Shown: positions 1-64,000, counted from the first letter of the stretch. The stretch: 64,000 nucleotides of DNA from Halosolutus gelatinilyticus (GCF_023028105.1 NZ_CP095491.1:2294001-2358000), one strand, 5' to 3'. Notes: generated from the sequence alone by a model not told the origin. Program-made: numbers and translations.

Positions 1-1112
1 CCGAGCGCGTAGGCGACGTCCCCGGCCTCGAGCGCCGCCTCGGACGGCGGCAGGGCGATCGGACTCCCGTCGCGGTCGATCGCGAGCACCAGAACGGGCA
101 GCGAACCGACGGAAACGCCGACGAGCGGGCCGTCGGGGTCGATCGCGAGCGTCGTCACCGTTTCGTCGGCGGCTCGGAGCAGGGAGACGAGTTCGCGCTC
201 GGCGCCCGGATTCTTGGGCAGCGTCACCAGCCGGTGCTCGGACTCGGATTCGAGCGCCGGCGCGTCATCGGCGTCGACGGCGACGGTGACGACGTCGTCG
301 GCGTTCCCGCGGAGTTCGCCGCTGGCGACGCGTTTGAGGGGGACTTCGTCCTCGTCCCCGTCACGGCGCCAGATCCGGACGGCGTCGCCCGGACTCGCGT
401 CGGCCGCCGGATCGCCGCGAAGCGCGACGGCGACCGTGCCGGGCGCCAGCGTGGGACCGATCCCCGCCAACCGGCTGCCGACCGCGAGGTACTCGATCGC
501 GCGGTTCTCGCCGAATTCGACGTCGACGTGCCCGATTCCGTAGTCGCGCTTGAGGCGATCGACCAGCCGATCGCGTACGGCCTCGTCGGCGAGCCGTCGC
601 GGGAGGAGGAGCGTCTCGCCCGCGAGTTCGGCTTTCGTCTCCGGATCGACCGGATCGTACCCCTCGATGTCCTCGATCTCCTCGGGGAGATCGACGGTGA
701 CGACCCGGCCCGCCGATCGGACGAGTTGCGTCACGTCGTCGATCGTCCTCGGGGCGGCGACCGCGAACACGTCCGTCGCGAGGTGATCGCCGAGGCGCCG
801 GCCGGCGTCAGCGGCGACGGCGCTCGCGACGAACGTGGCGACCGTGTAGACCGCCGTTTCGGGATCGGTCAACTCCGAGTTTCCGATGAGCGCGTCCTGG
901 AGCGCGCTCTTGGTGTTCAGCCAGATCGCGACCATCGAGATGCCCAGAAGGATCCCGACGCCGTCCGGCAGTTCGTCGGCGCTGTACCAGCGGAAAACGA
1001 CCGCCGCGATCGCCGCCGTGCCGGCCGATAGCGCGCAGAACCCGAGAATGCGGACGAGCGCGTCGAGGAGTGTCTCGCCGCCGACCGTCTGCGCGACGAT
1101 CGGCTCGATCAC
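1..1112 (-). CDS. TrkA-C-type membrane protein, 3' end cut by window
   Basis: Reading frame open from a GTG at 1112 to the window edge, so the C-terminus is missing. The N-terminus has three hydrophobic segments (roughly residues 13-36, 45-60 and 85-105), followed by a long soluble region with repeated beta-rich stretches like TrkA C-terminal (RCK-C) ligand domains. An in-frame TGA lies two codons upstream of the GTG, which fixes the start. It follows 1171-2427 in the same orientation and has the same design (membrane N-terminus plus TrkA-C-like regions), so the two probably act together. A role in ion transport control is inferred from the domain only; the ligand and partner cannot be seen. 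Confidence 0.7.
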   Translation of the reverse strand, partial: MIEPIVAQTVGGETLLDALVRILGFCALSAGTAAIAAVVFRWYSADELPDGVGILLGISMVAIWLNTKSALQDALIGNSELTDPETAVYTVATFVASAVAADAGRRLGDHLATDVFAVAAPRTIDDVTQLVRSAGRVVTVDLPEEIEDIEGYDPVDPETKAELAGETLLLPRRLADEAVRDRLVDRLKRDYGIGHVDVEFGENRAIEYLAVGSRLAGIGPTLAPGTVAVALRGDPAADASPGDAVRIWRRDGDEDEVPLKRVASGELRGNADDVVTVAVDADDAPALESESEHRLVTLPKNPGAERELVSLLRAADETVTTLAIDPDGPLVGVSVGSLPVLVLAIDRDGSPIALPPSEAALEAGDVAYAL

Positions 1113-1170
1113 GCGCGCTCACCCCCGGCCGGGCGGTCGAGGCGGAATCCGGGCCGGCCGGCGATCAGCG

Positions 1171-2427
1171 TCATCCGGCGATCGCCTCCGCGAACTCGTC
1201 CGCGGTCCGCTCCGGCCCAGCGACGAAGACCTCGTCGTCGGGCGCGAGCGGGCGCTCGATTCCGGGGCCGAACACCCAGCCGTGTCGACGACCGCCGGTT
1301 TCGCTCCCCTGCCGTCGAACCGCGAGCACGGTCACGTCGGCGGATGGGATCGTCGTCTCGATCCCGTCGGCCGATCCCACGGTGACGCGACGAACGACGC
1401 AGCCGGTTCGTTTGACCAGGGCAAACGCTTCGAACTCGCGATTCGTCCCCCTCGATTTCACCACGAGGTGGGGCGTCGTCGCTTCCAGCAGCGGTTTGAC
1501 CTCTCGACGGGCGACGGCGAGGGTGACGCGGCCGATCCCGCCGGCGCTTGAGCCGCTCGATCCGGCGACCGGGTTCGTCTTCGGATCGTCCTCGCCGCCG
1601 TCGGTGGCGGCCGTCCCCGTCGGGTCGATCGTTTCGGCGAGGGCGTCGTCGCGCTCTTCGTCCAATTCGGTTCGAACGCTGACGACCGTTCCCTCGATCG
1701 ACCCCGAGTCGGTCCGGACGGTCACCTCGTCGCCGCGGGCCAGCCCCGTCGGCACCAGCGTCGCGATCGAGACCGCGCGTCGGCCGGCGGCGATCCGCCT
1801 CGAGAGGCCGCCCGACGGCGGCGCGGCGGCGATCGTCGCCCGCGCCCGTTCGTCGATCGAGACCTCGACGTCCGCGAGGTCGTGGTCCGTGCGAAGTCGT
1901 TCCTCGAGGCGCACCTCGAGTTCGGAGAGCGGAAGGTCGGCCGGAAGCCTCCACGAGCCGGTCCTGAGCGCCGTCCGAAGGTCCGGAGAGAGCGGCGGAT
2001 ACCCCTCCATGTCGCGGATCTCGCCGGTCGGGCGGACCGTCACCTGCCCGACGCTGCCGACGAGTTCGACCACGTCGGCGGAGAGCGTCCGCTGGCGAAG
2101 GGAGGTCAGCGAGAGCCGTCGCGGAAGTTCGGCGCCGAGTTTGTCGCCCTGATTGTGCGCATAGAGCGCGAGCATCAGGACGACTAGTACCGCGACCAGC
2201 AACCGCGGCGACTGGGCAATGCTCGGTTCGACGAGGCCGAGCAATCCGCCCTGGACGCTGGCGATCGATAGCGCGAGAACGACCACGCCGAACCCGGGCA
2301 GCGTGACGCCGGTGAAGTAGCGGACGAGAAAGCCGAGCGAGCCGGCGACCAGCGCCGGCACGATTCCGGTCAGCAGTCCGAGATAGAGACCGAGCAATAT
2401 CTCGACGGGAAGCGCCGGAAGTTCCAT
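1171..2427 (-). CDS. TrkA C-terminal domain membrane protein
   Basis: 418 aa. Three hydrophobic segments occupy about the first 90 residues, then a charged region and TrkA-C (RCK-C)-like beta-rich domains, one near residues 120-260 and another at about 310-415, separated by a Gly/Ser/Asp-rich linker. TrkA-C domains bind small ligands and gate potassium or other ion transport; here there is no TrkA-N nucleotide-binding domain and no recognisable pore, so this is more likely a regulatory membrane subunit. The stop overlaps by ATGA a 21-codon reading frame that leads into the next gene. The start ATG lies just upstream of the first membrane helix. Substrate is unknown. Confidence 0.7.
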   Translation of the reverse strand: MELPALPVEILLGLYLGLLTGIVPALVAGSLGFLVRYFTGVTLPGFGVVVLALSIASVQGGLLGLVEPSIAQSPRLLVAVLVVLMLALYAHNQGDKLGAELPRRLSLTSLRQRTLSADVVELVGSVGQVTVRPTGEIRDMEGYPPLSPDLRTALRTGSWRLPADLPLSELEVRLEERLRTDHDLADVEVSIDERARATIAAAPPSGGLSRRIAAGRRAVSIATLVPTGLARGDEVTVRTDSGSIEGTVVSVRTELDEERDDALAETIDPTGTAATDGGEDDPKTNPVAGSSGSSAGGIGRVTLAVARREVKPLLEATTPHLVVKSRGTNREFEAFALVKRTGCVVRRVTVGSADGIETTIPSADVTVLAVRRQGSETGGRRHGWVFGPGIERPLAPDDEVFVAGPERTADEFAEAIAG

Positions 2428-2558
2428 TATCGGAGAGTGGAACGGGATTGTTAAACCAGTACCGCCGCCTCAGCGGCCGATCGTCCTCCCCGACGGTCGG
2501 CCGAGTACCGGCAGTAGCGCCGCCGAAAGCTATGCGCGCTCGGCCCGTAGTCTCGCGC

Positions 2559-2786
2559 ATGCGGATCTCCATCCAGTACTACGATCTGGTGTTGCTCGGC
2601 ATCCTGTTCAGTCTGGTCCTCGGTGCCGTCCTCGGCTACGTCACGTCGTTCTCGACGGCGCTCACCGTACCCGTCGTCTCCGTTCTCGGGATCGCGCTCA
2701 TCTATCACGCGATCTTCCGTGGCGGCCCGGTGAATACGGCCGAAGACCTCGCCGAAGAGGTTCAGGAGATCGAACTGCTCGAATGA
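2559..2786 (+). CDS. small two-helix membrane protein
   Basis: 75 aa from the ATG at 2559 (MRISIQYYD). Longer in-frame starts exist upstream, but they add Arg/Pro-rich residues without protein character, so the short form is preferred. Two hydrophobic helices (about residues 10-30 and 35-55) are followed by an acidic tail (AEDLAEEVQEIELLE). Divergent from the TrkA-C gene and upstream of the phosphate permease in the same orientation with a 132-bp gap. No function can be assigned; the position suggests a membrane accessory of the neighbouring transport genes. Confidence 0.6.
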   Translation: MRISIQYYDLVLLGILFSLVLGAVLGYVTSFSTALTVPVVSVLGIALIYHAIFRGGPVNTAEDLAEEVQEIELLE

Positions 2787-2918
2787 CGGAACGCCGACAA
2801 TTCGAACGCCGAGGACGACCAGAGCGGACGAGACCGCTCGGAGAGAGGTACGAAACGCAGACAGCCATCCGTCTCTGAACAAAGAATTATCACTCGATCT
2901 GTCTACTAGTGTGTCAGC

Positions 2919-4100
2919 ATGGTCTCTGCGATCCTTGTTCTCGGCGTTCTCGTGGCGATCTTCGTCGGCGTCAACATCGGCGGCTCGTCGACGGGAATCG
3001 CGTGGGGGCCGGCGGTCGGCGCGGGCGCGATCGGCAAGACGGCGGCCGCCGTCCTGATGACGGTGTTCGTCTTTCTCGGCGGCTGGACGGTCGGTCGTAA
3101 CGTCATCGCGACAATGGGAGAGGATATCGTCCCGCCCGAGATCTTCACGCTACCGGTCGCGGTCGTCGTCCTGTTTTTCATCGGTCTGGGGATGCTCGTC
3201 GCGAACGTCTTCGGCGTCCCCGTCCCGACCTCAATGACCGCCGTCGGCGCGATCGCCGGTCTCGGCGTCGCGACCGACTCGCTAGACTGGGTGACGATGG
3301 GGCGGATCGTCTCCTGGTGGGTCGTCACGCCGATCATCGCGTTCTGGATCGGTGGCGTCGTCGGCCGCTACGTCTACCCCCACCTCGATCGCTATTTCCG
3401 AATCGAGCAGTCCGAGGGACCGCTGCTCGTGTTCGATCGCTCGGGCGCGATCCCGAGGCCGGCGCGGGGACCCGGCACGACGCGTCAGGAGTTTCTCACG
3501 ACGATCCTGATCGTCGTCATCGCGTGTTACATGGCCTACGGCGCCGGCGCGAGCAACGTCGCGAACGCGGTCGCGCCGCTGGTCGGCAGCGGGGCGCTGG
3601 CGATCGGCGGCTACGAGGGGGCCGACGTCGGTATCGTCGTCGGCGCGGTGGCGATCAGCATCGGCGGCTTCACGATCGCCCGGCGGACGATGGAGGCCGT
3701 CGGGAACGACCTCACCGAACTGCCGCTGCTCGCTGCGCTGATCGTCGCCGTCACCGCGGCGTCGATCACCACCTTCCTCTCCGCCATCGGCATCCCGATC
3801 AGCCTCGTGATGGCGACGGTGATGACGATCGTCGGCCTCGGCTGGGGCCGTGCGAGCCGAACCGCGAGTATCATCGGGCTGGCCCGCGGCGAGGAGGAAC
3901 TCGAACTGTCGATGAACGTCCTCACCGAAGAGCCGTCGGAGGAGGTGCCGAAGATCGGCGAGGAGGAGCCGGAAGACGTGCTGGACGCCAACGACCTCGT
4001 CCGCCCGGACGCGGTCGCCCGGTTCGTCGCGTTCTGGATCATCGGTCCATCCGCCTCCGCTGGCCTCTCGTTCGCGTTTTTCTTCCTCGTGCCCGTCTGA
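2919..4100 (+). CDS. inorganic phosphate transporter, PiT family
   Basis: 393 aa, largely hydrophobic with about ten helices in two inverted halves, as in the PiT family of cation-coupled phosphate permeases. The second-half signature is present as GASNVANAVAP, close to the canonical GANDVANA. The first-half signature is diverged to an N-I-G-G-S-S-T-G motif near residue 20, which is common in haloarchaeal members. A soluble acidic loop (residues 325-355) precedes the last helix. A TrkA-C protein pair lies upstream, a combination that may link phosphate uptake to a ligand-sensing membrane protein. Sulphate or another oxyanion as substrate cannot be excluded. Confidence 0.8.
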   Translation: MVSAILVLGVLVAIFVGVNIGGSSTGIAWGPAVGAGAIGKTAAAVLMTVFVFLGGWTVGRNVIATMGEDIVPPEIFTLPVAVVVLFFIGLGMLVANVFGVPVPTSMTAVGAIAGLGVATDSLDWVTMGRIVSWWVVTPIIAFWIGGVVGRYVYPHLDRYFRIEQSEGPLLVFDRSGAIPRPARGPGTTRQEFLTTILIVVIACYMAYGAGASNVANAVAPLVGSGALAIGGYEGADVGIVVGAVAISIGGFTIARRTMEAVGNDLTELPLLAALIVAVTAASITTFLSAIGIPISLVMATVMTIVGLGWGRASRTASIIGLARGEEELELSMNVLTEEPSEEVPKIGEEEPEDVLDANDLVRPDAVARFVAFWIIGPSASAGLSFAFFFLVPV

Positions 4101-4238
4101 TCCGCCGCCGTAGGGGCGGTGGCGACCGGCGACGACCGATCCCGCGGACGCGATCTCGCGATCGACCGAGCGTCACGCCTCCCGCTCGATCCCGTCGCTA
4201 CCCTCGATCGATCTCTGTTACTCTCACCGATCTCTTCG

Positions 4239-5282
4239 TTACTCCCACTCGATCTCCTCCCCGCGACTCGACTCCCGAAGGATGAACGGCCCGATCGCCA
4301 GCGTCCGCTTCGCTATGGTCGCGATCCGCAGGATGAACGCGACGAGCAGGAGGAACGGCGTGACGGCGATCGTCGACGTCGCGACGACGATCCAGACGAT
4401 CGCGTCGATACCCAGCACCGTCCCCGTGACGGCGGTGGCGTCGAAAAAGAGGAGCATCGACATCGTGACCACGAGCGCGGGCACCGCGACGTACATCATC
4501 GCCCGCGAGAGGTTGATCAGCTCCCACTGGAAGTACAGCGTCTTGAAGTGTTCGCGGGCGAGGCCGAACAGCTTCAGCGATTCGAGGAGGTCGTCGTAGG
4601 CTTCGCGGGCCTCGTCCGTGAAGGCATCGGCGTGGGCGTTCTCGATCCGATGGGCGCGGAAGATCTTCCAAGAGTAGTTGTAGTCCAGTGCGGATTTGAC
4701 GACGTCGTAGGTGCCGAACTGCGCGTCGTCTAAGTCCTCGCGGATCGAGTCGGCGTGGGTCGTGAGGTTGTCGACGAAGTCGTCGACGCGGTCCCGGAGT
4801 TCGGCGTCCTGACTGTCCGAGACGGCCGCGCGAAAGTCGGCGGCTCGCTCCGCGGAGGCGGCCACGATCGCCTGCGCGAACGACGCGGGTTCGGGCGGGC
4901 TAATCGGCGCGTCGATCGATCGCTCGACGTCCTCGCGAAACTCGAGGGCGCCGTCGAGGCGCTTGCGCTGGTCTTCGACGGCGCCCAACTCCTGGCTCAG
5001 GACGAGGGAGTTGATCGTCACGACGAGCGTGACGCCGGTGATCAAGGCCGTGACGAGCGCCTGGAACAGGGTTTCGACGGGGTCCGTCTGCCCCATCAAC
5101 CCCCGCAGCGAGACCGGACTGATGGCGCTGACGACGAGTAGGCCGACGAAGACGAACAGCATGAAGACGAGGGTGACGACCCAGCGGTTCGCGTTGAGCA
5201 GGAGCCACAGCTTCCAGGCCGGGTCCGTGCTGCGCTCGGCCATCGTGTCGCCGGGCTGGGAGCCGTCGCCGTTGGCGCTCAT
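4239..5282 (-). CDS. four-helix membrane protein, paralogue 1 of 4
   Basis: 347 aa. Helices at about residues 30-55 and 75-100, a long charged cytoplasmic-type middle (residues 105-255), then helices at about 260-285 and 295-325. Diagnostic shared motifs are LVLSQELGAV after helix 2, SPPEPASF in the middle, AREHFKTLYFQWELINLSRA before helix 3, and AKRTLAIGPFILRE at the end. Three further copies follow within 3.4 kb. I do not recognise a named family; the layout of two N- and two C-terminal helices around a long helical middle recalls bestrophin-like channel proteins, but this is only a resemblance of layout. Confidence 0.85.
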   Translation of the reverse strand: MSANGDGSQPGDTMAERSTDPAWKLWLLLNANRWVVTLVFMLFVFVGLLVVSAISPVSLRGLMGQTDPVETLFQALVTALITGVTLVVTINSLVLSQELGAVEDQRKRLDGALEFREDVERSIDAPISPPEPASFAQAIVAASAERAADFRAAVSDSQDAELRDRVDDFVDNLTTHADSIREDLDDAQFGTYDVVKSALDYNYSWKIFRAHRIENAHADAFTDEAREAYDDLLESLKLFGLAREHFKTLYFQWELINLSRAMMYVAVPALVVTMSMLLFFDATAVTGTVLGIDAIVWIVVATSTIAVTPFLLLVAFILRIATIAKRTLAIGPFILRESSRGEEIEWE

Positions 5283-5351
5283 TGATAGGATCCGAGGATA
5301 CCACGGTCCGTTTGAAATATGTACGGTCGGATCGCACCGCGGAAAACGGCC

Positions 5352-6377
5352 TCATCCGAGATCCTCGTCACGCTCGGACTCCCGGAGAATGAACGGTCCC
5401 ATCGCCAGCGTTCGCTTCGCGACGGTCGCGATCCGGAGGATGTAGACGATGAAGATGACGAACGGCGAGATGCCGACGACGAAGCCCGCGCTGGTGAGCC
5501 ATACCAGGTTGTCTACCCCCAGCGTCGTCCCGGGAAGCGTCGACTGGTTCACGTACATGAGCATGATCCCGATCACCGTCAGCGCGGGCACCGCGATGTA
5601 CAGCAGCGCCCGCGAGAGGTTGATCAGCTCCCACTGGAAGTACAGCGTCTTGAAGTGCTCGCGGGCCGGCCCGAAGAGCTGTAACGTGGTGATAACGTGA
5701 TCGATTTTCTCGTCCGCCTCGTCCGACAGCGCGTCGCCGTGGTCGGCGCGAATCTTGCGGGCGTCGTAGATCTTCCGCGAGTAGTTGAAGTTGAGCGCGT
5801 TCCAGATCACCTCGAACGTGCCGAACTGAGCGTCTTCGAGGTCGTCCTTGACGCTCCGGGCGTTGCCGACAGCGTCGTCGACGTAATCGTCGATTTTCGT
5901 CCGCAACTCCTCGTCGCGTTCGTCTTTCATGACGTCTTCGAGTTCCCTCGCCCGTTCCTCGACGCCGTCGACGAGTTCGTACAGGAACGCCGCGGGTTCG
6001 GGCGGGCTCGCGTCCTCCTCGATCGTATCCTCAACGTCCTGGCGGAACTCCATCGCCTCGCTCATGCGCTCGCGTTGCTGGCCGACCGCGCCGAGTTCCT
6101 GGCTCAGCACCAACTGATTGATCGTGACGACGATCGACGTCCCGGTGATGATCGCGCCGATGAACGCCGAGAAGATCCAGAAGGTGCCGTTGTGGTTCGC
6201 GATGACGGCTCGTAGGGGAGCGAGCCCCGCCTGACTGAGGGCGACGAGGACGACGAACACGGTCGCCAGGATCGCGCCGGTGAGCACCCAGCGGTTCAGT
6301 TGGAGAAGAACGTACAACCGCGGTCCGCCCAGCCTGTCCTCGCCGCTCCCGTTCGTCTCGGAATCCGAACTCCCCAT
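5352..6377 (-). CDS. four-helix membrane protein, paralogue 2 of 4
   Basis: 341 aa from ATG at 6377 (MGSSDSET); the frame stays open far upstream but only as a shadow of the opposite-strand paralogue. Same architecture and motifs as its neighbours: LVLSQELGAVGQQRERM after helix 2, SPPEPAAF, QFGTFEVIWNALNFNYS in the middle, AREHFKTLYFQWELINLSRA before helix 3, and a terminal AKRTLAMGPFILRESER. It follows paralogue 1 in the same orientation with a 69-bp gap and is divergent from paralogue 3. Function unknown; conservation is strongest on the middle-to-helix-3 junction, so that surface probably matters. Confidence 0.85.
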   Translation of the reverse strand: MGSSDSETNGSGEDRLGGPRLYVLLQLNRWVLTGAILATVFVVLVALSQAGLAPLRAVIANHNGTFWIFSAFIGAIITGTSIVVTINQLVLSQELGAVGQQRERMSEAMEFRQDVEDTIEEDASPPEPAAFLYELVDGVEERARELEDVMKDERDEELRTKIDDYVDDAVGNARSVKDDLEDAQFGTFEVIWNALNFNYSRKIYDARKIRADHGDALSDEADEKIDHVITTLQLFGPAREHFKTLYFQWELINLSRALLYIAVPALTVIGIMLMYVNQSTLPGTTLGVDNLVWLTSAGFVVGISPFVIFIVYILRIATVAKRTLAMGPFILRESERDEDLG

Positions 6378-6527
6378 GTAGCGTGGCAGACGAACGATAC
6401 CGACGGGTAAAAGACATCGGCCGGGAGTCGACGGCTCAGTACGCCCGAATTCGTCCGGTGAATCCGGATTGGTAACGTGCAAACGACGGCAACACTTGTA
6501 CGATCGGCGCTGGTGTGTTCCGTCTGT

Positions 6528-7568
6528 ATGAGCGAGTCCGGTCGGGGCGACGAGACGGCGAACACGATGCAAGACCGCGTTCGCGGCGGCAAACCGGTCG
6601 TGTGGTTTCTGGTCGGCGGCAACCGCGCGGTCGTCGCGGCGATCCTGCTCGCGGTTGCCTACGTCGTGCTCGTTCTGCTCGGCAGCTTCGGCCCCGGATC
6701 GATCGGGAAGCTGTTCGGCCCCGATCCGATCTTCGCGCTCTTCACCCCCCTCATCATCGGGATCGTGATGGGCGTCAGCCTCGTGCTGACGTTCAACCAA
6801 CTCGTGCTCTCTCGGGAACTCGGCCCGCTCGGCGAGCAGCGGGAGAACATGGCCGACTCGATGCAGTTCCGCGAGGACGTCGAGGACGCGATCGATCGGG
6901 AGATGAGCCCGCCCGAGCCGTCGATCTTTCTCCGGGGGCTCGTCGAGGCGACCGGCGAGAAGGGGCGGGAACTGCTCGCGAGTCTCGAGGCGGAGACCGA
7001 CGAAGACGCTCGCGACGACGTCGCCGACTACGCCGAGAGCGTCGTCTCCGACGCCGATCGCGTCGCCGAGGACCTGAAGGGCGAACAGTTCGGCCGCTTC
7101 GACGTCGTCCAGGCGGCCCTCGAGTACAACTACTCCTGGAAGATCTACACCGGGCGCCGCGTCCGGACCCGCCACGCCGACGTCTTGTCGGACGAGACGC
7201 GCGAGACGCTCGACGACCTGATCGAGATCCTTGGGTTCTTCGGGCCGGCCCGCGAGCACTTCAAGACGCTGTACTTCCGGTGGGAGATCATCAACATCTC
7301 GCGAGCGCTCATCTACATCTCTCTGCCCGCGCTGGCGGTCGCCGCGTACATGATCCTCATCTTCGAAACGGGCGATGTCGCCGGGTCGATCGCCGGTATC
7401 GACACCGGATTGCTTGCCGTCGGCGCCGGCTTCGCCGTCGGCATCACGCCGTTCGCGATCTTCCTCTCGTACATCCTTCGGATCGTCACCGTCGCGAAGT
7501 GGACGCTGGCGATCGGCCCGTTCATCCTTCGAGAGACCGATCGGGGCTCGGACATCGAGTGGGAGTAG
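6528..7568 (+). CDS. four-helix membrane protein, paralogue 3 of 4
   Basis: 346 aa from ATG at 6528 (MSESGRGDE), chosen because the extra 17 upstream residues have no counterpart in the paralogues. Shares the helix layout and the motifs LVLSRELGPLGEQRENM, SPPEPSIF, QFGRFDVVQAALEYNYSWK, AREHFKTLYFRWEIINISRA and AKWTLAIGPFILRE. It is the only plus-strand copy, divergent from paralogue 2 (150-bp spacer with promoters for both) and convergent with paralogue 4 (19-bp gap). Function unknown. Inversion of one copy within a tandem array suggests either rearrangement after duplication or separate regulation. Confidence 0.85.
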   Translation: MSESGRGDETANTMQDRVRGGKPVVWFLVGGNRAVVAAILLAVAYVVLVLLGSFGPGSIGKLFGPDPIFALFTPLIIGIVMGVSLVLTFNQLVLSRELGPLGEQRENMADSMQFREDVEDAIDREMSPPEPSIFLRGLVEATGEKGRELLASLEAETDEDARDDVADYAESVVSDADRVAEDLKGEQFGRFDVVQAALEYNYSWKIYTGRRVRTRHADVLSDETRETLDDLIEILGFFGPAREHFKTLYFRWEIINISRALIYISLPALAVAAYMILIFETGDVAGSIAGIDTGLLAVGAGFAVGITPFAIFLSYILRIVTVAKWTLAIGPFILRETDRGSDIEWE

Positions 7569-7587
7569 CGCCAGCGGCGGCGAGCCC

Positions 7588-8637
7588 CTAGCGCTGCTCG
7601 CCGTAGGTCACGTCGAACGGCCCTTCGTCGGGATCCTTCTGGGGGATCATCGGCCCGATCGAAGCCGTTCGTCGAGTGACGGTCGCGGTCCGGAGGATGT
7701 AGGACGCGAGGAGCGTAAGCGGGAGGAGTACGACGACGGTGAGCGCGCTGACGACGTAGGGGAGGACGGTGGCGCTGACGCTCGGCCCGGTGAACTCGGC
7801 GTACAGCAGCCCGATGACGATCGCGGACAGGATCGACGGCACGCCGAAGTAGATCGTCAACTGTGAGAACCGGGTGAGCTCCCGCTGCAGGTACGTGGTT
7901 TTGAACTGCTCGCGGGCCACGTTGAACAGCTTCAGCGAATCGGTCAGCTCGTCGAGTCGGTCGATCGCGACCGGCGACAGCGAGTCGGCGTACTCGCCGC
8001 GGAGGTGCGTAGCGGCGTACAGGTGCCAGGCTTCGTCGTAGTTGATCGCCGCCGAGACGGCCGTGAACGACCCGTATTCCGCCCGCTCGAGCATTTCGGC
8101 GACGCGCTCGGTTCGCCGCCGTACGTCGTTCGTGTATCGGGTGATCTCTTCGCGAACGTCTCGATCGTGATCCGCGACGGCGGCGTCGAGCTTCTCGGCG
8201 TCGTCTCGAATCGATTCGACGATCAACTCGAGCGCTCGCGTGGGCGTGGCCGGGGTCGCGGAAACGGCCGCATTGTCCGCTATATCGCGACGAAACTCCA
8301 TGACGCCGTCGAGTCGGTCGCGGGCTTTCCCGGCCGCGCTGAACTCCTGGGAGAGGATGAGTTGATTGACCGAGACGACCAGCGTAACCAGGGAGAACGT
8401 CCCCGCGATCATGCCGCTGGCCACCCGCGTCACGGAGTTCGGATTCGCAAACGAGATGATCCCGACCTCGTGGAGCAAGACCAGGAGGACGAAGACGGCG
8501 ACCGAGAGGAGGGCCGCGACCCTCGTGCGGCTTCCTTCGACGACGAACCACTCGCGAGCCCCCGCCAGCCCCCCCGATCGCGATCCGATATCGGGTCCGA
8601 AGGACTCGAGCGTCTCGTCGGTCTCGGACGGCCCCAT
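7588..8637 (-). CDS. four-helix membrane protein, paralogue 4 of 4 (most diverged)
   Basis: 349 aa from ATG at 8637 (MGPSETDE), matching paralogue 2's N-terminus; an ATG five codons upstream (8652) is the alternative. Same layout, but motifs are weaker: LILSQEFSAAGKARDRL, YGSFTAVSAAINYDEAW, VAREQFKTTYLQRELTRFSQ and RRTASIGPMIPQKD. The SPPEP motif is replaced by a TPATP stretch, and the residues that are strictly kept (REQFKT.Y....L....) mark the likely core of the family. Convergent with paralogue 3. Function unknown; divergence suggests a distinct role or relaxed constraint. Confidence 0.8.
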   Translation of the reverse strand: MGPSETDETLESFGPDIGSRSGGLAGAREWFVVEGSRTRVAALLSVAVFVLLVLLHEVGIISFANPNSVTRVASGMIAGTFSLVTLVVSVNQLILSQEFSAAGKARDRLDGVMEFRRDIADNAAVSATPATPTRALELIVESIRDDAEKLDAAVADHDRDVREEITRYTNDVRRRTERVAEMLERAEYGSFTAVSAAINYDEAWHLYAATHLRGEYADSLSPVAIDRLDELTDSLKLFNVAREQFKTTYLQRELTRFSQLTIYFGVPSILSAIVIGLLYAEFTGPSVSATVLPYVVSALTVVVLLPLTLLASYILRTATVTRRTASIGPMIPQKDPDEGPFDVTYGEQR

Positions 8638-8833
8638 GGCGATACGTTCCACGGACCCGCCAATAAGCGCCGGCGTTGCACACTCGCTTCACGTTGGCGG
8701 TACGGACGCCGGCGACGTAGCACCGTTTCGGCGCGCGCAATCGCCGTCTTCAGGGCCTACACTGAAATGCGTCCGCGGTGTCGGTCCGGTACATGCAGCG
8801 TGACGGAACCCACTCGCGACGGCCGACCCGACG

Positions 8834-9340
8834 ATGACTCGACCGGAGCGGACGAGCCGCCGGCGGGTGCTCGCGTCGGTCGGAGCGGGCATCGCGGCGG
8901 TCGCCGGCTGTCTCGACGACGGCGGGTTCGGCGGCGAACCGACCTACGAGGACGGCTCCGTCGGCGAGGTAAACGCCAGCAACGCCACCAACCGATCGGA
9001 GACCGAGATGGCCGCTGCGGAGGCGGTCGCCCAGCGGGAGCCGAACACGTCCGTGACGCCGCTCGACCCCCTCTCGCTGGTCGACCACCGCTTCGTCGTC
9101 GAGGACGGCTATCTCGGTTCGACGGTCCAGGGAACCGTCGAGAACACGGGGAGCGATCGGATCGAGATCGTCGAAGTCCGCGTCCGCGTCTACGACGAGA
9201 CCGGCTCCCAACTCGGTCGGTACCTCGCCAGTACCGGCGATCTCGACGGCGGATCGTCGTGGGCGTTTCAGGTCGTCGTTCTCAAACCGCCGGGGGACAT
9301 CGCCGACTACGACATCGCGGTACTCGGAACGCCGACGTGA
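8834..9340 (+). CDS. Tat lipoprotein with FxLYD-type beta domain
   Basis: 168 aa. The N-terminus has a twin-arginine run (RRRVLASVG) and a lipobox ending at Cys26 (AVAGC), as in haloarchaeal Tat-exported lipoproteins. The mature region is Asn/Thr/acidic rich, then from about residue 75 forms an Ig-like beta domain with the pattern STVQGTVENTGSDRIEIVEV, typical of FxLYD-type accessory domains. It should sit on the outer face of the membrane, anchored by lipid. No catalytic motif is visible; a structural or binding role is inferred. Transcribed alone, divergent from paralogue 4 and convergent with the methyltransferase. Confidence 0.8.
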   Translation: MTRPERTSRRRVLASVGAGIAAVAGCLDDGGFGGEPTYEDGSVGEVNASNATNRSETEMAAAEAVAQREPNTSVTPLDPLSLVDHRFVVEDGYLGSTVQGTVENTGSDRIEIVEVRVRVYDETGSQLGRYLASTGDLDGGSSWAFQVVVLKPPGDIADYDIAVLGTPT

Positions 9341-9382
9341 CGGACGGGGTCGCGAACCGCGTGGCGTCGACGCCCGGGCGAC

Positions 9383-10165
9383 TCAGCGCATCGCCCGGTA
9401 GCAGATCGATCGAGGCGGCCGACGGAACAACTCCGAGGGAACGTCCGGGTCGCGTTCCTCCCAGACGTCTCGAAGGTCCGGTTCGACGAGTTCCTCGAGA
9501 GCGAATCCCGCGTCCAGGAGCGGTTGCAGTAACTCGGACACAGAACGGCGGTAGTAGGCGCCGGGATTCGAACTTTCCGGCCCGTTCCAGTAGATTTCGA
9601 ACTGCTCTGTGTCGTGGTAGGTCGGCCGTTCCGGATCGGGATCGACGACTGGGTCCAGTTCCATCCCGTCGATCGCGCTCGTCTCGGGGTAGTCCCTGTC
9701 CCATACGACGAGGAAATCGTGCACCGGGTTGTGCGTTGAGACCACCAGCGAACCGCCGGATTCGAGAGTGCGGGCGAACTCGGTGATCGGCCCCTCGAGA
9801 TCCGGGAGGTGCGAGAAGACGTGCTGGCTGAGGACGAGGTCGAACCGATCGTCGGAGAACGGAATGATGTCATCGAGGTCGACCCGTTGAAACTCGGCGC
9901 TGTCGCCGTGCTCTCGTCGAGCCACCTCGATCATCTCCCGACTCGCGTCGATCCCGACGACATCGGCGCCCCGCTCTGCGAGCCAGTTCGAGTACGTGCC
10001 GTTACCACACCCCGCGTCGAGAACGCGTTTGCCACCCACTTCCGGCAGCAGCGACCGGGTCGTCGGCCACAGGAGTTCGGCTTTCCACGGCGCTTGGGTG
10101 AACGTCTCCCACGCGTCGGCGATCGCGTCGTAGTGGTTCTCGACTGACGGCTCGCTTTCTTTCAT
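9383..10165 (-). CDS. class I SAM-dependent methyltransferase
   Basis: 260 aa with the class I Rossmann signature: motif I VLDAGCGNGTY near residues 48-58, an acidic end of strand 2 (VVGIDAS), motif II/III FDLVLSQHVFSHL and the later strand GGSLVVSTHNP. Such proteins transfer a methyl group from S-adenosylmethionine to small molecules, proteins or nucleic acids; the C-terminal cap (residues 150-260) that would set the substrate is not recognised. The UbiE/COQ5-like core alone does not imply quinone methylation. The first residues (KESEPSVENHYDAIADAWE) are typical of soluble halophilic methyltransferases. Monocistronic. Confidence 0.85.
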   Translation of the reverse strand: MKESEPSVENHYDAIADAWETFTQAPWKAELLWPTTRSLLPEVGGKRVLDAGCGNGTYSNWLAERGADVVGIDASREMIEVARREHGDSAEFQRVDLDDIIPFSDDRFDLVLSQHVFSHLPDLEGPITEFARTLESGGSLVVSTHNPVHDFLVVWDRDYPETSAIDGMELDPVVDPDPERPTYHDTEQFEIYWNGPESSNPGAYYRRSVSELLQPLLDAGFALEELVEPDLRDVWEERDPDVPSELFRRPPRSICYRAMR

Positions 10166-10217
10166 GGGGGATCAGTCGCGACCAGAACGCTGTAAATATA
10201 GTCCGTTCCAGGACGGG

Positions 10218-10577
10218 CTACGGAGTGTCGATCGCGTCCGTGAGTTCGTCGTCGATCGCTTCGAGGATCGCGTCCGGACTGTGCGGGAGCGTGTAAGCCG
10301 GTCGTCCTTTCCCCGTCGGTGACTTCTCGGCGGGATCGACCTCGTCGATCATCCCCTCGGCCTCGAGCCGGTACAGCGATCGAATGACGTCGGCCTCGCT
10401 GAGCGAGCCGACGATCATCTCGACGTCGGTCAGTTGCTCCGTGCACAGCCGCCGGAGTTCGTGCGTCTGGGCCGGCGTGTCGTCGTCCCGATCGAGCGCG
10501 GCGACCCCGAGCAAGACAGTCTGTTCGGTCGGCGAGAGCGACTCAATTCGCTCGTCGACCGTCTGGTCTGCGCCCAT
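10218..10577 (-). CDS. winged-helix DNA-binding protein
   Basis: 119 aa from ATG at 10577 (MGADQTVDE); a longer in-frame start exists, but its residues are atypical. The pattern LSPTEQTVLLGVAAL, then HELRRLCTEQLTDVEMIVGSL and ADVIRSLYRLEAEGMI reads as a helix-turn-helix with recognition helix and wing, ending in the phrase GKGRPAYTL that often forms the wing of haloarchaeal regulators. It resembles the C-terminal winged helix of Orc1/Cdc6 proteins, but without an ATPase domain. Likely a small transcription regulator; the adjacent minus-strand PspA gene, 118 bp upstream of it, is a plausible neighbour target (inference). Confidence 0.65.
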   Translation of the reverse strand: MGADQTVDERIESLSPTEQTVLLGVAALDRDDDTPAQTHELRRLCTEQLTDVEMIVGSLSEADVIRSLYRLEAEGMIDEVDPAEKSPTGKGRPAYTLPHSPDAILEAIDDELTDAIDTP

Positions 10578-10694
10578 ACTATCATGTTCGATTTCGAGGG
10601 ACGTATTGGTTGCTGCTGCAACGGCAACGCTGCCCGGGTGCATGGACGGATCTCTCGGCTCGACGTCGCGCACGAAAAGCGGATTCGATTCGAC

Positions 10695-11537
10695 CTACTG
10701 TCCTTCTTCTTCCTGCAGCTCCGCGAGTTCGTCTTCGATCTCTTCGTCGTCGACCTCGGCTTCGAGGTCTTCGATCTCCGATTTGTCGACGTCCTCGGCG
10801 TCGACGTCCTCGGCGTCGGCGGGTTCGGTCTGGGTCTCGTCGGCGCCCATTTCGGACTTGAGCGTCTCGAGTTCGGCCTCGACGCCGCTGTCGGTCGAGA
10901 GGTCCTCGAGTTCGCGATCGATCTGGTCCTTGTCCGAGAGGACGTCGTCGAACGCGCCGGACTGGTGGAGTTCGTCCATGGCGGCCGCCCGCGCTTCCAT
11001 GTCGTCGGTCTGCTCCTCGGCGCGCTCGATGGCGCGGCCGACGTCCTCGAACTCCTCGCCCGTGGCCGTGATCGCCTCGTTGACCTGGGAACTCGCTTCG
11101 GCCGCCTCGTAGCGGGCCTTCATCGTTTCCTTCTTGGTGCGGAACTCCTCGATTCGCGACTGGAGTTCGTTCTTCTGCTCGATCAGTTGATCCTGCTGGC
11201 TCTGGAGGTCCGAAATCTGGCGCTCGAGATCCTCGATCTGGTTCATCTTCGTCTTCTTCTTCTCCAAGGCGCGCCGCGCCAGATCCTCTCGGTCCTGCTG
11301 GACCGCCGTCCGAGCCTGCTGGTTGTGTTTCTCGACGTTCTCCTCGAGGCGCTTTTTCTGCATCTCCAGGCGCTTTTTCTGCGTGGTGAGATCCGCGATC
11401 CCGCGTTTGACGTCCTGAAGCTGGTCGCGCATCTGCTCGTAGGAGTAATCGAGCGTCTCCGTCGGATCTTCCGCCCGATTGAGCACCGAGTTGATCTTCG
11501 ACCGGATGACATACGAGGTCCGAGAGAGGATGCCCAT
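10695..11537 (-). CDS. PspA/IM30 family membrane-stress protein
   Basis: 280 aa, almost entirely coiled coil from residue 15 to 230. Opens with MGILSRTSYVIRSKINSVLN, the amphipathic helix typical of the PspA/Vipp1/ESCRT-III family, followed by the family phrase DPTETLDYSYEQMRDQL. The last 60 residues are strongly acidic with a repeated DAEDVDAEDVDK stretch. Family members bind the inner membrane surface and polymerise to protect or remodel it under stress. The C-terminal acidic tail is a halophilic addition. Likely single-gene unit with its own promoter upstream of 11537. Confidence 0.85.
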   Translation of the reverse strand: MGILSRTSYVIRSKINSVLNRAEDPTETLDYSYEQMRDQLQDVKRGIADLTTQKKRLEMQKKRLEENVEKHNQQARTAVQQDREDLARRALEKKKTKMNQIEDLERQISDLQSQQDQLIEQKNELQSRIEEFRTKKETMKARYEAAEASSQVNEAITATGEEFEDVGRAIERAEEQTDDMEARAAAMDELHQSGAFDDVLSDKDQIDRELEDLSTDSGVEAELETLKSEMGADETQTEPADAEDVDAEDVDKSEIEDLEAEVDDEEIEDELAELQEEEGQ

Positions 11538-11744
11538 ACTCGTACGTCTCGCTCGTCACCCTTAAAAACATCACATTAACGACAGTCATAGCCGGAATGA
11601 ACGCTGTTCGGCGAGGTTTTTCGGAGTTCGATTTTCGTGACTGTCGAACCGGCGCGGATCCGCGATCGCATCGTCCCCGGCGGTCCGCGCCGGTAGCGAA
11701 CGGGTTTCGGTGGCTACTATACCGATACTCGCGAACGGTCGACC

Positions 11745-12359
11745 ATGACCGACGTCCTCGTTCCGGGCGGTCGCGACGTTCGCGGGACCCTCGACGGCCC
11801 GGCCGACGCCGAGACGATCGTCGTCGCCTGCCCGCCCCACCCCCAACAACGCGGCACGCGCTCCGACCGACGACTGACCGCAGTGAGCGACGCGCTCGCC
11901 GATCGCGGGCTCGCCTGCCTCCGGTTCGATTACGGCCCGTGGGACGAGGGCCACGGCGAGCGCGCGGACGCTCGCAACGCCGTTCGCTGGGCCCAGGACG
12001 AGGGGTACGATCGCGTCGGTCTCTTCGGCTTCAGTTTCGGCGCCGGCGAAGCCTTATTCGCGGCGGCCGATCTCGAGGGGGCGATCGCGGCGGTGTCCGT
12101 CCTCGCGCCGCCGGCGCGCCTCGGCGACGACGACGACCTCGACGTCCGCGAGGCCCTCGCCGCCCTCGAGTGCCCGGTGCAGGTGTGTTACGGTGAGCGG
12201 GACACGACGGTCGACTGGGAGCCGATCGTCGAGCGCGCGCGGGAGCGCGGCGACGACGTCGTGGCGCTGCCGGGCGATCACTTCTTCGTCGGCCAGCACG
12301 GTCGGATCGCGGAGACGATCGGAGATTTCCTCGGGCGGACGCTGGCCCCTTCGGCGTAG
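11745..12359 (+). CDS. small alpha/beta hydrolase
   Basis: 204 aa. Alpha/beta hydrolase fold with nucleophile elbow GFSFGAG (Ser97), an acidic residue near D153 (GERDTTVDW) and catalytic His179 (LPGDHFF). The N-terminal phrase VVACPPHPQQRGTRSD and CLRFDYGPWDEGHGE mark the dienelactone-hydrolase-like/YfbA-type group of small cytosolic hydrolases. The substrate is unknown. Start ATG at 11745 follows an AT-containing stretch (CTATACCG) about 30 bp upstream, fitting a leaderless transcript. Confidence 0.8.
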   Translation: MTDVLVPGGRDVRGTLDGPADAETIVVACPPHPQQRGTRSDRRLTAVSDALADRGLACLRFDYGPWDEGHGERADARNAVRWAQDEGYDRVGLFGFSFGAGEALFAAADLEGAIAAVSVLAPPARLGDDDDLDVREALAALECPVQVCYGERDTTVDWEPIVERARERGDDVVALPGDHFFVGQHGRIAETIGDFLGRTLAPSA

Positions 12360-12518
12360 CGATCCGATGCACCCGTTTCGTCCGACAACCATCACGGCGG
12401 ATAATTCACCGCGACTCGTCCGAATCGTTATTCCTCGCCCCGGCGTAGGTCCGCCGATGGCTCACGGGACGCGTCGACCGCTTCGAGCGACCGCGATTCG
12501 ATCGTCTTTGATCCGCCG

Positions 12519-13412
12519 ATGACCGCCGACGACCCGCCGATCGTCAGGGCCGAGACGTGGGCGGATCTCCAGCAGCTGGTCACCGCGGAGATGTGGATGC
12601 CCGATCTCTCCCGACACCGATCGCCCTACGTCTTCCGCGGCGTTCCCCACGTCGATCACAGCCTCGAGACGTCGATCAACCGGTTCGTCGGCGAGTCGGG
12701 GGACTGGAAACTCGAGTCGCTGCTGCTGCGGAACTTCCTCCAGTACGCGCTGAACGAGATCGAGGAACCCGACTCCGTCTGGCACCTCCTCTCGATCGCC
12801 GAACACTACGGGCTCCCCACCCGGTTGCTCGACTGGTCGTTCTCGCCGCTGGTCGCGACGTACTTCGCGGTTCGAAGCGGCGACACTGACCACGACGGGG
12901 CGGTCTGGGCGGTCGATTACCGAAAGCTTCACGATCAGCTTCCCGATCGGTACGAGCGGGTGCTCGGGACGACGGGAACGCACATGCTCGACGTCCACCT
13001 CCTCTCGACCGTGACCCGGGAAGCGGACCGTCGCCGAACCGCCACGAGGGAGGCTCCGGCCGGCAATCCGGACGACGTCACCCGACTGAACGAGTTCTGG
13101 CGCGAGTGGTGGGGCGTCGACGACGACGAGGAACCAGACGACCAGTTCGTGATGTTCTTCCGGCCGCCGGCGATCGACGACCGCATCGCCAACCAGTCCG
13201 CCGTCTTCTCCTTCCAGTCGGACCCTCGAGTGCCGCTCGATCGGTGGCTCGAGGACCGACCGGACTGCTACCGGAAGATCGTCATCCCGGGCGATCGCAA
13301 ACTGGAATTTCGCGACAAACTCGACCAGATGGGCGTCAACCACCGGACGCTGTTCCCCGGTCTCGAGGGACTGACGACCTGGCTCAAGCAGTACTACGAG
13401 CCTCGGGAGTGA
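12519..13412 (+). CDS. FRG-domain protein
   Basis: 297 aa. Contains the FRG motif as YVFRGVPHVDHSLETSINR (around residues 37-55) and the paired second block EHYGLPTRLLDWSFSPLVATYFAV (about residues 90-115), the defining features of the FRG domain. The family occurs in bacteria, phages and archaea and its biochemical role is unresolved; it is repeatedly found in mobile and defence-associated proteins. Here it stands alone and convergent with HerA, with a 159-bp 5' region. No toxin, antitoxin or nuclease motif is visible. The base composition matches the rest of the window, so there is no sign of recent transfer. Confidence 0.75.
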   Translation: MTADDPPIVRAETWADLQQLVTAEMWMPDLSRHRSPYVFRGVPHVDHSLETSINRFVGESGDWKLESLLLRNFLQYALNEIEEPDSVWHLLSIAEHYGLPTRLLDWSFSPLVATYFAVRSGDTDHDGAVWAVDYRKLHDQLPDRYERVLGTTGTHMLDVHLLSTVTREADRRRTATREAPAGNPDDVTRLNEFWREWWGVDDDEEPDDQFVMFFRPPAIDDRIANQSAVFSFQSDPRVPLDRWLEDRPDCYRKIVIPGDRKLEFRDKLDQMGVNHRTLFPGLEGLTTWLKQYYEPRE

Positions 13413-13497
13413 GGCGGAGCAACGACCTGGTGCCGGCAGCCGATTTACGGCCGATGGAATACGAGCGTTACGACAGTTCCATCGCCAGTCGACGATC

Positions 13498-15360
13498 TCA
13501 GTCCCGCCCGTGTCGCGTCAAGCACTTCGACAGCCCGATCAGCTCCACCGGTTCGGAGTTGTCGGGCGAGTAGACGACCATCTGGCCCTTCTCCATGTAC
13601 GGAACTTTGGACTCGAGGTTCGAGGGGATGTTGACGCTCTTGATCGCGTCCTCGTCGCCCAGGTTGAGGACGATCGTGGTGTTGATCTGCTTGAAGACCG
13701 CGTCGTCGATGTCCTGGGGGTCCTGCGTGATGAGGAACAGGCCCAGTCGCTCCTTCCGACCCTGCTTCGCCGCCTCGGTGAACTTGCGGATGACCTTACC
13801 TGCTTGCACCGAATCCGCGTCGGTCAGGAAGTTGTGCGCCTCGTCCATCCCCAGGATCAACGGCGTCTCCTTGATCCGATCGTAGGTCGGATCGTTTGAG
13901 AGTTTCTGATCTATCAGCAGCGACGAGAGCGCGAGGACGACGGCCTCGGTCGCCCGGGTATCGTTGATGTGGTAGGTGGGGACGACCGAGAGGCCGCCGG
14001 GGCGGACGAACTCGTGGACGAGGTCGGTGATCGGCCGGGCGTCCTGGTCGAAGACGTGGCCGAAGCCGAGCACCCGCCGGCGGACGGCGTCGAACGTCGC
14101 CTCGTGGACCCGGCCGGACTCGTCGAGTTCCTCCCGCAGCGCGGGGTCGTCGAGGAACGTCGTGAACTCCTCGTAGGTTCCCTCGGGGCCGTACTGATCG
14201 CGGAACCGCGGCAGGAGCACGCTGACGAGCGCGCCGTACTGGTTGTCGTTCAGGCCGCTGCCCGCGACCAGCCACGGGTTCTCGTGGACCATCGAGAACG
14301 GGATGGTGAACTCGACCTGCTCCGCGCGGTGGTGACCCGCCGCGTACGAGGCCGATCCCACCTTGGGAACGAACGCGATCGTGTCGTCGTGACCGCCGTA
14401 GGCGATCCCCTCGCGATCGAGTCGCCGCGCGAAATCGTCGTCCAGATCGGGATTGTCGTCGTGCATCTGGGCGTACTCGTCCTGGGGGTCGAACTGGACC
14501 ACCGCGGGTTTGACCGATCGGCCGTCCGCCATCGGATAGGTTCGATCGTCCGCGAGGTACTGGCGCAGGACGTTCTTGGCGCCGTGGGTCTTCCCCGATC
14601 CCGTGCCGCCGGCGATCAGCGTGTGTCGGAACGCGAGCGGATCGCCCGACTCGTAGTCGTCTTTCAGCCGGTAGTCGATCGTCGGCGGCGAGGCCGCCGT
14701 CCGCACCTTCTCGCCGCCGACCGAGAGGTGGCCGACGAAGACGCCGTCGTCGGGCATCTTCAGCCCCGTTTTGATCTCCTCGGTGTCGCTCGCCTGCTGG
14801 ATAACAGTCTGTGGCTTGGGGACCCGATCGGTCATCCGCCGCTTGAGTTCCCCGTCGTCATTGTAGAGGACGGCTTTCGGTTCTAAGCTAGCGATGAACT
14901 TGTAGTCGGCCTCGTCGACGCCGTCAGTTCGCATCGCCCGCCGGGCATGGATCTCGGTGGCATCGTCGGCGTGGTACTGCTGGGCGTACTCCAGCCCCGT
15001 GATCCGACAGAACAGTCGTTCGTCGCGGGACGCCGGTCCTTCGTCAGGATACGGAGCGATCAGGTAGCTCCCGATGCGGATCGACGATCGATTCCCGCGG
15101 GTGACGTACGCGCGAAGCGTCGTGTCCTCGCCGTCCTCGGCGACCCGAAGCCCCTGCGAGACGCAGATGGTGCCGATGCCGACGTCCTCTCCGCGGGGTT
15201 CGACGGGTGTCGGTTCGAAGTCGTCGCCGGTGCTCGTCGCGTCCGTCGACGACGTCGAGGCCGGAACCGACGACGTCCCGGAACTGCCGTCGTCGGCAGC
15301 GTCATCCGCCGAACCTTCGGTTTCCGCGGAAAACTCGCCGAAGTCGCCCAGATCGGTCAT
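13498..15360 (-). CDS. herA: HerA-type hexameric ATPase (DUF87 helicase)
   Basis: 620 aa from ATG at 15360 (MTDLGDFGEF). An acidic N-terminus (1-55) precedes a beta-barrel region resembling the HAS-barrel (about 55-150), then Walker A IAGGTGSGKTHG at about 249-260, Walker B LILGMDEAHNFL, a sensor/ITQDPQD motif, and a C-terminal ATPase end with the conserved LGDEDAIKSV. HerA is the translocase that works with NurA in DNA end resection with Mre11-Rad50. NurA is encoded 1.7 kb away on the same strand, with two small genes in between, the usual haloarchaeal arrangement. Together they should form the resection complex in the cytoplasm. Confidence 0.85.
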   Translation of the reverse strand: MTDLGDFGEFSAETEGSADDAADDGSSGTSSVPASTSSTDATSTGDDFEPTPVEPRGEDVGIGTICVSQGLRVAEDGEDTTLRAYVTRGNRSSIRIGSYLIAPYPDEGPASRDERLFCRITGLEYAQQYHADDATEIHARRAMRTDGVDEADYKFIASLEPKAVLYNDDGELKRRMTDRVPKPQTVIQQASDTEEIKTGLKMPDDGVFVGHLSVGGEKVRTAASPPTIDYRLKDDYESGDPLAFRHTLIAGGTGSGKTHGAKNVLRQYLADDRTYPMADGRSVKPAVVQFDPQDEYAQMHDDNPDLDDDFARRLDREGIAYGGHDDTIAFVPKVGSASYAAGHHRAEQVEFTIPFSMVHENPWLVAGSGLNDNQYGALVSVLLPRFRDQYGPEGTYEEFTTFLDDPALREELDESGRVHEATFDAVRRRVLGFGHVFDQDARPITDLVHEFVRPGGLSVVPTYHINDTRATEAVVLALSSLLIDQKLSNDPTYDRIKETPLILGMDEAHNFLTDADSVQAGKVIRKFTEAAKQGRKERLGLFLITQDPQDIDDAVFKQINTTIVLNLGDEDAIKSVNIPSNLESKVPYMEKGQMVVYSPDNSEPVELIGLSKCLTRHGRD

Positions 15361-15675
15361 ATCACAGTCATCCCGCCCATTCCTCAAACACGTTTCCCTC
15401 CGAACGAAGCGAGTGTCACTCGTCGACCGAACTCACGCGAGGGAGAACAACAGCGTAACCGACGCGTTTCGACGATATCCGCGACACGCGCCGCGAACGC
15501 CGCGGCGCGTACAGCGCGATGCGCGGGCACACCTCGCGACGTCCGGGCGGCCCTGACCGGCCGCGGAGGGGGGCGAACGCTCGAGGATTGGGTTCGTCGG
15601 CGCAAAAGCGGTAACACGGACGGGATGGGAGTTCGGGAACGCTCCGCGGCACCCGTCAATCGGGCACGACGCGTC
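15361..15675. other. intergenic region without a supported gene
   Basis: The 315 bp between HerA and the DUF7344-type gene contains GC-rich sequence and no reading frame with protein-like composition. It should hold the HerA promoter next to 15360. I see no hairpin or repeat in it. Confidence 0.5.
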
Positions 15676-16302
15676 TCAGACGATCGCTGACAGCGAGCGG
15701 TCGGCCTGGGACACGAGCTGCGTATCGGGGTCGTACTCAAGGACGCCGATCGACTCGAGCGCCGGGAGATGCGAGTGGTGGAGCTCGATCGTCGCCCGGT
15801 CGGTGTCGGCGACGGCGCCGCGGGTGACGAGGAAACTCGCGAGTTGCTCGACCGAGAGCGGTCGATCGTTGTCAGTCAGGATCGAACAGATCGGGAGCCG
15901 TACCGGGTGGACGGCCGTCTCGAGGAAGCGAGCGCCGTGGCTCGTCTCGCAGCACTCGAGCAACGCCGAGACGTTCGCCAGTTGGAACGGGGCCCCGTCG
16001 GCGAACTCCGCGCCGGTGTCGACGTCCCAGTCGACGATGTCGTAGTCCGCCAGTCGCGGCAGGTGGTTGTGAACGAGGGCGGTTCTGATCTCGTGGCGAG
16101 CCTGGCTCCGCGGCGCGTCCGGTCGTTCGCGCTCGAGTAGCGCCGTCGTCAGTTCGCCGAGCGAGAGGCGCTCGCCGCGCTCGCCGAGAATTTCGAGGAG
16201 GCGAAGGCGTCGCGGGCTTCGAAGGACGTCATAACACGCTGTCGGGACGTCTGCCAGTGGCTCCCTCGCGTCGTCATCGCCGGGGTGAGCGTCCGAACTC
16301 AT
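15676..16302 (-). CDS. tandem winged-helix protein, DUF7344 type
   Basis: 208 aa. Two copies of a halophile-specific winged-helix unit: the first from CYDVLRSPRRLRLLEIL to LVHNHLPRLADYDIVDWD, the second from HPVRLPICSIL to ELHHSHLPALESIGVLEYDPD. This pairing of RRRLRLLEIL-like helices and H-x-H-L-P-x-L wing is the DUF7344 pattern (my recollection of the family name). A transcription regulator is inferred. Upstream there is a perfect palindrome over the likely TATA box (16322-16339), consistent with autoregulation. It sits between HerA and NurA, divergent from the next gene. Confidence 0.75.
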   Translation of the reverse strand: MSSDAHPGDDDAREPLADVPTACYDVLRSPRRLRLLEILGERGERLSLGELTTALLERERPDAPRSQARHEIRTALVHNHLPRLADYDIVDWDVDTGAEFADGAPFQLANVSALLECCETSHGARFLETAVHPVRLPICSILTDNDRPLSVEQLASFLVTRGAVADTDRATIELHHSHLPALESIGVLEYDPDTQLVSQADRSLSAIV

Positions 16303-16321
16303 TACTCACAGAAACCGGCGG

Positions 16322-16339
16322 AACGGGGATAAGCCCGTT
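16322..16339 (-). promoter_or_regulatory. promoter with TATA inside a palindrome
   Basis: AACGGG and CCCGTT form a perfect 6-bp inverted repeat around GATAAG, read on the minus strand as CTTATC, a TATA-like box about 29 bp from the start at 16302. A second weaker palindrome, CCAAA-4 nt-TTTGG, lies at 16341-16354. The placement suggests operator control, possibly by the encoded winged-helix protein (inference). Confidence 0.35.
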
Positions 16340-16618
16340 TCCAAAAGGATTTGGGTCTGAAATATGACATTACTCGAAGAAAGTGTGCGTTACAATCGCA
16401 CGGTCGAGAAAGCGCCGCGTAGAGCGCTTGTATCCGGATTCGTGACCGTTCACTGGCGATCGTATTCACGACGTTCGTCCGGTCGTGATGGATCATTACT
16501 CCGAGCAGCAGGCGTCGGCGTTTGGAGTAGCCGATGGTTTCGATCGCGTCGTCCGCGTACAGCGTCCCGATTTAGCGGGTCCGCGGCCTTTTTGCGTCCT
16601 CGAGCCGTAGAGAATCGC

Positions 16619-16963
16619 ATGATCATGGTACGCGGTTGCGCGGGTGGGACCGAACTCACCGGCACCCTGTACGAGCGCGGCGAACGGGCGCCGTCCTTTC
16701 GCGGCGCACCCGACGAAGACGCCGCGTACGTGTGGGTCTGCGACGAGTTCTACGAGGTCGACAGCGGCGGGACGACCCAGCTCGTCGACGGCCGCGAGGT
16801 TCATCTCGCGTTCGAATCTCCCATGCCGCGGGGGTTCGACACGCGCAAACAGGCGATCGAACGCGCCAAGGAACACGTCCGAACGCAGTTCGCGCGGATC
16901 GGGGTCGACCCCGGGGTCGTCGAACTCGAGGTCGAACGCGACGAGCCGACGGAGAATCGCTAG
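16619..16963 (+). CDS. conserved haloarchaeal protein, DUF7113 type
   Basis: 114 aa from ATG at 16619 (MIMVRGCAGG); a second ATG lies two codons on. The sequence has a short beta segment GTELTGTLYERGE, YVWVCDEFYEVDSGG and an alpha-helical end DTRKQAIERAKEHVRTQFA. I associate it with the haloarchaeal family DUF7113. It lies between the HerA and NurA genes, in an order seen in many haloarchaea, so an accessory role in DNA repair is a reasonable but untested guess. It is convergent with NurA and divergent from the winged-helix gene. No catalytic motif is visible. Confidence 0.7.
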   Translation: MIMVRGCAGGTELTGTLYERGERAPSFRGAPDEDAAYVWVCDEFYEVDSGGTTQLVDGREVHLAFESPMPRGFDTRKQAIERAKEHVRTQFARIGVDPGVVELEVERDEPTENR

Positions 16964-17049
16964 CGCGATCGGACGCGATCGTGCGCCGGTCGCACCCCGC
17001 GCGGACGGTGGCGATCCCAAGGACATGAGGTTCGAGGTCGTCGCGACGG

Positions 17050-18327
17050 CTACGGGAACTCCTCGCCCCAGCGGTGGTCGTCGTAGCTGCGGTCCCGACT
17101 CGTGTCGAACTGCGTCTCGAGGGTCTCCCGGAGCGATCGCTTCTCCGAGTTGCTGATGCGGGCCAGTTCGTCGGCTTTCTCGACGATCAGCGGCGGGCCG
17201 TGCGCGATGGCCACGTCCTGAAGGAGCTGCAGCGTCAGCCGCTCACGGGTCTCCGGGTCGCGGGTGAACGCGAAGGGCGCTTCGATCCGGTACAGGAGAT
17301 CGTCCCGCGGATCGTAGACGACGAAGAAGGTCACCTCGTACTGCTCCGGGTCGAGGTCGCGGGCGACGCCCAGCGCGTTCCCGTCGATCGAGAGCGGCCG
17401 ATCGACGCCGCCCCGCGAACGGAACCAGTTGGTGTAGGTCAGCGCCGACGTGTCCCGTTCCCAGCGTTGCCCCTCGACGTCGTCGACGTACTCGCCACGC
17501 TCCAGGAGTCGGGTGAACAGCGCCGAATCGTTGGCCCACGGCGCGGTGATGCCGGCGTCTCGCTTCGCCTTCAGCGTCCGCGTGATCACGCGCGTCGCCG
17601 GGTTCTTCACGAATCCGACGAGCGGAACGTCCCGCGAGACGAACCGCTCGACCAGACGAACGTAGTTCTCCAGGACCGTCTTCGGGCGGGGGTTCTCGAG
17701 CAGGAAGTCCGCGAGGTCGGGGTGCTGGTCGGCCCACCGCAGGAGCCCGCGCGGGTACAGCGGCCCGTCGAGCACGAGCAGGTCGTCGACTTCTTCGGCG
17801 TGGTCGGTCGCGTGCTCGCTCTCGGCCTGATAGAGGGCCAGCGCGTGGACGACGCCCTCGGCGAACCGCGGCAGCGGCGGGATCTTCACCGCGCGGCTTC
17901 GGCTGTAACCCTCGTCGAACTTGTCCCAGGCCTCGTGGACCGTCGCCGTCTCGTCGTTCGAGTGAACCGTGGCGACGACCGTCCGCGATCGGTGCAGATC
18001 GAGGTCGCTCGGCGTCGCGCTCATCGCTGCCTGCGCGATGTCGATGACCAGCCCGTTCTTGAACGTCGTCGGGTTGATCGTCCCTGCGTCGAGGCCGTGC
18101 TCGCTCGGAAACGGCCGATCCTGCAGGGCGACGTCCTCACAGTCGACGAGCCGCCGGGACCGTTCGCCGATCGGGTCGACGATCGTCCGGCCCTCGTGGG
18201 TCAGCGGATCGAGAAACTCCTCCCAGACCGTCTCGGCGAAGGCGCGCCGATCGCGTTCGTCGGCCCCGTGGTCGATCCGCCTCGCGAGGCGGGCGATGCC
18301 GTCGAAGTGGACCGGATCGAGTGTCAT
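17050..18327 (-). CDS. nurA: NurA 5'-3' nuclease
   Basis: 425 aa from ATG at 18327 (MTLDPVHFDG); an in-frame ATG at 18369 would add 14 residues. NurA motifs are visible: an acidic cluster NGLVIDIAQAAMSATPSD, the LLVLDGPLYPRG block with the metal-binding aspartate, and KNPATRVITRTLKAKRD followed by the RGGVDRPLSIDGNALG phrase near the C-terminus. NurA is a metal-dependent 5'-3' exonuclease and endonuclease that acts with HerA in DNA end resection. Encoded 1.7 kb from HerA on the same strand. Its 5' region carries the structured element at 18421-18597. Confidence 0.85.
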   Translation of the reverse strand: MTLDPVHFDGIARLARRIDHGADERDRRAFAETVWEEFLDPLTHEGRTIVDPIGERSRRLVDCEDVALQDRPFPSEHGLDAGTINPTTFKNGLVIDIAQAAMSATPSDLDLHRSRTVVATVHSNDETATVHEAWDKFDEGYSRSRAVKIPPLPRFAEGVVHALALYQAESEHATDHAEEVDDLLVLDGPLYPRGLLRWADQHPDLADFLLENPRPKTVLENYVRLVERFVSRDVPLVGFVKNPATRVITRTLKAKRDAGITAPWANDSALFTRLLERGEYVDDVEGQRWERDTSALTYTNWFRSRGGVDRPLSIDGNALGVARDLDPEQYEVTFFVVYDPRDDLLYRIEAPFAFTRDPETRERLTLQLLQDVAIAHGPPLIVEKADELARISNSEKRSLRETLETQFDTSRDRSYDDHRWGEEFP

Positions 18328-18420
18328 ACACACTGCCTCCCAGTCCACTCGCAAAAATTCAGTGGTCATGAAGTCTCGTCGTATTTGGACTATGCGAATA
18401 CCATACCGGAACAGCTGAGA

Positions 18421-18597
18421 ACACCACGAAAGCCCCTGAAGCGGTCGATCCTCCGGGCCAAGCGAGACGCAGTAAGGACCGCAAGCCCAAAGGGCTGAGG
18501 ACCGCAGCAAGTCGCAGCCAGCGAGGGATCGAAGATCCCTCGAGCAGTCGGCGCTACGCGCCGACGACACCGAGGGCGTCAGGGGCTTTCGTGATGT
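18421..18597 (+). repeat. structured element with 19-bp terminal inverted repeats
   Basis: Left arm 18421-18439 and right arm 18579-18597 are inverted copies (one C/T difference; G-T pairing in RNA). Inside are further hairpins: GAGGGATC-GAA-GATCCCTC near 18520-18545 and GTCGGCGC-TAC-GCGCCGAC at about 18547-18566. It lies in the divergent region between NurA and the phosphoglycerate mutase, about 100 bp from the NurA start. No reading frame. The core ACGAAAGCCCCTG recurs at 29491 and 61291. It could be a miniature inverted-repeat element or a structured RNA; the sequence alone does not decide. Confidence 0.65.
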
Positions 18598-18707
18598 CTA
18601 TATCCATTTCATTACCGACACCAGAGACGGATACTCGCAAACGATCGTTGCGTTCCACCGCACTCGACAGCGATAGCTAGTTAGGCGCGGCAGGTTACGG
18701 ATCGCAC

Positions 18708-20231
18708 ATGGACGCTGCGCTGATCATCCTCGACGGATGGGGCCTCAGTAGCGGAGCAGGACGAGACGCGATCGAAGCGGCCGACACGCCGAACTTCGAT
18801 CGGCTCGCCGACGCCGGCGCGTACGGTACGCTGGAAGTGGCGGGTCGCCGCGTCGGCCTCCCGGACGGACAGATGGGCAACAGCGAGGTCGGCCACCTGA
18901 ACATCGGGGCCGGTCGGGTCGTCTACCAGGAGTACACGCGGATCTCGGACTCGGTCGCCGACGGCACCTTCAGGGAGAACGACGCGATCAACACGGCGTT
19001 CGACAACGCGCGCGCAAACGACGGCACGATCCACTTCGTCGGTCTCGTCAGCGACGGCGGGGTGCACTCCGATCACGAGCACCTCCACGCGCTGATCGAA
19101 CTGGCGGGTGATCGGGACGTCAAGGCCGTCACGCACGCGATCACCGACGGTCGGGACACCTCGCCGACCGGCGGGCGGGACTACCTCGCGACGCTCGAGA
19201 ACGTGATCGCCGAGCACGGGACAGGCCACGTCGCGACGGTCTCGGGCCGGTACTACGCGATGGACCGCGACCAGAACTGGGAGCGGACGAAGCGAGCCTA
19301 CGACGCGATCGTCGAGCGCGAAGCCGAGTACGAGGCCGCCTCCACCGTCGAAGCCGTCGAGGAGTCCTACGATCGGGGCGAAACCGACGAGTTCGTCAAG
19401 CCGACACTGATCGAGGGCGGCCCCGCGCTGGAGGACGGCGACTCGGTCGTCTGGTTCAACTTCCGCTCCGATCGGGCCCGCCAACTGACTCGCATGCTGG
19501 CCGACATCCGGCCCGAGGACTGGTCGGATCAGTTCGAGACGCACCCGCCGAACGCCGAGGTCGTGATGCTGACCCAGTACGACAAGACGTTCGACCTGCC
19601 GATCGCCTACCCGCCGAACCAGCCGAAACAGGTGCTCGGCGAGGTGCTCGCCGACGCGGGCAGGACGCAACTGCGGATCGCCGAATCCGAGAAGTACGCC
19701 CACGTCACCTACTTCTTAAACGGCGGCCGCGAGATCAAGTTCGACGGCGAGATCCGGACGATCGTCGAGAGCCCGGACGTGCCGACCTACGACCTCCAGC
19801 CCGAGATGAGCGCCGCCGAGGTCACGGACGCGGCGATCGACGTGATCGAATCCGACGATCCGGACGTGCTCGTGCTCAACTACGCCAACCCCGACATGGT
19901 CGGCCACACGGGCGACTACGAGGCCGCGATCGAGGCGGTCGAAGCCGTCGACGCGCAACTCGGCCGACTCGCGGACGCGCTCCAGGACGCCGGTTCCCAC
20001 GTGCTGGTCACGGCCGATCACGGCAACGCCGACGACATGGGAACCGAGGCGAATCCGCACACGGCGCACACGTACAACGATGTCCCCCTCGTCTACGTTT
20101 CAGCGGACGGGACGGCGGGCGATCGTCTCGTTCGGAAGGACGGCACGCTCGCCGACATCGCGCCGACGCTGCTCGAACTGATCGGCGTCGATCAGCCCCC
20201 GGAGATGACCGGCGAGTCGCTGCTGGAGTAA
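18708..20231 (+). CDS. gpmI: 2,3-bisphosphoglycerate-independent phosphoglycerate mutase
   Basis: 507 aa, bacterial-type iPGM length. Starts DAALIILDGWGLS (metal-binding Asp9), has catalytic Ser59 in MGNSEVGHLNIG, the VSDGGVHSDHEHL and ITDGRDTSP motifs, and metal ligands in DMVGHTGDYEA and TADHGNADDM. The enzyme interconverts 3- and 2-phosphoglycerate in the cytoplasm for glycolysis and gluconeogenesis. The usual archaeal form (ApgM-type) is shorter; this bacterial-type GpmI is widespread in haloarchaea. Single-gene unit, with the start 24 nt after a possible TATA (TAGTTAG) near 18680. Confidence 0.92.
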   Translation: MDAALIILDGWGLSSGAGRDAIEAADTPNFDRLADAGAYGTLEVAGRRVGLPDGQMGNSEVGHLNIGAGRVVYQEYTRISDSVADGTFRENDAINTAFDNARANDGTIHFVGLVSDGGVHSDHEHLHALIELAGDRDVKAVTHAITDGRDTSPTGGRDYLATLENVIAEHGTGHVATVSGRYYAMDRDQNWERTKRAYDAIVEREAEYEAASTVEAVEESYDRGETDEFVKPTLIEGGPALEDGDSVVWFNFRSDRARQLTRMLADIRPEDWSDQFETHPPNAEVVMLTQYDKTFDLPIAYPPNQPKQVLGEVLADAGRTQLRIAESEKYAHVTYFLNGGREIKFDGEIRTIVESPDVPTYDLQPEMSAAEVTDAAIDVIESDDPDVLVLNYANPDMVGHTGDYEAAIEAVEAVDAQLGRLADALQDAGSHVLVTADHGNADDMGTEANPHTAHTYNDVPLVYVSADGTAGDRLVRKDGTLADIAPTLLELIGVDQPPEMTGESLLE

Positions 20232-20424
20232 GCCACACCGCTACGACTGGTGTGCGGTGGCGCTATCGATCGACCCGAAACCCCCTCATTCGCGTCCCGA
20301 TCGAGCCCGGACCCTACTCTCCGTTTCGTCCGATCGGTCTTCGGAGCCCTACCGGGCGTTCGGGAGCGCACTATAGCCCACATACCAACGTTCAATACCG
20401 CGACACTGGCGGTTATTCCAAGGG

Positions 20425-20847
20425 ATGCCCACAACGTCCACAGCAGACGGCACTCCAGGAACCGACGACCCGATCGTCGAAGCGTACGTCCTCGGGGTTC
20501 GCATCGTCGACGTCGACGGCGCTGGCGAACGCTACCGGTTCGAAGCACCAGATCACGTGGGAGTCGCGTTCGAGGACCTCTCGGATGCGCGGCTATACGC
20601 CGACGTCTACTTCGATGTCAACGGCTTCGTAGAGGAGGGAACCGGCGATCGCGGCGTCCCGCCGGAGATCATCCAAGGCGGCAAGGACACCCTCGCCGCC
20701 TACCTCATCACGCGCCCGTGGGCCGACGTCAACTGGGTCGCGTCCTTCTACGGGGCCGCGCCCGAGGAGATCGAGCGGTACGTCTCGTGGGTCCACCGCC
20801 GCGCCGAAGGGATCAGGGAGACGGTCCGCGATCGCGACCTCGAGTGA
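20425..20847 (+). CDS. conserved haloarchaeal hypothetical protein
   Basis: 140 aa, acidic and soluble. After a disordered N-terminus (1-15) there is a compact region: DPIVEAYVLGVRIVDVDGAG, FEDLSDARLYADVYFDVNGF, then helices around IQGGKDTLAAYLITRPW and a terminal AEGIRETVRDRD. No catalytic motif or signal peptide. I do not recognise a named family. It is a monocistron following the mutase gene by 193 bp, and codon use is like its neighbours, so it looks like an expressed chromosomal gene. Confidence 0.6.
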   Translation: MPTTSTADGTPGTDDPIVEAYVLGVRIVDVDGAGERYRFEAPDHVGVAFEDLSDARLYADVYFDVNGFVEEGTGDRGVPPEIIQGGKDTLAAYLITRPWADVNWVASFYGAAPEEIERYVSWVHRRAEGIRETVRDRDLE

Positions 20848-21206
20848 ACGGCTCGCGGGCGCGACCGAGGGGGCTCCTTCTTCGGGCACCGTACCTGGTT
20901 CACCATCGGGACCGATCCATCCGGGCCGACAGCCGGTCTTTCGACCCCGATCGCCGATCGACGTCAGTAGACTTCGGCGATCCTCCGACCGGTCACCCGA
21001 ACGCTTCGGCGACGATCGATCGATCGGTCCGAAGACGGCGTCGGGCGCCGGCCGGTTCACCGACTACATATCGATCAATAGCTCTCGACTCGTCCGCCCC
21101 GATCCCGATAGCCGTCCGGTGATCACAATTCGGTTCTCGTGGAATATTATTCGACGATAGATCTATTATAAAAACTCATCCATGAAACAGGGAATATCAC
21201 GATCGC
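20848..21206. promoter_or_regulatory. 5' region with TATA box of the PhoX-like operon
   Basis: The 359 bp holds no supported gene. Its last 60 bp is AT-rich, with a TATA box TTATAAAA at 21166-21173 that would start transcription about 10 nt before the ATG at 21207, so nearly leaderless. The ATG at 21182 is too close to the TATA box to be the start. Confidence 0.5.
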
Positions 21207-23837
21207 ATGGCGGAATTTACCAGGCGAAAACTGATGGCATCGTCGATAGCCGCGGCGATCGGGACCGGTGCGGTCGGTACCGCGAGCGCGCTGGACCGAC
21301 CGGACGAACACGACTCTCCGGAGGCGCCGTACGTCGAGGGAGAGATGAAACGACTGTCGACGACCGCCTTCGGTGCGGAGGTCACGGGGCCGTTCGTCTT
21401 CGAGACGGGCGAACTCCTCTACAGCCTCCAGGCACCGAGCTCCGACAACCCAGAACCGTTCGACAAGGGTGGCGTCGGCGTCATCGACGACTTCCGGTTC
21501 ACGTTCAACGGTCGGAACGACGAGTTCGACGAGATGGAGCCGCCTCGAACCGAGGGCGAACAGGGGACGGTCAAGACGGCCGCGGGCGAGTACCGGCTGC
21601 TCGTCCAGGAAAGCGATCCGATCAACGGCGGAACCGAACGGTTCGGCCACCCGGAAACGCCCGACGGCGAGGACGTCGCGGACGTCGTCGACGAGAGCTA
21701 CGTCGGCGTCGGCGGCGTCACCGACATGAACTTCTTCGTGTCGACGAACGACGACGGCACCGAAGGCTACCTCTTCACCAACAACGAAACGCGCCCCGGC
21801 GCGATCACCCGGACGCCGCTGTACCGCGACGAGGACGGCTACTGGCAGGCGGACCTCGAGAACGCCCTCGAAGTCGAGAACACCGAGGCGTTTCGCGAAC
21901 TCGGCGGGACCAGGATCAACTGTTACGGCGACCTGACGCCGTGGGAGACGCCGGTTTCCTCGGAGGAGGAGTACGGACACCCGCGGCTCAACGGGACGAC
22001 GACCGCCGGCGATATCGTCGACGAAGGAAGCGGCGTCGGCCTCCGCGGGGGTAGCGAGTTCTGGAACCGCCCGAACGCCACGGAGGTGGGCGATTCCCTC
22101 GAGGAGATATTCGGAGACGACGCCTGGTCGCCGGCCGGTATCTGGTCGCTCACCGGACTCGAGAAGCAAGCGTACTACCTCGGTGCCGAACCGGTCGACG
22201 TCGAGGACGGCGAGGACACGATCGAGCCGATCGGCGACGTCTTCCCCAACCGCTACCGGTACGGGTACAACGTCGAGGTCGCGAACCCGACTGCGGACGA
22301 TCCCGAGGCGATGGACCCGGTCAAACACTACGTTTTCGGTCGTGCCGCCTGGGAGTGTCCGGAGTTCCTGCCCGACGAACGGACCGTCTACGGTGCCTCC
22401 GACGGCGGCGCCAAGGGCATCTACAAGTTCGTCGCCGACGAGCCGTTCACGTCCTACGACGATCGGATGGACGTCCGCGGTACGCTCTACGCCATCGAGG
22501 CGACCGAGACCGGTGACGGGCCGGTCGACGAGGTCGACCTCGACGTTGAGTGGCTCCCGCTCGGCACCGCCAGCAACGCCGAGATCGAGTCCTGGATCAC
22601 TGACTACGACGACGTGACCCAGGTCGACTACCTCGAGACCCACGCCGAGACCGACTGGCAGGAGGACCTCGAGGCCGCCCTTGCGGAGGCCGACGAGGAG
22701 GTCGCCGTCAACGGCAACCAGGACCACATCACCGACGAGGAGATCATCGAGTGGGCCGAGCAGTACGAAGCGCACGGCCCCGAGGGCGTCGACGAGGACC
22801 TCCGACGGGTTCCGTTTCTCGAAACTCGGGCGGCCGCAAGGGAGATCGGCGCGACGATCGAGTTCAACAAGGCCGAAGGGATCGACGCACACGACGAGGC
22901 CGAACCCGGCGACTTCATCTACTTCGCGATTTCCTCGCTCGGCGGCTCCATGACCGACGACGAGGGCGAACTCCGGTTCGACGAGGTCGACACTGGTCTC
23001 CTCTACCGGGCCGAACTCGAAGACGACTACGACGTCTCCACCCTCGAACCGGTCATCGTCGGCCCGAACCCGAGCGACTCCGAATCGCTCCAGGACGTCT
23101 CGCTCATCAACCTCGACAACGTGATGGTGATGGAAGACGGTCGCGTCATCCTCTGTGAGGACAAGGGGAACTTCGGCCGCTCGTACCCCAACGACGCGAT
23201 GTGGGTCTACGAGCCGCCGACGACGATCCACGTCGACTCGCTGGCGGTCGGTCACGGCGCGACCGGCGAGGTCGACCTCACGCTTTCGTCGCTGCCCGAC
23301 GGACTCGCAGGCGGTCGCATCACGGTCTCGGTCGAACACGTCGACGTCGCCGAGATCGTCGACGCCAGCTACCACGACGATCTCGACCTCACAAGCGACC
23401 CCGTGATCGACGGATCGAGCGTCGAACTCCGCCTGGCCGACATCGAGGACGAGATCGGCACCGGCAGGCAGGTGACGCTGGCGACGATCGAACTCGAGGG
23501 GGTCGACACCGGGACGACTGACCTCACGATCGACGTGCACGCGCTCGACGACGACGACGGTGCGGCGATCGAGCCGGACCCGCGACCCGGCGTCGTGGTC
23601 ACCGGTCCGCCGCCGATCGGCGGCGGACCGGGCGGCGGCGGTGCGCCGACGGATCCCGACGGCGACGGGCGCTTCGAGGACGTCAACGGCAACGGCCGGC
23701 TGGACTACGACGACATCGTCCTGCTGTTCGAGTCCATCGAGGACGACGCCGTCGAGTTGAACGAGGACGCGTTCGACTTCAACGAGAACGGCCGGATCGA
23801 CTACGACGACGTCGTCGCCCTCTACGACGAGCTGTGA
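21207..23837 (+). CDS. exported PhoX-like protein with cohesin-like and dockerin-like modules
   Basis: 876 aa with a Tat signal (TRRKLMASS). The catalytic part (about 60-650) shows the PhoX/DUF839 pattern: NCYGDLTPWETP followed by SSEEEYGHP, with Cys239 in the NC position, and later the phrase GAKGIYKFVADEP. In PhoX a cysteine and paired glutamates bind iron and calcium; these residues are recognisable but diverged. A cohesin-like beta domain follows (about 670-795, from TIHVDSLAVGHGATG), then a Pro/Gly linker and a C-terminal dockerin-like module with two calcium loops, DVNGNGRLDYDD and DFNENGRIDYDD. Its stop overlaps the next start (GTGA), so it is coupled to the cohesin-like protein. Exported phosphatase or phytase-like role is inferred. 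Confidence 0.75.
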   Translation: MAEFTRRKLMASSIAAAIGTGAVGTASALDRPDEHDSPEAPYVEGEMKRLSTTAFGAEVTGPFVFETGELLYSLQAPSSDNPEPFDKGGVGVIDDFRFTFNGRNDEFDEMEPPRTEGEQGTVKTAAGEYRLLVQESDPINGGTERFGHPETPDGEDVADVVDESYVGVGGVTDMNFFVSTNDDGTEGYLFTNNETRPGAITRTPLYRDEDGYWQADLENALEVENTEAFRELGGTRINCYGDLTPWETPVSSEEEYGHPRLNGTTTAGDIVDEGSGVGLRGGSEFWNRPNATEVGDSLEEIFGDDAWSPAGIWSLTGLEKQAYYLGAEPVDVEDGEDTIEPIGDVFPNRYRYGYNVEVANPTADDPEAMDPVKHYVFGRAAWECPEFLPDERTVYGASDGGAKGIYKFVADEPFTSYDDRMDVRGTLYAIEATETGDGPVDEVDLDVEWLPLGTASNAEIESWITDYDDVTQVDYLETHAETDWQEDLEAALAEADEEVAVNGNQDHITDEEIIEWAEQYEAHGPEGVDEDLRRVPFLETRAAAREIGATIEFNKAEGIDAHDEAEPGDFIYFAISSLGGSMTDDEGELRFDEVDTGLLYRAELEDDYDVSTLEPVIVGPNPSDSESLQDVSLINLDNVMVMEDGRVILCEDKGNFGRSYPNDAMWVYEPPTTIHVDSLAVGHGATGEVDLTLSSLPDGLAGGRITVSVEHVDVAEIVDASYHDDLDLTSDPVIDGSSVELRLADIEDEIGTGRQVTLATIELEGVDTGTTDLTIDVHALDDDDGAAIEPDPRPGVVVTGPPPIGGGPGGGGAPTDPDGDGRFEDVNGNGRLDYDDIVLLFESIEDDAVELNEDAFDFNENGRIDYDDVVALYDEL

Positions 23838-24547
23838 GCGCCGATCGTACGTCCGCGGCGCTCGTCGCCGTGCTCGCGCTCGCCGCCGCCCTCGGCGCGA
23901 TCGCGAGCGGGACGGTCGTCGCGGGAGCGACCGCGAGCGCGGTCCCCGGCGAAGCGGTCGACACCGCGATCGTCGTCGACGACGCGACGGTCGAGGCCGG
24001 CGACGACGCCACGCTCCGCGTGGTGCTGACCGACGCGCCCGACGGGCTCGCCGGATTCGAACTCACGATCGCGCTCGCCGCCGACGTCGCGACCGTCGAC
24101 GGTGCCCGCTATCCCGGCGCGTTCGGAATGACGACCGAGCCGGCCGTGAGCGACGACGGACGGTCCGTCACCGTCGAGGCCGTCGATCTCGACGACGAGA
24201 TCACGGCCGGCGCGACCGGCGTCACGCTGGCGGCGATCGACGTTACGGGAACCGACGCCGGCGAGACCGACCTGACGATCGAAGCGGTGCAGGCGGACGC
24301 CGACGGGGGCGATCGGATCGCGCCGACGCTTCGAGCCGGGAAGCTGACCGTCGTCGACGACGAGGCGGACGGAACCGACGCGAGCGGGTCGACCGCCGCC
24401 GTCGCTCCCGTCGGCGACGAGTCGACCGACGCCTCGGCTGACGGCGGCTCGTCGGCCGATTTGGTGCCCGGATTCGCGGCCGACGTCGCGGTCGTGGCGA
24501 TCGGTGTAATCCTCGTCGCCGCCCTGTGGATCGAGAGTCGCCGCTAA
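23834..24547 (+). CDS. membrane-anchored cohesin-like protein
   Basis: 237 aa, GTG start at 23834 overlapping the previous stop by GTGA. Signal peptide or anchor helix at residues 8-35, cohesin-like domain at about 40-165 (VDTAIVVDDATVEAGDDATLR, DGLAGFELTIALA, GVTLAAIDVTGTDAGETDLTI), an acidic Ser/Ala linker, then a C-terminal transmembrane helix (about 213-232) and a basic end ESRR. The cohesin-like region has the same order of motifs as the cohesin-like domain of the upstream protein (GLAG; VTLA.I...G.D.G.TDLTI). The pair looks like an anchored receptor with a dockerin-bearing enzyme next to it. Confidence 0.75.
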   Translation: MSADRTSAALVAVLALAAALGAIASGTVVAGATASAVPGEAVDTAIVVDDATVEAGDDATLRVVLTDAPDGLAGFELTIALAADVATVDGARYPGAFGMTTEPAVSDDGRSVTVEAVDLDDEITAGATGVTLAAIDVTGTDAGETDLTIEAVQADADGGDRIAPTLRAGKLTVVDDEADGTDASGSTAAVAPVGDESTDASADGGSSADLVPGFAADVAVVAIGVILVAALWIESRR

Positions 24548-24715
24548 GAGACGGCACGTACCCGATCGTTCGGACCCGCCGTCGCACCCGGGCCGCCGTT
24601 GCGATCGAGCGGGCCCGAGTTCGCCGTCCGATGGTAGATCTGTGCGAACGGTGAACACACTTCGGCGAGTGAGATAGCCCTCCCGGTTAAGGTCTCTCGG
24701 CTCGACCGGTCGCGT

Positions 24716-25105
24716 ATGGCAACGGGGCTCCTCACGACCGATGCTGTCGACCGATTCGTCACCACGTGTCGGGATTCCGTCGGATCGGAACTGCGATCGG
24801 TCACGTACTTCACCCGCGACGACTTCGAGCAGGTCTACCTCCGCGACGACCTCGAGCGAAACGCCGATCTGGAGACGTTCATCGGCAACGAGTGGCGCGG
24901 GTTCAAGGTCACCCAGGCCGCCTACGAGGGGTCGGAGCTCGGCACCTACCAGTACACGATCCGGGTTTTCGACAACGGTTATCTCCTCCGCGTCACCTCC
25001 GACCGCGAAGGCGTGTTCGTCACGACCGACGATCTCACGCTGGAGGAGTTCGAGTCGCTCGCGTCCGTCCTGCACGACGAACTCGAGCGGCGTGCGCTCG
25101 ACTAG
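24716..25105 (+). CDS. conserved haloarchaeal protein, DUF7522 type
   Basis: 129 aa, soluble, mixed alpha/beta. Recognisable by ELRSVTYFTRDDFEQVYLRDDLE, EWRGFKVTQAAYEGSELGTYQY and the end VTTDDLTLEEFESLASVL. I associate this with the halophile family DUF7522 from memory, at moderate certainty. No catalytic motif. Leaderless start: a TTAAGG stretch lies about 30 bp upstream of ATG 24716. A signalling or stress role has been suggested for some small proteins of this kind, but nothing in the sequence supports a specific one. Confidence 0.6.
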   Translation: MATGLLTTDAVDRFVTTCRDSVGSELRSVTYFTRDDFEQVYLRDDLERNADLETFIGNEWRGFKVTQAAYEGSELGTYQYTIRVFDNGYLLRVTSDREGVFVTTDDLTLEEFESLASVLHDELERRALD

Positions 25106-25124
25106 AACTGCAACGCCGTCGCGT

Positions 25125-25301
25125 CTAGCGGCGATCGGTCGCGCTCGACTCGCGGTCCGGGTCGCGTCGCGCGACCGATCGTTCGGTCTTCGACTCGGTT
25201 CCGATCGGCAACCCCGATCCCAGTTCGTCGTGAATCCCGAGCAGTCGTGCGAAGCGCTGGCGCTCTGCGGCGAGTCTGTCCAAAGTCATGCTGACCAACA
25301 T
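25125..25301 (-). CDS. possible small protein
   Basis: 58 aa from ATG 25301 (MLVSMTLDRLAAERQRFAR); an internal ATG lies four codons on. One helix is followed by a polar Arg/Ser/Asp-rich tail. A TATA-like CATTACTA lies about 22 bp upstream on this strand, fitting a leaderless start. In such GC-rich DNA this length of frame is easily random; support is weak. Confidence 0.3.
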   Translation of the reverse strand: MLVSMTLDRLAAERQRFARLLGIHDELGSGLPIGTESKTERSVARRDPDRESSATDRR

Positions 25302-25462
25302 GCCCAGATCCGTCGTAGTAATGCGGGGCGTGTCGACCGGAAATCGGACCCTAGGTACGCGAATCGGTCCCGACGCCGTCGGCGAGATTCGTCGAAAGCG
25401 ATCCGTAACGGGGTCGAACGACAGCGTAACATCCTTTTCCGCCACGCCCGTCCACTCCGCCG

Positions 25463-25990
25463 ATGACCGATCTTCCACCCGCCGTCGAGCGCGAACTCGA
25501 CGCCCACGACGCGTTCCGGCCGTCCGACGAGGGGTACGACCTGACGACGACGGTCTTCGAGACGATCGTCGCCGCCGACGACGCCGAGGGCGAGCGCGAC
25601 GGGCGCTTTGTCGTCACCGTGGTTCTGCCGACGCTCGACGCCGCGGTGGCCGGTGAGTCCGTCGCCGACGTCGTCGAAGACGGCTGGTTCGAGACGCTCG
25701 AACGCCGACTCAAAGACGTCTTCACCGTCACGCACACGAGCACGCACGACGATCCGCTCGTCGATCGCGAGGACGACGAGGTCCGCGTAACGCTCGAGTA
25801 CGTCGCCTGGGACGCTCGGGAGGGCGTCGAGGACGCCAAGGCGCTCGCCGAGTTCGTCGAGGGAACCTTCGCCCAGGGGATCGTTCCGGGCTACGAGTAC
25901 CGCGGCGAGGCGGCCACGCTCCTCGAGAACGCCCAGAACCGCGGCCAGTCGGAGAGCGAGGACGGGAGCCGCGGCGGGATGCCGATGTAG
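25463..25990 (+). CDS. conserved haloarchaeal protein, DUF5813 type
   Basis: 175 aa, acidic. Conserved blocks include PPAVERELDAHDAF, GRFVVTVVLPTLDAAV, WFETLERRLKDVFTVTHTST and FVEGTFAQGIVPGYEYRG. I recall this pattern as DUF5813. No catalytic residue set or membrane segment; cytoplasmic. The last 15 residues (GQSESEDGSRGGMPM) look disordered. Monocistronic with a leaderless start preceded by AACATCC about 30 bp upstream. Function unknown. Confidence 0.65.
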   Translation: MTDLPPAVERELDAHDAFRPSDEGYDLTTTVFETIVAADDAEGERDGRFVVTVVLPTLDAAVAGESVADVVEDGWFETLERRLKDVFTVTHTSTHDDPLVDREDDEVRVTLEYVAWDAREGVEDAKALAEFVEGTFAQGIVPGYEYRGEAATLLENAQNRGQSESEDGSRGGMPM

Positions 25991-26016
25991 TTTCCACCTG
26001 TCCTGTCGATCGCGGT

Positions 26017-26225
26017 GGCCGGGAGCGCGGCTCGAGACATCGAGAGCCGCGCGACTCGGGGAAGGGCAGGCTACGATCAATTCAATCACCGCGAGCGAAG
26101 CCACAGGCTGAGCGAGCGGGCCGACGACCGATGTGGAGAACGCGAAGCGTTCGGAACGGAGGGAGGAGCGCTTTTCATCGAAGTTTTGCCGAGGGCCGGC
26201 TTCGCCGGTCCGCAGAGCAAAAGTT
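26017..26225. other. structured intergenic element between convergent genes
   Basis: Non-coding stretch with several hairpins: GCGCGGCTC-10 nt-GAGCCGCGC near 26025-26052, AACGC-GAA-GCGTT near 26139-26151, and GGGCCGGC-TTC-GCCGGTCC near 26193-26211. It sits between the convergent DUF5813 and Lrp genes and ends with an A-rich GAGCAAAAG. The phrase GGAGGAGCGCTTTTCATCGAAG resembles intergenic sequence I have seen in other haloarchaea. A two-way transcription stop or dispersed repeat are both possible. Confidence 0.45.
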
Positions 26226-26230
26226 CGTCT

Positions 26231-26461
26231 CTAGTCCATCGCGATGTACGTCTGCGTGTCCTCGATGCCCTCGATGCCCTGGATCCGCGTCGCCGCGATC
26301 TCCTTGACCGCGGCCGGCGTGTCGACCTGCGCCTTCGCGATGATGTCGACGTCGCCGGCGACGATGTGCGCCGCCGTGACGCCGTCGATCGACTGAATGC
26401 TGTCTCGGAGTCGGTCCGCCTCGCCCGTGTTCGCCTTTATCATGACGAACGCTGTAACCAT
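26231..26461 (-). CDS. stand-alone Lrp/AsnC ligand-binding (RAM) domain
   Basis: 76 aa: only the regulator-of-amino-acid-metabolism (RAM) fold, with VTAFVMIKANTGEADRL, the ligand-loop phrase AAHIVAGDVDIIAKAQV and a terminal THTYI-like stretch ending AMD. There is no helix-turn-helix, so it does not bind DNA by itself. It overlaps the TrkA stop by one nucleotide (TGATG), so the two are coupled and made together. RAM domains form oligomers that sense small molecules; a role in gating or reporting on TrkA is inferred from context. Its closest relative in the window is the divergent gene at 27282 (VAG.YDII pattern shared). Confidence 0.85.
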   Translation of the reverse strand: MVTAFVMIKANTGEADRLRDSIQSIDGVTAAHIVAGDVDIIAKAQVDTPAAVKEIAATRIQGIEGIEDTQTYIAMD

Positions 26462-27168
26462 CAGTTGACACCTCCTGAACCCTGTCCGGCGTTCGCGACG
26501 GCCTGGGTCGGCGTCTCGCCGACCAGGAGCTGTCTGACGTCGCTCAGCACGTCGAAGTCGGCCAGCACGACCAGCCGATCGCCGTCCTCGAGCGAGAGGT
26601 CCTCGTTCGGGATCTCGAGCGGCCGGTCGCGCTTGCCGAACGCGAGGACGGTCGCGTCGGCCGGGAGTTGCAGTTCGCTGATCGTGTATCCGTTGACGGG
26701 TGCGTCGGTCGTGATCGTGAGTTCGACGACCTGCAGGTTCTGGGCGATGTCGGCGATCGCCCGGATCGTGCCGCCCAGCAGAGCGTTCTTGGCGCCGATC
26801 GCGCCGAGGCGTTCGGGGTAGATCACCTCGTCGACCTCGGTGGCGTACTTGCGGTAGATCCCCTCGCGGTAGGCTTCGTCGATGCGCATGATCGTCCGGC
26901 ACCCGTAGTGGTCCCCGATCATGCAGGCGGTGAAGTTGACGTTCAGGTTGCCCGTGAGGGCGCCGAGCGCGTCGGCGTCTTCGATGCCGGCCTCCTCCAG
27001 GATGTCCTCCCTGGAGCCGTCGCCGGTGACGACGGTAAAGCCCTGGTTCTGGGCGCGCCTGACCATCGCCTCGTCGCGTTCGATTACCGTTACGTCGTGG
27101 CCTTCGTCGCGGAGGACGCGCGCCGTGCGCAGGCCGACTCGTCCGGCACCTATGATCACGAACCGCAT
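26461..27168 (-). CDS. TrkA-type potassium uptake regulator (RCK domains)
   Basis: 235 aa from ATG 27168 (MRFVIIGAGRVG); a longer upstream frame is a shadow. TrkA-N: Rossmann dinucleotide motif GAGRVGLRTARVL and acidic end VIERDE, with the later TGDGSREDIL. TrkA-C (about 150-220): VVELTITTDAPVNGYTISELQLPADATVLAF. Binds NAD(H) and regulates potassium uptake through a partner membrane channel, which is not in the window. Followed in the same operon by a RAM-domain protein. Promoter is shared with the divergent RAM gene at 27282. Confidence 0.88.
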   Translation of the reverse strand: MRFVIIGAGRVGLRTARVLRDEGHDVTVIERDEAMVRRAQNQGFTVVTGDGSREDILEEAGIEDADALGALTGNLNVNFTACMIGDHYGCRTIMRIDEAYREGIYRKYATEVDEVIYPERLGAIGAKNALLGGTIRAIADIAQNLQVVELTITTDAPVNGYTISELQLPADATVLAFGKRDRPLEIPNEDLSLEDGDRLVVLADFDVLSDVRQLLVGETPTQAVANAGQGSGGVN

Positions 27169-27281
27169 GGACTGGGGTACGCCCGCCCACGTGAATAAGT
27201 TTGCGCCGGTGTCACACACGTCGGCGAGACGATCGGCCAAAGGCTTTAGTCGTGTGATGGTGTACCACACCAGCGAGACAG

Positions 27282-27512
27282 ATGGTTCACGCGTTCATTA
27301 TGGTGAAGACGGCCGCCGGAAAGTCCGAAGGCCTCCTCTCGTCGATCAGGGAACTCGCGCCGATCGTCGACGCCCACATCGTCGCGGGGAACTACGACAT
27401 CATCGCGGAGGTCGAAGCCGAGGAAGTCTACGAGGTTCTCAAGGTCGTCTCCTCGAACATTCAGAGTCTCGACGGCGTCACGGATACGAAGACGTACATC
27501 GCGATGGACTGA
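27282..27512 (+). CDS. stand-alone Lrp/AsnC ligand-binding (RAM) domain
   Basis: 76 aa, a second RAM domain: VHAFIMVKTAAGKSEGLL, DAHIVAGNYDIIAEVEAEE and the ending DTKTYIAMD, nearly identical at the C-terminus to the protein at 26231. No DNA-binding helix. Divergent from TrkA with a 113-bp spacer. The pair around TrkA suggests co-regulation or a sensing complex (inference). The start ATG at 27282 follows AGACAG and needs no leader. Confidence 0.85.
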   Translation: MVHAFIMVKTAAGKSEGLLSSIRELAPIVDAHIVAGNYDIIAEVEAEEVYEVLKVVSSNIQSLDGVTDTKTYIAMD

Positions 27513-27613
27513 CGGTAGTTCATTGCCCTCCTGCGGTCCTCCGCTGATCACACGTATCGATCGGCGGCGATCGTCACGCCGAGGCCGGCGAGGATCGGCG
27601 GTCCGACGGCCGT

Positions 27614-28660
27614 TCAGTATTCGAGTTCCCGAACGTCATCTTTCGCGGTGAACTCCGCGAGCCAGGCCTGCTGATTGGCCAGCCTCGGGGGCAGCTCCTC
27701 GTAGACGGGTTCGAACACGTCGCCCTGCTCCGGCAGCGGCGTCGACTCCGCAGTTTCGACCGCCTCGTCGAGTTCCTCGTCGGCTGCGGCCGCGATCTCG
27801 TCGACCAGATCGTCGTCGAGCACCCCCGCTTCTCGGAGGTAGGATTCGTACCGATCGAGCGGATCGGCGGTGCGCCACGCGGGCAGGTCCGCCCGGTCGT
27901 CACGGTAGCGCGAGGGATCGTCGCTGGTCGTGTGCGCGCCCTGCCGGTAGGTGAGGCTCTCGACGAGGACCGGATCGCCGCCGCGGGCCGACTCGAGGGC
28001 GCCCGCGACGGCCTCCCGAACCGCGAGCGGATCGTTGCCGTCGACCCGGACGCCCTCGAACCCGTAGGCGTCGGCCTTCTGGGCGATCGTCGCGCTCGCG
28101 GTTTGCCGTTCGCGCGGGAGCGAGATCGCCCAGCCGTTGTTCTCGCAGAAGAAGACGACCGGCGCGTCGAAGACGCCGGCGAAGTTCAGCCCCTCGTGGA
28201 AGTCCCCCTCGGAGGTCGCGCCGTCGCCGAAGTAACAGCAGACGGCGGCGTCGTCGCCCTCGTAGTTCGCGGCCATTCCCAGGCCCGCCGCGTGGGGGAT
28301 CTGGGTCGCGATCGGCACCGACTGCGGAAACACGTTCAGGTCGTGCTCGGAGGCGTACTCGGGGTAGCCCCGCCGAAAGAGGAGGACGTCGCTCATCGGC
28401 ACGCCGTACGCGATCTGCATCGCGTTCGATCGGTAGGTGGGGACGAGCCAGTCCTCCTCGGCGAGCGCGCGGGCGGCGCCTACCTGCGAGGCTTCCTGCC
28501 CCTTGAACGGCGGGTAGCCGCTCATCCAGCCCCGCCGCTGGAGGGCGAGCGCTCGTTCGTCGAACCGACGCGCCCGAACGATGTCCCGATAACAGGCGAC
28601 GGCCTCGTCCGTACTCACCTGACTCTCTGCGAGCGGCGTCTCACCGATGACGCGATGCAT
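27614..28660 (-). CDS. TPP-dependent dehydrogenase E1 component, alpha subunit
   Basis: 348 aa. Thiamine pyrophosphate-binding motif GDGATSEGDFHEGLNFAG ending in NN (residues about 148-175), the phosphorylation-loop-like GAHTTSDDPSRYR, and the substrate-channel phrase HAAGLGMAANYEG. This fits the pyruvate or branched-chain oxoacid dehydrogenase E1 alpha family. The enzyme needs an E1 beta partner and E2; neither is adjacent, so the subunit must pair with a distant gene or be an orphan paralogue. Haloarchaea commonly use ferredoxin-linked oxidoreductase for pyruvate, so the substrate is unclear. Separate promoter. Confidence 0.85.
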   Translation of the reverse strand: MHRVIGETPLAESQVSTDEAVACYRDIVRARRFDERALALQRRGWMSGYPPFKGQEASQVGAARALAEEDWLVPTYRSNAMQIAYGVPMSDVLLFRRGYPEYASEHDLNVFPQSVPIATQIPHAAGLGMAANYEGDDAAVCCYFGDGATSEGDFHEGLNFAGVFDAPVVFFCENNGWAISLPRERQTASATIAQKADAYGFEGVRVDGNDPLAVREAVAGALESARGGDPVLVESLTYRQGAHTTSDDPSRYRDDRADLPAWRTADPLDRYESYLREAGVLDDDLVDEIAAAADEELDEAVETAESTPLPEQGDVFEPVYEELPPRLANQQAWLAEFTAKDDVRELEY

Positions 28661-28774
28661 GGCGGTACGTCACCACCGGACGTGAAAGAAATTGCGACAG
28701 AAGGCTCGCGGGCGCGCGGTCCCGGTACGGCTGCGCGGCCCGGTCCGATCGACTCGCGAATACCGGACGGCAGG

Positions 28775-29386
28775 TCAGTCGTCGCCCTCGATCGCCGACT
28801 CGAGCGCGGCCGTGACCCGATCAAGCACCGCGTCCGGCTCTCGAGTCGCGTCGACGCGGACGAACCGATCGGGATCGCGATCGATCAGGTGCTCGTAGCG
28901 CTCTCGGACCGCCGCGAGGTACTCGGCGCGCTCGAACTTGTTCGTCGTCCCGGCGCGCTCGGCGGCCGTCTCGGGGTCGAGATCGAGGTAGATCGTCAGG
29001 TCGGGCGCGATCGAGAACGGGGCGTGGACGTCGACGACGTACTCGAGCGGGTCGTCGAATCGGTCGCCGAGCCGATCGTCGGCCGCGAGCGTCGCGCCCT
29101 GGTAGGCGAACCGGGAGTCCGAGTACCGATCGGAGACGACGAGGTCGCCGCGTTCGAGGGCCGGTTCGATCACGCGCGAGAGGTGGGCGGCGTGGTCGGC
29201 GGTGTACAGAAAGAGCTCCGCGAGCGGGTCGGCGTCGTCGTCCGCGATCGATCGGTAGACGGCCTCGCCGTACCACGAGTCGTCCGTGGGTTCACGGGTG
29301 AACACCGCGTCGGGGTAGCGCTCCTGCAGAGCCTCCCAGACCGTCGTCTTCCCACTGCCGTCCAACCCCTCGAGCGTGACCAGCAT
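28775..29386 (-). CDS. tmk: thymidylate kinase
   Basis: 203 aa with P-loop [11 protein letters not shown] (residues about 7-17), the DR motif in [13 protein letters not shown] and a [11 protein letters not shown] lid region that replaces the usual Arg-rich lid. Phosphorylates dTMP to dTDP for DNA synthesis. The acidic insertions ([14 protein letters not shown]) are halophilic. Divergent from the NDUFA9-like gene. The core of the 61-kb/18-kb repeat family lies at 29491 in its promoter region. Confidence 0.88.
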
Positions 29387-29490
29387 GGTCGCATCTCTCG
29401 GGTGACGGCTCTTACAATTGTCTGTCTCGCTCCCGCATCTGGTCTTCCAGTAGACTACGACACGGGTGGCGCAGTACTGCGATTATCACG

Positions 29491-29503
29491 ACGAAAGCCC
29501 CTG
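29491..29503 (+). repeat. short copy of the repeat core
   Basis: ACGAAAGCCCCTG, identical to the core of the elements at 18421 and 61284, 105 bp from the start of thymidylate kinase in the divergent region. No right arm or inner hairpins are seen, so it is a remnant or a minimal site. Confidence 0.5.
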
Positions 29504-29581
29504 CTGCACTCGACCGAGTAATCGAGACCCCCTCACAGCGTAGCCCGCCACTATTTACCGTCTGAGATACGTATTTCCGAT

Positions 29582-30499
29582 ATGAAGGTCCTCGTCGCCG
29601 GCGGTACCGGTTTCATCGGAACGAACTTGTGTGCGGAACTGCACGATCGCGGCCACGAGGTCACGGCGCTGTCCCGCACCCCGGAGGGCAACGACCTCCC
29701 GGCGGGCGTCGAAACGGCGATGGGAGACGTCGGCGCCTACGATTCGATCGCGGATACGGTTGCGAGCCACGACGCGGTCGTCAACCTGGTTTCGCTGTCG
29801 CCGCTGTACGAACCGCGCGGCGATCTCAGCCACGAGGACGTCCACCTCCGCGGGACGGAAAACCTCGTCCGCGCGGCCGAGGCGGGCGACGTCGATCGGT
29901 TCGTTCAGATGAGCGGGCTCGGCGCCGACCCGAAGGGTGAGACCGCGTTCCTCCGCGCGAAAGGGAAGGCCGAGGAGGTGGTCAGGGAGTCAGATCTCGC
30001 GTGGACGATCTTCCGGCCGTCGGTCGTGTTCGGCGACGGCGGCGAGTTCGTCGAGTTCACGAAGGTGTTGACGACGCCGTACGTGACCGGGCTGCCGGGC
30101 GGCGGCGAGACGCGGTTCCAGCCGATCTGGGTCGGGGATGTAGTCCCCATGCTCGCCGACGCGCTCGCGGGCGACGACCACGTCGGGCGGATCTACGAGA
30201 TCGGCGGTCCCCACATCGTCACGCTCGCGGACGTCACGGAGCTCGCCTACGAGGCGGAGGGAAAGTCGGTCACCATCGTCCCGATCCCGATGGCGCTCGC
30301 GAAACTCGGCCTCACCGCAGCCGAACCGCTCCCGTTCGTCCCGTTCGGCCCGGATCAGGCGCGATCGCTGACGGTGGACAACACGGTCGTCGACAACGAC
30401 GTGACCGCATTCGACCGCGCGGAGGCGGAACTGACGACCCTCCGCTCGTACCTCGGCATCGAACCCCGGCCGGTCGGAGAACAGCGACAGTCGGTCTGA
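29582..30499 (+). CDS. NDUFA9-like NAD(P)-binding protein
   Basis: 305 aa. Extended SDR fold: N-terminal VAGGTGFIGTNLC, LSRTPEG, then AVVNLVSLSPLYE and VQMSGLGADPKGE with a changed active-site pattern (no Tyr-x3-Lys). This matches the atypical SDR group called NDUFA9-like, which includes the complex I accessory subunit. Likely binds NAD(P) near the membrane; the substrate is unknown. C-terminal region GPDQARSLTVDNTVVD is typical of the group. Monocistronic; long AT-rich intergenic region follows. Confidence 0.82.
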   Translation: MKVLVAGGTGFIGTNLCAELHDRGHEVTALSRTPEGNDLPAGVETAMGDVGAYDSIADTVASHDAVVNLVSLSPLYEPRGDLSHEDVHLRGTENLVRAAEAGDVDRFVQMSGLGADPKGETAFLRAKGKAEEVVRESDLAWTIFRPSVVFGDGGEFVEFTKVLTTPYVTGLPGGGETRFQPIWVGDVVPMLADALAGDDHVGRIYEIGGPHIVTLADVTELAYEAEGKSVTIVPIPMALAKLGLTAAEPLPFVPFGPDQARSLTVDNTVVDNDVTAFDRAEAELTTLRSYLGIEPRPVGEQRQSV

Positions 30500-30663
30500 C
30501 GAACGCCGGGAGGCGCGTTCGTCGCCCGATAGCTTAATATAAACTCCCAGAGTATTTGACAGTAAATCTGCGTTATCGCTTCAATGACGCCCGGTAACAG
30601 CGGCTCTTTCTTGCGGTTCTGAGTAATACAACAATATGCGAGAAATTCACATAATCACAAGAC

Positions 30664-30672
30664 TTATATTCT
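30664..30672 (+). promoter_or_regulatory. TATA box upstream of cetZ
   Basis: TTATATTCT in an AT-rich stretch (30630-30700) that contrasts with the GC-rich surroundings. About 25 nt on is the expected transcription start, leaving a leader of about 20 nt before the ATG at 30715. GGAG at 30697 is 18 nt ahead of the start, too far for a strong ribosome site. Confidence 0.45.
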
Positions 30673-30714
30673 TTATCCATCTGTTACCAATCCAACGGAG
30701 CCCCCTGATAGACA

Positions 30715-31893
30715 ATGAAGCTGGCGATGATTGGATTCGGACAGGCCGGTGGCAAAATCGTCGATCGATTCCTCGAGTACGACGATCGAACCAACAGCGG
30801 GATCGTCCGCGCGGCGCTCGCGGTCAACTCCGCGAAGGCCGATCTCATCGGTCTCGATTACATTCCGCAGGAGAACCGCGTACTCATCGGCCAGGCTCGC
30901 GTGAAGGGCCACGGCGTGGGTGCTGACAACGAACTCGGCGCGGAGATCGCCGAGGAGGACATCGACGAGGTCCAGAACGCGATCGACGCGATCCCGACCC
31001 ACGAGGTCGACGCGTTCCTGGTCGTCTCCGGCATGGGCGGCGGGACGGGCTCGGGCGGCGCCCCCGTCCTCGCGAAACACTTGAAGCGGATCTACACGAT
31101 CCCCGTCTACGGCCTCGGCGTGCTTCCGGGAACGGACGAGGGCGGAATCTACACGCTCAACGCGGCCCGATCGTTCCAGACGTTCGTTCGCGAGGTCGAC
31201 AACCTGCTCGTCTTCGACAACGACTCGTGGCGACAGACCGGCGAGTCGGTCGAGGGCGGCTACGACCAGATCAACGAGGAGATCGTCCGCCGATTCGGCA
31301 TCCTCTTCGGCGCCGGCGAGGTCGGCCAGGGGCAGGAAGTCGCCGAGAGCGTCGTCGACTCCTCGGAGATCATCAACACGCTCTCCGGCGGCGGCGTCTC
31401 CACCGTCGGCTTCGCAAGCGAGGACGTCGAACTCAACACGGGCGGCGGGCTTCTCTCCCGGTTTACCGGCAGCGATGGCGGCGACGACGGCCTGGACGCC
31501 GCGAACACGACCAACCGCATCACGAGCCTCGTCCGCAAGGCCGCGCTCGGCCGCCTCACGCTCCCCTGCGAGATCGAAGGCACCGAGCGCGCGCTGCTCG
31601 TCCTCGCGGGCCCCTCGGAGTACTTAAACCGGAAAGGAATCGAACGCGGCCGCAAGTGGCTCGAAGAGGAGACCGGTAGCATGGAAGTTCGCGGCGGAGA
31701 CTACCCGCGCGAGGAACCGGAGGTCGCGGCGGCCATCCTGCTTTCGGGCGTGACTAACGTCCCGCGGATCAAGCGGCTCCAGCAGGTCGCGATCGAGGCC
31801 CAGGACAACATCGACGACATCCAGCGCGAGAGCGAAGAGAACCTCGAGAGCCTCGTCGAAGACGACGAGGACGAACTCGAACCGCTGTTCTGA
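30715..31893 (+). CDS. cetZ: CetZ tubulin-superfamily protein
   Basis: 392 aa. FtsZ/tubulin GTPase with GTP-binding GFGQAGGKIVD, tubulin signature GGGTGSGGA in MGGGTGSGGAPVLAKHLK and a T7-like loop region. It lacks the FtsZ C-terminal domain details and has the CetZ-specific phrase EGGYDQINEEIVRRFG. CetZ proteins control cell shape and motility development in haloarchaea; CetZ1 is required for rod formation. An acidic tail ends the protein (EDDEDELEPLF). Neighbouring cofC and cofG is the usual haloarchaeal arrangement, though no functional link is known. I cannot say which CetZ subtype it is from the sequence alone. Confidence 0.88.
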   Translation: MKLAMIGFGQAGGKIVDRFLEYDDRTNSGIVRAALAVNSAKADLIGLDYIPQENRVLIGQARVKGHGVGADNELGAEIAEEDIDEVQNAIDAIPTHEVDAFLVVSGMGGGTGSGGAPVLAKHLKRIYTIPVYGLGVLPGTDEGGIYTLNAARSFQTFVREVDNLLVFDNDSWRQTGESVEGGYDQINEEIVRRFGILFGAGEVGQGQEVAESVVDSSEIINTLSGGGVSTVGFASEDVELNTGGGLLSRFTGSDGGDDGLDAANTTNRITSLVRKAALGRLTLPCEIEGTERALLVLAGPSEYLNRKGIERGRKWLEEETGSMEVRGGDYPREEPEVAAAILLSGVTNVPRIKRLQQVAIEAQDNIDDIQRESEENLESLVEDDEDELEPLF

Positions 31894-32113
31894 TCGCGCT
31901 CACGCATTTCGCCGGCCGAGATCGGAATCGATCGCGGTCGTATCAGGGGGCACACCAGGGACCGATCGACGGTTCGGACCGCCGATTCGATCGACCTGGA
32001 TCACCGACGTTCGATCGAGCGTCGCTGCGTTGCGCCGTCGGTCGGACGACAGCATCGCCCGCGCGTCGGCGACTCCGACGTTCTTTTGAGTCCGTACTGG
32101 CTACTGCCGTCAG

Positions 32114-32755
32114 ATGCACGTCGTCGTCCCGTTCGCGGCCGACGAGCCAAAGACCCGGCTCGCGCCCCTGCTCTCGCCCGCAGAGCGATCGTCGTTCGCC
32201 CGCGCGATGCTCACGGACGTTCTGACGGCGATCGCGGCGACGGGCCGCGAGCCGACGGTGCTATCGACCTCGCCGCTCGACCTCGCGAGCGAGCACGAGG
32301 ACGTCGCAGTCGCGGTTGACGATCGACCGCTGACGGCGGCCGTCAACGCGCAACTCGCGGCGACGGACGGCCCGGTCGCGATCGTCATGGCAGATCTCGC
32401 GCTGGCGATACCCGCCGCGCTCGATCGACTATTTTCCCGCGAAGGCGACGTGGTGATCGCGCCCGGCCGCGGCGGCGGGACGAACGCGATCGTCGTTCGA
32501 CACCCCGAGTTTCGGGTCGACTACCACGGCGCGTCGTACCTCGACCACCGCGCGATCGCGGCGGGCGTCGGTGCGCAGGTCGCAACGGTGGACTCGTTCC
32601 GGCTCGGGACCGACGTCGACGAACCGGCTGACCTCGTCGAGGTGCTCGTCCACGGAACGGGACGAGCCCCCGATCGACTCCGCGAGTTCGGCTTCGAACT
32701 CGGTATCGACGAGGGCCGGGTCGACGCCATCCGGTCCTCCGCGGCGCCCGAGTGA
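32114..32755 (+). CDS. cofC: 2-phospho-L-lactate guanylyltransferase
   Basis: 213 aa. Nucleotidyltransferase fold with the N-terminal [21 protein letters not shown] (phrase PFKP/KTRLAP typical of CofC), the metal-binding stretch [13 protein letters not shown], and [13 protein letters not shown]. CofC makes the guanylylated phospholactate (or phosphoenolpyruvate-derived) intermediate of coenzyme F420. It is followed after 93 bp by cofG, another F420 gene, so both probably sit in one transcript. Small deviations from the bacterial enzyme reflect acidic surface substitution. Confidence 0.88.
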
Positions 32756-32848
32756 ACGGGCGGCCCACGAACGCGGCGCCGCGTCGATCGAGAGCGCGGC
32801 GGCGGGAGAGTGAAGTCCTTATGTGCGAGGCGACGACACTCCGAGGTG

Positions 32849-34030
32849 ATGATCCCCGGCGCGAGCGAGTACGGCGTCTCCCTCACGATCGACGACGCGG
32901 CCGTCGAGCGGCTCCTCTCCGTCGAGCCGGCCGACGTCGCGGCGCCGTCGGAGCTGACCTTCTCCCGAAATGTCTTCGTTCCCCTCACGACGGCCTGTCG
33001 GTACACCTGCACCTACTGTACGTACTTCGACCCGCCGGGTCGGGCCTCGCTGCTTTCGCTCGACGAGGTTCGGGAGATCTGCCGGCGAGGCGCCGACGCT
33101 GGCTGTACGGAGGCGCTGTTCACGTTCGGCGACGACCCCGACGATCGCTACACGGCGATCCACGAGCAACTGGCCGAGTGGGGCCACGACTCGATTCACA
33201 CCTACCTCCGGGACGCCTGCGAGATCGCACTCGAGGAAGGACTTCTGCCCCACGCCAACCCGGGCGACCAGACCCGCGAGCAGCTGCACGCGGTCGCGGA
33301 CGTCAACGCCAGCATGGGCGTTATGCTCGAGACGACCGCGGACGTGGACGCCCACGCCGGCCCGCGCCGCAAGGAGCCGGGGCAGCGCCTGCGGACGATA
33401 CAGAACGCTGGCGAACTCGACGTCGCCTTCACCACCGGCATTCTCGTCGGGATCGGCGAGACGTGGCGCGATCGGGCCGAGAGCCTGCTCGCGATCGCCG
33501 AACTGCACGGTCGGTACGACCACGTCCAGGAAGTAATCGTCCAGCCGGTCGTCGAAAACGAGCGCTGGTCCGGCGGCTCGCCCGATCCGGAGACGATGCG
33601 GCGGGCGACGGCGATGGCCCGCGCCGCTCTACCCGAGGAGGTGTCGGTGCAGGTACCGCCGAACCTCGCGCCCGCTCGCGACCTGATCGACTGCGGCGTC
33701 GACGACTTAGGCGGCGTCTCTCCGGTGACCGACGACCACATCAACCCCGAGTACGAGTGGCCCGCGCTGCGGGAACTCGAAGCGATCGCCGACGCGGCCG
33801 GACTTCCCCTCCACGAGCGCCTTCCCGTCTACGAACGGTTCCTCCCCGCCGATCTGCGAACCGACGGGTTCGACGGGATTCCCGCCGACGGAACCGCGGG
33901 TGCGGCGGGCGATCGGCGTCCGGACGCGGACCGCGAGTGGATTTCGCCGACGATCCGGGACGCGATCGAGGCCGACGACGAGGCCGGAGCGCGCTACCGG
34001 GCGGTGCTGCGCGGCGAGACGACGCGGTAG
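32849..34030 (+). CDS. cofG: 7,8-didemethyl-8-hydroxy-5-deazariboflavin synthase, CofG subunit
   Basis: 393 aa from ATG 32849 (MIPGASEYGV). Radical-SAM motif CRYTCTYC near residue 45 (C-x3-C-x2-C), followed by the CofG-specific TYFDPPG. Later motifs include HANPGDQT and ETTADVDAHAGPRRKEPG. With CofH it joins the ring of the deazaflavin Fo, the chromophore of F420. cofH is 2.8 kb away on the other strand. A low-complexity acidic region (GIPADGTAGAAGDRRPDAD) before the C-terminus is a halophilic insertion. Confidence 0.9.
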   Translation: MIPGASEYGVSLTIDDAAVERLLSVEPADVAAPSELTFSRNVFVPLTTACRYTCTYCTYFDPPGRASLLSLDEVREICRRGADAGCTEALFTFGDDPDDRYTAIHEQLAEWGHDSIHTYLRDACEIALEEGLLPHANPGDQTREQLHAVADVNASMGVMLETTADVDAHAGPRRKEPGQRLRTIQNAGELDVAFTTGILVGIGETWRDRAESLLAIAELHGRYDHVQEVIVQPVVENERWSGGSPDPETMRRATAMARAALPEEVSVQVPPNLAPARDLIDCGVDDLGGVSPVTDDHINPEYEWPALRELEAIADAAGLPLHERLPVYERFLPADLRTDGFDGIPADGTAGAAGDRRPDADREWISPTIRDAIEADDEAGARYRAVLRGETTR

Positions 34031-34132
34031 CGCCGGACGAGCCGGCGCCTCGACTCGGATCGCTCGATCGCGCGAGCGGCGCGAAAAAACGGCGGTGGTT
34101 GCGTTTCGATCCGTCGACGCCCGTCGATCGCG

Positions 34133-35164
34133 TTACGAGCCGTCGGATCCGCCGTCGGCGTCTTCGCCGATCCCTTCCGGGAGTTCGTCGTGCGCCGCCC
34201 CGCCGTCACTCGGACCGCTCGGTTCGCCGGGCGCTTTGTCCCCGCTCACGAGGAAGTCGATGAGGTTGCCGATGAACACCTCGTTGTCGGCGCGGTTGTA
34301 CCGTTCGCCGGTCATGAACCCGGCGTCCCCGACGCCGACCGCGTTGTCGCTTCGAACCGCGACGCCGTACTCGCCAGCCTCGCGGGTCTCCGAGTGTTCG
34401 GCCGTCGGGTTCGTCGAGAGGAGCGTCGGACCGTCGCCGACGACCCGCGTCGGGCCGTCGAAGACGACGCGATCGACGCCCGCGGTGAGTGCCGCGTCTC
34501 CGGTCGGGGTGGCGGCGATCGTTCTGTAGTTGTGCTCGTACGTCTCCATATCGTAGAGGTAGCCGGTGTCGTAGGCGATCCCGACCGAGGAGGAGACCGA
34601 TTCGATCTCACCGTCGGCCGTCGGCGCCGAGAGGCCGAGCAGCCCGCTCAGAATGTCGGCTGTCCCGCCCGTTTCGGGGCCGGCGGCGAACATGACGCGA
34701 CCGCCCGCGTCGGCGAACCCGGCGACGACGTCCGCTTCCTCGGCGCTGTACCGCGCGCCCGGTTCGACGACGACGTACGCGTCGACGTCCTGTAACCGAT
34801 CGCGGAGGCGATCGCGCCGATCCTCGACCGTCCTGTCGGAATCGTGGCGTTCGTGGTAGACGACGTCGTGGCCGCCGGCGGTCAGCGCCGAGACGAACGG
34901 CTGGAGGTCGGCCCTCGACACGTCGTTGGCGTAGGCGACGTCGATCAGGACGGTTTTCGACTCGCCGACGTGCTCGTACTCGATCTTGCCGTCGCGCTCG
35001 AGATCGTCGACCTCGACCGCGTCCGGCTGGAAGTGCGGCTGTTCGACCGACGGCTTCTCGGTGTGGCCGTGGTCGGTGACGACGCCGGCCGCGCCCACCG
35101 CGGACACGGTGAGCGTGACGACCACGACGAACAGCGCGAGCCGCGTTCGGAGGCCGCCACTCAC
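34133..35164 (-). CDS. membrane-anchored DUF4350-type protein
   Basis: 343 aa. One N-terminal helix (about 9-29), then an extracytoplasmic-type region with a GATase-like/DUF4350 layout: KTVLIDVAYANDVSRADLQPFVSAL, GARYSAEEADVVAGFADAGG and FMTGERYNRADNEVFIGNLIDFLV. Start overlaps the SppA stop (ATGA-type, 35161-35164), so the two are co-transcribed and coupled. Related proteins are linked with membrane-bound MoxR/vWA systems, but none is here. Acidic, Ser/Gly/Asp tail. Function not established. Confidence 0.65.
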   Translation of the reverse strand: MSGGLRTRLALFVVVVTLTVSAVGAAGVVTDHGHTEKPSVEQPHFQPDAVEVDDLERDGKIEYEHVGESKTVLIDVAYANDVSRADLQPFVSALTAGGHDVVYHERHDSDRTVEDRRDRLRDRLQDVDAYVVVEPGARYSAEEADVVAGFADAGGRVMFAAGPETGGTADILSGLLGLSAPTADGEIESVSSSVGIAYDTGYLYDMETYEHNYRTIAATPTGDAALTAGVDRVVFDGPTRVVGDGPTLLSTNPTAEHSETREAGEYGVAVRSDNAVGVGDAGFMTGERYNRADNEVFIGNLIDFLVSGDKAPGEPSGPSDGGAAHDELPEGIGEDADGGSDGS

Positions 35165-36144
35165 GGCTGTTCACCCCCGCGATCGGCCGCGGTTGCGTTG
35201 GTCACGCCGGTCAGGGACGCGTCGCCGTCGGTCGCGTCGACGACGGTCTCGCTGGAGATGCTACCCCACATCGCGAGGAATGCGGGGGTGTTTACCCCGC
35301 CGTAGTTGCCGAACGTCTGCGGACGGTGTTGCGGGCTGGCGGTCGGCTGCTCGCCGCCATCTTCGAGCGTAATCGAGAGACTGAGCGACTGCTCGCGTTC
35401 CATCGTCACGACGTCGTAATCGTCGAGCCCGGCCCGGTCCGCGGCCGCGCCGATCGCCACCTCGGTGTCGCCGATCTCGTCGGCGAGGCCGTTTTCGACG
35501 GCTTCCGTCCCGGTGTAGGTTTTCGCGTAGGCGAGTTCCGTCTCCGTGAGTGTCAACTCGTCTCCGCGGTGGTCCATCACCGTTCCGAGGAAGGTCTGTT
35601 TCATCATCTCCGTCTGCTGCTTGAGCTGTTCTTCGCTCGTCACCGCCTTGTCCGGGCCGGTGGCGATCTGGCCTTCGGACATCGGCGCGTCGATGTACGT
35701 CGCACGGACGCCGATACTCCCGACGATCGAACTCGGTGCGACGTAGATCCGGTCGCTGGGCGCGCTCAGGTAGTACGCGCCGGAGGCGCCCGTCGCCTGA
35801 ACGCTCGTCACGACGGGCATCTCCTGGGCGGTCCGTTCGACGGCGAGGTAGAGTCGCTCGCTCGCGGTGACGCCTCCGCCGGGGCTATCGACTTTCAACA
35901 CCACGGCGTCGATCGATTCGTTCTCTCGCGCCTCCTGTAAATCGGCCGCGACCGCGTCGGCCGTCGGCTCGGTAATCGACTGATCAATTTCGATCACTGC
36001 AACGGTGCCGTCGGGGCTACTCGTCGCCCCCCAGACGATCGGAGCGACCGATGCTCCAACGAGGAGGGCGATGACGACGACCGTCACGTACGACCGTGAG
36101 ATCGTCTTGAGCAGGTTCCGCACGGCGGCAAGTGTATCGCTCAT
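35161..36144 (-). CDS. sppA: signal peptide peptidase SppA, S49 family
   Basis: 327 aa. One N-terminal transmembrane helix (about 19-40), then a S49 protease core with KVDSPGGGVTASERLY, nucleophile Ser121 in TGASGAYYLS, and the general base Lys166 in TGPDKAV (equivalent of the SGPxKD lysine). Length is that of the short SppA. Acts in the membrane on signal-peptide remnants. The C-terminus carries a Pro/Gln-rich segment (SPQHRPQTFGNYGGV) and an unusual outer extension. Operon with the DUF4350 protein. Confidence 0.85.
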   Translation of the reverse strand: MSDTLAAVRNLLKTISRSYVTVVVIALLVGASVAPIVWGATSSPDGTVAVIEIDQSITEPTADAVAADLQEARENESIDAVVLKVDSPGGGVTASERLYLAVERTAQEMPVVTSVQATGASGAYYLSAPSDRIYVAPSSIVGSIGVRATYIDAPMSEGQIATGPDKAVTSEEQLKQQTEMMKQTFLGTVMDHRGDELTLTETELAYAKTYTGTEAVENGLADEIGDTEVAIGAAADRAGLDDYDVVTMEREQSLSLSITLEDGGEQPTASPQHRPQTFGNYGGVNTPAFLAMWGSISSETVVDATDGDASLTGVTNATAADRGGEQP

Positions 36145-36339
36145 ATGTTTGTGCAGGATACAGTCTCTACGAGTAGCATAAAAAACATTTCATCTACGCC
36201 GGCGACGCGATTCACTCGGTTCCGAACGTTCTCTCCGGCGAACGGCACGAGAATGAGGGTGCGGTGTGCAAGCGCGGCCCGTAGTTGTCACGCTGGCGGG
36301 ATGACGGCTGCTCGATCGCTCCCGCACTACCCGCGACGG

Positions 36340-36612
36340 CTACCGAATTCGGAACTGACCCGATTCGGACTCCTCGAGCGTCGCCTCCTCGCGCAGTTTC
36401 ACTACCCGGCCCGTCGGGTTCGGTTCGACCTCGGCGCTGGCGTCGATCGATTCGAGCGTTCCCAACAACTGCGCCGTCGGCGGTTTCTGTGCGGCGGCGC
36501 AGTCGTAGATCGTGAGCAGGCCGCGATCGCCCGCCTCGCGATCGTAGACCACGATCCGGGCGTGGTTCGGCAGGTGCCACTCGTCGTCTGCGGTCGGAAC
36601 GAGGTGGTTCAC
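36340..36612 (-). CDS. small conserved hypothetical protein
   Basis: 90 aa with a GTG start at 36612 (NHLVPTADDEWH). Predicted beta-rich: HARIVVYDREAGDRGLLTIY and PTGRVVKLREEATLE. Soluble and acidic, no catalytic motif. Position between sppA and cofH, same strand. I do not recognise the family, but the protein-like composition is convincing. Confidence 0.55.
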   Translation of the reverse strand: MNHLVPTADDEWHLPNHARIVVYDREAGDRGLLTIYDCAAAQKPPTAQLLGTLESIDASAEVEPNPTGRVVKLREEATLEESESGQFRIR

Positions 36613-36837
36613 ACCGAGTATCCGTCCGGGGACGGGAAAAACGCTCGTTCGATCGCCGGGTATCGACCAACGGCACGAGAACGCGGCCGAAGAAGTGACG
36701 ATCCGATCGCCGTATGACGGTTCCGGCAGCGCGACTCAGTCCACGATCGCTATCGCGTCCGTTTCGGACAGCTCTTCGTCGGCGTTTTCCTTCGGATACA
36801 CGCGTACCTCGTACGTGTATTCGCCGAAATCGACCGC

Positions 36838-38211
36838 TCAATCGTCCGCTGCGATCGATCGATCCTCGGACGCCAGCAGCGGCGTTCCGTCCGCCTTCGG
36901 TCCTAGCTGCGGTCCGAACGGCGGGTCGTCGGGATCGATGACGCGCCGTTTCTCGTAGTCGGTCGAGCGCTCGACCGGCACGCGCCCGATCGAGGTGATC
37001 AGCTCGACGTAGTCCGCGAACGATCGGAACTCGCCGTACCCGCCGCCGGCGCGCTTGGTGATCTCCTCGGAGAGGATCGTCCCCATGAAGTCGTCGGCGC
37101 CGCAGGTGAGCATCTTGAGTCCGCCCTCGTCGCCGTACTTGACCCAGGAGGACTGGACGTGGTCGATGTTGTCGAGGAACAGTCGCGAGACCGCGATCAT
37201 CAGTTCGTCCTCGTCCCGCGAGGCGCCACCGGAAACGACGTCGTGCTCGAAAAGCGGCGTGTTCTGGTGGACGAACGAGAGCGGAACGAACTCCGTGATC
37301 GCACCGTCGACTCGCTCTTGCAGGTCGCGGACGCGTTTGAGGTGGAGCGCGCGGTGGGCCTCGTTCTCGACGTGGCCGTACATGATCGTCGCCGTGAGGC
37401 CGAGGCCGACGTTCGCGGCGGCCTCCATGGCTTCGAGCCACTCGTCGGTGCCGATCTTGCCGGGACAGATTACGTCTCGGACCTCGTCGACGAGGATCTC
37501 GGCGGCGGTTCCGGGAACCGTATCGAGGCCCGCCTCCTTCAGCCGGCCGTAGACCTCCTCGTAGGACCAGTCCGTGCCGCGGCGGGCGTGGTACCCTTCC
37601 TCCGGGGTCATCGAGTGGACGTGGACGCCGCCGACGCTCATCGCCGAGATCTGGTCGACGTAGGTGCCAGGGCTCGTCTCGTACCGTTCGGGCGGTTTGT
37701 AGTTGACGTCCTTCGGATCGGGGTGGCTCTCGAGGATCTCGCGGTGTTCCTCGTCCAGCGCGAACGCGGGGTGGAGCCCGGAGACCGAACAGACCTCGTA
37801 GATGCCGCGATCGACCGCGTCCGCGACGATCTCGCGGGACTCCGCCGACGTCTTCGTGAAGCCGGCGGTCTCGACCTCGCTCTCGCGCTCGAAGGTGTGG
37901 GCGGCGTCCTTGAAGTTACAGAACAGACAGCCGACGTTGCAGGCCGTCGTGACGTTATTGTTCAGGTTCGCGACGAAGGTGACCTCCTCGCCGACCACCT
38001 CGGCCCGGCGCCGATCGGCCGCCTCGAGCACCCGCTCTTTGCGGTCGCGGCGGATCCCCTCGGCGTCCGTTCCCGCGGTGAGCAACTCGATCGCGTCGTC
38101 GACGGTGAGTCGATCGCCGTTACGGGCTTTCTCGAGTGCGTTCTCGAACGATTGATCGGTCTCGGGAACGTAGTCGAACGTGAGGTCGGTTTCGGTCACC
38201 GGTCCGTCCAT
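36838..38211 (-). CDS. cofH: 7,8-didemethyl-8-hydroxy-5-deazariboflavin synthase, CofH subunit
   Basis: 457 aa from ATG 38211 (MDGPVTETD). Radical-SAM motif in CNVGCLFCNF (C-x3-C-x2-C) at about residue 80, followed by CofH-type SGLHPAFALDEE, GGVHVHSMTPEEGYHA and TVPGTAAEILVDEVR. Partner of CofG in deazaflavin ring formation. It lies on the opposite strand and is not in one transcript with cofG. Thirty-three sense codons follow the stop in the same frame (see findings). Its upstream region is the hairpin-rich stretch at 38212-38693. Confidence 0.9.
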   Translation of the reverse strand: MDGPVTETDLTFDYVPETDQSFENALEKARNGDRLTVDDAIELLTAGTDAEGIRRDRKERVLEAADRRRAEVVGEEVTFVANLNNNVTTACNVGCLFCNFKDAAHTFERESEVETAGFTKTSAESREIVADAVDRGIYEVCSVSGLHPAFALDEEHREILESHPDPKDVNYKPPERYETSPGTYVDQISAMSVGGVHVHSMTPEEGYHARRGTDWSYEEVYGRLKEAGLDTVPGTAAEILVDEVRDVICPGKIGTDEWLEAMEAAANVGLGLTATIMYGHVENEAHRALHLKRVRDLQERVDGAITEFVPLSFVHQNTPLFEHDVVSGGASRDEDELMIAVSRLFLDNIDHVQSSWVKYGDEGGLKMLTCGADDFMGTILSEEITKRAGGGYGEFRSFADYVELITSIGRVPVERSTDYEKRRVIDPDDPPFGPQLGPKADGTPLLASEDRSIAADD

Positions 38212-38693
38212 CGTGGTGACGATGTCCGTACAGCGAGAAAAGGGTGATGAATGGTCGATGGACTCGGATGTGTCGGATTCGAAAGTCCACGCCGGGGTGC
38301 CAACTGGCACCCCGGATGCCAGAACCGCTGGGTGTAACGCGAGCCGGTGCAGGGGCCCGCGTTACAGAGCGAATAGACGGTGTGGCAATGGTGGGGGGAA
38401 GGGTGCTGTGGTGGGGTTGCTGGAAGTCACGGGGAAAGGCTGTGGGTGCCTTCGGTGGGGTCTGCCCGTCGACCTCCACTCCTCTCTATCGGCGGGATGC
38501 ACTTGAACAGCGGCGACAGTATACGAGTCTTATATCGAATTCCACCGAATTTAAACCGAATTCAATCGCTCGAAAAGCCGTCCGAGAACGTTCATACGGC
38601 AGAAGTAGCTAAATATAATTGTTTTATGTTGAAAACTAGGCCAGCGAACACGCACGCCGGCGTCGTGAATTCGAAGACAGAAACCCGATTCGG
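38212..38693. other. hairpin-rich non-coding region upstream of cofH
   Basis: 482 bp with no supported gene. Contains CCGGGGTGCCA-AC-TGGCACCCCGG (38292-38315), a second stem TGTAACGCG/CGCGTTACA (38333-38341 with 38358-38366), then a G-rich run to about 38470. After that there are three GAATT copies at 38537, 38547 and 38558, spaced by one helical turn, and an AT-rich stretch (38600-38640). A structured RNA, a promoter or operator region, or both are possible. Confidence 0.5.
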
Positions 38694-39020
38694 TTAGCCG
38701 ACTAGTTCCTCGGCGACGACTCGCGCGTCCATCAGTCGCGGATCGATCGCGAGATCGAGTTGGCCCTTGACGAACTCCGGGATGGTCCGTCTGGCGTACG
38801 TGACCGTCCGCAGATCCTCGTTGAGATCGACCGCGATCGGGATCGTCGTCGCCTGATCGATGTCCGTCAGCACGTACAGGTCCGCGTCGACGATCCCCGC
38901 CCGTTCCAGCGCCGGGCGGGAGACGACCCCGTTGAGCCGGGTGACGTCGACGCCCTCGGCTTCGAGCGCCGCGGCGATTCCGTCGTCGTCCGGGCCGGTG
39001 ACGATCGCGTCCATATTCAT
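38694..39020 (-). CDS. small TrkA-N/CTP-cluster associated protein, DUF7126 type
   Basis: 108 aa. Alpha/beta pattern [60 protein letters not shown], like a minimal TrkA-N domain without its glycine loop. I recall the family as DUF7126. It starts within the guaAB stop (ATGA overlap), so it is coupled to it. The function is unknown; linkage to pyrG and guaAB is common in haloarchaea and suggests a nucleotide-related role. Confidence 0.7.
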
Positions 39021-39934
39021 TCGTACTCGATCGTGGCGGGCGGTTTGTGCGTCACGTCGTAGACGACGCGAGCGACGTTCTCGTTAGTGCCAGTGATGCG
39101 GGATTGGATGCGCTGGAGCGTCTCCCAGTCGATCTCCTGGGCGCGGGCGGTCATACCGTCCCGCGACTCGACGGAGCGGACGGAGACGACCCAGCCGTGA
39201 ACGCGGTTGTCGCCTTTGACGCCCGTCGCCTTCCCGATGACGGCTGCAAGCGCTTGCCACGGCTCGTACGCCTCGAGTTCCTCCTCGACGACGTGACAGG
39301 CGTCCCGGGCGACCTCGAGTTTCTCCTCGGTGACTTCGCCGATCACGCGAACGGCGAGCCCCGGGCCGGGGAACGGCATTCGCTCGGCGACGATCTCGTC
39401 CAAGCCGAGGTGGCGTGCCACCTCGCGCACCTCGTCCTTGTAGAGGTCGCGGACGGGTTCGACGATGCCGTCGAAGTCGACGACGTCGGGGAGGCCGCCG
39501 ACGTTGTGGTGGGACTTGATCCCGCCCTCGCTCTCGATGCGATCGGGGTAGATCGTCCCCTGGACGAGGTAGTCCGCGTCGGCATCTTTCGCCTCGCGCT
39601 CGAACTCGCGGATGAACTGCTCGCCGATGACCGCCCGCTTCTCCTCGGGATCGGTGACGCCTTCGAGGGCGTCGAGGAATCGATCCTTCGCGACGACGAT
39701 CCGCAGCGACTCCATGTAGTCGAACGTCTCGCGAATCTGATCGGTCTCGCCCTTGCGCATGAGGCCGGTGTCGACGTACACCGGCGTGAGCCGATCGCCG
39801 ATCGCCTCGTAGGCCAGGGCGGCGGCGACCGAGGAGTCGACGCCGCCCGAGAGGGCGATGACGGCGTTCGAATCGCCGATTTCGTCTCTGATCTCTGCGA
39901 CTGCTTCCGGAACGAACGTCTCTGTTTCGACCAT
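39017..39934 (-). CDS. guaAB: GMP synthase subunit B (ATP pyrophosphatase)
   Basis: 305 aa. P-loop-like pyrophosphatase motif [16 protein letters not shown], then [14 protein letters not shown] with SHHNVGGLP, and the dimer domain ending KPPATIEYE. Archaeal GMP synthetase is split: this is the ATP-pyrophosphatase subunit, and the glutaminase subunit is not in the window. Converts XMP to GMP using ammonia. It overlaps pyrG by one base at 39934 and is in one operon with it. Confidence 0.9.
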
Positions 39935-41610
39935 CAGTGGGTAACCTCCGTTTCGGCGTCGGTTTCGGTGCCGTCGGCCGACTCGGACGCTGTTCGATCG
40001 ACGACGGCCTCGACCAGCCCGAGGAACGGGGGACTCGGCTGGCCGGGACGGGACGTGTACTCGGGGTGGAACTGCGTTCCGAGGAAGTAGGGGTGTCCGT
40101 CGAGTTCGAGGATCTCCATCCGGTTACCCGCGGTGCCGGAGAAGACGAGAGGTTCGTCCTCGAACGCGTCGAAGTACTCGGGGTTGACCTCGTAACGGTG
40201 GCGGTGGCGCTCGGAACAGGACGTGTCGCCGTAGAGCTCGTAGGCGAGCGTCTCGGGTTCGATCACCGTCGTATGCTCGCCGAGTCGCATCGTGCCGCCC
40301 ATGTCCTCGACCTCGTACTGTTCGGGCAGGATGTCGATGACCGGGTGGGGCGTCTCCCCGTCCATCTCCGCCGAGTGAGCGCCCTCCAGCGCTAGGACGT
40401 TCCGGGCGTACTCGACGACGGCCATCTGGAAGCCGAGACAGAGCCCGAGGAAGGGGACGTCGTTCTCGCGGGCGTACCGGACGGCCTCGATCTTGCCTTC
40501 GGAGCCGCGCATCCCGAAGCCGCCGGGGACGATGACGCCGTCCACGTCGTCGAGTTGGCCGTCGTGGCCGTCGGCGATCTCGCCGGCGGACACCCAGTGG
40601 ACGTTCACGTCGACGTCGAGTTCGAAGCCCGCGTGTTTGAGCGATTCGTGAATCGACATGTAGGCGTCCTCCAGATCGTACTTGCCAACCAGCGCGACGT
40701 CGACAGTGCCGTCTTTCTCCGTCGTGACGATCTCTCGCCATTCGTTGGTCCGCTCGCCCTCCGGCAGCGCGTCGCCGGCGAGCCCGAACCGTTCGAGCAC
40801 GTACTGGTCGAGCCCCTCGTCCTCGACCATCAGCGGGACGTGGTAGACGTCGTCGACGTCCGGGTTCGAGAAGACGGCTTCAGTCGGAATGTCGCAGAAC
40901 AGGGCGATCTTTTCCTTCGTCTCGGGGGCGAGTCGGTCCTCACAGCGGCCGACGATCACGTCGGGCTGGAGGCCGATCGATCGGACCTCCTTGACGCTGT
41001 GTTGCGTGGGCTTGGTCTTTTGCTCGCCGTTTTTCGAATACGGAACCAGGGTGACGTGGACGAACAGGACGTTCTCCTCGGGTTCCTCGTGGGCGAACTG
41101 TCGCAGGGCTTCGAGGTAGGGCATGCCCTCGATGTCGCCGACCGTGCCGCCGACCTCGACGATGCAGACGTCGGTTCCCTCGGCGGCTTCCCGAATGCGG
41201 CGCTTGATGTCGTCGGTGATGTGCGGGATGATCTGGACCGTCTTCCCCAGGTAGTCGCCGGCGCGCTCTTGCTCGATGACGTGCTGGTAGGTCTTCCCGG
41301 TGGTGATGTTGTGGTCCGAGGTCATGTCGACGTCGAGGAACCGCTCGTAGTTCCCCAGGTCGAGGTCGACCTCGCCCCCGTCCTCTAAGACGTAGACTTC
41401 CCCGTGCTGGTAGGGGTTCATCGTCCCCGCGTCGACGTTCAGGTACGGATCGATCTTGACGGCGGTGACGTCGAACCCGGCGTTCTTCAGGAGTCGGCCG
41501 GTACTTGCGGCCGTGATCCCCTTCCCGAGTCCGGACATCACGCCGCCGGTGACGAAGATGAACTTGTTCCCCAGCGAGGGGTCATAATGAGTGTCCGATT
41601 CCGTCGGCAT
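39934..41610 (-). CDS. pyrG: CTP synthase
   Basis: 558 aa from ATG 41610 ([10 protein letters not shown]), near the family's length. N-terminal synthetase domain with [42 protein letters not shown]-terminal class I glutaminase with catalytic Cys in GLCLGFQ, and His/Glu in [13 protein letters not shown]. Makes CTP from UTP, ATP and glutamine. The last 20 residues are acidic and variable. First gene of the pyrG-guaAB operon; upstream there is a 183-bp spacer. Confidence 0.93.
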
Positions 41611-41793
41611 ACCGAGTGTCCGAGTGAACAGTTGAAAACGATTTCGGAGAGGGGCGGGAGCGCCAGTCGCTACCATACGACGGCTGCTCCGCATTTGCGA
41701 TCGGAACGCGAATCTCGTAGTCCCGCGATAACCGGAGCGCGTCCTGTCCGGTGACGCACGATGAAGTGCACTCTTGACCGTTGCAAATGACCG

Positions 41794-42075
41794 TTACCGG
41801 CGATCTCGGAGCTGAAGGTCATATCCACATCGTGTCGAGATCCGATGTACGGCCTCGCTGAATGCTGCCATCGTTTCTGCGTCGGGGAACCGAATCTCCG
41901 ACGGCCGTCGTTCAACCCGACTTCCGATCTGTCGACGTATTCGCGCCGGTACCGAATCGTCTCGGATGGACCACGTGAGGGCGGCGACCGGATCCCTCCC
42001 GTCGAACTCGATCGCTGCAATGTCTTCTAGTTCGTACACCCGCGACTGGGTTTGCGTTTCCACAGCGAGTTCCAC
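41794..42075 (-). CDS. small hypothetical protein
   Basis: 93 aa, GTG start at 42075. Sequence ELAVETQTQSRVYELEDIAAIEFDGRDPVAALTWS and the ending RFPDAETMAAFSEAVHRIS has a beta-rich then helical character reminiscent of small PH-like or regulatory domains. No catalytic motif or membrane segment. It is not a shadow of an opposite-strand gene. No homologue can be named. Confidence 0.55.
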   Translation of the reverse strand: MELAVETQTQSRVYELEDIAAIEFDGRDPVAALTWSIRDDSVPARIRRQIGSRVERRPSEIRFPDAETMAAFSEAVHRISTRCGYDLQLRDRR

Positions 42076-42371
42076 GCCAGTTGTCCCCGGCTGCGGTTCA
42101 TAGCGGCAGTCGTCGCCCTCCCAGGAGGGCGCGTCCGATCACAACTAGTGCACGTGACGATGCGTCTAACGGTCCAGTATGACTGCTGGGACGGGATGTC
42201 AGTAGCGAGGTCCCCAGCGTGCGATCGCATACCCGACTGCAGCCGCAACAGCAGCTGGAATGTACGATACCCGCGGATCTGCTGTCGTATTTATTGTCTT
42301 CCGTCGCGCTCGCTACTGTACTGACTCCGGGGGTACCATCTCCCTCACGGTATTCCCGACGCCGCGTATAC

Positions 42372-42797
42372 TTACGGTTCCTCGTCCATCTCCACCTTTC
42401 CCTGCGGATCGTCTTCCTTCGACACCTTACCCTCGGCCGCTCCCTCTTCTACCTCCAGGTCCTGAACCTCGACGATTTCCGCCTGGTCGAGATACTCGAT
42501 GCCGCCGCCCATTCGGAGTTGGATCGTCCGTCCCGGGAGATCCGGATCGTCCGCGTCGGTCGGCTGTTGCGGTACCGAGACGGCGGTGACCCCTTCGATC
42601 GTGACGGAGCGTTTCTGGATCGGATCGTCCTCGTACTCGACCGTCTCCCACGTCTCCATGTCGAATTCGTCGATGTTCTTGCCGAAGTATTCCTCCGGTT
42701 CCTTGTTGACGGTATCCTCGGTCTGGGACTCGCCGGTCGTCCGGTTGTCGTCGAACTGGACCTCCTCGTGTTTGTACTGTCGAAGGTGGACGAGCAT
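42372..42797 (-). CDS. conserved acidic haloarchaeal protein
   Basis: 141 aa from ATG 42797 (MLVHLRQYKHEEVQ); an alternative ATG is at 42809. A TTAACA box about 28 bp upstream of 42797 fits a leaderless transcript and favours this start. The core has GIEYLDQAEIVEVQDLE and SVTIEGVTAVSVPQQPT, beta-rich and strongly acidic, with an Asp/Glu/Lys tail. No named family. It is the minus-strand partner of a divergent promoter shared with the membrane protein at 42934. Confidence 0.65.
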   Translation of the reverse strand: MLVHLRQYKHEEVQFDDNRTTGESQTEDTVNKEPEEYFGKNIDEFDMETWETVEYEDDPIQKRSVTIEGVTAVSVPQQPTDADDPDLPGRTIQLRMGGGIEYLDQAEIVEVQDLEVEEGAAEGKVSKEDDPQGKVEMDEEP

Positions 42798-42933
42798 ACT
42801 CGAACCCATTACCTGTGACGTGTTAATCCTTGACGGGGAAACTGCTGGCAACCCCCGCCCCGAAACGGCCGAGCATTTACCGATCGACAAGACCGAGGTT
42901 ATTTTATCCGTGGGATCAAACACTGCGAACGTT

Positions 42934-43836
42934 GTGGAATCACGCACGGACTACGCCCGTATCGAGATCGGCGAACCCGACATCGGATTCCAGGCCGGAT
43001 TCGGGTTCTACCTCGGACTCGTCGCCGCCGGATTCGCGGCGATCGCCGGGATACTCGCCGACCTGACGACGGCGGCGCTGCTGGGTCTCCTCCCGACTTT
43101 CGTGACCGCCGTGACGATCGTCGGCCACGTGCTCGCAAAGCGCGCCCACGGCCTCCCCGAGGAGATCGGCCGAAGCCGTCGCCTCCGCCTCGCCTGCTAC
43201 CTCCCGCCGGTTGCGGCCGTCGCGACGTTTTACGCCGCTTACGCCGGCCTGATCGAAGCCGGCGGCCGGTTCGCCCTCGTCACGGCGCTGACCGTCCTGC
43301 TGACCGGCATTGCGGCGTTTGGCGTCGATCGGATGTCGCGCAACCGGTACGTCGACATGGTCACCGCGGACGAACCCGCGGCGACCTGGACCTATTGGCG
43401 GACCTCCTCCGGGTTCTCTCAGCCGGTCTTCACCGTGATTATGGCTATCACGACGCTCTTCGGCGCCGGAACCGCACTGACCGGACACCCGCAGGGGCTG
43501 TTCTGGTCGGCGTACGGTCTCCTCATGCTCTATCTGCACCACTCCGATCGGTACGCAGACGAGTTCGGGTCCGGCGATCGGTGGACCGCGCCGAAACTGC
43601 GCGCTCACGAGGCCGGACTCGTCGTCGGCCGTCCGTTCGCGAAGACGCTCGTCCCGTGGGACGACGTCGAGGACGTCCGACTCACCGACGACGCGCTCGT
43701 CGTCGAGCGCCGACGCTTCGGCCGTCGGTCCCGCTGGTTCGATCTCCGCTGCGACCGCGAGGCGATCGACGATCCCGAGGCCGTCGCGGAGGCGATCGAA
43801 GCGGTGCGCTCGCCGCTCGCTGCTCACTCTCGCTAG
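42934..43836 (+). CDS. membrane protein with C-terminal PH-like domain
   Basis: 300 aa from GTG 42934; it follows a TATA-like TTATTTTAT at 42899-42907, about 30 bp upstream. Six or so hydrophobic helices span residues 20-190, then a soluble end WTAPKLRAHEAGLVVGRPFAKTLVPWDDVEDVRLTDDALVVERRRF that reads as a bacterial-PH-like beta domain (WxxV-x-x-V.L pattern). The family name is not known to me. An earlier in-frame GTG (42910) exists but lies within the promoter. Confidence 0.65.
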   Translation: MESRTDYARIEIGEPDIGFQAGFGFYLGLVAAGFAAIAGILADLTTAALLGLLPTFVTAVTIVGHVLAKRAHGLPEEIGRSRRLRLACYLPPVAAVATFYAAYAGLIEAGGRFALVTALTVLLTGIAAFGVDRMSRNRYVDMVTADEPAATWTYWRTSSGFSQPVFTVIMAITTLFGAGTALTGHPQGLFWSAYGLLMLYLHHSDRYADEFGSGDRWTAPKLRAHEAGLVVGRPFAKTLVPWDDVEDVRLTDDALVVERRRFGRRSRWFDLRCDREAIDDPEAVAEAIEAVRSPLAAHSR

Positions 43837-43879
43837 CGACTCGCGAGGGTCCTCTCGAATCGGATCGATATCGTCCGAC

Positions 43880-44080
43880 TCACGAGTTCCGCGGGGCGTT
43901 TCCGAACCGCCGTCTCCGTCGGACGCTGTCGGAGAGCAGCGACCGCTGGAGGATTGCGAGGAAGGCGAATGCGCCAGCGAGCGCGAGGAACTTCGTCGTC
44001 GATCCGATCGCCAGACTGTAGAACAGTCCGGTACCGAGGGCCACGTACAGTACGACAAGAAGCCAGACGATCCGGATCAT
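43880..44080 (-). CDS. small two-helix membrane protein
   Basis: 66 aa: helices at about 4-24 and 30-46 (IRIVWLLVVLYVALGTGLFY, TTKFLALAGAFAFLAIL), then a basic tail RRRRRFGNAPRNS. Converges with the preceding gene. The positive-inside tail and codon use suggest a true small membrane protein of unknown role. Confidence 0.6.
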   Translation of the reverse strand: MIRIVWLLVVLYVALGTGLFYSLAIGSTTKFLALAGAFAFLAILQRSLLSDSVRRRRRFGNAPRNS

Positions 44081-44410
44081 GGGAGTAACACGCGAGGAGG
44101 AACGATAAGGATAGTGGCTGGCGGTGTCGGTTTCCGCGCGCGGTCCGTTACCGAGCGCCGTCAGTCCGTTTCGTTTGCGCCGACGGGAGCATCCGACGAT
44201 GGAGACGGCCGGCAGACCTACTACGAGCTCCCCACCTCGGGCGACAGGAGATCGACGCGGATTACCGCAGCGTCACCGGATCCGATCCCGCGCAGTAGCT
44301 GACGGTCGAGGAGGAGTCGAGGTCCCAGTTCGGACGAAAACGCCGAATCAGTGGACGGTTACGTGGTTCTTCGAACGGTTTTGTTCGATTCGAGACGACG
44401 GACTCACCGC
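44081..44410. other. intergenic region without a supported gene
   Basis: 330 bp between the small membrane protein and aIF5B. Reading frames here have no protein-like character. It would hold the terminator of aIF5B and the promoter of the 43880 gene, but I can point to no distinct signal. Confidence 0.45.
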
Positions 44411-46210
44411 TTACTTGCCCCAGAACGGATCGCGACTCCGGAGTTTGTCGAGGTACATGTTCAGCGCTTCGAGTTCGTCGCCGGGGATCTCGCTCGCGAG
44501 TTCCTGTTCCAAGATCTTCGCGTGCTTCTCGGGGAGTTCCGCCCAGAGTTCGTCGTCCTCCTCGATCTGGCGGCCGACGGTGGGACCGTCGATCGCGACC
44601 GAGACGCGGTTGCCGGCACGGGCCTCGTCGACGTCCTCGCCCTGCTCCTGAATCCCCTTGATCCGGCCGACGCGATCGGGCTCGTTGCCTTCGAATTTGA
44701 CGACGTTCGTGTTATTCTGCAACGTCCCGGAGTTCACTTCGACGCCGACGACCGCGGGGTCGTTCTGGCGGAAGGTGTGGTCCGGCAGGATCCGGAACCG
44801 GGCCGGTCGGACGATGTTCTCGAGGATGGTGTCCTGTTGGGCGCGCTCGATCTCCTCGACGAACTCCTCGTACTCCTCGATCAACTGGTAGATGACCTGG
44901 TCGGTAAAGACCGTCACGTCCTCGATCTCGGCGCGCTGATTCGCGTCGGAGAGGACGTCGACGTTGAACCCGAGGATCACCTGCTGTTTCGGATCGTCGG
45001 CCGTCGACGCGACGGAGACGTCCCGCGGGGCGACGTCGCCGACTTCCGCGCGGACGATCGGCACCTCCGCCTCCTCCAGAGCGTCGGCCATCGCCTCGAG
45101 GCTCCCCAGGGTGTCGGCTTTGACGACGACGCCTTGCTCTTCGGTGTCGACGGCGATGTCCGCGAGTTCGGCCTCGACTTCCTCGATGACCTCGTCGAGA
45201 TCGCGGTTCCGGACCACGCGGACGGGCGCGCCGGCCATCGCGTCCCCGAGGTCGGGCGCGGCGACCTTGATCCCGGCCGCGGCGCCGACCTCGTCGACTT
45301 TCTCGAAGCGGCTCTCGGTGCGAATCTCGGCGAGCGGTCGCGGCTGGAGCAGCGCGCGAACTTCGGTGACGATCGGATCGTTCTGTCCGCCGACGACGAT
45401 CGTGTCGTCGGCTCTGATGGTGCCGTCGTAGAGGACGATGTCGACCGTCTTCCCGAAGCCCTTCTCCTCTTTGACTTCGAGGACGGTCCCGACGCCGGGG
45501 CCGGCGACGTCGATCTCCATCTCCTCTTTCATGTACCGCTGGGAGAGCCCCATCATCACGGTGAGCAGGTCCGGGACGCCCTCGCCGGTCATCGCCGAGA
45601 CGGGGACGACGCCGACGTTTCGCTGGAAGTTCTGGACCCGCCAGTACAGGTCCGCGGAGAAGCCCTCGTCCGAGAGGTTCCCGATGATCTCGTAGAGGCT
45701 TTCGTCCAGTCGTCCCCGGACCCGATCGGACTGAGACTCGTAGGTCGCGGTGATCGGTGCGTCCTCCGTCGGATTCCAGCCGGGGACGGTGTCGATCTTG
45801 TTCGCGGCGACGATAAACGGCGTCTGCGATCGCTTGAGGATGTCGAGGGCCTCGAGCGTCTGGGGCTGGAACCCGTCGTTGACGTCGACGACGAGGATCG
45901 CGATGTCCGCGAGCGCGCCGCCGCGCGATCGCAGCGTCGTAAAGGAGTGGTGGCCCGGCGTATCGATGAACAGCAGGCCGGGCAGATCGAAGTCGTCGGG
46001 ATCGACGAGGTCGCCCGCGATCGTCGAGACGATGTCGAGCGGAACCGCGGTGGCGCCGATGTGCTGGGTGATCGCGCCCGCTTCGCCCTCGATGACCGCG
46101 GAGCCGCGGATCTTGTCGAGGAGACTGGTCTTACCGTGATCGACGTGGCCGAGAACGGCGACGATCGGCGTTCGAAGAGATGTGGGATCGTGCGTATCCG
46201 AATCAGACAT
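44411..46210 (-). CDS. infB: translation initiation factor aIF5B (IF2 family)
   Basis: 599 aa. GTPase domain near the N-terminus: P-loop AVLGHVDHGKTSLLDKIR, DTPGHHSFTTLRSRG, and NKIDT with switch sequences; then domains II, III and IV (VVPVSAMTGEGVPDLLTV, VVKADTLGSLEAM, GVEVNSGTLQNN). Joins ribosomal subunits and positions initiator tRNA during translation initiation. Slightly shorter than yeast eIF5B because the long N-terminal extension is absent, as in archaea. Its own promoter is upstream of 46210. Confidence 0.92.
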   Translation of the reverse strand: MSDSDTHDPTSLRTPIVAVLGHVDHGKTSLLDKIRGSAVIEGEAGAITQHIGATAVPLDIVSTIAGDLVDPDDFDLPGLLFIDTPGHHSFTTLRSRGGALADIAILVVDVNDGFQPQTLEALDILKRSQTPFIVAANKIDTVPGWNPTEDAPITATYESQSDRVRGRLDESLYEIIGNLSDEGFSADLYWRVQNFQRNVGVVPVSAMTGEGVPDLLTVMMGLSQRYMKEEMEIDVAGPGVGTVLEVKEEKGFGKTVDIVLYDGTIRADDTIVVGGQNDPIVTEVRALLQPRPLAEIRTESRFEKVDEVGAAAGIKVAAPDLGDAMAGAPVRVVRNRDLDEVIEEVEAELADIAVDTEEQGVVVKADTLGSLEAMADALEEAEVPIVRAEVGDVAPRDVSVASTADDPKQQVILGFNVDVLSDANQRAEIEDVTVFTDQVIYQLIEEYEEFVEEIERAQQDTILENIVRPARFRILPDHTFRQNDPAVVGVEVNSGTLQNNTNVVKFEGNEPDRVGRIKGIQEQGEDVDEARAGNRVSVAIDGPTVGRQIEEDDELWAELPEKHAKILEQELASEIPGDELEALNMYLDKLRSRDPFWGK

Positions 46211-46321
46211 GGTGAACCACCCGAGAAGGTCTTAACTAACACGTCGGTAGAGCGGTAGTTAAACCCATCGTCACGCCGTCGATCGCCGTCGTAGGAGGGG
46301 CTCCGTCGCGCGGTTCGCCTC

Positions 46322-47233
46322 CTACGATTCCGCCACGACCGGCAACTCGATCGTGACAACCGTTCCCTCGGGATCGTTGTCTTCGACCTCGATCGAGCCG
46401 CCGTACCACCGGACGAACGTCCGAACCAGATGGAGTCCTAATCCGGACCCGGCGCTGTGCTCGCCTTTGACCCCGCGCTCGAAGATTTCGTCCCGCATCG
46501 ACGCGGGGATTCCAGGGCCGTTATCGGAGACGTGAACGCAAACCCGATCACCGACGGCGTCGACGGAGACGTCGACCTGCGGCGTCTCCTTGTCGTTGTG
46601 CAGGACGGGGTTTCGAAGGACGTTACTGAACGCGGAGGAGAGCGCCCTATCACGACGACATCGACGTCCGGAACGTCTCGGAGCGCGAACTCTGCTTCCG
46701 GGAACGCCTCTCTCGCCTTTCGGACCTCGTCGCCGAGCGTGTCCGCGAGGGAGATCGATCGGTTCCACTCCTCGGTGGGCGTTTCAAGCGGCTCCGAGTT
46801 CGGTCGCGATCTGGGTGAGATCGGCGATGTGCCTGACGGACTGATCGATGCGGTCGAGAAATGGAGCCGTCTCGGTTTCGAACGGCGTCTCGTCGAGAAC
46901 TTCGGCCCACCCGAGCGCGACCATCGTGTCGTTGCGGATGTCGTGGCGCAGCATCTCGTTTAGCGTCTCGAGTTGCTCGTTGTGCCGTTCCATGAGCCGG
47001 TCGTACTGCACCTGCTTGGTGACGTCCTGGATGACCACGTGGCGGCCGTACTCGACGCCCTGGACGTCGGCGAGCGGTGACGTCGACACGCGGTAGATCC
47101 GATCGTCGATCCGCAGCTCCGGCCGCCGCTCTCCCGTGATGATCGCGTCGACCCGTTCGGCCGCCACGGGATCGATGCGAGCGCGTTCGATCGGTCGATC
47201 GGCTGACAAACGTCGGACGCCCCGTGGTCTTTA
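46322..47233 (-). pseudogene. decayed sensor histidine kinase
   Basis: Three pieces of one kinase lie in order but in two frames. Residues after a TAA near 47235 begin in the middle of a PAS-like domain (RIYRVSTSPLADVQGVEYG), pass the phosphoacceptor box MLRHDIRND and stop at a TGA at 46784. The continuation (LETPTEEWNRSISLADTLG) is in another frame (about 46640-46790), and the ATPase domain (NVLRNPVLHNDKE, DNGPGIPASM, SGLGLHLVRTFV) returns to the first frame to 46322. The N-terminal half of the kinase is missing. Possible sequencing errors cannot be excluded, but the missing 5' end supports decay. Confidence 0.7.
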
Positions 47234-47259
47234 ATAGCAACTAGTAAGTACGGGATAGC

Positions 47260-47505
47260 ATGAGCGATATACTCGCTGAAAATCTCTCGGGGAAGTCCGT
47301 CATGGGATCCGACGGCACCGAGTTGGGACTGCTCTACAACATCACGATGGACCTCAAATCGGGGACGCTCCGAAATCTCGTCGTCAACCCGGACGAAGAA
47401 GTGTCCCCCCGGAACGTCGACTTCGAACTCGACGATACCGGCCGCTTCCTGGTCCCCGTCAGCCGCGTGCAAGCGGTGAAAGACTACATCGTCGTCCAGC
47501 GCTAA
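47260..47505 (+). CDS. PRC-barrel domain protein
   Basis: 81 aa, a single PRC-barrel: MGSDGTELGLLYNITMDLKSGTLRNLVV and VSRVQAVKDYIVVQ. Small PRC-barrel proteins are found widely in archaea; known ones include the CdpB cell-division proteins and RimM-like ribosome factors. The gene ends 4 bp ahead of nob1, so the two form one transcript. It likely has a role in RNA or ribosome processing or in division; the context favours the former. Confidence 0.8.
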   Translation: MSDILAENLSGKSVMGSDGTELGLLYNITMDLKSGTLRNLVVNPDEEVSPRNVDFELDDTGRFLVPVSRVQAVKDYIVVQR

Positions 47506-47509
47506 CGGT

Positions 47510-47968
47510 ATGTACGTTCTCGATTCCTCGGCTTTTATTCACGACTTCCACACGACAGCGCAGACTGCAACCATCCCGCTCGTTCGCGACGAACTCGAGG
47601 ACGAGAGCGCCTATCGCTACGACGCGATGGAGGGCTCGGGAATGCACATCCACATTCCCAACGAGGACACGACCGAGAAGGTGCGGCGCGCGGCGCGGGA
47701 GTCCGGCGACCTCGAGGTCCTCTCCGAGACGGACGTTCGACTCGTCGCCGCGAGTTTCGAACTCGACGGGACGCTCGTCACGGACGACTACGCGATGCAG
47801 AACGTCGCCGAGAAACTCAACGTCGACGTCGAAGTGATCGCGCGCGACGGCATCGAGGAACAGCGCCACTGGCACTGGCAGTGTCAGGGCTGCGGCCGCG
47901 AGTTCGACGACCAGAAGGACCGGTGTCCGATCTGTGGCTCCCCGTTGGCTCGCAAGAACCCCTCGTAG
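47510..47968 (+). CDS. nob1: rRNA maturation endonuclease Nob1
   Basis: 152 aa. PIN domain with the acidic residue in VLDSSAFIHDF and SETDVRLVAASFELDGTLVTDDYAM, then a zinc ribbon with C-x2-C pairs in WQCQGCGREF and RCPICGSP. Nob1 cleaves the 3' end of 16S rRNA precursor. Located next to the PRC-barrel gene and aIF5B, a translation neighbourhood. Ends with basic residues, LARKNPS. Confidence 0.9.
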   Translation: MYVLDSSAFIHDFHTTAQTATIPLVRDELEDESAYRYDAMEGSGMHIHIPNEDTTEKVRRAARESGDLEVLSETDVRLVAASFELDGTLVTDDYAMQNVAEKLNVDVEVIARDGIEEQRHWHWQCQGCGREFDDQKDRCPICGSPLARKNPS

Positions 47969-48028
47969 GAGACGACCGATCCGAGGTACCGTTCGAGAGT
48001 CGGGTGACGAAGAGCGGCGGTCCCGCTT

Positions 48029-49153
48029 TCAGGCGTAGGTGACATACATGTTCGCGAAGAGGATCGCGTCGTACAGCCCGTGGACGAGCGCCGGAACCAG
48101 CAGGTTCTCGGTCCGTTCGTAGAGCGTTCCGAGGACGATCGAGAGGCTGAAGATCACGGTCAAGCTGGCGATGATCTGGCCGGGGCCGGCGGTTCCGTAT
48201 GCGAGGACGTGAACGACGGCGAAGATCACGCTCCCGACCACGACGGCGCCGTAGCGGGAGAAGGTCTCGTACAGTGATTTCTGGATGACGTTCCGGTAGA
48301 GTAGTTCCTCGAACGGGCCGATGATTAGGATCGCGGCCGGGATCAACACCAGCATGATTGTGGGGTTTTCCTGGGCCTGCTGGGCGGTCCCGTGTTCGGC
48401 GCTCTCGACGCCGGCCGACTGGAAGACGAGCGAGATCGATATGAGCGCGCCGAACAGGACGAGCAGCCCGCCGATCGTCCAGAGGAGGTCCCGGAGCGTC
48501 GGCACCTCGAGATCGATGTACGAGCGACCGTAGTCGTACGCCGCGAAGTAGCCGATCGCGACGGCGCCCGTCCCGAGGGCCATGCCGATCTGGCTGATCG
48601 CGATCAACTGAACCTGCGTCAGGGACGACCCCACGACCGACAGCACCGGGAGCGCGAGCAGAATCGTGACGATCTGCGCGGCGAACAGGCCGGCGAGACC
48701 GACGAGCAGCAGCGTCGTCGTGTGAACCCCGCGTTCTTTGAGTCCCGGACCGCCGATGCCGAAGAAGTCCGCGACACCGATTCCGGTCGCGATCCCTGCG
48801 GTGACGAACGCCGCGAACAACAGCGGTATCGACCACTCAACCCCCGGGAGCGCCGCCGGCACCGAGACGCCCCGGTTCAGGGCGTAGCCGGAGAGCAGGA
48901 CGACCGCGAGGCTGGAGCCCGTGGCGATCGGGCCGGCGATCCGTCGATCGATCCGTCCGTGGCGACTGCCGAGAAAGGCGACGACGGCGACGATCGCGAA
49001 TGCGGCCCCGCTCCAGACGACTGGATCGTCAACCCCGCGACGGACGGGGACCAGCATCGCGGCGGCGGTGAGGGCGGAGAGGCCGATCCCGACGGCGGGC
49101 GCGGCCCTGGAAGCGTACGGGCCGGTATCGTCGACCCGCGCAGTCTCGGTCAT
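48029..49153 (-). CDS. CPBP-family intramembrane metalloprotease
   Basis: 374 aa from ATG 49153 (MTETARVDD). About eight membrane helices. The CPBP (Rce1/abortive infection) core is near the C-terminus: EELLYRNVIQ (EExxxR), a His in FAVVHVLAYG, and HGLYDAILF (HxxxD/N). These glutamates and histidines coordinate the catalytic metal. Acts in the membrane on prenylated or otherwise unknown proteins. Convergent with nob1. Confidence 0.8.
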   Translation of the reverse strand: MTETARVDDTGPYASRAAPAVGIGLSALTAAAMLVPVRRGVDDPVVWSGAAFAIVAVVAFLGSRHGRIDRRIAGPIATGSSLAVVLLSGYALNRGVSVPAALPGVEWSIPLLFAAFVTAGIATGIGVADFFGIGGPGLKERGVHTTTLLLVGLAGLFAAQIVTILLALPVLSVVGSSLTQVQLIAISQIGMALGTGAVAIGYFAAYDYGRSYIDLEVPTLRDLLWTIGGLLVLFGALISISLVFQSAGVESAEHGTAQQAQENPTIMLVLIPAAILIIGPFEELLYRNVIQKSLYETFSRYGAVVVGSVIFAVVHVLAYGTAGPGQIIASLTVIFSLSIVLGTLYERTENLLVPALVHGLYDAILFANMYVTYA

Positions 49154-49309
49154 GTAGCCTGTTTTTTCGCGGACCCTCATAGGGCCACCGCAACCGGCCC
49201 GTGTCTCCGTCGTTCCGTCGCTCCTGTCCGGCGATCGAACCGATCGACCGACCGTCGACCGGCGGCGCCCCGATCGACGCCGCGCGGCGTCCAGGTCCGA
49301 CGCTGCTCG

Positions 49310-49537
49310 TCACTCGGTCAGCGGAAGCACGACGCCGAAGCCGAAGACGGCGACGAAGGCGACGGCGATCCCGATCGCCATCATGTCGACGGCGAGCGTG
49401 AGTTCCCACTCGGGAAGGGTGCCAAACACGCGCGATCCGAGTCCCGCGACCACGGCGCCGAGAGCGAACGTCACGAATCCCGCGAGTAGCCCGCGTTTCG
49501 TCCACCGACCGTAGTCGATTCCCATGTTGTGTCCCAT
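49310..49537 (-). CDS. small membrane protein, DUF7860 type
   Basis: 75 aa: MGIDYGRWTKRGLLAG, helix 1 about 16-36, the phrase GTLPEWELTLAVDMM and helix 2 about 52-72. I recall the pattern MGIDYxRWTKxG as DUF7860. ATG 49537 and 49525 are both possible; the upstream one was chosen. It should sit in the cytoplasmic membrane. No function is known. Confidence 0.6.
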   Translation of the reverse strand: MGHNMGIDYGRWTKRGLLAGFVTFALGAVVAGLGSRVFGTLPEWELTLAVDMMAIGIAVAFVAVFGFGVVLPLTE

Positions 49538-49707
49538 AGCCGAATCGTCACCGCGGTTCAGTATGGACTTTTTGATCGCCGGCGTCGCGTCCGTTCGTGC
49601 GGGCCGGTCACACGACGGCGGCGCGATCGGTCGCCCGTCCGTGACGGCGCGAACGGCCATAGCGGTGCGATCGATCGGCCATGGCGGTGCGGTCGATCGG
49701 CGGGCGG

Positions 49708-51003
49708 TCAGCGCTCGATTCGAAGCGCCGTCTTGTCGGCGACCGCCTCGGCTTCCTCGAACCGACCCCCGCCGAGCAGTCCCCGGGTCGCCTTCTTCGC
49801 CCACTCGACCGCCGGCTGTTCGAACGTGTTTACGCCGTACAGTTCGCCCGCGAGGACGCAGGCGGCCTCCATCCCGTACAGCAGGCCGCCGAGTTCGTAC
49901 TCGTCGACCCGATCGATCTCGACGCGGACGTTCGGTCGGCCGGCGGCCGCGAGGCTCGCTTCCGTTGCCTCGAACTCCGCGGTGAGCAGGTCGCCGAGCG
50001 TCGAGTCGCCCAGGTACGCGAGGTCCTCGACCTCGGTTTCGGGGATCGATCGATCCGCGGTCTCTCGGGGCCTGACGAACGTGACGACCTTGTCGCGCGG
50101 ACCGGCGCGGTAGAGTTGCAGCTGGGAGTGCTGGTCCGTCACGCCGAGTGCGCGCAGCGGCGTCTGCCCGAGGTCGTCCTTGCCGAGGCTCTCCGCCCAC
50201 AGTTGCGCGAACCACTCCGAGTAGGTCTCGAGCGACTCCGCGTAGGGGACCATCGCGTTCATCGCGGCGCCGCGGACGTCCAGTGCGTAGGTCGTCGCGC
50301 CGTAGGCGTAGGCCGGGCACTCGAACAGGGAGCCGGTGAGGGTCTCGGCCTCGGCGGCCGCTCCCGCCAGCAGCGCGTCGAGATCGTGGTCGCACGTGGC
50401 CGCGGCGACCATCCCGACCGCGGAGAGCGCCGAGAACCGGCCCGGGACGCCGTCCGGGACCTTCAGTGAGGGCAGGTCGTGCCGATCGGCGAGGTCGCGA
50501 AGCGGTCCCGACTCGCCGGTCGTCACGATCGTTCGCTCGGTCCAGTCGACGCCGGCCGACTCGAACGCCTCGCGGACGACGAGGAAGTTCGCCAGCGTCT
50601 CCGCCGTCGTCCCCGATCGGGAGACCACGTTGATTGCCGTCGCGTCGAGGGGGAGCCGATCGAGGTGGGCCGCGACCCACTCGGGGTCGACGTTGTCGAG
50701 GAAGACGGTCTCGGTGTCGCTTTCGAGGGCGTCGACGATCGTCGCCGCCCCCAGCGAACTGCCGCCGATGCCGATCGTGAGCAGCGCCCCGGCGTCGGCG
50801 ACGGGATCGACCGCCGCGCGGATCTCGTCTGGGTCGGTCCGCTCGGGAAGGTTGAGCGCCTCGTAGCCGTGCTCGGCGTTCGCCCGGCCGGTCTCGATGC
50901 GTTCGTGGGCGTCCGCGACCTGCTCGTCCAACCGATCGAGCGCCTCGCGCGAGACGCCCGGGGAGGCGACCGACGCGAGCGCGTTTCCGATGTCGACGTC
51001 CAT
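49708..51003 (-). CDS. pgi: glucose-6-phosphate isomerase
   Basis: 431 aa from ATG 51003 (MDVDIGNALAS). SIS-fold isomerase with LTIGIGGSSLGAATIVDAL, INVVSRSGTTAETLANFLV, and the end block LYGVNTFEQPAVEWAKKA that includes the catalytic Lys/Glu region. Interconverts glucose-6- and fructose-6-phosphate. Length and motifs match the short archaeal/bacterial Pgi. Own promoter upstream of 51003, divergent from the MOSC gene. Confidence 0.9.
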   Translation of the reverse strand: MDVDIGNALASVASPGVSREALDRLDEQVADAHERIETGRANAEHGYEALNLPERTDPDEIRAAVDPVADAGALLTIGIGGSSLGAATIVDALESDTETVFLDNVDPEWVAAHLDRLPLDATAINVVSRSGTTAETLANFLVVREAFESAGVDWTERTIVTTGESGPLRDLADRHDLPSLKVPDGVPGRFSALSAVGMVAAATCDHDLDALLAGAAAEAETLTGSLFECPAYAYGATTYALDVRGAAMNAMVPYAESLETYSEWFAQLWAESLGKDDLGQTPLRALGVTDQHSQLQLYRAGPRDKVVTFVRPRETADRSIPETEVEDLAYLGDSTLGDLLTAEFEATEASLAAAGRPNVRVEIDRVDEYELGGLLYGMEAACVLAGELYGVNTFEQPAVEWAKKATRGLLGGGRFEEAEAVADKTALRIER

Positions 51004-51119
51004 ATCCGTGGAGGCGATAGCCGGGTGTAAAGGCGTTCCGTCACGCGCCGGCGACGGCGGCGGAATCGGCCGCCGCGTCGGAGGTAAAGGGTTTTGTCTC
51101 GACGGACGCACGGGTTTGC

Positions 51120-51593
51120 ATGGATCCGCGAGGAACCGTCGAAGAGATTTACGTCGCGCCGGATTCCGGCGAACCGATGCGGACGGTCGACTCCGTCGAG
51201 GCGGTCGACGGCCGCGGGCTCCGCGGCGATCGGTACTTCCGCGAGCGGGGGCTGTACGATCGGCGCGACAACCTTCAGGATGGAACCGACGTCACGCTGA
51301 TCGAACGGGAGGCGCTCGACGCGGCGAAGCGCGACGACGGGACGGAGCTTCGACCCCGCGAAACGCGACGCAACATCCTGACGCGGGACGTACCGCTGAA
51401 CCACCTCGTCGACCGCGAGTTCCGGGTCGGCGGGGCGACGCTCGTCGGGGTGCGGCTCTGCGAACCCTGCAGCTACATGCAGTCGCTCGCGGAGACAGAG
51501 GGCGCCGTCGCCGCGCTGGTCCACCGCGGCGGTCTGAACGCGAACGTCGTCGAGACGGGGACGATCGCGGCGGGCGATGCGATCGAGTACTGA
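51120..51593 (+). CDS. MOSC-domain protein
   Basis: 157 aa, a single MOSC domain: EEIYVAPDSGEPM, GLRGDRYF, GTDVTLIEREALDAA, RRNILTRDVPLNHLVDREFRVGGATLVG and the cysteine in LCEPCSYMQ. The MOSC cysteine coordinates molybdenum cofactor in related proteins. Substrate unknown. Leaderless-type start after an AAGGGTTTT promoter-like stretch. Confidence 0.85.
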   Translation: MDPRGTVEEIYVAPDSGEPMRTVDSVEAVDGRGLRGDRYFRERGLYDRRDNLQDGTDVTLIEREALDAAKRDDGTELRPRETRRNILTRDVPLNHLVDREFRVGGATLVGVRLCEPCSYMQSLAETEGAVAALVHRGGLNANVVETGTIAAGDAIEY

Positions 51594-51662
51594 GCGTCGA
51601 TTCCGGGCCACCATTATAATCCGCGTCCAACCGCTATTGTGCCCCTTCTGGCCGACTCGACT

Positions 51663-51962
51663 ATGGAGTGTGCGTTCTGTTCCGCGCCGGTACAGTTCAA
51701 CCAGGAAAAGGTGGCACACCAGATCTGCGACCTCTCGGAGCCGGAGACCAAGCGGTGGCTCTGTCGCGACTGCGCCGAGATACGGGACGAGGGGTACAAG
51801 ACCGAGGGCCTCACCGACGCGCGGGGCGGGCGCGTCGACTGTGACGAGGAGGCGGACTACGGCGTCGCGATCGTGAAGAAGACCCCTCGCGGCGACGTCG
51901 AAACCGACGGTACCGTCTTCGACGTCCTCTGCGAGTCCCACTTCGAGGAACGGGCCGGGTGA
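51663..51962 (+). CDS. small zinc-ribbon protein
   Basis: 99 aa from ATG 51663 (MECAFCSAPV). Two cysteine pairs, CAFC near residue 3 and CRDC near residue 37, suggest one zinc site. The rest is acidic with a C-terminal Cys/His (LCESHFEE) that might make a second site. It follows the MOSC gene by 69 bp in the same orientation. Function unknown. Confidence 0.65.
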   Translation: MECAFCSAPVQFNQEKVAHQICDLSEPETKRWLCRDCAEIRDEGYKTEGLTDARGGRVDCDEEADYGVAIVKKTPRGDVETDGTVFDVLCESHFEERAG

Positions 51963-52043
51963 GCGGTCGACGGAACGAGGGCCGCCGGCCGAACGAGGAG
52001 CGAACTCGAAACCCGGAAAACGGGCCGCCTCCTATCGCCGTTC

Positions 52044-52523
52044 ATGACCGAAAAGACGGGCACGTTCGTCGTCACCCACGCTGAGAGCGAGTCGGCCGTC
52101 GTCCGCGACGTCGACACCGCACAGGTTCACACGCTCGCGTCCAACCCCGGCCTCGACGTCCACGACGTCCTCGAAGGGACCGTCGCACCCGACCCACCGC
52201 TGGAGGTGACGTGGCAAGTGGTCGACGTCGACGATCGGCGATCGATCGACCTGGTCGACAGCGACCTCGAGCCGACGGCCCGGGAGAAAGAGCTCGCGGC
52301 CGACGCCGACGTCGGCGACCTCGTCACGCGGGAGCGGGCGGGCACCGGCGAGATACACGTCCTTCGCCTCCCCGAGGACGAGACCGAGGTCGAATCGGCG
52401 GCCCGGGACGTCCTCGACGACGACGAGACGATCGCGCGCGCGGCGCGACTCCAGGCGGTCCGCGTTGAAGTGCGCCGCTCGGCCGACGACGGCGTGGTGA
52501 GCGTCCGGTACCTGCCGGACTGA
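52044..52523 (+). CDS. conserved haloarchaeal protein, DUF5812 type
   Basis: 159 aa, acidic and soluble. Begins MTEKTGTFVVTHAESESAVVRDVDTAQVHTL and contains a beta-barrel-like segment DVLEGTVAPDPPLEVTWQVVDVDDR; ends RVEVRRSADDGVVSVRYLPD. I recall this as DUF5812. It has no catalytic motif. Same orientation as its neighbours upstream, but with an 81-bp gap, so it may be separately transcribed. Confidence 0.65.
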   Translation: MTEKTGTFVVTHAESESAVVRDVDTAQVHTLASNPGLDVHDVLEGTVAPDPPLEVTWQVVDVDDRRSIDLVDSDLEPTAREKELAADADVGDLVTRERAGTGEIHVLRLPEDETEVESAARDVLDDDETIARAARLQAVRVEVRRSADDGVVSVRYLPD

Positions 52524-52573
52524 GCGGCCGATCGGACCGTCTCTATCGGGGCACGGATACCGATCTGCGATCG

Positions 52574-52912
52574 TCAGGCCCGGTTCGGGCCGCCCTTGCT
52601 CTGGACGCGCCAGCTTCCCTGAATATCGCACGCCTCCCGTACGTCGTAGGTAATTTCGGTAGTCTCGTCGATACGGTTTCCGCCGTCGACCCGCTCCACG
52701 CGCAGTGGGACGTCTAACGTGTTGCCGCAGCAGCCGACGCCGACGAACTCCTCCCAGACGTCGCCCTCTCGGGCGCGCTCGCGCGTCTTCCGGAGGAACG
52801 CCCGGAACGACGGTTTCTCGACCTGGAACCGACCCCAGTCGGAGAGGTCGGCCGGGTACGAGACCACGACCCGATCGGCGACCGCGCGTGCGCGATCGAT
52901 GTCCTGTGTCAT
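52574..52912 (-). CDS. conserved small protein with a Cys-Cys motif
   Basis: 112 aa from ATG 52912 (MTQDIDRARA). Alpha/beta with the phrase VGVGCCGNTLDVPLRVERVDGG near the middle and CDIQGSWRVQSKGG at the end. The paired cysteines and a third near the C-terminus could bind metal. I do not recognise a family name. Divergent from secF with a 114-bp spacer. Confidence 0.6.
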   Translation of the reverse strand: MTQDIDRARAVADRVVVSYPADLSDWGRFQVEKPSFRAFLRKTRERAREGDVWEEFVGVGCCGNTLDVPLRVERVDGGNRIDETTEITYDVREACDIQGSWRVQSKGGPNRA

Positions 52913-53026
52913 ACCTGCACGCACGCGTTCGATCGGTATCAGGGCGTCGCTGGAATCGATCGAAACCGCGGATATGCTGGCGAAATTGGGAAAGCTTACA
53001 CGGGCCGACCGTCAGTATCCGAGTAT

Positions 53027-53920
53027 ATGGGGTATTTCGACGTACCGGAGATCGATTACACCCGGTACACCGACCGTCAGCTCGCGACGGTTCCGCTCGC
53101 GGTTCTCGCGGTCGCACTGCTCGTCCTCGGCGGTACCTTTCTGCTGACCGGCACGCCGGTGCCGCTCGGGATGGACTTCGCCGGCGGCGCGGAGCTAACC
53201 GTGCAGACGACGACGCCGGAAAGCGAGATTCCCGCGGCGTTCGACGTCGAACCGGAGTCGGTTCAGGCGGTACAGGCGCCGGGTGCGGAGAACCAGTACA
53301 TCGTACGGTTTGCGGACGTCGATCAGGCGGCCATGCAGGACCTGACGAGCCAGGCCGAAGCCGAACTCGAACAGGACGGCGATGCGGCGATCGTCCAGTC
53401 CGAGTCGGTCACGTCCGCGAGCTTCGGCCAGCAGACCCAACAGACCGCGCTGCTGGGGATCGGCGTCGCGTTCCTCGGGATGAGCGCGATCACGTTCCTG
53501 CTGTTTCGGACGTTCGTCCCGTCGATCGCGATCATCGCCTCGGCGTTCTCGGACATCGTGATCTCGCTTGCGTTCATGGCCATCGTCGGGATTTCGCTGT
53601 CGCTCGGGACGGTCGCGGCCCTGTTGATGCTGATCGGCTACTCGGTCGACTCCGACATCCTGTTGAACAACCACATCTTACGGCGGACCGGTGACTTCTA
53701 CGAGAGCACGCACCACGCGATCCGGACCGGCGTGACGATGACGCTGACGTCGATGGCGGCGATGCTCGTGATGGGCGTCGTCGCGTGGCTGTTCGGCGTC
53801 GAACTGCTCGCCTCGATCGGGATCATCCTCTTCGTCGGGCTGGCAGCCGACCTGATGAACACGTACCTGCTGAACCTGAGCCTGCTTCGCTGGTACAAGT
53901 TCGGGGGGGTGCGATCGTGA
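53027..53920 (+). CDS. secF: protein-export membrane protein SecF
   Basis: 297 aa. Six helices. SecF signature MDFAGGAELTVQT after the first helix, extracytoplasmic domain at about 55-135, then GYSVDSDILLNNHILRRTGDF and a helix-rich end. Uses proton motive force to aid protein export with SecD. The GTGA overlap at its stop joins it to secD. In archaea the pair lacks SecA, so its energy use is not well understood. Confidence 0.9.
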   Translation: MGYFDVPEIDYTRYTDRQLATVPLAVLAVALLVLGGTFLLTGTPVPLGMDFAGGAELTVQTTTPESEIPAAFDVEPESVQAVQAPGAENQYIVRFADVDQAAMQDLTSQAEAELEQDGDAAIVQSESVTSASFGQQTQQTALLGIGVAFLGMSAITFLLFRTFVPSIAIIASAFSDIVISLAFMAIVGISLSLGTVAALLMLIGYSVDSDILLNNHILRRTGDFYESTHHAIRTGVTMTLTSMAAMLVMGVVAWLFGVELLASIGIILFVGLAADLMNTYLLNLSLLRWYKFGGVRS

Positions 53921-55533
53921 CGGGCCCGATCGCGGCGATCAAGGCCCACTGGCGGGTTGGACTGCTCGTCCTCTTCGTCCTCGCGGCGCTCGTCGCGCTG
54001 TTCGTCCCCGGCGGCATCATGGCCGACGACAGCCTCGTCGAGGCCAACGAGAGCGGCCCGACGAACCTCCAGTACGGGCTCGGACTCGACGGCGGGACGC
54101 GGATCAGCGCCCCGCCAGTTGGGATGACCGCCGAAGACATTGACATCGAACCGGGCGAGCAACAGAACGTCGAGAACACGCTCGTCAAGGAACTCGGAAT
54201 CGACTCGGCCGACGCGCGCGTCACGTACAGCGAACGCGACGACGCGTTCCACGCCGAGGTGTTCACCGACGAGGTCAACGAGAGCGAGTTCGCGGCCGCC
54301 TTGAACGGGGCGGGCGTCGAGTACTCGGAGGATGACATCAGACGCGGCGTCACCCAACAGACCCGCGACGAGATCATTCAGACGATCGAGTTGAAGATCA
54401 ACGAGGCCGGCCTCTCCGGCGGGAACGTCTACCAGGAGGCGACGGTCGGCGGCGAGTACTACATCGTCACCGAAGTCCCGAACATGGGCCCCGGCGAACT
54501 CCGAACGCTGCTCCAGGAGCGCGGCATCGTCGAGATCGTGGCCTACCACCCCGGCGGCGAGAACGGCACGCAGGTCAACACGACCGTCCTCGAACGGGAC
54601 GACCTCGACAATATCGGCGCCCCCTCGTACGACGACCAGCGCGACCTACACTACGTCTCGGTAACGGTGTCGGACGCCGACCAGAACGGGGAGAGCCCCG
54701 CCGAGCGCTACCAGCGCCAGATGAACGAGTTCGGCTTCACCGGCGAAGGGGTCGAGCGGTGCAACCTCCACGATCGGGCCGCCGGCGAGTTCAACTACAA
54801 CCAGGACCAACAGCAGTGGTGTCTGGTCACCGAGGTCGACGGCGAACCGGTCGACGCCCACAGCATGGGGTCGGACCTCGCCCAGAGCATGGCCAGCGGC
54901 ACGTGGGAGAACGATCCGATCGTGCGGATGATCGTCCCCTCCCAGCAGGACGCCCAGTCGCTCGCGGTCAACCTCCAGGCCGGCGCCCTGCGCGCGCCGC
55001 TGGACTTCGATCGCGAGCAGACGTACATGGTGTCCCCCACGCTGGCGGAGAACTTCAAGACGTACTCGCTGCTGATCGGCGTCCTGTCCGTGCTGAGCGT
55101 CAGCGGGATGGTCTACCTGCGGTACAGGGATCAGCGGGTCGCGCTGCCGATGATCGTCACCGCGCTGGCGGAGGTGGTCATCCTGCTCGGCTTCGCCGCG
55201 CTGATACGCATGCCGCTGGACCTCTCCCACGTCGCCGGGTTCATCGCCGTCGTCGGGACGGGGGTGGACGACCTCATCATCATCGCCGACGAGGTGATGG
55301 ACCAGGGCGACGTCAGTTCGCGGCGGGTCTTCGAATCGCGGTTCCGCAAGGCGTTCTGGGTCATCGGCGCCGCCGCGGCGACGACGATCATCGCCATGTC
55401 GCCGCTGGCCGTCTTGAGCCTCGGCGACCTCCGCGGGTTCGCCATCATCACGATCCTCGGCGTCCTGATCGGGGTGCTCGTCACCCGGCCCGCCTACGGC
55501 GACATCCTCGAGCACCTGCTGACCGACCGCTAA
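53917..55533 (+). CDS. secD: protein-export membrane protein SecD
   Basis: 538 aa with GTG start at 53917 inside the SecF stop (GTGA). First helix, then LDGGTRI (SecD D1 box-like), a long extracytoplasmic domain with an ordinary halophilic acidic content (ENGTQVNTTVLERDD), and five C-terminal helices with TGVDDLIIIADEVMDQGD. Works with SecF during translocation. Translationally coupled. Confidence 0.9.
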   Translation: MTGPIAAIKAHWRVGLLVLFVLAALVALFVPGGIMADDSLVEANESGPTNLQYGLGLDGGTRISAPPVGMTAEDIDIEPGEQQNVENTLVKELGIDSADARVTYSERDDAFHAEVFTDEVNESEFAAALNGAGVEYSEDDIRRGVTQQTRDEIIQTIELKINEAGLSGGNVYQEATVGGEYYIVTEVPNMGPGELRTLLQERGIVEIVAYHPGGENGTQVNTTVLERDDLDNIGAPSYDDQRDLHYVSVTVSDADQNGESPAERYQRQMNEFGFTGEGVERCNLHDRAAGEFNYNQDQQQWCLVTEVDGEPVDAHSMGSDLAQSMASGTWENDPIVRMIVPSQQDAQSLAVNLQAGALRAPLDFDREQTYMVSPTLAENFKTYSLLIGVLSVLSVSGMVYLRYRDQRVALPMIVTALAEVVILLGFAALIRMPLDLSHVAGFIAVVGTGVDDLIIIADEVMDQGDVSSRRVFESRFRKAFWVIGAAAATTIIAMSPLAVLSLGDLRGFAIITILGVLIGVLVTRPAYGDILEHLLTDR

Positions 55534-55762
55534 CTCGAATCCGCGCGGTTTCCACGCCTTTCAGCCCGCGGAATGCACCGGTCGTCATCGCCGATCCCGA
55601 TCGTCCGTCAATCCGACAATTCATACGACGGTTATCTATTGGAATTATGTGGTGGGATTGAGCAGTAAAATACGGTTTCCAGCCGTTAAACTGCCGTATT
55701 GCGCGCATTCGGAACGGTGATACCGACGGGTAGTTAGCCGCTCGCCACGAAGGGACGATAAG

Positions 55763-56356
55763 GTGGAAACAGTGAGTACCAGCGCGTGGATCGTACGAGA
55801 TACGGGAAGTGGAAACGAGCGCGAATTCGACTCGAGAGGAGAAGCGGAGACCGCAGTCGAGGAGCTCGAGGAGCTCGGTATGGACGTCGAACTCGTTCCG
55901 CCGGACGCATCCGACGCGGCGTCGGCGGAGCCCGACGTCATCGACGTCGAGTCCGACGCGATCGACCCCGCGGCGTACGACCTTCCGGAGCGGTCGATCT
56001 CCGACGACCCGCTCAAGTGGGTTCCCGGCGAATTCGTCGACGAAATCGACGGCACGCAGGCGATCAACCGGAAAGGGTTCGAAGTCCTGTCGCACTTTTA
56101 CGACATCGACGTCGAGACGGACGTCCAGGTCTCACCACACGAGACGGATTTCACCTACTGCCAGGTGAAAGCGGCCGCGACGACGCCCGACGATCGCCGA
56201 TGCGAAGCGCTGGGGAGCGCACACGTCGATCGCGGCGACGATTCGGTGTTGCTACTCGAGCTGGCCGACACGAGAGCTCGCAAGCGGGCGCTGTCCATCG
56301 CGACCGGCGTCGGCGCCGTCGCGGTCGAGGAACTCAAGAACGAACTGGACGGCTGA
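55763..56356 (+). CDS. protein with possible single-strand annealing (Rad52-like) core
   Basis: 197 aa with a GTG start at 55763 (55772 is an equally good GTG). An acidic N-terminus (1-65) precedes a conserved-looking core: QAINRKGFEVLSHFYDID, SPHETDFTYCQVKAAATT, EALGSAHVD and the helical ELADTRARKRALSIATGVG. The order of these blocks, ending in a helix with T-R-A-x-K-R-A-L and then G, is reminiscent of Rad52/ERF-type annealing proteins, but I cannot confirm it. It has no ATPase motif. Its 3' end runs into the antiporter remnant. Confidence 0.55.
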   Translation: METVSTSAWIVRDTGSGNEREFDSRGEAETAVEELEELGMDVELVPPDASDAASAEPDVIDVESDAIDPAAYDLPERSISDDPLKWVPGEFVDEIDGTQAINRKGFEVLSHFYDIDVETDVQVSPHETDFTYCQVKAAATTPDDRRCEALGSAHVDRGDDSVLLLELADTRARKRALSIATGVGAVAVEELKNELDG

Positions 56357-56357
56357 G

Positions 56358-56643
56358 AACGTGATCGGTAGCGAACCGGCGACGAGGACGCCGACCGGGA
56401 CCGCCACAAGCAGGTCGAAGATGTTGCTCCCGAGGACGTTCGCGAGGCTGACGGTCGCGCGACCGCCGCGGGCGGCCACGCTGACGAACGCGTCGGGACG
56501 CTCGAACCGGCGGCGACGACGATCATCCCCCAGAGAAACGCGGGCGTGTCGAACGCCTCTCCGAGGCCGATCGCCGCCTGGACGAGGCCCTCCACGCCGA
56601 CGATGATGAGCGCCAGCCCGAGGAGGGCGAGGACGTCGATCAT
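56358..56643 (-). pseudogene. remnant of a Na+/Ca2+ antiporter (CaCA family)
   Basis: From ATG 56643 the frame reads VGVEGLVQAAIGLGEAF and WGMIVVAAGSSVP, then a one-base frameshift near 56495 changes to DAFVSVAARGG, VSLANVLGSNIFDLLVAVPVG. These are the second alpha-repeat of the CaCA family (G-S-x-x-P-D/E-A-x-x-S and N-x-x-G-S-N-I-F). About 95 residues remain of the usual 300 or more: the N-terminal half is missing and the C-terminus runs into 55763-56356. A pseudogene unless the base loss is a sequencing error. Confidence 0.7.
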
Positions 56644-56743
56644 GTCACCACCTCTGATCAACGCCCGCTTAAATCCGCCGCACCGCGGGCGAGACGAAGG
56701 ATGAGCACCGTAACGCCGCGGTCGCCCGACTGGGCGTTCTTCC

Positions 56744-57466
56744 CTACGAGTTAGTCGACGAGTTCGAGAACTGCCCGAGACCCGTCTGTTCGGCCGCGGC
56801 GAGCAGCGTCTCGCAGGTCGACCACGACTCGCGGGCGAACGGCGGTAGCTCGCCGGAGTCGCCGACGTAGGTTTCCAAGAACTCGCGCGTCGTCGGATCG
56901 CTCGGATAGCCGCTGCCGATCGGGCCGTACTCGTCGGCTACCGCTTCGGCGAGCCGGGCGACGTGTGCGTCGCGTTCGACTTTGGCGACGATGCTGGCCG
57001 CGCCGACGATCGCGGAGTCGTCGTCGGCGCCGTGTCTCGCGTCGACGTCGATCGACAGCGAGCAGGCGTCGGTGACGCGGCGGGCGAACCGATCGGCGTC
57101 GGTGTCGCAGGCGTCGCAGAGACCGATCGGGACGTCGGTCTCGCCGCCGCGGCTGTCGTCCGAAACGGAAGCCGAAATCGCATCGGCGACGGCCGCTTCG
57201 ATCGCGTCGGCGTGAGCCGCGACCGCCAGCGAGTTCATGTCGGTCGCGGGATCGTCGATCCGATCGGTCGTGATCTCGGCGACGCCGACGCGGATCCGGT
57301 CGTCCGCGTACAGGGCCGCCGCCAGTTCCTCGCGCCGGTCGGGTGCGAGCCGCTTCGAGTCGGCGATTCCCTCGGGTAAGGCCGACGGCTCTTCCAGCCA
57401 GATCGCCGCGGCGAACATCGATCCGATCGCCGGTCCCTTCCCCGCCTCGTCGACGCCGAACGGCAT
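56744..57466 (-). CDS. rnhB: ribonuclease HII
   Basis: 240 aa from ATG 57466. N-terminal MPFGVDEAGKGPAIG carries the catalytic Asp-Glu of RNase HII (DEAGxGP). Later Asp residues and DSAIVGAASIVAKVERDAHV match the family. Removes ribonucleotides and RNA primers from DNA. The internal acidic loop (VSDDSRGGETDVPIGLCDACDT) includes cysteines. Divergent from the S9 peptidase. Confidence 0.88.
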   Translation of the reverse strand: MPFGVDEAGKGPAIGSMFAAAIWLEEPSALPEGIADSKRLAPDRREELAAALYADDRIRVGVAEITTDRIDDPATDMNSLAVAAHADAIEAAVADAISASVSDDSRGGETDVPIGLCDACDTDADRFARRVTDACSLSIDVDARHGADDDSAIVGAASIVAKVERDAHVARLAEAVADEYGPIGSGYPSDPTTREFLETYVGDSGELPPFARESWSTCETLLAAAEQTGLGQFSNSSTNS

Positions 57467-57625
57467 ATGCCGATCCCTCGGCGGGCGATCGAATAACGGT
57501 TGCGGGTTCGCGGTCGAACGGGGCGGTCGATCGCGTGCCGGACCCGACCGCGTCGCGGATGCACCATTGTCATTCAGTGGCACGGACGCGCAACGCATAT
57601 TACCGTCGGCTGAAACGAGTCGGAC

Positions 57626-59767
57626 GTGACTGACCGCACGGAGATTCCGCTGGACGCGTTCTACGACGCGACGCGGATCACGGACGTCGCAGTGTCGCCT
57701 GGCGGCGATCGGGTCGCGTTCGCCGCGACGGAGTACGACCAGGCGGCCGACGAGGCCGTCACCTCGCTGTTCGTCGCGCCCGCGGACGGTTCCCGGGACC
57801 CGCACCGGCTGACGACCGTCGCCGGCGCGTCGAACCCCGCCTGGAGCCCGTCGGGGAACGAACTGGCGTTCCTCGCCGCACGAGAGACCGACGTCGAACG
57901 CCGCGTCGGGTGGCAGGATCGCGACGACGAAGCGACCGATGACGGTACCGACGACGAGACGGACGCCGCCGAGTCGGACGAGCAGGACGGCGACGAAGGT
58001 CCCGACGAGTCTGCCGGGGACGACGAGCCGAAACAACAACTGTGGATGTTCGACCTGGCTCGCGGGGGCGACGCCCGCCAGGTGACCGATCGCGACGAGG
58101 GCGTCCGCGACTTCGACTGGTCGCCCGACGGCGATCGGTTCGTGATCGCCGCCCGCGACCCGACGGACGAGGAGCGCGACTCCCTCGAACGGCGACGGGA
58201 CGGCGGGCCGATCGAGACGACGCGGCTGCAGCACAAGATCGACGGCGTCGGCTGGACGGACGACGTGACCACCTACCTCTTCGTCGCCGATCGTGAGACC
58301 GGCGAGAGCGAACGGCTCGACGACGCTTACGGGGGCGGTGCCTTCGAAGATCTGTACGGGTTGGAACCCCGCTGGGGGCCGACCGATCGGATCGCGTTCA
58401 CCGCGTATCGGGGCGATCGACCCGACGACACGGCCGTTCGAGACGTCTACGCGATCGATCCGGACGGCGACGGCCTGGAGCGACTCACCGACGGCGATCT
58501 GACCTGTTCGATGCCCCGGTGGCGAGCGGACGGCGCGATCGGGTTCGTCGGCCAGGACCCGGAGAACGCGTATCGCCCGTCGGAGGCGTACGTCCACGAC
58601 GGCGAGGGGTACCGGTCGCTGACTGAATCGCTCGACCGGACGATCGCCTACCGGGGCGAGATCGCCTGGATCGACGACGCCCTCTACGCGCTCGTCGGCG
58701 ACGACGCCCGGACGCGACTCGTTCGGGCGGACGAGTCGGGGGCCGTCGAGCGTCTCTTCGAGACCCAGGGTGACGATCGGGCGATCGCCGGCTTCGACGT
58801 CTCGGCCGACGGCTCGACCGCCGCGCTGGTGCTCTCCCACCCGCGGGAGGGGATCGACGTCTACAGCGTCGCCGCGGACGACCTGGACGCTTCGACGGAA
58901 CCCGACTCGTTCCGGCGCCTCTCGCGGTTGAACGAGTCGCTCACCGACGAGTTCACGATGCCCGAGGTTCGCCGCGTCGAGTGGGAGTCGGACGACTGGA
59001 CGATCGACGGCGTCGTCTACCACGATCCGTCGATCGACTTCGACGCGGACGGCCCGCACTCGCTGGTCGTCGCGATCCACGGCGGGCCGATGTCCTACGA
59101 CGAACCGGAGTTCACCTTCGCACACGCGGCGCTGACGAGTCGCGGCTACGTAATCCTCCGGCCGAACTACCGCGGCGGGACCTCCCGCGGACGCGAGTTC
59201 GCCGAGGTTCTCGAGGGGCGGTGGGGAACCGCCGAGGTGGACGACATCGTCGCCGGAGTCGAGAGTCTCGTCGATCGCGGCTGGGCCGATCCCGATCGCG
59301 TCTTCGGCTACGGTCTCTCCTACGGCGGGATCGCGCAGGGCTACCTCGTCACGCGGACGGACCTCTTCGCCGCCGCGGCGCCAGAACACGGCATCTACGA
59401 TCTGCGATCGCTGTTCGGTACCGACGACTCGCACGTCTGGTTGGAAGCCGAGTTCGGCCTGCCGTGGGAGGATTCCGAGACGTTCGACGCGGCGTCGGCG
59501 CTCCTCGACGCCGACGCGATCGACACGCCGCTGCTGGTGATGGCCGGCGGCCAGGATTGGCGCTGTCCGCCCTCCCAGTCCGAACAGCTCTACGTGGCAG
59601 CGCGAAAGCAGGGCGTCGACGCGAAACTCGTCGTCTATCCCGACGAACACCACAACGTCGGCGACCCCGATCGGGCGATCCACCGGCTGGAACAGTTACT
59701 CGAGTGGTACGAAAAACACGATCCGGCACGGGACGACCAGAGCCGATCGGACGAGTTCGAGGCGTGA
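57626..59767 (+). CDS. S9 family prolyl-oligopeptidase-like peptidase
   Basis: 713 aa from GTG 57626. N-terminal beta-propeller (about 15-440), C-terminal alpha/beta hydrolase with nucleophile Ser565 in GYGLSYGG, Asp644 in GGQDWRC and His675/676 in DEHHNVG. Closest in layout to acylaminoacyl-peptidase. Residues about 95-135 hold an unusually acidic Asp/Glu/Ser loop, a likely halophile insertion in a propeller blade. Cytoplasmic, as no signal peptide is visible. Convergent with pus10. Confidence 0.85.
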   Translation: MTDRTEIPLDAFYDATRITDVAVSPGGDRVAFAATEYDQAADEAVTSLFVAPADGSRDPHRLTTVAGASNPAWSPSGNELAFLAARETDVERRVGWQDRDDEATDDGTDDETDAAESDEQDGDEGPDESAGDDEPKQQLWMFDLARGGDARQVTDRDEGVRDFDWSPDGDRFVIAARDPTDEERDSLERRRDGGPIETTRLQHKIDGVGWTDDVTTYLFVADRETGESERLDDAYGGGAFEDLYGLEPRWGPTDRIAFTAYRGDRPDDTAVRDVYAIDPDGDGLERLTDGDLTCSMPRWRADGAIGFVGQDPENAYRPSEAYVHDGEGYRSLTESLDRTIAYRGEIAWIDDALYALVGDDARTRLVRADESGAVERLFETQGDDRAIAGFDVSADGSTAALVLSHPREGIDVYSVAADDLDASTEPDSFRRLSRLNESLTDEFTMPEVRRVEWESDDWTIDGVVYHDPSIDFDADGPHSLVVAIHGGPMSYDEPEFTFAHAALTSRGYVILRPNYRGGTSRGREFAEVLEGRWGTAEVDDIVAGVESLVDRGWADPDRVFGYGLSYGGIAQGYLVTRTDLFAAAAPEHGIYDLRSLFGTDDSHVWLEAEFGLPWEDSETFDAASALLDADAIDTPLLVMAGGQDWRCPPSQSEQLYVAARKQGVDAKLVVYPDEHHNVGDPDRAIHRLEQLLEWYEKHDPARDDQSRSDEFEA

Positions 59768-59855
59768 GCACGGCGGGCGCGATCGGTAGGAGTCGCTTCG
59801 GTGTCCGTCCGCGAGCGGTGCCGGAGATCGACGTCGGCTCCGGTGATCGACGGCG

Positions 59856-61208
59856 TTACTCGGCGTCGTCGCGCGGCTCGTCCCGGAAGTACGCCTCCAG
59901 TTCGAACGGCTCGTCCTCGCCCTCGACGCCGGTGACGTCGAGCGCCGTCACTTCCCCGTCGGCGTCAAGCAGGCCGGCCAGGCTCGGCTCCGTCCGATCG
60001 CCGTCGCCGCTGACGAGTTCCTTGATGTAGAGGCCGCCCTCGCCGTGAACCCGGACCTCGGCCCGAGTCGGTTCGAGTAATTCGCCCTCGATCGCGTGAA
60101 CGGTCCGCGTCCGGGTCAGGTTTGCCCGTCGGTGATCGACCCGCTGGGGGGTGTACTGCTCGACCGTTGCCCCGTCGAGCGTTTCGATGGCCGTTTCGAA
60201 CGAATCCTCGTCGACCGAGTCGGCGAACTCGACGTCCGCGCGGTAGCGTTTGCTCGCGTCGTGCTCCTTGACGCGCTCGACCATCTCGTAGGTCGCCAGC
60301 CGCAGACCCTCGACCTCGACGCCGTCGGTCGCCTCGTTGATCTCGCGCTCGAGGCCGGCCGGATCGGGATCGCGCGTTCGCGGGCGCTTCACCTCGAGCA
60401 CGAACGGCCGGCCCTCGCCGAGCATTCGGGCGTCGACGTCCTCGCGACCCGCGCCGTGGAAGGTTCCCTCGTCGCCGTCCATCGCCTCGACGACGTGCGG
60501 GCGAACGACCTGCTCGACGCTGGTGTCGTACATATAGCCCGATCCGCCGCAGTGGTCGCAGGGCTCCTCGCCCGACTCGCCCAGCTGGACGCCGCTGCCG
60601 CCGCACTCCCGGCAGGGCCACTCGGTTTGGGGGATGTCCCGCTTGAGCTTGCGGTAGCGCCCGTAGACGAACGCCGGATTCACCTGCAGGTCGATCGCGT
60701 GGCTCGTCACGGACTCCCCGTCCAGGACGTCGAGCGGATCGAACCCCGCGAGGTCGACGATCGCGAGCACGTCTGGCCGCTCGAAGCCGACTTCGGCGCC
60801 CGTTTTCGCGCCCACGCGACGGCCCACCTCGCGGTTCGTCTCGCGCTTCATGGATTCGCCCGCCTCGGGGTCGAGGCCGGCGTCCTCCCGGAGGAGCAAT
60901 TCGTTTTCCTCGACCAGCGGCGGCACCTGCGTGCCGACCTGGTAGGTGCCGAACTCGACGCCCTCGAGCGCGTCGCCGATCGTCTCGGCGATCGCGTCGA
61001 AGGTGCCGCAGTACCCCTCGCAGACCCAGCACTCCTCGGGATCGACGGATTCGAAGTCCGCGTCGTCTTCCATCGCGACCGTCGTTCGCAGCGCCCGGCC
61101 GCGCTCCGCGTTGGTCAGCCCGAAACTCCGATCGGCGAAGGGGCGGCCCAGACAGGAGTCACAGACCGGCCCCGTCGCCAGCAGTTTGCGGGCGTCGTCC
61201 GTACTCAT
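59856..61208 (-). CDS. pus10: tRNA pseudouridine synthase Pus10
   Basis: 450 aa from ATG 61208 (MSTDDARKLL). Starts with a Cys-rich THUMP-like part (CDSCLGRPF, CWVCEGYCG). A second zinc motif, CRECGGSG and CDHCGGSG, lies in the middle. The catalytic domain has GREDVDARMLGEGRPFVLE with the active Asp. Makes pseudouridine at positions 54 and 55 of tRNA in archaea. Its 5' region bears the structured element at 61284. Confidence 0.9.
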   Translation of the reverse strand: MSTDDARKLLATGPVCDSCLGRPFADRSFGLTNAERGRALRTTVAMEDDADFESVDPEECWVCEGYCGTFDAIAETIGDALEGVEFGTYQVGTQVPPLVEENELLLREDAGLDPEAGESMKRETNREVGRRVGAKTGAEVGFERPDVLAIVDLAGFDPLDVLDGESVTSHAIDLQVNPAFVYGRYRKLKRDIPQTEWPCRECGGSGVQLGESGEEPCDHCGGSGYMYDTSVEQVVRPHVVEAMDGDEGTFHGAGREDVDARMLGEGRPFVLEVKRPRTRDPDPAGLEREINEATDGVEVEGLRLATYEMVERVKEHDASKRYRADVEFADSVDEDSFETAIETLDGATVEQYTPQRVDHRRANLTRTRTVHAIEGELLEPTRAEVRVHGEGGLYIKELVSGDGDRTEPSLAGLLDADGEVTALDVTGVEGEDEPFELEAYFRDEPRDDAE

Positions 61209-61283
61209 GGCCAAGACTCGGGAGGCCGCGGGTAACACGTTTTCCCTTCGACCGTGAGTGGTTGGTAGTCTCAACGCAACCGA

Positions 61284-61470
61284 GAACACCACGAAAGCCC
61301 CTGCCGTCTACGGGAAGACGGACGACGTAAGCACTGGAGCGACCAACGGGAGCGAAGTCGTTCGGAAGACGCTTTGCGTCTTTCGTGATCTTCAAAAGAG
61401 CGAGTTGCGCTCTTTTGGACCTCGCCGAGCTTCGCTCGGTTCAGTGACGAGAGACCGCAGGTCTCTCGAA
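61284..61470 (+). repeat. structured element related to the 18.4-kb repeat
   Basis: Core ACGAAAGCCCCTG at 61291-61303. Left arm GAACACCACGAAAG (61284-61297) pairs with CTTTCGTGATCTTC (61380-61393), 12 of 14 matched. Inside and after it are hairpins CCGTCT/AGACGG, GAAGACGC/GCGTCTTTC, CAAAAGAGCG/CGCTCTTTTG, CCGAGC/GCTCGG and GAGAGACC/GGTCTCTC. Non-coding, in the divergent region of pus10 and the HtrA-like gene. Confidence 0.6.
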
Positions 61471-61545
61471 CCACGCGCAGTGAGTCCATCGATCGCGCGG
61501 ACAGTCCCCCGGAAGTTCATATAGGTGGGGTTCCACCCGACGGAC

Positions 61546-62661
61546 ATGAAGGAGATGCGATCGAGTCGTCGGGCGTTTCTCGGGGCGATCGGCGCCGGCC
61601 TCGCGGGTGCCACCGCGGGCTGTGCCGAACCCAAAAGCGATCGCTCGATCGAGGGGAGTTCGATCCGCGACATCAATCGGGAGAATCTCGCGGACGGGTC
61701 GGCCTACACCGACGTCTACGAGGCGATCATCGACTCCGTCACCCAGGTTCGGGTGTTCGGCGTCGACGATCCGCGAACCGGCGAGGAGGGACGCGGCCAG
61801 GGGTCCGGGTTCGTCGTCGGCGATCGGCACGTGGTGACGAACGATCACGTCGTCGCCGGCGGCGAGGACGCCGACCTCCAGTACATCAACGGCAACTGGA
61901 CGAGCACGCGGCTCGTCGGGACCGACTACTACAGCGACCTCGCGGTGCTGGAGGTCGATCACGTCCCCGACGTCGCGACGCCGCTCTCGTTCGCCGAGAA
62001 GCGCCCGGTCGTCGGTCAGCAGGTCGCCGCGATCGGCAACCCGTACGGCCTCGAAGGATCGATGTCGACCGGGATCGTCAGCGGTGTCGACCGCACGCTC
62101 GACCCGCCAGAACGGGACTTCTCGTTTCCGAACGTCATCCAGACCGACGCCGCCGTCAACCCCGGCAACAGCGGCGGGCCGCTGGTCGATCTGGGCGGTG
62201 AGGTCATCGGCGTCGTCAACGCTGCGAGCGCCGAGAACATCGGCTTCGCCATCTCGGCCGCGCTGAGCCGTCGAGTCGTCCCGGCGCTCATCGACGACGG
62301 CGAGTACCGCCACGCCTACATGGGGATCGGACTCCGGACCGTCGATCGACTCGTCGCCGAAGCAAACGACCTCCCCGAGGCGGCCGGTGTCATCGTCACC
62401 GACGTTGTCCCCGGCGAAGCCGCCGCCGACGCGGGTCTCGAGGGGAGTCCCCGGACCGTCGAACGCCACACCGAACCGGTTCCCGTCGGCGGGGACGTGA
62501 TCACCGCACTGGACGGCGAACCGATCCCGGACCGCCACGCGCTGTCGACGTTTCTCGCCCTCGAGACCAGCCCCGGCGACACGATCGCCGTCGACTTCTG
62601 GCGCGACGGCACCGAACGGTCGACGATGTTGACCCTCGGCGCGCGACCGCCGGTCGAGTAA
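61546..62661 (+). CDS. HtrA/DegP-like Tat lipoprotein serine protease
   Basis: 371 aa from ATG 61546. Tat signal SSRRAFLGAIGAG and lipobox ending in Cys26 (ATAGC). Trypsin-like protease core with His101 (TNDHVV), Asp131 (YSDLAV) and Ser209 (NPGNSGGP), followed by a C-terminal PDZ domain (GIGLRTVDRLV to VITALDGEPI). Outer-face quality-control protease, lipid anchored. Typical of haloarchaeal exported HtrA proteins. Confidence 0.9.
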   Translation: MKEMRSSRRAFLGAIGAGLAGATAGCAEPKSDRSIEGSSIRDINRENLADGSAYTDVYEAIIDSVTQVRVFGVDDPRTGEEGRGQGSGFVVGDRHVVTNDHVVAGGEDADLQYINGNWTSTRLVGTDYYSDLAVLEVDHVPDVATPLSFAEKRPVVGQQVAAIGNPYGLEGSMSTGIVSGVDRTLDPPERDFSFPNVIQTDAAVNPGNSGGPLVDLGGEVIGVVNAASAENIGFAISAALSRRVVPALIDDGEYRHAYMGIGLRTVDRLVAEANDLPEAAGVIVTDVVPGEAAADAGLEGSPRTVERHTEPVPVGGDVITALDGEPIPDRHALSTFLALETSPGDTIAVDFWRDGTERSTMLTLGARPPVE

Positions 62662-62952
62662 TTCCTGGGCCTCGTTCGTACTCTACCACTGTCGCTCGCG
62701 ACACGGGCTCGATCGTCCCTAGCGGCGGGGAAACGATCGCCTACGCCGATCCATCCCGACGGGGCTCGTCCATCGAACGCCGTAGCGGCGCCGTACACGT
62801 CGCGATTCGATACGTTCTCGACGTCCGAAACGACGGGCGAAATCCGAATCGTCCGCGTCGCTTCCGTCCGTTCGAAGCGGTTAGCTAGTCGATAACAATA
62901 GGTGGATAGCGGGTACGTTCACTCGGCGCGACCTCCCGCCGCCTGGATTCCG

Positions 62953-63162
62953 ATGACGAACGATATCGATAAGCACGAGACCGATACCCTGCCCGTCCGC
63001 CGCGAAGAACAGCCGATCGACCTCGAACACGTGACCATCGAAAACCCCGACGCACCCGACGAGTGTGCGATCTTTCCGCGAGGGGCGGACGATGACGAAC
63101 TGATGACGACCTGGATCACCGCCCACGACGACTCGTTCGTCGATCTCGCATCGATGCGCTAG
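62953..63162 (+). CDS. small conserved protein, DUF7511 type
   Basis: 69 aa from ATG 62953 (MTNDIDKHE). The block CAIFPRGADDDELMTTWITAHDDSFVDLASM is characteristic of the haloarchaeal family I recall as DUF7511. Acidic and soluble. The next gene starts 3 bp after its stop, so they form one transcript. Function unknown. Confidence 0.65.
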   Translation: MTNDIDKHETDTLPVRREEQPIDLEHVTIENPDAPDECAIFPRGADDDELMTTWITAHDDSFVDLASMR

Positions 63163-63165
63163 AGG

Positions 63166-63354
63166 ATGGCCCAGTCGCTCACCGCCGTCGGGTTTTGGCT
63201 CGGAACCGTCCTCCCGATCGTCTACGTGCCGATGGTCCTCGTCGGCATCGACTCGATGACTCGGTTCTCGCTGTTCGTCGGCCTGCTCGTCCTCCACGCC
63301 CTCGCGCTCGTCGTCGGGCACGAGTACGACGGATCGCGATCGAGCCGATCGTGA
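63166..63354 (+). CDS. small two-helix membrane protein
   Basis: 62 aa: helix 1 at about 5-25 (LTAVGFWLGTVLPIVYVPMV), helix 2 at about 32-50 (RFSLFVGLLVLHALALVVG), short basic tail. It is 3 bp from the DUF7511-type stop, so coupled to it. A DUF7511 protein together with a small membrane protein may act together at the membrane; this is only an inference from adjacency. Confidence 0.65.
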   Translation: MAQSLTAVGFWLGTVLPIVYVPMVLVGIDSMTRFSLFVGLLVLHALALVVGHEYDGSRSSRS

Positions 63355-63489
63355 TCGTCGCTCGCAATCGATGTGGTCAGGCCGCACCGCGGACCCGATC
63401 TCGCGGGCGCAATACGGTTAATTTCACGTTACTGACTGACAACCGAACAGGTAAAAAACGATAAATATTACCTTGTGTGGGGTAATCAA

Positions 63490-63645
63490 ATGGGGTCCGC
63501 TGTCCGCTCTGTCGACGATCGAGTCCGAGCGACGCACGGCGACGGTGCGAGCACGGTCAGCCGATGGATCTGCGATGTTCAGCGGCCCACGAGGGCTGGC
63601 GTGCCGTCCGCGGCGACGACGCCTGGATCGGCGCGGTCGAACTGA
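63490..63645 (+). CDS. possible small protein behind a clear promoter
   Basis: 51 codons from ATG 63490. A TATA-like GATAAATATTACC lies about 25 bp upstream, exactly where a leaderless start expects it. The translated residues are basic and unremarkable (MGSAVRSVDDRVRATHG), and another frame looks equally good near the end, so the gene may be frameshifted, an RNA gene or nothing. The A/T-rich promoter alone supports transcription here. Confidence 0.3.
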   Translation: MGSAVRSVDDRVRATHGDGASTVSRWICDVQRPTRAGVPSAATTPGSARSN

Positions 63646-63679
63646 TCAACCGTTAAAATTCGAACCGCGACCGAAGCGA

Positions 63680-63847
63680 CTACCAGACCTGAACGTGCGG
63701 CGTCTCGCAGGTGTTACAGACCACCGCTTCGTTGTCCTTGTAGACGTCCCGTGTTAGCTCGCCGTCCGGACAGTACGGGCACGGCCGTCCCGCGAGCTTC
63801 GACAACAACTCCCGTCCGTTCGATCGCGACACCTGTGAGTCTGCCAT
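63680..63847 (-). CDS. zinc-finger protein, HVO_A0556 type
   Basis: 55 aa from ATG 63847 (MADSQVSRSNG). Two C-x2-C pairs, CPYC and CNTC, give one zinc ribbon. The pattern GRELLSKLAGRPCPYC and VYKDNEAVVCNTCETPHVQVW matches the haloarchaeal HVO_A0556-type family as I recall it. Such small zinc proteins are common in haloarchaea and some are linked to biofilm or motility changes, but nothing is established for this one. Confidence 0.75.
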   Translation of the reverse strand: MADSQVSRSNGRELLSKLAGRPCPYCPDGELTRDVYKDNEAVVCNTCETPHVQVW

Positions 63848-63973
63848 ATATGTGTACCCTGCTCTGTGATCGTGGAAACCGTTGGCCCTGCCTATGCAAC
63901 GCGATTCACTCTCGATATCGGGGCCCGTCGCGAGTCGATACATCTATCGGGACGCCCGGAATACGTCCGCGGG

Positions 63974-64000
63974 ATGTGGCCGTGGGGACACCTCGCCGTC
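63974..64000 (+). CDS. start of a probable membrane-bound metal-dependent hydrolase
   Basis: Only nine codons are inside the window, from ATG 63974, reading MWPWGHLAV. This is the typical opening of haloarchaeal YdjM-like (DUF457) membrane hydrolases, whose first helix contains a conserved His. The call is based on this opening alone; the rest is beyond the window. Confidence 0.45.

Follow-up and report, generated by a model that had tools for sequence, protein, structure and literature searches.

A haloarchaeal PhoX phosphatase with cohesin and dockerin modules is encoded beside a membrane-tailed cohesin partner: a putative cell-surface phosphatase tether

We analyzed a stretch of 64,000 nucleotides, referred to here as the window, from the 4.76 Mb genome of the haloarchaeon Halosolutus gelatinilyticus. 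Positions 21207-24547 hold two open reading frames on the plus strand, gene 1 at 21207..23837 (876 aa) and gene 2 at 23834..24547 (237 aa), in agreement with the placement of two genes in the initial annotation of this DNA. Gene 1, the PhoX-Coh-Doc gene, specifies a Tat signal followed by a PhoX beta-propeller, a cohesin-fold domain and, past a linker, a dockerin. In the product of gene 2, the anchor gene, a signal peptide precedes a cohesin-fold domain, which an acidic linker joins to a tail made up of PGF, a transmembrane helix and RR. The GTG start codon of gene 2 at 23834 overlaps the TGA stop codon of gene 1 as GTGA, which had also been noted previously, and overlap of the anchor start with the preceding stop was frequent among relatives.

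The PhoX-Coh-Doc protein begins with a Tat signal peptide (TRRKLM...ASA; 21207..21293, plus strand), which is kept in relatives, followed by the PhoX catalytic beta-propeller (residues 41-671; 21327..23219, plus strand). A Pfam profile search with PF05787 (PhoX) matched this protein at 72.5 bits (E 5e-20; cut-off 24), and the predicted fold of the propeller matched P. fluorescens PhoX (4a9v) with a VIA Z score of 18.6 over 405 residues. Residues C179, E194 and E273 of P. fluorescens PhoX, which we take to be its metal ligands, aligned with C239, E254 and E383 of the gene 1 protein, and these three residues were invariant among 44 aligned sequences. The gene 1 protein is a Tat-exported PhoX-family phosphatase, as the initial annotation had claimed, and its iron/calcium-dependent phosphatase activity is inferred. 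NCBIfam gave zero matches for the gene 1 or the gene 2 protein.

Following the propeller is an enzyme-borne cohesin-fold domain (residues 670-802; 23214..23612, plus strand). The Pfam cohesin profile (PF00963) matched neither the gene 1 nor the gene 2 protein, and sequence-profile searches of the PDB with the cohesin domains of the window found no cohesin. Because this sequence route failed, we used fold comparison; a PF00963 match is a detection aid, and the defining trait of a cohesin is its jelly-roll fold. Residues 670-802 matched cohesins by fold (1g1k, VIA Z 16.0 over 130 residues), which upheld the earlier proposal of a cohesin-like domain on the enzyme, and this domain was homologous to that of gene 2 (37% identity, E 4.5e-14). 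Judged from the structure predictions, the gene 1 and gene 2 domains are of the cohesin jelly-roll fold; that they bind a dockerin is inferred.

The protein ends in a dockerin-like module (23652..23834, plus strand) containing two 12-residue calcium loops, DVNGNGRLDYDD and DFNENGRIDYDD, at 23679-23714 and 23775-23810. The dockerin profile PF00404 scored 23.1 bits against the C-terminal 71 aa (cut-off 22.9), 22.9 bits in a whole-genome scan and only 17.4 bits against the whole protein, so that the sequence support for this module is marginal, and EF-hand profiles scored the loops equal to Dockerin_1. The calcium-ligand positions, defined as 1, 3, 5, 9 and 12 (D at 12) of duplicated loops, were intact in both loops of 63 of 65 distinct PhoX dockerins, and the two-loop dockerin-like end described previously was retained. 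Among the Pfam profiles that the initial annotation had proposed as a check, PF05787 was positive and PF00404 was positive at the cut-off only, while PF00963 was negative in both proteins.

The cohesin-fold domain of the anchor protein (residues 45-175; 23966..24358, plus strand) was modelled by AlphaFold with a pLDDT of ~95. Its top Foldseek match in the PDB was the non-cellulosomal cohesin 2xdh from Archaeoglobus fulgidus (E 1.4e-9), with cellulosomal cohesins next and the OlpA complex 3ul4 at rank 2, and VIA gave Z scores of up to 15.8, with a cohesin or cohesin-like protein in 49 of 50 among the matches listed. PF00963 matched only weakly, in 4 of 33 anchor relatives (best E 0.0018). The C-terminus reads PGF...WIESRR, in which PGF precedes a helix at residues 219-236 and a basic end, forming a PGF-CTERM-like tail, PGFAADVAVVAIGVILVAALWIESRR (24467..24544, plus strand). 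These results bear out the order of signal, cohesin-like domain, linker and C-terminal helix that had been assigned to this protein. The TIGR04126 (PGF-CTERM) profile did not match the gene 2 protein of the window; it matched 8 of 33 anchor relatives (best 2.5e-9). Archaeosortase A (ArtA) is encoded in the genome of the window (TIGR04125, 332.9 bits), and anchoring of the gene 2 protein by ArtA is inferred. A literal PGF was found in 36 of 76 anchors and about half were without it; the listed anchors that lack PGF end in a hydrophobic helix and basic residues, except for one (L053).

Of the 243 genomes sampled from the order, 66 carried a relative of the anchor gene, which in most cases lay immediately 3' of a PhoX-cohesin-dockerin gene. 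The PhoX-Coh-Doc/anchor pair was seen in two independent locus sets and, because it is conserved across several haloarchaeal families, its occurrence is beyond chance. In the co-occurrence sample of 243 haloarchaeal genomes, in which 95 PhoX genes were counted, an anchor was adjacent to 46 of 50 dockerin-bearing PhoX genes and to none of the dockerin-free ones (0/45); two of the four dockerin-bearing genes without an adjacent anchor stood first in a tandem pair that has a single anchor in common. Relatedness inflates the Fisher value for this co-occurrence (9e-23). The dockerin state changes ~8 times on the PhoX tree; supported branches gave six independent comparisons, in which the anchor changed with the dockerin 5.5 times on average and never against it (median p 0.03). 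Three dockerin-free PhoX genes nested beside dockerin-bearing ones (L083, L084 and L085) encode membrane tails of their own, with a literal PGF in L084 and a PGF-like motif in L083 and L085, which looks like a swap of one anchoring device for another. Outside this clade, another dockerin-free PhoX (L087) also had a PGF-type or similar membrane tail. The joint gain and loss of dockerin and anchor and the replacement by a membrane tail in relatives favor the enzyme-plus-anchor layout suggested in the initial annotation. A clade comprising Halegenticoccus, Halocatena, Halogranum and Halalkalicoccus kept PhoX-Coh-Doc without an adjacent anchor; thus, the anchor is not strictly required, and the coupling, though strong, has exceptions. 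Finally, distance correlation (mirror-tree) gave a partial r of 0.63 for enzyme cohesin vs dockerin and 0.42 for dockerin vs anchor. At the level of sequence distances, this correlation supports a common history of dockerin and anchor, but it was not taken as proof of binding because it cannot separate binding from gene linkage.

When 84,980 species genomes were searched with the cohesin–dockerin cassette, 296 relatives were recovered, of which the best 79 loci were kept. Among these best 79 of 296, the cassette was present on PhoD (L136, L149, L150, L151, L152, L155, L178, L181 and L187), on 5'-nucleotidase-type proteins (L154 and L182), on a choice-of-anchor propeller (L122 and L134), on GDPD with its own anchor present (L143), and on SNase/DUF4350 proteins, also with their own anchors (L157, L158 and others). 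The PhoD and GDPD cassettes branched within the PhoX cassette radiation. An adjacent anchor was absent from the PhoD, 5'-nucleotidase and choice-of-anchor loci, and genomes with these cassettes generally carry the PhoX/anchor pair elsewhere, for example in Haloarcula vallismortis (L130/L136), Halorientalis pallida (L116/L122/L178), Halorientalis persicus (L123/L154) and Halovivax sp. KZCA124 (L113/L151). In the 243-genome sample, the pair was held by 4 of 5 genomes with such non-PhoX cassettes (p 0.005), the fifth being a draft in which the contig stops ~390 bases downstream. The occurrence of the same cassette on several phosphorus enzymes suggests that cells may carry a surface phosphate-harvesting kit. 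A second enzyme with a PhoX-type cassette was sought in the window's own genome and was not found. This genome also encodes a subtilase cohesin/dockerin pair, which was considered as a member of the system and rejected: its dockerin and cohesin are different and Pfam-positive, and it escapes the profiles made from the PhoX pair and was therefore left out. Elsewhere in haloarchaea, multi-cohesin proteins sit among dockerin enzymes.

The genomic surroundings of PhoX genes include phosphate genes, as a dockerin-free PhoX paralogue in the window's genome adjoins pstA-pstB-phoU and the PhoX-Coh-Doc gene of Halegenticoccus soli adjoins phoU-pstB-pstA. A TATTATAAA box, a putative promoter element (21164..21172, plus strand), lies ~43 nt 5' of the PhoX start and is kept in most of the relatives listed; most PhoX genes have such a box ~35–45 nt 5' of their start, and a similar one precedes several PhoD-cassette genes. 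Only 10 copies of TATTATAAA occur in the 4.76 Mb genome, and the two that precede secreted phosphoesterases are those of the window PhoX and, at equal spacing, a Tat-exported GDPD. Upstream regions of the pstS-type genes of this genome were without a clear copy, and a role of TATTATAAA as a phosphate promoter therefore remains a lead that is only suggested by the motif and its positions, with phosphate regulation being inferred.

Just upstream of PhoX lies a companion gene (20425..20847, plus strand) encoding a 140-aa protein of unknown family, for which Pfam, NCBIfam and the PDB gave zero matches. A companion relative adjoined PhoX in 100 of 102 PhoX loci and was present in 87 of 88 PhoX genomes, and vice versa. 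Because no signal peptide is visible in the companion protein and it is always beside a Tat-exported metalloenzyme, we infer that it may be a dedicated PhoX maturation factor or Tat chaperone, for which it is a candidate. This constant upstream gene, the PGF-CTERM-like tail together with ArtA, and the cassette on other phosphorus enzymes are features that go beyond the initial annotation.

Our preferred reading is that the PhoX dockerin and the membrane-tailed cohesin partner form a cell-surface phosphatase tether. We consider this probable, with binding, partner choice, ArtA anchoring, activity and regulation all inferred. PhoX would fold in the cytoplasm, probably with its metal cofactor, after which Tat would export it as a free, unanchored protein. 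With calcium, the dockerin at its C-terminus would then bind the cohesin of the co-translated gene 2 partner, which the PGF/transmembrane tail would hold on the external side of the membrane, and archaeosortase A may process this tail. The enzyme would be retained at the cell, and the phosphate that it releases could be captured by Pst transporters. Since each PhoX bears its own cohesin, further dockerin enzymes could dock on it; the candidates would be another PhoX or, outside this species, PhoD, 5'-nucleotidase or GDPD.

The cohesin on the enzyme also allows for a different arrangement, in which the dockerin binds PhoX's own cohesin, in cis or between copies, to give oligomers or chains, and the gene 2 protein merely caps or terminates them. 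An enzyme cohesin accompanied every PhoX dockerin examined, its correlation with the dockerin exceeded that of the anchor, and the clade without an adjacent anchor retains both modules. However, physical linkage within the cassette explains the stronger correlation, anchor adjacency tracks the dockerin across the family, and L083-L085 have direct membrane tails in place of the cassette. We therefore regard oligomerization as the principal arrangement as unlikely, though it cannot be neglected; the linking of copies in chains, which the initial annotation had put forward, is possible, and there are no binding data.

The dockerin-like loops might instead serve only as stabilizing calcium sites, or as substrate-binding sites, with the neighboring cohesin-like protein being functionally unrelated. 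The equal scores of EF-hand and Dockerin_1 profiles are compatible with this, and haloarchaeal dockerins have been described as substrate-binding (PMC10963439, PMC13260240), but the neighbor encoded by gene 2 has a cohesin fold, dockerin presence is tied to anchor adjacency, and multi-cohesin proteins occur among dockerin enzymes of other haloarchaea, which makes this explanation improbable in our estimate. A further question concerns the enzyme itself, as the propeller might be another PhoX-superfamily protein or a propeller esterase (lactonase, phosphotriesterase-like) and not a phosphatase, in which case the display would serve another nutrient. Lactonase and DFPase propellers gave a VIA Z score of 19.6, above that of PhoX, but over ~275 residues only; the longer PhoX match, the Pfam score and the invariant Cys and Glu positions, together with Pst/PhoU neighbors and the related cassettes of PhoD, GDPD and 5'-nucleotidase, point to phosphorus, and we find a non-phosphatase function rather improbable.

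Returning to the tether, the most likely general role of the cohesin–dockerin cassette is that of a surface tether for phosphorus-scavenging enzymes, with binding being inferred. A broader hypothesis, which we offer only tentatively and would not yet favor, is that of a haloarchaeal surface phosphorus-scavenging multi-enzyme complex ('phosphatosome'), in which PhoX, PhoD, 5'-nucleotidase, GDPD, nucleases and the choice-of-anchor propeller share an interchangeable cassette, by which they would dock to single-cohesin anchors and to one another, as cellulosomes are assembled for cellulose. If such a complex forms, it would represent a natural system for multi-enzyme display, functional near salt saturation. 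Archaeal cohesin and dockerin modules have so far been without a clear job outside cellulose (PMC9012536), and a conserved enzyme–anchor pair that has been repeatedly gained or lost offers a concrete, testable role, i.e. the retention at the cell of enzymes that release phosphorus in brines. Among the organisms that carry the pair genes are culturable Haloarcula and Natrinema.

A literature search for PhoX with dockerin and for haloarchaea with cohesin and dockerin found no description of this pair, although coverage was partial and priority is not excluded. The dockerin and cohesin proteins of ANME archaea have been proposed to sit on the outside of the cell; there, dockerins are commonly partnered with ABC substrate-binding proteins, and up to 5 cohesins occur in scaffoldin-like proteins (PMC9012536). 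In contrast, the partners in window-type systems are phosphatases and a single-cohesin anchor. Like the cellulosome and its anchoring scaffoldins (C. thermocellum OlpA/SdbA), the window pair combines an enzyme-borne calcium-loop dockerin with a surface-anchored cohesin of the cohesin fold. Unlike the cellulosome, the locus is without a multi-cohesin scaffoldin, a cellulose-binding module or a glycoside hydrolase, its tail is of the archaeal PGF type vs SLH, and its enzyme itself bears a cohesin. Assignment of the pair as a cellulosome was considered and rejected, as each protein has one cohesin and the enzyme is PhoX.

The closest precedent of the window pair is the non-cellulosomal cohesin–dockerin pair AF2375/AF2376 of A. 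fulgidus, reportedly encoded by adjacent genes, a cohesin plus dockerin protein and then a cohesin protein. The two pairs share this adjacent-gene layout, and the A. fulgidus cohesin 2xdh is the structure closest to the window anchor by Foldseek. To our knowledge, and in the literature searched, neither a PGF-CTERM anchor nor a phosphorus-enzyme set has been described for the A. fulgidus pair. The cassette search recovered a related Archaeoglobaceae pair (L164), which differs in that the partner is a repeat/propeller protein and not a phosphatase. With respect to the enzyme, P. fluorescens PhoX (PF05787; 3zwu/4a9v) is likewise a Tat-exported propeller enzyme with aligning Cys and Glu positions, and the window PhoX differs from the PhoX alkaline phosphatase in adding a C-terminal cohesin-dockerin cassette, an anchor gene and a constant 140-aa companion gene.

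The genome of H. gelatinilyticus encodes a second enzyme-anchor pair, near 1.655 Mb on the minus strand (locus L008), which consists of an S8 subtilase (7510-11037) with a cohesin and a Pfam-positive C-terminal dockerin, followed by a 292-aa protein (6586-7464) with a Pfam cohesin and an LPGF tail. Profiles built from the PhoX pair did not match the subtilase pair, and therefore the two pairs are perhaps orthogonal. A third membrane-tailed cohesin protein is encoded on the minus strand near 3.659 Mb (L009, 6579-7349; PF00963, 36.7 bits). It adjoins a DUF7350 protein, and no dockerin neighbor was seen at that locus.

The same genome contains a dockerin-free PhoX paralogue adjoining pstA-pstB-phoU (L089, 3851-5989, minus strand; genome positions 1069491-1071473), which is accompanied by a separate copy of the 140-aa protein encoded upstream of the window PhoX (20425-20847, plus strand). 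This companion belongs to no known family. In 87 of 88 genomes it occurs together with this haloarchaeal type of PhoX, whether or not the enzyme carries the cohesin-dockerin cassette, and its gene lies either upstream or downstream. It is a candidate PhoX maturation factor or Tat chaperone.

The box TATTATAAA (window 21164-21172) is found at constant spacing 5' of PhoX, and PhoD-cassette genes have a similar box. Ten copies of TATTATAAA occur in the window's genome, one of them 42 nt 5' of a gene for a Tat-exported GDPD.

The cassette found on PhoX is also carried by large SNase/DUF4350/GIFT proteins at L157 (2100-5570), L158, L160, L169, L175 and L072, each with its own adjoining anchor; these are possible surface nucleases. 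Among the relatives compared, PhoX is split across two frames at L047 (3241-5911) and L104 (2803-5630), as is the anchor at L075 (8633-10011), reflecting either pseudogenes or assembly errors.

Finally, some haloarchaea, Haladaptatus sp. DYF46 and Halopiger goleimassiliensis among them, encode scaffoldin-like proteins that bear two or three cohesins each (L173, 3876-5582; L197, 7626-9272; L194, 3782-5842; L200, 10822-13269), surrounded by dockerin enzymes (GH5, GH9 and malectin-domain proteins). Haloarchaeal dockerins have been interpreted as substrate-binding (PMC10963439, PMC13260240), a reading with which these multi-cohesin proteins amid dockerin enzymes contrast.
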